NCBI RefSeq assembly: GCF_034702125.1
Contig: NC_085875.1
Coordinates: 17,128,506-17,192,505 of the forward strand
Source of the DNA: Engraulis encrasicolus
Lineage: Eukaryota; Chordata; Actinopteri; Clupeiformes; Engraulidae
Direction of reading: 5' to 3'
Length of the DNA stretch: 64,000 bases
Made by a program: the position numbers and the translations under genes. Positions 1 to 64,000 of this stretch are shown piece by piece. Within the stretch, counting starts at the first letter, position 1; each line of letters begins with the position of its first letter. The notes beneath the pieces were generated by a model. The model worked only from the letters and a program-made list of their open reading frames with translations, did no database searches and was not told where the DNA came from.

Positions 1-2732
1 TGCATAAAAATAGGCCGAAATCGCATTTTTTAAGGTTATTAGCAGTATTTTCTCTGTACCTGGATAAAAAAGGAGATAGCCACAATTAACCACAGTAAAT
101 ATTCTTGTATGTACGATATTAACAAAATAAAAAAGGAATTTTGAAGCTGGCATTTTCAGGTGGTCAGATTCATTGCATCAAAATATATGCAAATTAGTGC
201 ATGTTTAATTAGATAATAGCCTAATTAGCATATTTAAACATAAAATATAGAAAACTTGTAATACATTTTTTTCTCCAATTCATACGAGTAATCATCTGAT
301 AAAGTTTCATATTGATATCTGCAAGTTAAAAAAAATACCCTATTCACCTACAGTGTCTCGCCTTATTTGTGGGATTGCTGTTATGAAAGGGTTAATTATT
401 ACCCCATATTGGGTTTGTTTCAATAAGGGCAGTGTTAAGGCAGTCCAATGTGAATGTTTTTCAGGTAATATAAGCAATTTGGTACATTTTGTAACATTAT
501 TCACAGTAATATTAGGTGTCTTTAGTTTTTTGTCATAATTTGCATTTATGGGACAATAAAGGCTCAAAATCTGGAAATGCTCAAGTGATATCACCGGGCA
601 TCGTCTGAAATCTTGAAGACTTGCCTAAAATCTATCAGATAAAGCAAAAAAAAGAACTTTATCAAAGAAATCTGGGTTCAACCCCACGGCTCCCGGACTA
701 ATGTCATAGCTGGCGCTAACATGAAACCACAATGTTGGAGAAGCGCGCCTCCTTGGTGTGTTAAATTAGTGGGGAGGGGTTATCCAGAGGTGGGCAGCCT
801 TGGGCCAACCCCCTCAATGGATTTGGGGCACCTAAGTCTCCACCCCTTCCGGGCGGCTTCTGGGGCTGGCAACGGAAAAACTTTTGACTGGGCTGTAATG
901 GACTGATCAAAGCTATTTTCCGACCCACCTCGCATTTCCCCGTCGATCACACATATGCTGTGCCTCAGAATTAATAACAACCAATGGTGTGCTTGTTGAC
1001 TTCACTTGGCAAGCGATTTTTGAGTTGTGAGTGTGTAAAAATATGTAATTATTTGGACTACACTACAGACGTCGCATGTCCGACGTGCAGCCACTTAAGC
1101 CACGGTGCAGCGGTAGGGTTGGCTGTGCCTCGGTTCACGTCAGATATGCGAGGCGCAAGTGTAGTCTCCAACACAGTTTTGCACAAAAGCTAAAATAACG
1201 TTTCTTGCGTGCCGAAAATGAGTGGTCTTACGACGCAAATCCAAACCTTTTAAATTCACTGTCATCATATGTGAAATCCGGAGCACATGCCAAACGGGAT
1301 GAGGATTTAGCTTGACTCGCTCCATTGACTCGCATTCAAAATTTTGCGAGCTCCTGCCCCATGTATCGGAAGTAGAAGGGCGTGACTTAGGTGCCCCATC
1401 GGGGGGAAGTGTTATGGCTCAGACCGAGGAGCTGGTGTGAAATTCAAATGGGTGATTCACAGAAAAGGCCTTGGTGGTTTTTTTTTCTATGCATGGAGTG
1501 CTAACAGGACCAGAAGAGACCCAAACATGAGTAGGAAAGCCCCCAAAAAGTGATTTTGCAATATGTTCCCTTTTTAACGAAGGCAACAGGAACTCAACAA
1601 CCGCAGAAAGTGAAAATGTAATGCCATGGGAACCTGAAAAAGGTGCTTTGAAATTTTGATTGTACAACACCACAGTAGGCTATAAGAGAGTTACACAGAT
1701 TACACAGATAACACAGATTGATTGTCAGTCTGAGTCCACACTTTGGCTTACTGTGATATGGTTGCTTTGTGTTGCTATGAATGGAAAAGATGCTCCAGTC
1801 CCAACTTGCCAGTTTTACTCTTGCACTAACTTGCATATAATTGAACTTATACACCGCTCTGGAAATGATAATAATGATGATATTATGATGATAATAATAA
1901 TAATAACATAACATTTTTTAATAATATTTTTTTTTCTGATTTTTGAATGGGCCCCAAAAGTTGCTCTACCTAGACTGAGTGTGGGGAAACATAATTGATT
2001 TGTCAATGGAGGGTGGGGTGTCAGAGAAACACGAGGTCACAAGAAAAAGCAGATCACGAGAGGTATTAGTTTGGAATGAACCCAAAGATGGGGGAAGGAC
2101 TGGGATATGACCCAGCAGGCTGGGCTTGAACCTGGGGATAGCGAATGATAAAAAATAACCACAATGGGATGGTTATAACTCTCATGGAGAGCACAATTAC
2201 CCTTATTTTTTGTATGTGAAGAGTTCAGATGCAAAACCCCCTAAGTGCCATTTCAGAAAATAATCTTAATTCATTTTTATTTAATACAAAGCTATCAAAA
2301 TTGCATATTTTTACATTTTATTTATGTAATATAACTATTTATATGTATTATCAAGTACATAAATGTAAACCAAACCAACAACGGGGTTCTCTAGAAATAT
2401 AGAAGTGCAGGACTTCAGAAATGGAGTTAGGGGGTTTTGCAACTGAACTCTTCATGTATTTATGTATCCATCGTCCTGGATTGGAATGTGTTTGTTCACA
2501 GGTAAATTGAAAGGACACATAACCAGTTATGCACAGGGCAGGAATGGGACAAAAAGGGTAGCACACCTGAGCGTTCGCGTGACATGTTATGTGCAGCCAT
2601 TCTGTGCATAAGCAAGCATTGTTCATGGGTACCCCTGGGTATTTCTGAGTGGCCTAGTGTCTAAGAAAATACAAAAGCCCAAAAGCATGAGGAGTGTCGG
2701 CCAACCGGGAAATGACCTCTGTGGCAGATCAT
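1..2732. other. AT-rich gene-free stretch
   Basis: No supported gene; ORFs are short and unlike proteins. It contains the dispersed repeat at 215-353, a short CACAGATTA-type tandem near 1690-1722 and (ATA/ATG)n runs near 1866-1915. Confidence 0.5.
215..353. repeat. Dispersed repeat, copy 1
   Basis: A run from the GCCTAATTAG area through AAAACTTG.AATACATTTTTTTCTC, GTAATCA.C.G.TAAAGTTTC and TATTCACCTA matches 14283-14410 with indels. The family is not recognised. Confidence 0.55.
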
Positions 2733-3035
2733 GGGTGCGTTCCAATATGCAACCTTGTTTCCTCCACTTGTGCTTGTGGCCTCCCCCGCCTCCTGGCCCA
2801 TCCTCCGTGGAGAAAACAATGTAGTTGCAGCTGTCAGCCTAGCCACAACAACTTTTGGGGGACCGTTTTTCATTCACCATCCCAATTGCAAATGAGAAAA
2901 AGACTTTACAATTGAGCTTTTGCAAGATATTGAACTATAATGCAGTTGTCAGTGATGTCATCATGACATGTTACTTCCTGGTACGAGGCCACAAGCACAA
3001 GTGGAGGAAGCAAGGTTGCATATTGGAACGCACCC
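2733..3035. mobile_element. Palindromic MITE, GGGTGCGTTCC family, copy A
   Basis: The left end GGGTGCGTTCCAATATGC and the right end GCATATTGGAACGCACCC are near-perfect inverted repeats. CAT flanks both sides as a possible 3-bp duplication. The interior has no ORF of note. Diverged relatives occur near 37244, 59004 and 63076. Confidence 0.8.
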
Positions 3036-3247
3036 CATGGCCAGGCTGTGCACCTTGTCAGCAGAGCACACCGCAGTAATGACAGACACATTTAGTTAGT
3101 GTGCAAAATATTTAGAGACAAAACAGAGGATCAGATTGAAGAGACAGAGCACACTCAGGGACTGCAGCAAAATGTTTCTTTTCACAAACCAAAATCAAGC
3201 AGTCCATTCTCCTCCCAGTGTTGTATTCTGTTTGCCTGGTTAACACC

Positions 3248-3279
3248 AGACCTAATCACAAGTGAGATTAGGTCTGGGG
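3248..3279. repeat. Hairpin CCAGACC...GGTCTGG
   Basis: CCAGACCTAATC and GATTAGGTCTGG form a 12-bp stem with a short loop. The same outer stem recurs at about 44554-44601 and 49705-49750. Confidence 0.5.
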
Positions 3280-3937
3280 AGTAGGGGGCAGAATACGTGC
3301 CTATTATGACACACTGCCCTGCTCTCTGATTGGGCAGAGAAACCAGAGATTCTTTAAGCAACTCTCTACTCTCTCTGGAGAAACTGTTAAATATGCACAA
3401 AAACTCAAAATCTGAAAAAGACAGGCTCAATTTTTTTTCTTTTATTGTACAGTGATCCAAAAGATATCTCACAAACACCTTTATATAATTTTGTGTAAGA
3501 AACGTGGAATATTGAATGCAATTTCATGAATAAATATTACAGGCCTATCTAGTGTGGTTGCTCTGTCTAAAACGAGCAACCCATGGTCATCCGTTCTGTC
3601 TAAATCTGAGATGGTCAAGTGTGTGTGTGTGTGTTTAGTTACGTATCACAACCTACACCAAATGTCGGCCTCACAAAGTCACACAACACCATTTTATGTG
3701 TGTCTGATAGGACTTTATTTTTTGTGCAGTGAGCCAGGCATAATGAACAAATAGGCCTACTAAACATAATTGAAATGAAAAGAACATGGCTTACATGTAT
3801 ATTCAACGTAACAACATGCCACCTTACTCCTATTAACCAAAACATTTTTATGTAGCCCAATACAATTCACAAGTTTGCAAAGCAATTATTTGCTTGAATT
3901 TCTATCCATTTCAAATCCTTGGCTGAGCCCTATACTA

Positions 3938-5030
3938 TCACTGCCCTTGACCAACTATGGTGTTAATTCCAGTTTTAGCAGCTTGAAAATATCGCTGCCA
4001 ATTGGTAAACATATTTACCACCTGTCCTCTGGTAGTCTCAACACGGACTCGTCTCGCATTCTGATTCCCAATATATTTGTCCCTTGCCAGCCAATCTACA
4101 TATGCCTCCTCCTCATTCATGGCCTGTACGAAGCGATTCACATCACCGACAACTTCCTGGGTTTCTGCTGCAAGCCAATGTGTAAGGGCCTGCTTCAGCA
4201 CTCGACTGTACTCACCATATATCAGTGCATTAGCATTGATGTACAGCTCATCTTCATCAAAATGCGCTGTGTGTTTGGAATATGGTAGGTCTCCTTCATG
4301 AAATCATCCACAACTTTGTGGTAAAATGAAATTACACCATTGTTGATAACATGCTCTCCCCTTCTGGACCTTTTACCATCATCAGCAAGAGGGTCGTTTA
4401 ACTGAAAATTCTGGTTGATGCGTAGGATCTTCCGCAGTGTCGTTTCTCGAGTGTCTTGCATTTTCTTCTGATCAGCCTTAGATCTCACTGGCGGCCCCCC
4501 GGTCTGTGGACGTACCTTTCCCTTTCCCACTTCTATGATGAAGGCCTTCAGGTTCGTATCAGGAACACCTGGAAGACACAGCATACAATCAAACATTTTC
4601 TGATATCTGCAAAAACACAAATCTTTAAGCCTAAGGGTCTTTCCACCATGCCACCAGAAAAGAAAACTAAGCACAATAAAAATGTCAATTATGAAAAACA
4701 AGAAAAGAGACAGGTCATTCAAGGCATACAATACGTACTTGCCACATCCATTGCAGCCTGGCCAGATGCTTTGCCTGAGGAGAATCTAAAAGTTGATGAT
4801 GATGACGATGTTGAGCTGTCAGACGCATATCCTGAAGAACTCCTGAAAGACTTGTCATATTTGCCTTTCTGTCCAAGCCTTCCATTGATGACTTTAAGTT
4901 TCTCATCTGCCAGAGCCTTTTTATCAGCAGCTACAGCCAGAACCCACTCCACAGCCTCTTTCACCGATCCCACCACTGGAAGGAGGCCATCGATGAAGCC
5001 AACCCATACCAGGTGTCCAGCACTCGTCAT
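3938..5030 (-). pseudogene. Unrecognised spliced gene, frameshifted
   Basis: Exon A (5030-4739) starts MTSAGHLVWVGFIDGLLPVV, has a Ser-rich stretch (SSSGYASDSSTSSSSSTFRF) and ends at the donor A|GTACGT. Exon B begins at 4568 after the acceptor TGTCTTCCAG and continues in the correct phase (SVPDTNLKAFIIEVGKGKVR, then RETTLRKILRINQNFQLNDP, then VVDDFMKETYHIPNT). A one-base slip near 4275 is then needed to keep reading HFDEDELYINANALIYGEYS through to LAAETQEVVGDVNRF..MNEEE and a stop at 3938. A matching donor, acceptor and phase argue for a real gene. The slip suggests decay or a sequencing error. I do not recognise the family; a transposon-encoded protein is possible. Confidence 0.5.
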
Positions 5031-5755
5031 TGCAGGAGGAACTCAACTGGACATTAGGAAAGGGACATATTGTTCATTGATTTTTGTGACCTCCAAAATC
5101 ATGCTACTTATATAGAAAATATACAGTACTCTTTACACCCTGCTCTTTTATAGTGAAGTCTTGTTGGTAATGTTTAGCTTCCTGAGGATAATTCTGTTTT
5201 GGAAATACAATAGATTGATGTAAGTATTTTTCTTCAGTTGAAGCAGTGTAGGCCTATGTAAGCAATATTTACTGTTTCTCAAAAGTAGGGAAATAGAGGA
5301 TATTTTAGTTGGTTACCAAAATATTTTGTCAAGCTTTTGTCATACTAACAGAAAGATCTGAAATTATTATGAGGAACAACTTTCACACCAATGACAGAAC
5401 TGTTCTAATTCATATGAATCACAATAGCCAAATGAAATCCAATCTTGAGTCAAGTAATGTGTTATCACATGCCACTGCAAATAACATTTGACAGCGAGAA
5501 CAATTGTTAAAGTTTTTTTGCCTTACCCGGTAATATGTTCAGAGGAACAATACACGTCAGTGCTGTGGAGAGTTTGGGCTGAGGTTGAACAAAGCACCAC
5601 CAACAGTGAAATGGAGATCGGTTCTCAACGGCCTCTGCACCCAAGAGGAGCGAAGGACTTAAGTAGAAGTCAAGCTATGTCTGATTAGCAGATGTTTTAG
5701 GGAAGTGTGTTGCTGATTGCCAAACCTGCAGTGAGACTGCATGATCTACCAGTCA
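5031..5755. other. Gene-free stretch
   Basis: Upstream flank of the 3938-5030 locus. No gene or repeat with recognisable termini was seen. Confidence 0.4.
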
Positions 5756-5939
5756 GTGGTGTAGCGTAGAACGCGGGTATACGGAGTATACCACTTCTAC
5801 ATTTCAGGGATTTCAGTATACCCACTTAAAATTGATTGATCCATTGTTTTGAATGGCACAAATATATACAGTATACCCACTTCAAAAAAATCTCAAATAT
5901 ACAGTATACCCACCATAAAAAGGTAGACTACACTACTGC
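5756..5939. mobile_element. Small MITE-like repeat with GTATACCC motifs
   Basis: The left GTGGTGTAGCGTAGAACG and right TAGACTACACTACTGC are imperfect inverted ends. GTATACCCAC occurs three times inside. It is probably a degraded TIR element. Confidence 0.5.
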
Positions 5940-6403
5940 TACCAGTAGCATTCCAGTAACTGCCCATGTACATGATCTCAGCTATCTTAGATATTCTCTG
6001 CAACATGGGTGTCACTATAGATTTGAGAAATAGGCTTAGCCCCAGGATTGCGGAGGAATACACCTGTGTCTAGCAAGATGCTTTGAGGAAGGCTGTTGCT
6101 GATTGCCAAAACCGCGGCATGAGACTGCATGATCTAGCATTCCAGTAAATGCCCATGTGACCTCAGATATCTTAGATACAGCCTACAGTAAAAAAAGGGG
6201 CCCAATTTACCGGAATTCACATATTGTGCAATGAGAACATCATCTCAGAGTCTTTTTCACTCTTATCAACTTTTCAATGCCTTCAAGAAGAAACTCTGAA
6301 CATGGTTGTATCATTCATGTATAGTATACATTGTTTACCAAGCATGAAATATTATAAATATTAAACCAATATAAAAATGTATGCCATGGTTGTTTTGTCC
6401 ATA

Positions 6404-8085
6404 CAGGGTTCATACACTTTTTCACCAATTTTTTTCCATGACTTTTCCATGACTTTTCCAAAACCTTTTTCTGAATTTCCAGGACCGAAAAACCAATGAC
6501 CAATCGCGCGCGGGGGGTGGGGGCGTATTAGGCTACATTACAGGCTATATTACGTAGCCTATATTATAAATATGTAATTACTGTATATATTTATACTATA
6601 GACTATGGCATATTATATTATATATTACATAGCCTATATTACAAATATGTAAACAATAAACATATTCATACTATAGGTTATCTTTTACTACAAGCTATAA
6701 GCAACCATTATACTTCATGTTGTATTACATTAATTCTGCTATTATTCACCAATGTTATATAATTCGCTTGTCTAATGTACAGTCAGAAATGAAAATGAAT
6801 AGGCCTAGGCCAGCCTATAGCAAATTAGGTCGTGAAATCATCATGAAGACACATTTGTATCAACATGCTCTCTATGGAGATGGATAAATGCTCATCCTGC
6901 CAAAGTAAGAAATCATAGGCCTGCCTACTACACCTGCCTAAGCACAACAGTCCAAAGCTCCTGTAAGAATGATAATGTTGTCATTTGTTGTGGTCGTTGC
7001 TGGAGCAAAAAAAAAAAAAGACTGCACTGTTCGTGGCATAGTTCTAGTCTGACGCCCACTCAAGGAGATGCTAGGGTGAGTTTCATTTTGTGTTACAACG
7101 ATCTGACCGATTTGAAAACAAAGCCACAGATGACTTTTTCAAACTCTAGTCACGCTGCCGTTTACCGTATTTCAAAACATGCGCGTCATGCAGACATTGG
7201 TAATCGTTTGGCTCGCGGTCAGCTGCACATAGACTACTGTACGGATTTCATGTAATCTTTCAGCACACTGGACAAGTTCACTCGCAGGCAGCAGGTGCAT
7301 TGCTTATCAATATCAAAATCTCGGGGCTTACCGAAAGCATAAAGGTTCGCTTGGTGCCCTATCTGGCAAATTAAACCAAGACCAAACAGGTCTTAGGATT
7401 GTATTCCTTTTGGCATTAGCTACGTTTCAGTGGAACCGCTAAATATTTTAAAACGCGTATAACTGCTAACCTGTTAGTAGCTGAGGAGGTAACCGCCTGC
7501 TGTATCTTGCCCTTCAGGTGGCTAACAAGTGCCGCTGCTTCGCCCATATCGGACGGACACATCACAACTTTCGTCCTCTCCAGCCATTGTTGATCATCTT
7601 TTCAGAAAGTTAAGCCGCGCATTGTTGAAGTAACACTTCGCGACATGCTGTAATATCGTACAGAACCCCATTTCTTTTCTAGGATTAGAGCTATGATCAC
7701 CTCTCACCACCACGCACACACTACATCTAGCTCGCGCGTTACGAGGCGGGTTGCAAGGTGTGACTGATTTCTAGCGCCAAAAACGCTTGAAACCCGCCTG
7801 GAGCCATTACAACATGCGTTATTTGAAACTCACTCAATTTGGCAACACATGGTTAGGCAGACGCAGCCTGCACTAGACAACATTTCCACGAGAACTCGGA
7901 CATTTAGATTTTATTACGCCGTGGCATCAACTTCATAAAGATAATTGATGAAACACTGGATGGATTTCCATGACTTTTCCAAAACTTTTGACCAAAAATA
8001 CGTTTTCCATAACTTTTCCAGGCCTGGAAATTTGAATTTTCAAATTCCATAACTTTTCCAGGTTTTTCATGACCGTACGAACCCT
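6404..8085. mobile_element. Non-autonomous TIR element, CAGGGTTC ends
   Basis: It starts CAGGGTTCATACAC and ends GTACGAACCCTG. The subterminal regions carry inverted arrays of TTTCCATGACTTTTCC-like words at both ends. TCCATA flanks both sides (TGTCCATA if the end is taken two bases shorter), which suits a hAT-like or related superfamily. The interior is about 1.6 kb with no long ORF. A minus-strand coding-like segment lies near 7480-7560. Confidence 0.75.
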
Positions 8086-8312
8086 GTCCATAGCAATCCT
8101 CATGATCCTTATGATTGCTGTAGAAATTACACTATTAGGTGACATTGGCATGATACAAAAATTGTCGTATTGAAGGCGAAGGTGTGTGTGTGTGTGTGTG
8201 TGTGTTATTTGAGAATTGTATGTTCTCTGTGTAAATTGCATTTGGGATGAAAGATTTCATATAGGCCAAAACTGCATAGGTTATTTTCTTGGCCAAAGGC
8301 ACTTAACTTACC

Positions 8313-8679
8313 TTAAAGGGACACTGTGTGAGATTTTTAGTTGTTTATTTCCAGAATTCATGCTGCCCATTCACTAATGTTACCTTTTTCATGAATACTT
8401 ACCACCACCATCAAATTCTAAGTATTCACTATGACTGGAAAAATTGCACTTTTCATACATGAAAAGAGGGATCTTCTCCATGGTCCGCCATTTTGAATTT
8501 CCAAAAATAGCCATTTTTAGCTGCAAAAATGACTGTACTTGGACCACACTAGAAAATATTTGTTTATTACGTAGTAAACCTTCATTTAAAGATCAAATTT
8601 GGCAATAGGCAGCCCCGTTTCAATGAGCAGCATAGTTGCAGTACCTTTTTTGACCATTTCCTGCACAGTGTCCCTTTAA
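8313..8679. mobile_element. MITE with TTAA target duplication
   Basis: TTAAAGGGACACTGTG at the left and CACAGTGTCCCTTTAA at the right are perfect 16-bp inverted ends that include the TTAA site, typical of piggyBac- or Kolobok-type insertions. No coding capacity. Confidence 0.85.
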
Positions 8680-9149
8680 CCTAACTCGATAAGTTTTGAC
8701 AAGTTGCATTGAATAGAATGCCACAAAGTCACAATGAAAACATCATCTCACTGTCTTTTTCACTCCTATCAACTTTTCAATGCCTTCAAGAAGAAACTGA
8801 ACATGCTTCATAGGCTATACCAAACATGGATATTGTGATTATTAATAACTACAATAACTCATGAGTGTCAGGTAGAAACATTTTGTTTAACAAACAATAT
8901 GCTGTCTAAATAGCGTGCTCTATCATCTTGGTAGAGAGCAACAAAGTATAGGCTTCTCTTCTGCCACTCTCTCTGCCTTGTTCTGCTTAGCCCTATGCAT
9001 GGGTTCGCCGTGTTTGTAAACACAGTGCTGTGAGGAGGGGCAAGACACTGGCAGCCAACCATGTGAGCTAATGTTTTGACCATGTTCATGTCTCTCTTGA
9101 TTAATTCCAGAAGCCACAGCCTTCTCATGTAGAGGACACACACCATAGG
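8680..9149. other. Gene-free stretch
   Basis: No gene. The words ATCATCTCA.TGTCTTTTTCACTC and AACTTTTCAATGCCTTCAAG at about 8738-8793 repeat a run at about 6238-6292, so another old duplicated fragment is present. Confidence 0.4.
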
Positions 9150-10749
9150 CGGCGCTACAGCAAGACTCTTGGGGAAGCTAAAAAAAAAAATAAAAAAATA
9201 AAAAAGGGGGGGGGGGGGGGGCGTCATCGGAGAAACTGTTGTGGTATCAGGGTCCGGGGGCACTGAATCAGTTGCCACGCAAGGCCCTAACCGCGGCTTT
9301 TGTATATTATCATGACATTAGATGATGTTGAAACAAAATGATGAACAAATAAAACGGAACATTTCCATGCGCAACTACGGGTCTTCATGCTCGTGCGCCA
9401 ATGGAACTGTCAAACGCGACAGGCACACACACGCGCACACACACACACTGAAGGCAGGAGAGGAAGACGGCTAGTTGCCACACCATGGACTATTATCTCG
9501 CAAAAATGTCTCGAGCAATCAAATCATACACCAGACTGACATTTTCATGCGCTAGGTCACTCTACCTCCATCAGACCGGTATCAAAACTCGCAATCAAAC
9601 TCGCAAAACTAATGACGAGGCAAAATGCGCACACACGGGGGGAGACAGGAGAGCAAAGAAGCCAGCTGATTGAGCATATTACCATGCCCAAAAATATCAA
9701 AATGGGGCTATCATATCCAACAGACATATCAGATGTCGGTTTTGCAGCCCAAATAATACAAATATGCTGTAATTTTGAATTTCTATTTGAAGTAGCTTGT
9801 AATGTAGTTCACTACATTTTCCAGATGGCTGTAGCTAGCTTAATATTTCTATTGGATGTAGCTTGTCTAGGGGAGCTAAATGTTAGCTTACTAGTAGCTT
9901 GCGCAGCCAGACACTGTTCTCGCTGCCTCGCACTGTAGTCTACACTGTTCACTCCAGTCACACGCAGATGCCCAACAAACACAAGCGAATCTACACACAT
10001 CACATTACATATGGTAACTAAACCACCCGGGCAGCCCACCATGAATTCAGGAAAGGGGTGCATTTTTGAAAGTGGTGTTAGCTTGGTGACAGGATAGCAC
10101 AGGTGATTTGCTTTGAACTGAAGTGATGGCTAGTTAGACGGAAGACAAGTAGACAACTACATCGATAACAACATTGACAACAACATTGCCAACAAATAGT
10201 AAACTTAGTGCTTCGGCGAGCACATCAGGGGGAAAACGGATTTCCTACCTTATTCTGTCTTGTTAATTCCTGTTACTTGAAGATAGAGGCAAAATATCCA
10301 TTTAGATTCGCCAAATAGGCTATCCATTTATTTATAGATACCTCAAGAGGAAAATTTCAACATTGTGACCTATGGCTGGTGAAAAAAAAAACGAATGATC
10401 TGAAAATGAAATGTAGTGGAATCCCAATTTATTCCAGGGGTCATTTTTATCGAGATATTAAACATTCCAGATTTCATTTCGTAAGCAACGAGACCGCCTC
10501 GTTGCCTGGCTCTCTGTTGAAGCCAGTAGAACTGACACCTGATTGGTTGACCGCAGCATGACATCGCCGCAACGAAACTAGATCTACTAACAAGGTGGAT
10601 AGGCCATTCAGCAGGAAACCCTCGTTTTGGTTCATTGTGTGTGCCTGCGACATTCCATCGCTGGATATAAAAAAATATATATTTTAAAATTTCCTTTTAT
10701 TTATTTCTTATGACAACTTTGGGGAAGCTAAGCTTCCCCTAGCCTCTTA
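9150..10749. mobile_element. 1.6-kb TIR element, GGCGGCGCTA ends
   Basis: GGCGGCGCTA at the left and TAGCGCCGCC at the right, each with a CTTGGGGAAGCTA-type word next to it, give inverted termini. A G homopolymer lies at about 9207-9222. No transposase ORF was found; short ORFs only. Confidence 0.55.
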
Positions 10750-10823
10750 ATAGCGCCGCCCACATACAGTACACACATCACAACATGCACCACAGAAGTA
10801 AGCCACAGCCTTTGCATGTAGAT

Positions 10824-10866
<43 letters not shown>

Positions 10867-10867
10867 C

Positions 10868-11100
10868 ACATTATTACATTACATTGCACTTAGCTGACGC
10901 TTTCATTTTTTTCAAAGCGACTTACAACTATTATTTTTTAGGGTATTGGTTACAGTCCCTGGAGCAATGTGGGGTTAGGTGCCTTGCTCAAGGGCACTTC
11001 AGCCATGGATGGAGATGTGGGGAGAGGTCAGGGGGGATTCGAACCAGCAACCCCTAGATTGAAAGACCAACTCTCTAACCACTAGGCCACGACTGCCCCC
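10868..11100 (-). mobile_element. tRNA-derived SINE
   Basis: Read on the minus strand, the head at about 11100 carries GTGGCCTAGTGGTTAGAG (box A-like) and GGTTCGAATCC (box B). It is followed by the widespread fish SINE body with CTTGAGCAAGGCACC and CAGCTAAGTGCAATG. It sits beside a (CA)n run at 10827-10862. Confidence 0.8.
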
Positions 11101-12228
11101 CGCCATGGCTACACACATCACAACATGCACCACAGAACCAGAGCCATGGAAGTAAGAGTTAGGCTTATCCTATTGACCTCTGTGTTCCATTTTTACACAA
11201 AGATGGCAGCTCAAGGAGCCTTTGAAGTACAGATTGCCATTGACATAGTTCCAAAATAGTTCCAGGAAGTCCGTGTCGAACACAGAAAGTGCAGTAGAGC
11301 TAAATGTAATTCATTTTCATTCATTTTTACTCATCTTGGCTTGTTATGTAGTGGTTCCGTGTTAGTCTCTAGTGAGAATATAACCGCTGCCCAGAATTAT
11401 TTGAATCATGTCACCAGCCGAGTTCCTGTACCCCGGTTGTCACAACTCTGAATTCCATGGCTCTGCACAGAACTAAACACACACATTGGTTCATCTATTC
11501 TGGTCATGTCAATGTCATGGTCAATAAGCTTCGACTTTTTTCGCATACCTCAGGAGATGGCCCATGGGTCACTCAGCAACAACTTAAAGAAACTCCCGCA
11601 CACTGACCATTTCGCTGTTCATTCTTTAATGACGACGTTTCAGTACTAGACCTTCATCAGGCAATCATGGTCAATGTCATGGTCAATAACATTTTAAATC
11701 TACACCAAGGATTTTGTCACCCCTCATGTTGGTATTTTTTCCATTACCAACATAGCTGTACTGTGCCATGCCAGCCCTCAAGTGTTGTGGTTTATCCGGC
11801 AGTACCTGAATAAATTGTTTCATTCTTCCCTGTAGCACCATGCCATTCCAGTTTTTCCTCCAATGGTTTTGGCTCATTTCTTGAAATCAAGCTGAAATTA
11901 TCCAAGTAACAAATAGCCAAACCTGCTTGCAATTTTTCACAAGGGAATGCCGTTTCTTGTGTTTTTGATGACATCAAAAGCTATTTCCATCATAAAAGGT
12001 TTGGGCAGCTGAGGGGCATCATACAGCAACCTGTAGTCTGGGGTAGGACTGCACGATATATCGAAAATGTATCGATAGATTTTAATTTGACTTCCAAAGA
12101 CTGAAAAAAATGCTGCTTCCAGCTTGAAGCAGCCAGTAAACATGAGGAATGCAAACACAGTTCATGTCAGCTGGATGAGTACAATAAGGGCAGATTACTG
12201 GTGATATGAAGTGCAGCGAGGTTCGAGA
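11101..12228. other. Gene-free stretch
   Basis: No supported gene. ACACATCACAACATGCACCAC at about 11110 repeats the same run at about 10774, so the SINE is bracketed by a short direct repeat of local sequence. CGATATATCGAAAATGTATC at about 12053 resembles MITE termini. Confidence 0.4.
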
Positions 12229-13640
12229 TAGAATAGAATAGAATAGAAAGCCTTTATTGTCAGTATACAAAGTATACCGAGATTTTAGCTTCCCTACGAA
12301 GTGCACAGTCCTTTATAGATGAACATTGTCCAGTAAGTGTGTGTTCATTGTTGTAACAGCTTTGGGGAAGAAGCTGTTCTTCATCCTATTGGTTCTGGCT
12401 GGCAATGCCTTGTAGCGCCTGCCAGAGGGCAACAGTGTAAAGAGATGAAAGCCAGGATGTGTGGGATCTTTAATGATACTCCTGGCTCTACTTACGCAGC
12501 GTGAGTTGTAGATGGTGGGTATCGGAGTCAGGGGGCAGCCTATGATTTTTTGTGCTGTTTTGGTCACCCTCTGCAGTCTCTTCCTGTCAGCCTCAGTGCA
12601 GCTTGAGTGCCACACTGACACTGCATAGGTCAGCAGGCTCTCTATAGTGGAACAGTAAAAGGTCACCAGCAAGCTTGAGTCTAGATGTTCTTTCTTTCTA
12701 ACTTTCTTAAGTACTCTGAGGAAGTGCAATCGCTGCTGGGCCTTTTTTACCAGAGCCGAGGTGTTAGTCGACCAGGAGAGATCAGCGGAGATGTGTACAC
12801 CTAGGAATTTAAATGAGCTCACTTGCTCTACACGTTCTCCATTGATGTACAGGGGGGCAGGAGCATCTTTGTTCCGCCGGAAGTCCAGGATGAGCTCCTT
12901 TGTCTTGGAGATGTTCAGGGCCAGGTTGTTGGATGCACACCACTCTCCAAGTTTCAGGACCTCATCCCTGTAGGCCTGCTTCTTTCCCTTGGTTATCAGC
13001 CCCACCACTGTTGTGTCATCTGCAAATTTGACAATGATGTTCTCTGGGTGGATGGGGCTACTGTCAAACGTGTAGAGGGAGTAGAGAAGTGGGCTCAACA
13101 CACATCCTTGGGGTGAGCCGGTGCTGAGGGTGCGGGTGGTTGAGAGATGGTGACCTAGTTTCACCTGTTGGGGACGATTAACAAGGAAGTCTTTGATCCA
13201 GGAGCAGGTGGATGATGGAAGTCCTAGATGTCTCAGCTTGGGGATTAGGATGTCAGGAATGATGGTGTTAAAAGCTGAGCTATAATCGATGAAGAGCATC
13301 CTGACGTAGCTTCCTTGTCTTTCCAGGTGACTCAGTGCAGAGTGGAGAGCAATGGCTATTGCATCCTCAGTGGATCTGTTTGCCCGGTATGCAAACTGAT
13401 GAGGGTCTAGGGTTGGGGGGAGACAGGCTTTTATGTGTCTCAGCACCAGTTTTTCAAAGCACTTGGTGATGACTGGAGTGAGTGCAACAGGGCGAAAGTC
13501 ATTGAGGGTGGTAGTAGATGCCTTCTTTGGAGATGCGATGTACTGAGCAACAGCATAGCAGAAAAACTGTTCCCGCGATGACTTAACGCCATGTGACATG
13601 AACGCTGACCAGAAGTCGTGGACACAATGTCTTATCAGAA
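12229..13640 (-). mobile_element. 5'-truncated LINE (CR1/L2-like)
   Basis: On the minus strand an RT ORF is followed by a short 3' UTR ending TGACAATAAAGGCTTTCTAT and a (TTCTA)n tail at about 12232-12247. The N-terminal endonuclease is absent. The clade (CR1/L2/Rex) is inferred from RT wording and tail style. Confidence 0.85.
12313..13599 (-). CDS. LINE reverse-transcriptase ORF (partial ORF2)
   Basis: The ORF is 428 aa and uninterrupted. Visible RT motifs in order are [35 protein letters not shown] (motif A), [14 protein letters not shown] (motif B) and [12 protein letters not shown] (motif C, FADD catalytic box). A C-terminal region with [17 protein letters not shown] follows. The first about 25 residues do not look like RT, and the endonuclease half is missing, so it is unlikely to be autonomous despite the open frame. 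Confidence 0.85.
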
Positions 13641-14282
13641 TGCTTCACGCAGTCGCAGTGCGCAGGTGCCCTGCAACAGAATACAAAATCAGTAAATGGG
13701 CAAATACTTTTTAACAGCACATTTACTGATTTTGCATGTATATGTTTCTGGACACCTTAATTTCCTTCAGGATTAGTAAAAGTTACTCAACTCTACTCTA
13801 TCTCAAAGACACGTAGATTTGAATTTGAAGAGACACCTTCACACACATGTTTGTGCATTTTAAAACTGGCCCTCGTGTGCTCGGTGACATCCAGAGAGCG
13901 TGGAATGGCATTTGGCATTTATGCAGCCATGTTCTGGAACCGGCTTCCTGTTGACGGTCCCAACAGTGACATGTTTTAATAAAAATAGAAAAATAGACAT
14001 TTATCCAACAGACACATATTATTTTTGTTGGGTTTGCCATGTCCTATGTTGTGGACTGTTAATGTTCAAGCAATATTTACTTTATTCTACTGTACCTTGT
14101 TCTGATGGAGAGAAAAGAGCTTGGATGCACTTGAGTTGATCAGAATACTAGCCTGGGAACTCCCATACTGCCTTTAGTTCTACACAATCGTTTCGATCTG
14201 AAAGACAGTCTGGCGAGGATGACTCATAACGTCCAAGATCATGGGCGCTGTGTCATAATGGCCAAGCATTCCGAACTTAATT
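13641..14282. other. Gene-free stretch with LINE tail-like sequence
   Basis: ACACCTTAATTTCCTTCAGG followed by CTCTACTCTATCTC near 13755-13803 resembles another LINE 3' end (compare about 27830-27890). No gene seen. Confidence 0.4.
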
Positions 14283-14410
14283 AGGTAGTCTAATTAAGAA
14301 TTTTAGAAAACTTGCAATAGGCCTACATTTTTTTCTCATATATGCGGGTAATCACCGGGTAAAGTTTCTGCAAATCTGCAAATTAAAAATGTTGGCCTAT
14401 TCACCTAGTG
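14283..14410. repeat. Dispersed repeat, copy 2 (interrupted)
   Basis: Matches 215-353. It is cut at its end by the hAT MITE that follows. Confidence 0.55.
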
Positions 14411-14894
14411 CAGGCAAACCTTTTCCTCTGGGGGCCACATTATCGCTCCTGACTGTGATCAAGGGTCGGGATCAATCATGTGGGCTGTATACTAGGCCAC
14501 TGCCTGTTAAGGCCATAATTTCTACTAGCACAAAATAGTTCATCATTACAAGTGATTTGCAAAAGAAGTGAGTACTTCACATGTTTTTCAATTTGAAATA
14601 CCATAGGTATTTATTTTATTTTCTAATAACAGCCATGTAAAATAGCAAGGAAAGGTTAGAAAAATATGGCGATTGACAGTTTATGAGTGATACAATAGAA
14701 ATGGCAGGCCTGTTTATATTACAGTGAGATGAGAAACTATCAAGACAAGAAACTTGTGGTGATTCACACAAGGTTAGTGAAAATTAAACTGTAGGCCTGT
14801 TGATAAACAAAATAATATATTTAAAATATATAGTTTATGTTTTTTTGTGAGGATTGCTGCATCCGGCCCCCGGGCCTTAGTTTGGGGACCCCTG
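14411..14894. mobile_element. hAT-type MITE with 8-bp target duplication
   Basis: The left end CAGGCAAACC and the right end TTTGGGGACCCCTG are imperfect inverted repeats. ACCTAGTG occurs at 14403-14410 and again at 14895-14902. This 8-bp duplication fits the hAT superfamily. No coding capacity. Confidence 0.85.
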
Positions 14895-14969
14895 ACCTAG
14901 TGTCTCCAGATCCTTAAGCCTCTGGCAGCCACATTGGAAATAACCTGAATTCTTTAAAATGCTCATGGG

Positions 14970-15417
14970 GCTGAGCCATTGACAGTAAATAGAATGGACG
15001 CCAAATCAACGCTATTTGCCATTCAACGCTTTGAAGCCAGATTTGGGAACATTCCAACTTACATTCCACCTTAGCAACGCCAAACGCAGGTGCTGATTGG
15101 ACAACAACAAGACTTCTAACGGTCAATCAAACCATGTTCTGATGCTCATTGGTCAATTTAACTTTTAATATCTCTCTAAAACAAAACATCACCACAAAAA
15201 ATCACCACCCTGGTAAGTTGGAGAGCAAGGGGACCTACTAGTTGAGCGAAAAATTATCCCATGCATTTAAGGGAGATACAGGGTTTTATGTCTCTCATAG
15301 GAATGAATGGGATTTGGCCATTTTTTGGTCTTTTTGGGTCCAACCTTGGCTCCAACTTGGCTTCAACAATGAAATAGAATTTTGGCCTCCATTCTATTTA
15401 CTCTCAATGGGCTGAGC
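14970..15417. mobile_element. MITE with about 35-bp inverted ends (GGCTGAGCCATTGA)
   Basis: The left GGCTGAGCCATTGACAGTAA and right TTTACTCTCAATGGGCTGAG regions are inverted copies, continuing into ATAGAATGGA / TCCATTCTAT. It ends about 430 bp upstream of the CINP start codon, so it may sit at the edge of the CINP promoter. Confidence 0.7.
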
Positions 15418-15844
15418 CTATTTTCTCAAACCATGTTGTGCAAGTTATCGACGATCACTGAGAACATGTATGGGTTGTTCTTCTACGAGACAATTTTAGC
15501 AGCAAAACTGGTCATACAAGTATTAGTTCATTATTTAGATCCAATGTATGTATGTATTTATTTATTTATTGTTTTGTGTTGTCTCCTGCGGAACAGGCAT
15601 CCAACCAGTAGATGGCAGTGTACGCATTGTAATGCATTCGGTCGTTCAATAGACTACCAATGATGAAGATCACAGTACTCTAACGTGCCTGTGTTTCGGT
15701 AGAATAACTCTTTCAAACACCCTGAAATGTTTTGGCTTATATGTTTATGTGAAGAGATTTGTTTTTAACTTAATAAGCTGTTTCACTACGATGCCTGTCT
15801 TGTGAATATTCCGTAACTTTAAGAGTGTTTGACACAGACACAAC

Positions 15845-15851
15845 ATGGATG
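15845..15851 (+). CDS. cinp: CINP coding exon 1
   Basis: Only 7 coding bases (ATG GAT G) precede a consensus donor GTAAGT, giving Met-Asp and the first base of codon 3. The 5' UTR extends upstream by an undetermined distance. It is inferred from phase with exon 2 and has no independent homology support. Confidence 0.7.
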
Positions 15852-18800
15852 GTAAGTTATGATGACAGTCAACATCACACAGTAGGCTACATTGCATTAG
15901 GCCTACATTACATTGTTGCATGTTTCCAATGGGGGGCAAACATACAGCAACATTAGTGGTGCGGAACTACCAAGTAAATTATATTAACGTGGAAGCTTAC
16001 TTTTTGACATTGTGTGTTGGTCAGAGAATGTAACCCCTGGCAGAAAAGGAAACCTGACTGGAAGTGCAAGGAAGCTGAAGGACAATGCTGCTGACTGGCA
16101 CAACTTTAGCTTGAAGTGGGAGCGACTGAACGATGAAGGATCTGCCCATGCAACGAAAATAGTCAACCTGGTGTTAACCAAAGAGTAAGTGGCCTTATCT
16201 CTCTCTTCTATGGGGCAGGGACATTACCTGATTCCTACCATCTGATATGCTTTCGCATATACATCTGGGACCTGCCCCCAACCGACGCTCTTCCAAATGA
16301 ACCATTTTTTTCAAAACTCTTGCATGTGATTGGATTAAGAATCTGTCCGTCATTTTGACTGACACGCCATTTCAGCCACTCCCGTTGACTCAATCCGTGA
16401 CGTAGTTCACAGCGACACCACGCAGGAGGCAAGACTTTTCATCACAACAAACATGGCGGCGGCTGGAAGTAAACGGAGTAAACTTTCTATAAACGAACAT
16501 TGCCCTATGTGCAGGGGATATCTAAGGACAAATGGTAATATCTGCAACCGCCCATGGATATTTGAAGAACTTCCCTACGAGAAAGGGTAAACCAGCGCCC
16601 AGCTGAACTTGATCGAAACTTGTGAAACTTCTCCGAAAAATCCTGTCGCATGCCTGAAATGCCTGCTGTAATTTAACCCAGCGTTCTCAAGGTACGTACG
16701 GTAAGTCAACATCTTGAATCTTGATGCAATGGTTGCTCTGAAGTCGTGCGCAAGCACAATATGACAATTGTTCATCCATACATATGTCAATATTGTTATT
16801 GGATATGATTGGCTTCAGGGCATCTTCCTCTTAGCCTCTATGCTAATCTAAATGGTTTACTGTTTACATTGCTATCTAGGCACACATGCAATATGATTGT
16901 TTCACTTTTATTTGATTTATTGATTCTTTTATTTCTTTGANTTCTTTATAACCTCGCTGGGATTGTAACCTACGCACATGTCCAACGACAGAGATGTGTA
17001 AAAGTGTCTGCTTGCACTGTATTACAAACTATCACCATCATTAACAACAAGTCCCCTTCTCACAGATGCAGAAATGCAAAGCAGGGCCAAACATGCTGCA
17101 TTCAATGGGTACGAAGACGGTGTGAGGAACAACATAACAGCTCTCTTCCTGGTGGCAGCCATGGAGCACCTAGGGGCTTCATTAAGTGTCAGGTACCTCT
17201 GGAACAAAGATTTACATTACAACAAATGTATGCCCCCAGTTAAAGCTGGTGCCATGACAGTCTGTACATATTGGCTTTGCAAGATTACATCTAAGCTAAC
17301 CATACTGCACATTTTGCATTATCTATCTTTTTAAATGTGTCAACAGATATCCCTGACGGCTTCATACCTGACCACATAACCATGGGCTCTGAAGAGGGGA
17401 AAAAAGGAACAGGCTACATCCGGTAGTGGCCCGGGTGGTCAACAAATGCCATTTTCCACATGCAGTCCAGGAGGGAGACGTATAACTATACTGTAGATTT
17501 GATATTTTTACCAGCCCTTTAGCCACAGTGTGCCCACAGCGCACTGCTCGTAATTCTGCAGGTAATTTTCACTCTTTCGCATCGCTTAGCCCACAACACC
17601 TTAACAACTTGAAGTCATTTTTTGAACATAGTTGTCCCGGTCTCACTGAAACAAACAGCAGATTGGACCAGCATGTCTATTGGACTGCAGAAAATCATGG
17701 TGAACAGACAGACAAATGCACACTGGAGCACATTATGTTGCTAGTCACACAGAGGATATTTTCAGAGAGGCTGAGTTGTTTTCACCCCCCCATCTAGTCA
17801 TGACATTCTGATAAATCGCAAAAGCAGTAACCTGTGGCGCAGGATCAAAGCTAAATTGAAAGAGCGCCAAGACTAATATAAAATTGGTGGAGTAAATGCA
17901 TGTACTGTAATAATGTATGTAAATAATTTGTGTATGTAAGTAGTGTATATAAAATAACCCAGTGCAACTTTTTTTCCCATAAGATTCTGTTGCCTTTCTG
18001 TGAATGCATATAAAAAAGGTTAAGGTATGTTGTCACTTGAAGTAAATTAAACTGTGCTCAACACTAAACAGTCTACAATACTTCTTCCTTCTTTACATTT
18101 TTTTAATCATTGCTGCTCAAATAAAAAAACATGGCAACAGTTTTCAAATGTGTAATTTTATTTACAGTTCTTCTATGCAAAAACAGTCATTCATACACAT
18201 TTGTACAACAGCATGTACGAGGTTGCGGCAAAGCACTGCCAGCTACTACGCTGTGGTGTTTCACTGTCAAAATACTCATCCTTTTAATCAACATAACCTG
18301 GGATTCCCTGCACATGCAACACTTTGAAAACAGGAAGGTTGTTGGTTATGTACTATTATATGTTCGATCAAAGATATAGGGACTAATGCTCTTCTCATGT
18401 TTCTTCAATAAGCTGTGATCCAACCTAGTGCAAACTGTCCTGTTGGGTGGGCTCACTGTTGAATGGCACTCTCTCCATATGTAGCAGCTCTCTGTGTCCC
18501 ATCTTCTGTGACTGCAGATGCCATTTAAGCCATGACAGGCATGTCTGAAAGACATGGTGCATGATGTTAACAGGTATACTAGACAACCACACTTTTCCTC
18601 CTAATGACAATCGGTGCAGGCCTACTTATTTACAAGAGTGACTCACCTTCTTTGCTGTGACGTTCTCCCAACTGAGCAGGAAGGCCTTTCATTCCTGGTG
18701 GTCAGAGAAGAGCTCAGTTTATACAATACAGCAGATATTGAACATGGGCAAATTTGTAACGTGTTGAGTCTGTGTAACATAAGCAGCTCACACAAACTGG

Positions 18801-21800
18801 TCAACCCATTCTACTGGGTAGCTTGTTTAGCATAGTGAAACCCTTTGAATGTCAGTTTCGCACACCACGAAATACAATGAAAGACGGCAGCAAACGATAT
18901 CAACCATTTCACACGTTTGCCAAGTCATTTTTCAAGACCAGAATGTCAACTCACAGTCACAAACAAACGCAAAGCAAATGTCTGTACACTACAGTATGCA
19001 TCGGGCACAGTTGGGGGAGGGGAGAACCAACACCATTGTTTTTACAAGGACAATGTAATATAACACGGACAATGTGTACAGCAGAGTTAACGGAGTTTTT
19101 TTGAACATCACAGGGGGAAAACATGACGAAACTAACAGAGACATAATACAAAGTTATGACCAAGACTGTGACGATACATGTCCAAGTTAAGATTAGTCTA
19201 CAAGTAAACTACGATAAACCTAGAAGGCCAGAATGTGAACTCACAACCAAACGCAATGCACATGCCTGTGCTTCATAAATGGAAAAAATGCATCAGGTTC
19301 ATCAACAGTAGATGCTTAAACTTACCATTTGTAGGTGACGTGAACCTCATCGACAACGATGCCCAGTAGATTCTTCTGGTAGAGGTCTGAGGATAGCATG
19401 GTCAGTCATTTGTCCTTCAGCCACGACTCGGGGCTACCGAAGACCGGCTGGCCTGGCAACGTCCCTGAAGGATGTCTTCCTCCCAGTTCCATACCCGTTA
19501 GATTTCCAGCCTCTCTGACTTGGTCCTCCATTAACGCAGCCAGGGGGAACACCACAATAAAGATTGGATCCTGCACTTTCCCCATTGCTTTAGCACGTGA
19601 AATATAATCGGGTGGGATAGAACGTCTCCTAGAGCTCAGTTGGGAGTGTCCATCTCACAGCGGCTTTAGCGACCAGTGGAGCCAGCTCAAACTTTTGCCA
19701 AATCCGGTCGGAAGAAACGCAAACACATCCTCGCCGCCAACAAACGCCTTAAGCGCCGTCATTTGTTCGTATTTCAATGCCTGAACATTTGGAATACAAG
19801 ACAATACCGTGGAAATAGCCGAATCCATTTCAGCGCACTGAGTACTAGTACTACAGCGCGCTGCCATGTTTGTTGTGAAGTGAAGACTACACTGCTGTCG
19901 CTAATGCTTTACATCACATCCGCCCATAACTCCGCCCATCCATTCAAAATCCCACCCGCGATTCATGATTGGCTGTACACATTTTCCAACTCCAGCGGTC
20001 TCACTGCTATTCAGATGGGGTAGTGAGGCATGGGAACGCCCCCGCGTGACGTAGCCGAACGCAGCCAGATGATGTGAATCAGGTTAGCAGGGACAGGTAT
20101 CTTGACCAAAATATGACAACATTTACTGTACAGTGTACATCCATCAGATTTGAGATCCTAGTTTAATCAAGAAAAAAAAACGTTGCCTGTTATTCTTCCA
20201 GTCTGCATAGGCCTACAGAACATGAGTTGCCTACTTAACCAGTTATTATGACCCATCAAATCATTAGGATGGTTTGCGTGATTATAATTAAATTGACATG
20301 GATTGTCTTTGCTCTAATAATACATAGACAAGCAGTGTCGCGGACTTCTCTTTTCACTTGGATTTACTCTCATTGTCCTGCACCTGGCCCATCGGGTGGG
20401 ATGTGCACACATCTACTTCTCTGAACTTGTCTTTGCTACCAAACAGGAAGTTTAGACCAATGTTTATCAACCTCAAAGGGAATGTTTCCAAAATGGTTTC
20501 AGTGGTCTATCAGATTGAAACCCAGAGTAAAGTGTCTCTCTGGAGCTATCTATGAGGGACGGTTCCTATCTTAACTAAGTTTGAGTAATCTAGCAAAAGC
20601 CAAGCCTGCTTACAGTGCCATGAGAAAGTTTGGACACCCTTTTGGAAAATCATTACATCGGTTTATTTCTCGTTGAGCTTTTAAAGTAGCAACTTCATTT
20701 TAACATACGTTAAACTGTAGGGAAAGAGAAACATTTCAGCAGCGGAAGAATTTTCATAGGTCTTATAGAAATAATTTTATGTGGATTTAAACAAAAATAG
20801 GCGTGTGCATAAATATGGGCACCCCAAAGAAGGTATACCATTAATATGAAGTAGAGCTCACCTTTGCAGCACAAACTGGTTTTAATGACTTTGGAATCCC
20901 TTCAGTCACCAAGACAGACATGATTGGTCATCAAAATGTTATTTATCATACAAAATAGCAGACGAGGCTTGTCCTAAGTTCTGTCTTGGAGAGTGGAATA
21001 TGGTGGGCTCTGAACAAACTGTAGTTTGTTGAAAAATAGTTAAAGGGGCATGGCTAAAGGATGGTAAGAATGGTAACAGGCACACTACAGAACACCTCCA
21101 TAGAATTACAAGACCATAGCTGCTGATAGTGCAGACTTAGACATGGGTCCTTCCACGTATACTTTTCACAAGGCAAAAGCTCATTGGATGGGTGACGAAT
21201 AAAAAGGCTTTCCTGTGTATCCATCAGAAATAAGTTGTTAAACTTATGCAGAAAGCTTACCTGGACAAGCTAAAAGCATTTGGGGAAATCATAGTGTGGT
21301 CAGATGAGACTGAGCAGAGTTATTTGACCTTAACAATGGGAGGTGGACATGGCAAAAAATGCACCCATAAATTCTATGACCTCTGGTCTAAAACACACCC
21401 TACTATAGGTCTGTGTGGATAGTATACACACTGTAAAACTTATTACAGTTAAGGGCCTCACTAATTCTTTTCAAATAGCATATTTTTCAAAAGAATGTTC
21501 AAGTGTCAGTCACAAAATTAGAGCTGAGCCGAGTTTGGACTTTCCAGCAGGACAGTGTTTGCACTGCACTGATCAAAATTCAACAATGAGTTAATGTAAA
21601 ACAACAAGTACAATGTCTTGAAATGGTCATAGAAATCTTGACATATCACCATCATTGAAAAAGAATGAATTCATTTGAACCAGGATGACTAAAGAAGACA
21701 GATGAGTAAGCTGACTGAATTAGAGGGGTTCTGGATAGAATAATTGGCAACTATTCAGTAGCACCAGGCAGTTGGAACTTGTCTTCTTGTATAGCAAGTA

Positions 21801-23541
21801 TCCAAAGGCCATTAGATCAGCAAAGGTGAGCTCTACTTCATATTAATGGTATACCTTCTTTGGGGTGCCCATATTTATGCACACGCATATTTTTGTTTAA
21901 ATCCACATAACATTCTTTCTATAACACCTATGAAAATTCTTCCACGGCTGAAATGTTTCTCTTTCCCTACAGTTTAACATATGTTAAAAGGAAGTTGCTA
22001 CTTTAAAAGCTCAACGAGAAATAAACCGATGTAATGATTTTCCAAAAGGGTGCCCAAACTTTCTCATGGCACTGTATGTGCCTTTCATGTGCTTTAGGAA
22101 GTACGGTAGATATTATCCAGTCTTGGCAACTCGTATGGAAAAAAAACATGAAAATAACACGATGGGCTGCGTTCTTGTGTCTTTCCCTGTTTTTTACTGG
22201 ATTTACTGTAATGCCCAGAGCATCTGAAAGCACCATAAGTACTCCTACAGCAACAACGACTGTGATTTTTCATCCTTTTAGGCCAGTGAAGGAGACCAGT
22301 CTGATGTCAGGGGATGAGTCGACCCAGTCAGGCCCGGGGCATACTGGAGCCGGCCCACAGTCATCTCGCCCTGAACTCCACAGAGACCTTGAAGAGGAGT
22401 GCACCAAACTGCAGGACATTGTGGAGAAAATGGTACCTGTGTTTTTCTTCTTTTTTTTGTTTGTGCATGCTCTTTTCATCCATTTCTCCGATTGTAGGCC
22501 TACTGTACTTTGTTCTGTTTTTGAAAACCTACCTTTGAATGATTTTGAATTCACCCAGGCACACATGGTGTCAAAAATGGAAAAAATGGCCTCGTCTGAG
22601 AACGGCATCTGCGAGCTGGAGGCCTTTCAGTTTGGAGATAAAGGAAGGGACGCTCCCCTCTTTCTTACATGGCCCACCTCTCAGTTTGGTAAGGAACGAT
22701 CAGCGTAGGCTAATCAGAGATACAATCCTGCACTCAGTATCTGACCCAGCCATACACTGCACCAGTTAATTCTTGAAATCACCTGCAACCATTGTTTGCT
22801 CCACTTAACAGAATGCAGTTCCATGCACTGAGTGTTGAGATATCAAATGGAATATTGCCAGTATTCTGTTAAAAAAAAAAATCTGTAATATTCCGTTGAC
22901 ATGTGTGGAACCATTGACTGTGGAACACGGCCACATTCGGAATGATTAAAAAGCTTAAATGACTCCGTTGCAGACTGAATACTGCCACCATTCTGTTCAA
23001 AATCAGAATACTTCTCATATTTAACTGCCCTCACTGAGCCATATTTCTTCAAAGTATGTGCATTCCACTGTTCATTACTTTCACTGTTCCTGTGTCTGCT
23101 CATGAACTGTTCCTTGAAAACACACTATGTTATGCCTACTACATTAAAACATACCACATTATGTATTTCTAAACATACTTTACTATTGCTAAACATACTA
23201 CACTATGTTTCTGCTCAGTACAGTCAATAAAAGACTTTGATTTCAAGTATCCAGCCCTAATTTTGATTTCCTTATATGTATGTTGTGTACGAAAGAAACT
23301 ATATCATGACCAGTTTTTTTTTTTTTTTCCTGGTTCCCCAGCGGAGGTGTCCAGCCGGTTGCTGAGCTGCTACAGGCAGGAGTTGGCCCTGAAGCAGCTC
23401 CTGCTGGGCCTGCTGGCCCACACCCCAGACCCACAGCTCTCCATGGTCTACCTCTCGGCCTGGCTCTACCAGCCCTACATAGACGACCAGGCCAAACTGC
23501 TGCTGGAGGGTCTGCTCCTTGAAACAGGCCACCGGACTTAG
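15845..23541 (+). CDS. cinp: CINP, CDK2-interacting protein (5 coding exons)
   Basis: Coding exons: 15845-15851, 16025-16184, 22282-22432, 22559-22688, 23342-23541. They sum to 648 nt, giving 215 aa plus a TAG stop, close to the 212 aa recalled for human CINP. All junctions are GT-AG and the phases agree. Family blocks are visible: SARKLKDNAADWHN in exon 2, NGICELEAFQFGD and PLFLTWPTSQF in exon 4, and YLSAWLYQPYIDD plus LLLETGHR at the C-terminus. Exon 3 (LEEECTKLQDIVEKM) looks coiled-coil. CINP family proteins bind CDK2/CDC7 and replication-origin factors, take part in ATR-ATRIP checkpoint signalling, and are nuclear; this is family knowledge. The ATG was chosen because it is followed directly by a strong donor (GTAAGT) that joins in phase to exon 2. 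Intron 2 (6.1 kb) is swollen by a 3.86-kb transposon and a Tc1 element. The gene converges with ZNF839. Confidence 0.95.
16025..16184 (+). CDS. cinp: CINP coding exon 2
   Basis: The acceptor is ...TTGGTCAG and the donor GA|GTAAGT. It encodes the conserved N-terminal block SARKLKDNAADWHN..LKWE.LND. The next intron contains transposon copy 1, starting only about 40 bp past the donor. Confidence 0.93.
16453..17797 (+). pseudogene. Unrecognised plus-strand gene of the transposon, copy 1
   Basis: Coding-like pieces are separated by plausible introns: MAAAGSKRSKLSINEHCPMC.GYLRTNG from 16453; AEMQSRAKHAAFNGYEDGVR and NNITALFLVAAMEHLGASL (17066-17191, AG before, GTACCT after); IPDGFIPDHITMGSEEGKK (about 17347-17425); then RTARNSAG and LNNLKSFFEHSCPGLTETNS to a stop at 17797. 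Reading frames slip between pieces (for example GTGYIR then PVVARVVNKCHFPHAVQEGD one base off), so it looks decayed. The CPMC cysteine pair may be a zinc knuckle start. It could be the transposase or an accessory protein. Family not recognised. Confidence 0.45.
19326..19867 (-). pseudogene. RecQ-like helicase remnant, copy 1
   Basis: From ATG 19867: NVQALKYEQMTALKAFVGGE then DVFAFLPTGFGKS (Walker A, motif I). The frame then breaks (LAPLVAKAAVRWTLPTEL continues one frame over, about 7 bases missing). Next come FIVVFPLAALMEDQVREAGN (motif Ia), VFGSPESWLKDK-stop-LTMLSSDLY, and NLLGIVVDEVHVTYKW (motif II, DEVH), ending at the donor ATG|GTAAG. Downstream helicase motifs III-VI are not found, so the C-terminal half is deleted or beyond recognition. 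The family assignment rests on motifs I, Ia and II in order. Confidence 0.8.
20613..22074 (+). mobile_element. Tc1/mariner-type element with about 220-bp TIRs
   Basis: CAGTGCCATGAGAAAGTTTG at the left is mirrored by CTTTCTCATGGCACTG at the right. The inverted similarity runs about 220 bp inward on each side, to CTACTTCATATTAATGG. The TA target dinucleotide is present on both sides (20611-20612, 22075-22076). The centre holds a heavily decayed transposase; FGEIIVWSDETEQSY at about 21278 still resembles the Tc1 WSDE catalytic motif. It lies in CINP intron 2. Confidence 0.88.
22282..22432 (+). CDS. cinp: CINP coding exon 3
   Basis: The acceptor is CTTTTAG and the donor ATG|GTACCT. It encodes a variable Ser/Gly/Pro-rich linker followed by the helical segment LHRDLEEECTKLQDIVEKM, matching the position of the family's predicted coiled coil. 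Confidence 0.9.
22559..22688 (+). CDS. cinp: CINP coding exon 4
   Basis: The acceptor is TTCACCCAG and the donor TTTG|GTAAGG. It encodes MEKMASSENGICELEAFQFG and PLFLTWPTSQF, the strongest family signature in the gene. Confidence 0.95.
23342..23541 (+). CDS. cinp: CINP terminal exon
   Basis: The acceptor follows a long T tract (TTCCCCAG). It encodes the C-terminal helical region SMVYLSAWLYQPYIDDQ..LLLEGLLLETGHRT and a TAG stop at 23539-23541. The last about 60 coding bases and the start of the 3' UTR are repeated twice more downstream, at about 23629 and 23776. Confidence 0.95.
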
Positions 23542-23830
23542 GAGAAAGAGGAAAAAAAAGCGACGCCACGTCAGTTAACATATGTGGCGGATAACTCTTG
23601 GGCTGGCTGAACGAGACTCTCTCTCTCGTAGACGACCAGGTCAAACTGCTGCTGGAGGGTCTGCTCCTCGAAACAGGCCAACGGACTTAGGAGAAAAAAA
23701 ATCCATCCCCAACACGCTACGTCAGTTAATGTATGTGGCGGATAACTGTCTTGGGCTGGCTGAACGAGACTCTCGTAGACGACCAGGTCAAACTGCCGTG
23801 GGTGGCGTGCTCCTCCTCGAAACAGCCCAT
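23480..23830 (+). repeat. Tandem repeats of the CINP C-terminal exon end
   Basis: The string TAGACGACCAGG starts at 23480 (real exon), 23629 and 23776, so the period is 149 then 147 bp. Copy 2 retains the coding-like run and its own in-place TAG. Copy 3 is truncated and diverged (it matches up to the CTCCTCGAAACAGCCCA region). The repeats lie in the CINP 3' UTR after the stop. Confidence 0.85.
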
Positions 23831-23949
23831 GGGCCGCACCAGCTTTCAAACGCCCAATATCTTCAACGAGAATCAGCTGCTGTGGCTTGGACACTATGTA
23901 TGATCCAACTAGTGGTCTCTATCTGTATGGTAACTGTACAATGCCATGC

Positions 23950-24800
23950 CATGTGAGTGACTGACAGTTAAGGAGTTTTGGTGAAAGATCGCACCTCCAA
24001 CGGCAGGTTAGGACTTGCTTGTTGCACACAGCATAAGAGGACGAGAGGCGTTACGTCATCGTGAGACTTCATGTACTGTAGTCCTATCGAATGGTACCAT
24101 TTACAAATGCATCAGATGTCTTTGCTGTCTTATTACATTCTTATTTGCTTGACAAGGAATCATTGTTGCTTTGTCACATAACACTACTAGTTGTCAATGT
24201 GGGGCACACAAAGACACACACGCCATTGAGTTTCTGGAGACAATGTTTAATTTTCCCCTTCAACATTATGTCCCACTTGATATTTTTCAAACATATTATG
24301 ATTGAAAAGAAAACAAAAACACATGACAGTGGAATATTTATATTAAAAAAGTAATAAAATAGTGCAACAACTTCAAAGACTGCCTTCAAACGGGACACTT
24401 ATCTACATATAAACAGGTCACAGACAACTGTAGTCAACAAAGAGCTACAAATCTATACAAAGGAACAGAAACACAGAAGAGAGCTCCTATTGTTTTCAAG
24501 GGGAGGGGGTAAACATGCTTACAAAACAATGTATTTAAGAAAACAACATAGAAAGAAAACTATAATACACTGCAGAGGTGACCAGTCAAATTTCAATTTG
24601 TGTGCTCTCTGCTTCAAGCTTACTCATGCGCATACATACATTCACACACACCTGCACGCACACACGCATCCACATACTCTCAAACCTCAACTGAAATGGA
24701 AGGTTAGGGAACACAAAGCTCAAACCAGTACAATACACGTCAGGGAGTCCTACAACGCTACACACCTGAAGATTAAATTAAAGTTTTTCAAAGGATTCGT
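23950..24800. other. Convergent 3' region between CINP and ZNF839
   Basis: AT-rich, no ORF of note. Expected to hold both 3' UTRs. A (CA)-type run lies near 24634-24665. Confidence 0.45.
24353..24358 (+). terminator. Candidate CINP polyadenylation signal
   Basis: AATAAA is the first canonical hexamer I noticed on the + strand after the CINP stop, about 0.8 kb downstream. No transcript evidence is available, so this is a motif match only. Confidence 0.35.
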
Positions 24801-24804
24801 TTGA

Positions 24805-24818
24805 TTTATTTATTTATT
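24805..24818 (-). terminator. Candidate ZNF839 polyadenylation signals
   Basis: Overlapping AATAAA hexamers on the minus strand (+ strand TTTATTTATTTATT) lie about 500 bp downstream of the ZNF839 stop. They are placed correctly for a 3' end convergent with CINP. Motif match only. Confidence 0.35.
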
Positions 24819-25321
24819 TTTCCTCCCCACCCCATTGTATCTGGAGGCTTCTTGTGCAACTCGTGTCCAAACGGAACAATCCCACTTCAAACTTCGATTC
24901 CCATAACTCTTACACATCTCTTTTTTTAATGATGAAAGTCTAAGAAATGTGTCTTTTAACAATTAACAACCATTTCACAGCTTAATGTTTCCCTTGAATA
25001 TGCAAAAAAAAGATTATCTGTAACCAATCAATCAACACTGAGTTTATATTTGCTGGTGTACCTCGTGAAACATTCATCTTTAAAGATCTCTGGAGCTTAA
25101 ATCAATCTATACTGAACTGGTCTAAACTGAAAGCGAACAGAACTGTATTCTTTTGGAAAATGCGATTTGCACTTGGAAGGACGGCTGATTTGCCACAGGA
25201 GAAGTGGGAGGGAGGGGGGTAAGTCCCGCTCGCTTGAAATCCTCAGACACATTAGGTCAAACGGCAAAGGGATGGGATATGGTATGACTGCATGTAACTT
25301 ATGCACCCATGTGTGGTCAAC

Positions 25322-36524
<11,203 letters not shown>

Positions 36525-37243
36525 TTTGACTGGTGATAGCTAACGTTAAATTTTCATGCAGTAAAAATATAATCCAACGCTGTCGTGTCACTCAGAAACC
36601 CGGACAGGGTAACATCGGCATTATTAGTGCAGCTCACTCACTAAAATATGCACACAAATAAATATCTAAACGTTTTGCAATGCAATAGAGCATAATAGAA
36701 GTTTTCATATAACTGGCTTCCAGAGAAAATACACAACTAAACGCTGGATGAAATATGACGCACTTCCGTTTCCTGTACGCCCACTTCTTCTCAAGTGAAT
36801 TAACGCGCGCTGAACTGTCAAATGAATATCGAAAAAACGTGATTGTGAATCAGTTAAATACGCTTACACTGTCTCTGGAAGAATGTTGACCCTATAAATG
36901 CTAGCACAGTTGCACACATCGACCTAAACTGTGTTGGAGTCAGCTGTTATGTTATGGCAAGTTATGGCCCCAAGTAGGCTACAATTCATTTGAGTGAGTG
37001 ATCTGCAGCAGCATCCAATCTGCCATATCAAGAAAGAACGCCGTAGCGCGAAAGTATAGGCCTTCGTTTTGCCACAATTATCATTTATGTGTCACATTTA
37101 GTTGCCGTTGTGTGATGAGAATTATATGCTAATATCTATCTCACATCTACTTCTTTAATGACCCTGTTCTTTCCTCACTGTCGCTGTTGTGCAGTGCTAC
37201 CGCATTCTCAAAAAAAAACGTTTTCCTTGCCTTAGCCACATAG
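36525..37243. promoter_or_regulatory. ZNF839 upstream region
   Basis: Directly upstream of the ZNF839 start codon (minus strand). No TATA box or clear CpG island was recognised by eye. Presumed to contain the promoter and 5' UTR. Confidence 0.35.
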
Positions 37244-37537
37244 CGTGCGTTTTAATATGCGACCTTGCCTCCTCCACTTGCCTCCTCCACTTGCTTCTCA
37301 TCATGATGACATCACTGACAACAACATTATATTTCAATATCTTGCAAAAGCTCAATTGTAAAGTCTTTTTCTCATTTGCAATTGGGATGGTGAATGAAAA
37401 ACAGTCCCTCAAAAGTTGTTGTGGCGAGGCTGACAGCTGGGAAACTTAATCGTTTTCTCCACGGAGGAGGGGCCAGGAGGCGGGACGAGGAGACAAGCAC
37501 AAGTGGAGGAGGCAAGGTCACATATTGGGATGTACAC
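37244..37537. mobile_element. Palindromic MITE, same family, copy B
   Basis: It shares the interior (ACTTTACAATTGAGC complement, CAACAACTTTTG.GG, CTCCGTGGAGAAAAC complement) with the 2733-3035 copy in the opposite orientation. The termini are diverged (GCGTGCGTTTTAATATGC / CACATATTGGGATGTAC). Confidence 0.7.
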
Positions 37538-38325
37538 ATTGCCTACATTTGCTTTTCTCTTCTTTCCTGTTTCTTCCATTTAAATTCCAAATGCCTTCTT
37601 AGCTTTCTTCGTGATCGTTTCAGTTGCAGGATTTTCCCTGGTGTTGCCTTAGCCTAGGCCTAGTCCTAGGCCTACCTGCAGTGTTGGAGTAGGCTAGAAC
37701 TAAGATTATACAACATAGATCACTCTCAGATTGCAATAGTATTAGTAGGCCTAACAAATTAATTCCCTTACAGCTAACATAAATGGAGTAGAAGGCAATA
37801 GCTACTTTCTTGTTTGACATGATAAGTTATTCTCTGATTTTTGGGCATGATCACGCATGGCAACAATGAACATTTAATGAGCTTTTTTTGTGTGTGCAAA
37901 TTTCATGTTGGCGTCATTCATAGTGCATAGTGTGCAAAGGTGCATTGTTCTTGGAAAGTCCAATAGGCTACCAGTTCAATGCAAATGATGTGTGTAAAAT
38001 GCATTGACAATGTATGAAGTAATTCAATTCGCATTATGTCATTCACATTGAGTAGCCTAATGCAATAACGCTACAAACATACCGTACATACATTTTGAGG
38101 CATGTAATGTGTAATCTGTAGGCCTCAACACTGAATGAATACATGTCGAACTATTCGCTTGGTCCACATCTCTGCCATATTCTCTGATCTATCTGGTAAA
38201 TTGGTGCAGGTTGGAAACAGCTGGTGTTGAAGTGGGAGCTGGTCGCAAAACAAACAAGCTCCACTCATCTCTGAGTCATCTGTATTTAACTATGCACTAA
38301 CTTGCTTGTACTCAATCCACAGTTT
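37538..38325. other. Intergenic, no gene seen
   Basis: AT-rich intergenic DNA between ZNF839 and TECPR2. Several AGGCCTA words; no coding signal. Confidence 0.4.
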
Positions 38326-38333
38326 GTATAGGC

Positions 38334-38689
38334 CAGTGTTTCTCAAAGTGGGGCGCAAGCCCCCCTGGGGGGGCGCGGAGGCATCGCAGGGGGGTTGTGT
38401 GACATCTGATTTTGGGTTTTTTTCCCCAAGGAAATTATTTCCTGTCTCTTCAAGCAATACATTTTAAGCCCTCACCAATATTATTTTATAAACTGTAATA
38501 AATTTCAATAGCATAGGAAATGAACACACATCCCTCTTTGTTTTATCTCACCAGTCACCTTTCCTTTGATTCTGCACAGCGCAGTGCTTGTAAAATCAGT
38601 CTGCGCAGGTACTGCTGTTGTTCGGGGGGGCTCAGAAGCATCCAGACCCTCCAAAGGGGGTAATGATAGGGAAAGTTTGAGAACCACTG
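38334..38689. mobile_element. hAT-type MITE with 8-bp target duplication
   Basis: The left CAGTGTTTCTCAAAGTGGGG and right GAAAGTTTGAGAACCACTG ends are inverted. GTATAGGC occurs at 38326-38333 and 38690-38697. Confidence 0.9.
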
Positions 38690-38885
38690 GTATAGGCTAA
38701 TGCACTTGTTTTTCTATGCACTTCTTTATTTAGGCCTGCTGTGTAGGCCATGCCTACCCTGTCCCCCACACTCTGCATTTGTGATGTCTCCTTTGTAGGT
38801 GCTTTGGATAAAAGTGACTGCAAAAATAATGTAATGTGAAAATGCAGAAGGCATTTGTGGAATTGTGCCAAGTTTGAATTCCTGG

Positions 38886-40493
38886 CAGGGGCCACATAAC
38901 AGAAAAAATCCTAAATGCTCATCCTAACTTAAGATAGGAACAGTAAGATAGGAAAAATCCTAACTTCCTATTACAGAACGAATTCCTAAGTCCCTAGCCG
39001 TTTCTTATCTTATTTTTGCGCCCCCATCCTATCTTAAATTAGGAATTCCTAACTCCTCTATCATAGTGATTTTTTCGATTGGTCGTGTCTGTTTCTGCCA
39101 TTTCGAATGTGCACGAGATTGATAGAATGTAACGACTTCACTTTTGAAGCGGCGGGCAGCCAGTTGTAGCCTAGGCTACGTGTTGGGGGGAGAACGCCTA
39201 AATATTAATAATTACGGACGAAAAAATACAGTGAATATAAGGAGGGCGTTAGTTTCCATCAGTCATGTAGGCTACATTTGTAGCTAAGAATCCTCAAAAG
39301 TTTCCTCATAGCCGTGTTGTCAGTTTCAGCAGTTGCCGTCGCAAATCCGCCACCTGAATGCTGTTTTAACAATGTGCAAATTCCCATGATCAAGTAGCTT
39401 ATTCAAATCAATGAAACGGGCGACGAAACAAGTCACATCGACTGTCAGCCTAAACAACAACAGTCATCATTCTGGGATGCCTCCGTGTAGTGAACTAAAG
39501 ACATTCTTAGTTTGAATGACAGCGGGAAGATGGGAATTGAGGGAGGGAGAGCAAGGTGCGCCTGCCTGTGTGCACTGACAGAGGACGAGGGAGAGCGAGA
39601 GGAATCGGATCATCAAATAGGCTAACTTTTGAACAACGCTACGCAACCTAGAAATGCTAAACCCTGTTTTGCATAGGCCTAATATTTACACCGTTAACTT
39701 TCTGAGGACAAATGGATTAGTTTTGTGTGGTCTATAAATTCATCAGTAGACCTAGTAACTTGTCCTGTTCAACTCCTGAGAGGAGACTTTGGCGAGGGAG
39801 CGCACGTTGTGCTCATAAGCCTGTCACAACATCAGCACGTAGGCTACGTGAAGTCAGTTGTTTTTTTGTTGGACGTTGCAAAATCAGTCTTTGATGTGCA
39901 AACTCCATGGTCAAAGTAGGCCTAATTCAAAGGCTACACTTGTTAATAGGAAATGTGTTTGGCTTTCAAACTATTTTCTTTTTTAATGTCTAAATAAAGG
40001 TAGGCTATATTGCATTGATAGGCCTAAAACAATGACAGGCTTCAAATGGTAAAAATTATTTAGGCCTACATCAGGCAACTATGGAATTGTAGCCTGCCTG
40101 GTTGGGAAGCTACTGTGGTAACCGTACCAGTGCCATTTTTTCTCTCTTGAAAACAAAATGCTCCCATTAACCCAGGCATCACTGCTCTAGGTGTTTTGGT
40201 TTGATGCCCCATGTTGCTGACATAGTGCATAATGCAAAAAAAAGCACCAGTAACAGTGGTATCCTGAGTTTAGGACAGGGTGTATGGTCTCCTAACTTAG
40301 GCATCCTAAGTTAAGATATTCCTAATTTAGGATGCTTCTGGAATGGCTATATTCCTATCTTAAGATAAGATAGGATTTCTTCCTAAGTTAAGTTAGGAAA
40401 CCTCCTTCTGTTATACCAAAAAATCCAAAATCCCTTCCTATCTCAAGATAAGATAGGATTTCAGACTTAGGAAGTTTCTGTTATGTGGCCCTG
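38886..40493. mobile_element. 1.6-kb TIR element, CAGGG(G)CCACATAAC ends
   Basis: The left CAGGGGCCACATAACAG and right CTGTTATGTGGCCCTG regions form outer inverted ends (about 21 bp, through AGAAA). Both subterminal regions carry many CCTAACTTAAGATAGGA-like words in direct and inverted form. The interior has no long ORF. Confidence 0.7.
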
Positions 40494-41694
40494 GTGCATA
40501 AACTTTTCCATCAAATGAGTCAAGAGCATTTTATGACCCAGTACACTTGGCGGCAGTATTGGGCAGACTGCGGATGCGCCCTCACGTCCTATGTTTTGGA
40601 TCGAGGCTGTAGCACTACGTGCATTTGTTGTTGGTAGACAGTATGCTAGGGGTTGTCAACAATGCGCCTTTAATGCCGTCTGACAACGTAATCAACTTGT
40701 TCTGTTACTGGCATCAATACACGTGCCTTAAACGGACAACAGATTCTCACATCGTAAGTTGGGGGTCGACATTGTTGTAGTCTGTGATATTTGGATGTTG
40801 AAATACAAGCTACGCCTTACTACGCTCGCTAACTTGCTAACGTTGTCCTGTCTTGGGCTAACAGCTGGCTGTAGTCTCGATAACAGCCGTCCATTAATCC
40901 GGACATTAAAACAAAAACGTTATGTAATATAGATATGTTGTAGACGTAGCCTACCCGCTGACGAAAGCAACGGATTGGAGGCCTATAGTGTCATATGAAT
41001 CGTTAAATGGTAACTGTTGATAGGCCTACATTGATTTTATTGTTGATGTATGTTAAACGGATGTATTAAAGCGTATTAAAGCGTCCAGTTGAGTCTGCGG
41101 GATAACACTGAGCAAGTGGTTGGGAATCCAACTTGGGATGATCTCGGCTCATGGGGGGAAATGTGTGTTCTCTCGTGCACGTCGCTGTTGATCATTCATC
41201 ATATGCTGGGTGTCAGGGCGTGCCGTAGCAAGGTTAACATTCAGACGAATATAATGTTCGCAAATACGCACTGTAAACTGGAATTGAAAGTGCTTTCCAC
41301 GTCAGAATATTGTTGTTCGTCGTCTACATCTGTGTGTGTCCACTGTCACGCTCCTGAAGTGGTGAAGCTTGCTGTCAGAGAGGTAGCCTACACATTGCGA
41401 CATGGGTGTCGCATGGGTCACTCACATAAACAAACTGAAAGTAGGCATCAGAGCGTGGTGTAAAATAAATTGTGTGGTCTTTATTTTACAGCAAAACCAA
41501 TAGACTTTATGCTATACAATCTTGTATGTCTGGCAAAACCTGAAAGTCATTCAACAAGTTTTGCAGCTCCGGTGTTTGAGTTTGGCGTTATAGCAAAGCC
41601 AACTTGTTGAATGCCCCATGTTCTAGAATGACCTCACATGTTTTCTTAATGACTAATCGTCTGAAAACAAATGTGTGCATTTTTATTGTTGCAG
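40494..41694. other. TECPR2 5' flank and first intron
   Basis: No coding ORF with family similarity. Contains the candidate non-coding exon ending at 40753. A direct repeat of ACTTGTTGAATG / CATTCAACAAGTT style lies near 41549-41616. Confidence 0.4.
40560..40753 (+). promoter_or_regulatory. Candidate TECPR2 5' non-coding exon and promoter
   Basis: The first coding exon opens with an acceptor (TTATTGTTGCAG) only 23 nt before the ATG, so an upstream non-coding exon must exist. A perfect GTAAGT donor at 40754 ends the best candidate. The left limit is arbitrary, and no TATA box or other core element stands out. Confidence 0.3.
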
Positions 41695-41717
41695 AATTGG
41701 GTCCCCTTGTAGCCGAG

Positions 41718-60797
<19,080 letters not shown>

Positions 60798-60859
60798 GTA
60801 AGGAGAGGACCTTTTTTTCACCCGACACCTGACGTAGACACTTTTGATGAAATTACATT

Positions 60860-60955
60860 CGAGGGGGACATTGTGATGTGGACCCAGTTTCAAGCCCGGT
60901 TCATTTCTTAACTACCCCCTCTCTTCTATTCCTGTCTCTTCATTCTGTTATGGTA
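60860..60955 (+). mobile_element. SINE-like fragment
   Basis: GTTTCAAGCCCGGTTCATTT resembles a box B region, followed by a pyrimidine-rich body like the other SINEs here. Partial. Confidence 0.35.
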
Positions 60956-61502
60956 AACCCCTAACATTAATTCGACGCTGCTTTAAGTGGCATGCGGTGG
61001 CATAGATACTGTAGAATGCTGCGGTGGCATAGAACTGTATATACTAGTTATACATGCCACTGTTTTAAGCCTGAAACCGGTGGTCGTGTATATACCTGCT
61101 TCCCTTCAAAGCGAAAACTTTGTCACGAAGAAAGCATGACAGACAGGGCAGGGCTTTGTGTCATTATCAGTATTATCATTGAGAGGAGAAGGATGGAATC
61201 TTCCCTCGATTCATTTAATTCCTTCGTTTCCTCCATGGGAGGAGGGGCAGGAACAGAGGAGTGGAGGATGTGAGGATGAATGAATGATATCAGAGAGAGT
61301 AGAGAGAGAGAGGTTCCATTGGCCCATTGTTTCCTGGTTCTATTATGGCCCCCCTTAGGCAGACCTAGGCAGACCTAAGGACTGTTCTATTCATTGTAGG
61401 AGCATTATGACACGCCCCTTTAGGCAGACCAGAACCTGGTCGCGTTAGGTGCCCATAGAAACCTATTATGTTGGCATATCTCTATATAGAATATCTCTGA
61501 TT

Positions 61503-63056
61503 GGGTGATTCTCACGAAAACCAAGTTCCAAATGGACCAAACCTCAAAATTTTGAAAAGACTTTTAAATTAAATTTTCCTCTTGGTTTTGCAAGATGGAG
61601 GTCTGAAATAGTTGAAAACACAATTTTTTGTCATGAAATCATATTTTTTCTGAATATTTAGTGTCATTTTAATCGGCCAGAGCACCAAAATTCTCAGTAC
61701 CGCAACATGACATCACAATAGAAAAAATATTAGTAAATCACATTTTTTTTGGAATTTCACAGGAATGTTACTAACATAAGTACTCAGAGGTGTATAGAAC
61801 ACAGAAATACTGTATTTTGTATTTTAATATTGTTTTCTATTATTGTGATTTTTCTCATTACCGCAACAAGTTTCATAAGTGGGAGCCTTGTTTTTAGGCT
61901 ATTTAACTAAAACATCATGTACCTATATAGATTTTACTACAGATGAAATATGAAGAACTACTATTTATCCTAATACAATTACAAACTAAATATAGTTTTG
62001 CAACATTAAAACAAATTGCAAATAAATATGTGTTGCGGTAATGAGAATAGTGGTGATCTTGCACTGATTTAGTTCCTTGGCAGGCTCCCTCCTGGTGTCC
62101 TAACCCTCAACTGTTGGGGAAAATGTAGAAATATTGTACTTTATTGTATTTTAGTCATTTAATTCACTTCTGTGAATATTTTGCCTTTTCCACCACAACT
62201 TAGTTCAGTTGTTGCGGAGTATGAGAAAACTGTTGCGGAGTATGAGAAACCATTGCGGTATATGAGAAAAACCATTGCGGAGCTGAGAAAAACCATTGCG
62301 GTGTATGAGAAAAAAGTGTTGCGGAGTGTGAGTGACCTTAAGCTTCTTTGATCTTTGTGGAGGGCACCTTGATGTCTGGATAACTTTTGTTAGATATTTG
62401 TATTAAGACTTAAAAAGACTAAATAATTACCAAAAGAGAACAAAATATACATTATTTTAACAATGAAAACGTTGTGTATCGGTAATGAGAAACAAAAAGT
62501 TGTGTAGGCACCTTGGCAACCAAATTGTGAACATTTGTCTGGAGAGATATAGAATGAAGAGCCATCTTGGTAGCCATCTTGGGTGTTATGGTAACAGGAA
62601 TCCCCCCATACAAAATTACTTGTTTTTTTCTGTTACTTCTGGTTTTAAATGATGCTTAAAAATGTTGCGGAGGCTGAGAATTTTGGTCTTTGCCAAAGTT
62701 GACCAAAGTTGTTTTTCTTAATATTTTCTCCTCTTCTGCGAATGAATTCCTAAAACTACTTATGTATTCACTGTCACTATTTAGTTTATAAGATGCATCT
62801 AAGTTCTGACTTCTTTCTTTATTAAAAATATAAAATATTTAGCAAATTTAGCAAAGGACGCGTTGCGGTACTGAGAATTTCACAATAAATTGTAAAAAAT
62901 ATATATTTAAAATAATAATATTGTTCTCCTTTTATTATTTCCCTGATAGCCCATGCTTATATGTATATAAGCCATTTTTTCTGAATTGGATAGCATTTAC
63001 TCATTCCCCACAATGGTTCGTGCCACCTCATATGTCCGATTTCGTGAGAATCACCC
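61503..63056. mobile_element. TIR element with a reiterated GTTGCGGTAATGAGAA motif
   Basis: The left GGGTGATTCTCACGAAA and right TTTCGTGAGAATCACCC are perfect 17-bp inverted ends. Inside, the motif GTTGCGG(N)2-5TGAGAA occurs about 12 times: inverted at 61691 and 61852; direct at 62032, six in tandem at 62211-62333, a degenerate one at 62471-62490, then 62664 and 62862. No ORF of note. No target duplication was recognised. TECPR2 intron 11. Confidence 0.75.
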
Positions 63057-63075
63057 GAGTGCAGCACACCCCATG

Positions 63076-63345
63076 TGCTTTCCAATATGTGGACTCCTGA
63101 CCTCAACCTGTGCTTGTGGTCATGCGTTTTACTGACGCCCCACCTCCGTGGAGAAAACAATTTCCCCGCTGTTAGCCTAGCCACAACAACTTTTGAGGGG
63201 CTATTCTTAATGCATTATACCGATTGCAAATGAGAAAATGACGTTAGAGTTGCGCTTTTGAGAGATATTGTAATATAGTTCTGTCGTCAGGGACGTCACT
63301 GCGAGGCCACAAGGGAGGACGAGAGTCTGCATATCAGAAATAACC
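63076..63345. mobile_element. Diverged MITE of the GGGTGCGTTCC family, copy D
   Basis: GTGCTTTCCAATATGTGGAC at the left, then CTCCGTGGAGAAAACAAT, TAGCCACAACAACTTTTG and GCAAATGAGAAAATGACG all parallel the copy at 2733. The right terminus has eroded. Confidence 0.65.
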
Positions 63346-63955
63346 TCCTTTTTTACTGTGCAATGCCTGAGTTACCCGCCTTTGATGAAGAGACTTTCTT
63401 TCTGTGTCAGTTTGCACCTAACTCCACCAGATGGCGCTAACGATTCAGATATTCAACCTCAAGTTTCCAACCTGTTTCACAAGAGTATAGTAGTCCTTTT
63501 GTGACCTCTGTTGGAGAGGTCATGTTTTTTTGTGGCATTTGGTTGCATGTTATCAAATGAACAAGTACATTTGATTAGTTATAAAGGCAATATGTTGGTG
63601 TTTTCACTGCCACAAGTGATTGTTTTTTCTATGAGAAATCAGTTCAGGGGAGGTTTCCTTGCAAGATGTTTACACTCTTCCAAGTGCTTTTCTAGTTGAG
63701 AGCGTGTTTTGTAAATGTTAGATTACTGTCAACGTCATTGCACAAGTTGTAGATTTTTCATTACTTATATTTTGTCATAATTTATTTTTCATTATCTATG
63801 AATTATAAAGAGTATTTCTGTCTACATTGTAATTTACTTACATAACGGGTCAAAGGAAATTAAGGTCAAGCTAGGTCCTTGCTTATGAAGATAGCGGTCT
63901 AGTGAATTACTGTCTTGAGCTACCAGTTGTTATTTGAGATGGGGAGACAGCATTC
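63346..63955. other. TECPR2 intron 11, no feature seen
   Basis: AT-rich intronic DNA without recognisable repeats or exons. Confidence 0.4.
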
Positions 63956-63956
63956 T

Positions 63957-63958
<2 letters not shown>

Positions 63959-64000
<42 letters not shown>
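63959..64000. repeat. (TG)n microsatellite at window end
   Basis: TG repeat running off the window edge. Confidence 0.95.

Follow-up and report, generated by a model that had tools for sequence, protein, structure and literature searches.

Background

The AcademH lineage of the Academ superfamily of DNA transposons reportedly goes back to Kojima 2020 (Mob DNA 11:15). Its members are described as encoding a helicase and having target site duplications (TSDs) of 9 or 10 bp, those of AcademX as encoding a nuclease and having TSDs of 3 or 4 bp, and TSD length seems to be related to the helicase or nuclease encoded (PMC10045372). A RecQ helicase was listed in Academ already in 2013 (PMC3627910). 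AcademH is reported in fungi (PMC10799480), and the title of the AcademH paper, as cited in PMC10045372, names animals and fungi; Academ copies are counted in zebrafish, medaka and stickleback in a table of PMC4746887, and a table of PMC9004415 lists an Academ fossil in human. Academ is mentioned also in PMC8290104, PMC10379824 and PMC5753468, in passages that hold nothing decisive for the element described here. A RecQ helicase is also present in KolobokH and Kolobok-1_CCri (PMC9587614), so that the helicase alone is not diagnostic of AcademH.

The element analyzed here lies in a stretch of 64,000 nucleotides of the Engraulis encrasicolus genome, referred to below as the window. It resembles AcademH in its animal host, in its TSD, which at 9 bp in both of its two copies falls within the stated range, and in carrying a RecQ-type helicase, of which a remnant lies on the minus strand, the helicases of AcademH being known here by description only. 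It differs in that both copies are without intact genes or a recognisable transposase. With AcademX it would share the superfamily, by hypothesis only, and it differs from that lineage in having a helicase instead of a nuclease and a TSD of 9 bp instead of 3 or 4 bp.

Results

Boundaries, target duplications and copies

The features of the element are listed in Table 1. A first-pass annotation of this DNA had described a DNA transposon with inverted ends of about 21 bp, a perfect 9-bp direct repeat on both sides, a near-identical second copy flanked by a different 9-bp repeat, and a RecQ-like helicase; boundaries, duplications at two unrelated sites and a helicase remnant were all found.

Table 1. 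Coordinates of the two element copies and of the features recognised within them (positions in the window).
Feature	Position	Strand	Description
Left TSD, copy 1	16215..16223		9 bp, GCAGGGACA
Element copy 1	16224..20086		3863 bp
Left terminal inverted repeat (TIR), copy 1	16224..16244	+	17/21 matches with right TIR
Left subterminal inverted repeat	16423..16461	+	39 nt, 77%; holds ATG of plus-strand gene
Plus-strand gene remnant, unrecognised	16453..17797	+	Exon 1 from 16453, cysteine-containing; broken by stops
Candidate exon, plus-strand gene	~17066-17192	+	Splice-like sites
Open stretch, plus-strand gene	17486-17797	+	ORF
Helicase C-terminus piece, frameshifted	18302..18444	-	SPYIFD..YITNNLPVF; linked tblastn E 4.7e-5 with P0001
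5' part, RecQ-family helicase gene (predicted)	19325..19867	-	ATG at 19867 to splice-donor-like GTAAGT at 19325; motifs I, Ia, II
Right subterminal inverted repeat	19859..19897	-	Holds ATG of helicase gene
Right TIR, copy 1	20066..20086	-	Partner of left TIR
Right TSD, copy 1	20087..20095		9 bp, GCAGGGACA
Left TSD, copy 2	45180..45188		9 bp, AGTAGCTGT
Element copy 2	45189..49027		3839 bp; 99.4% identity to copy 1; same broken genes
Right TSD, copy 2	49028..49036		9 bp, AGTAGCTGT

The match between the two ends of copy 1 was equalled or bettered by 2 of 400,000 random pairs of 21-mers from the window. Copy 1 begins with TTACCTGATTC at 16224 and carries TAACCTGATTC on the minus strand at 20076-20086; the same ends are seen again in copy 2, at 45189 and 49017-49027. 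Exact matches to the 11-base end are confined, within the window, to the two ends of each copy, while up to 2 mismatches give 34 occurrences, against 35.7 expected. The sequence GCAGGGACA occurs twice in the window, both strands counted, at 16215 and 20087. Identical flanking 9-mers were found at 1 of 60,119 positions of the window at the spacing of copy 1, and at 1 of 60,143 positions at the spacing of copy 2 (AGTAGCTGT); the duplications of the elements themselves account for these single matches.

Of 3833 ungapped positions, 3811 are identical between the copies; the 22 differences include an N in copy 1, and some small indels are also present. Comparison of the 1-kb flanks of the two copies by blastn (E <= 1) gave no match with more than 14 bases in common, and the copies therefore go back to separate insertion events of a single transposon family. 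Duplication of a larger segment is ruled out by the unrelated flanks and the differing 9-bp duplications. The family has thus been mobile, with a 9-bp duplication at two unrelated sites, and the 22 differences over 3833 positions indicate that the movement was recent, no date being claimed. When the copies were searched against the window by blastn, they matched only themselves, and no further copies or short derivatives were seen.

The helicase gene

The helicase motifs previously read on the minus strand, PTGFGKS and DEVH, were located there, in a 5' part interrupted by a frameshift and stops. The first open stretch alone matched Pfam DEAD at 0.0038, below the cut-off, and its best PDB match, BLM, reached only 0.21; once the N-terminal part had been joined by hand, the DEAD match improved to 2.5e-9 and passed the curated cut-off.

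A protein search (500 candidates) with the N-terminal part, through motif II, gave 38 relatives, the best at 1.4e-38. According to their given names, ray-finned fish account for 16, Branchiostoma for 13, cnidarians for 4 and a hemichordate for 1, and 4 are without name; fish and amphioxus thus contribute 29 of the 38. The 13 Branchiostoma proteins are all distinct, and one anchovy cluster represents 31 sequences, a pattern that suits mobile genes and is no proof of them. The relatives range from 247 to 653 aa, several being about 590 aa long. Identity is 50-51% over 92-99% of the query for the four best matches, and 59-67% over 30-38% for three truncated proteins.

When the relatives were compared with copy 1 by tblastn (E <= 0.001), all 38 matched part of the N-terminal helicase region, and 37 of the alignments stop at element bases 3102-3117, within 0-15 bases of the splice-donor-like site; the alignment of P0025 stops earlier, at base 3195. 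Outside the overlap at the boundary, the middle parts of seven relatives matched the element with no E value better than 0.27. The frameshifted C-terminal piece was matched by P0001 (4.7e-5), P0029 (2.7e-4) and P0028 (0.005), with no convincing match from the other four relatives tested. The common stopping point and the lack of middle-part matches argue that the helicase has lost the core that would lie between motif II and the tail, about 325 residues if relative P0001 is taken as the measure.

The best solved relatives of P0001 (590 aa) are WRN (4e-31), bacterial RecQ (5e-30) and BLM (2e-27), and its match to TIGR00614 reaches 3.3e-55, yet falls below the cut-off of that model. As judged by sequence, the minus-strand gene is what remains of a helicase of the RecQ family, the RecQ likeness being seen by way of P0001. 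A tree was built from 33 of the 38 relatives together with four bacterial RecQs and the element, and the element groups there with the anchovy protein P0001, with modest support (0.85). Among 32 candidate stretches of viral contigs, relatives were found at 6 loci (23-37% identity). Prokaryote genomes gave at least 577 related stretches, the best 80 being all bacterial by title; their identity, 25-32%, is what would be expected of ordinary RecQ.

The plus-strand gene and internal anatomy

The two genes expected inside the element are both located, and both are remnants with stops or frameshifts, the helicase also appearing to be without its core. The plus-strand gene contains stops in both copies. 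In the profile search no piece of it matched a Pfam family above the cut-off, and the joined remnant had no Pfam match at E <= 10. The weak matches of the open stretch at 17486-17797, to zf-C2H2_ZN142 (0.032) and Sec8_C (0.098), are below the cut-off and not to transposases, and were set aside. Used as a query together with a minus-strand piece, the plus-strand remnant had no relative in protein searches that covered 1969 candidates at E <= 0.001 and 507 candidates at E <= 10. The gene may represent the split remains of a transposase.

The minus-strand piece, at about 18427-18722, is coding-like (ELFSDHQE..KAFLLSWENVTAKK and CLSWLKWHLQSQKMGHRELLHMERV) and lies between the N-terminal part of the helicase and its C-terminal remnant, which it adjoins. 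It had no relative in the same protein searches (1969 candidates, E <= 0.001; 507 candidates, E <= 10), and when joined it matched Pfam HMG_box_5 at 0.006, below the cut-off, a match that was set aside.

The two genes are convergent, and the starts of both lie within one pair of subterminal inverted repeats (AACAAACATGGCGGC / AACAAACATGGCAGC), each arm holding an ATG in the context AACAAACATGGC; since the repeat is the same, a promoter-like sequence may be common to both genes. No intact gene was recognised in copy 1 or copy 2. Most gene lesions are common to the two copies, which suggests a common ancestor that probably carried defects already at the time it moved; small indels differ between them, for instance one of 16 bases in exon 1 of the plus-strand gene.

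Other repeats in the window

A 1.47-kb element at 20611-22076 has inverted ends of 257 nt (96%), TACAGTGCCATGAGAAAG, with CAGTGCC beside TA at both ends, and we take it to be probably of Tc1/mariner type. An element-like stretch of 0.94 kb at 27043-27977 has inverted ends of 83 nt (96%) and starts with TGTTAAAGGGGTATGCC; its ends showed no obvious target duplication. A repeat about 131-139 nt long is dispersed over the window, at 2828-2966, 37301-37439, 58973-59103 and 63161-63298, in both orientations, its copies being 72-96% alike.

Discussion

We consider it probable that a DNA transposon of the AcademH kind, internally deleted and non-autonomous, was recently inserted twice into a fish genome. 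The evidence favours AcademH over other assignments, membership being not proven: the assignment rests on TSD length and helicase. No Academ transposase was recognised in searches against protein sequences and Pfam families, in copies that are both defective. Most likely the family belongs to AcademH as a non-autonomous family of a fish, and it may be called AcademH-like. The first-pass annotation had proposed a new or poorly described group of helicase-bearing elements with 9-bp duplications; since AcademH, with a helicase and TSDs of 9 or 10 bp, is already published (PMC10045372), as are a RecQ helicase in Academ (PMC3627910) and the occurrence of Academ in teleosts (PMC4746887), that inference is not supported.

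The plus-strand gene could instead encode a transposase of an undescribed superfamily, in a transposon that also bears a helicase. The remnant is without relatives in two protein searches and without a Pfam match above the cut-off, as this explanation would have it; it is also decayed and in short, separate pieces, and its catalytic part may have gone in an internal deletion, so that little can be concluded from the lack of relatives. AcademH, moreover, already agrees with the helicase and the length of the TSD, and we regard this explanation as unlikely. In a related version, the missing transposase would belong to no described superfamily and its pairing with RecQ would be independent of Academ, making the elements of fish and amphioxus a separate helicase-assisted group; we hold this to be improbable.

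Capture of a RecQ helicase gene by a Mutator-like (MuDR) element is likewise unlikely. Duplications of 9 bp, as seen at both copies, are typical of Mutator-like elements (MULEs), in which gene capture is known; a RecQ helicase is, to our knowledge, not a standard MuDR partner. The element differs from MuDR in its RecQ helicase and in that no MULE transposase was found: the non-helicase parts gave no Pfam match above the cut-off, a result to be read with the possible deletion of the catalytic region in mind. The relatives of the helicase form a group of similar proteins in fish and amphioxus, which suggests a resident transposon gene and not a one-off capture.

The TSDs also bear on two further superfamilies. 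The duplication of hAT elements is 8 bp long, which the 9 bp at both copies do not match; that of Kolobok is TTAA. A KolobokH-like element, to which the known Kolobok lineages with RecQ helicase would point, is highly improbable, being strongly disfavoured by TSDs of 9 bp without TTAA (GCAGGGACA, AGTAGCTGT); the hosts of these lineages are fungi or a rhodophyte, KolobokH being stated as fungi only (PMC9587614).

For the AcademH-like family, both copies, as internally deleted and non-autonomous elements, were presumably moved in trans, and recently. The DDE transposase, and with it probably the helicase, would come from a full-length relative at another place in the genome, and the transposase would mobilise the element by its inverted ends, which, possibly together with the subterminal repeats, would be its binding sites. 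Joining to target DNA would be staggered by 9 bp, the gap being filled by host repair. The helicase may unwind DNA or intermediates and aid strand separation or repair during transposition, and its action could relate to the longer stagger in comparison with AcademX (3 or 4 bp).

The element would provide a well-bounded and recently mobile example from fish for a lineage in which a link between helicase and TSD length has been suggested (PMC10045372). Two copies of 99.4% identity imply recent activity in trans, and the host genome or that of a close relative may therefore hold a working copy. Such a copy, if present, would permit a test of the role of the helicase in transposition.
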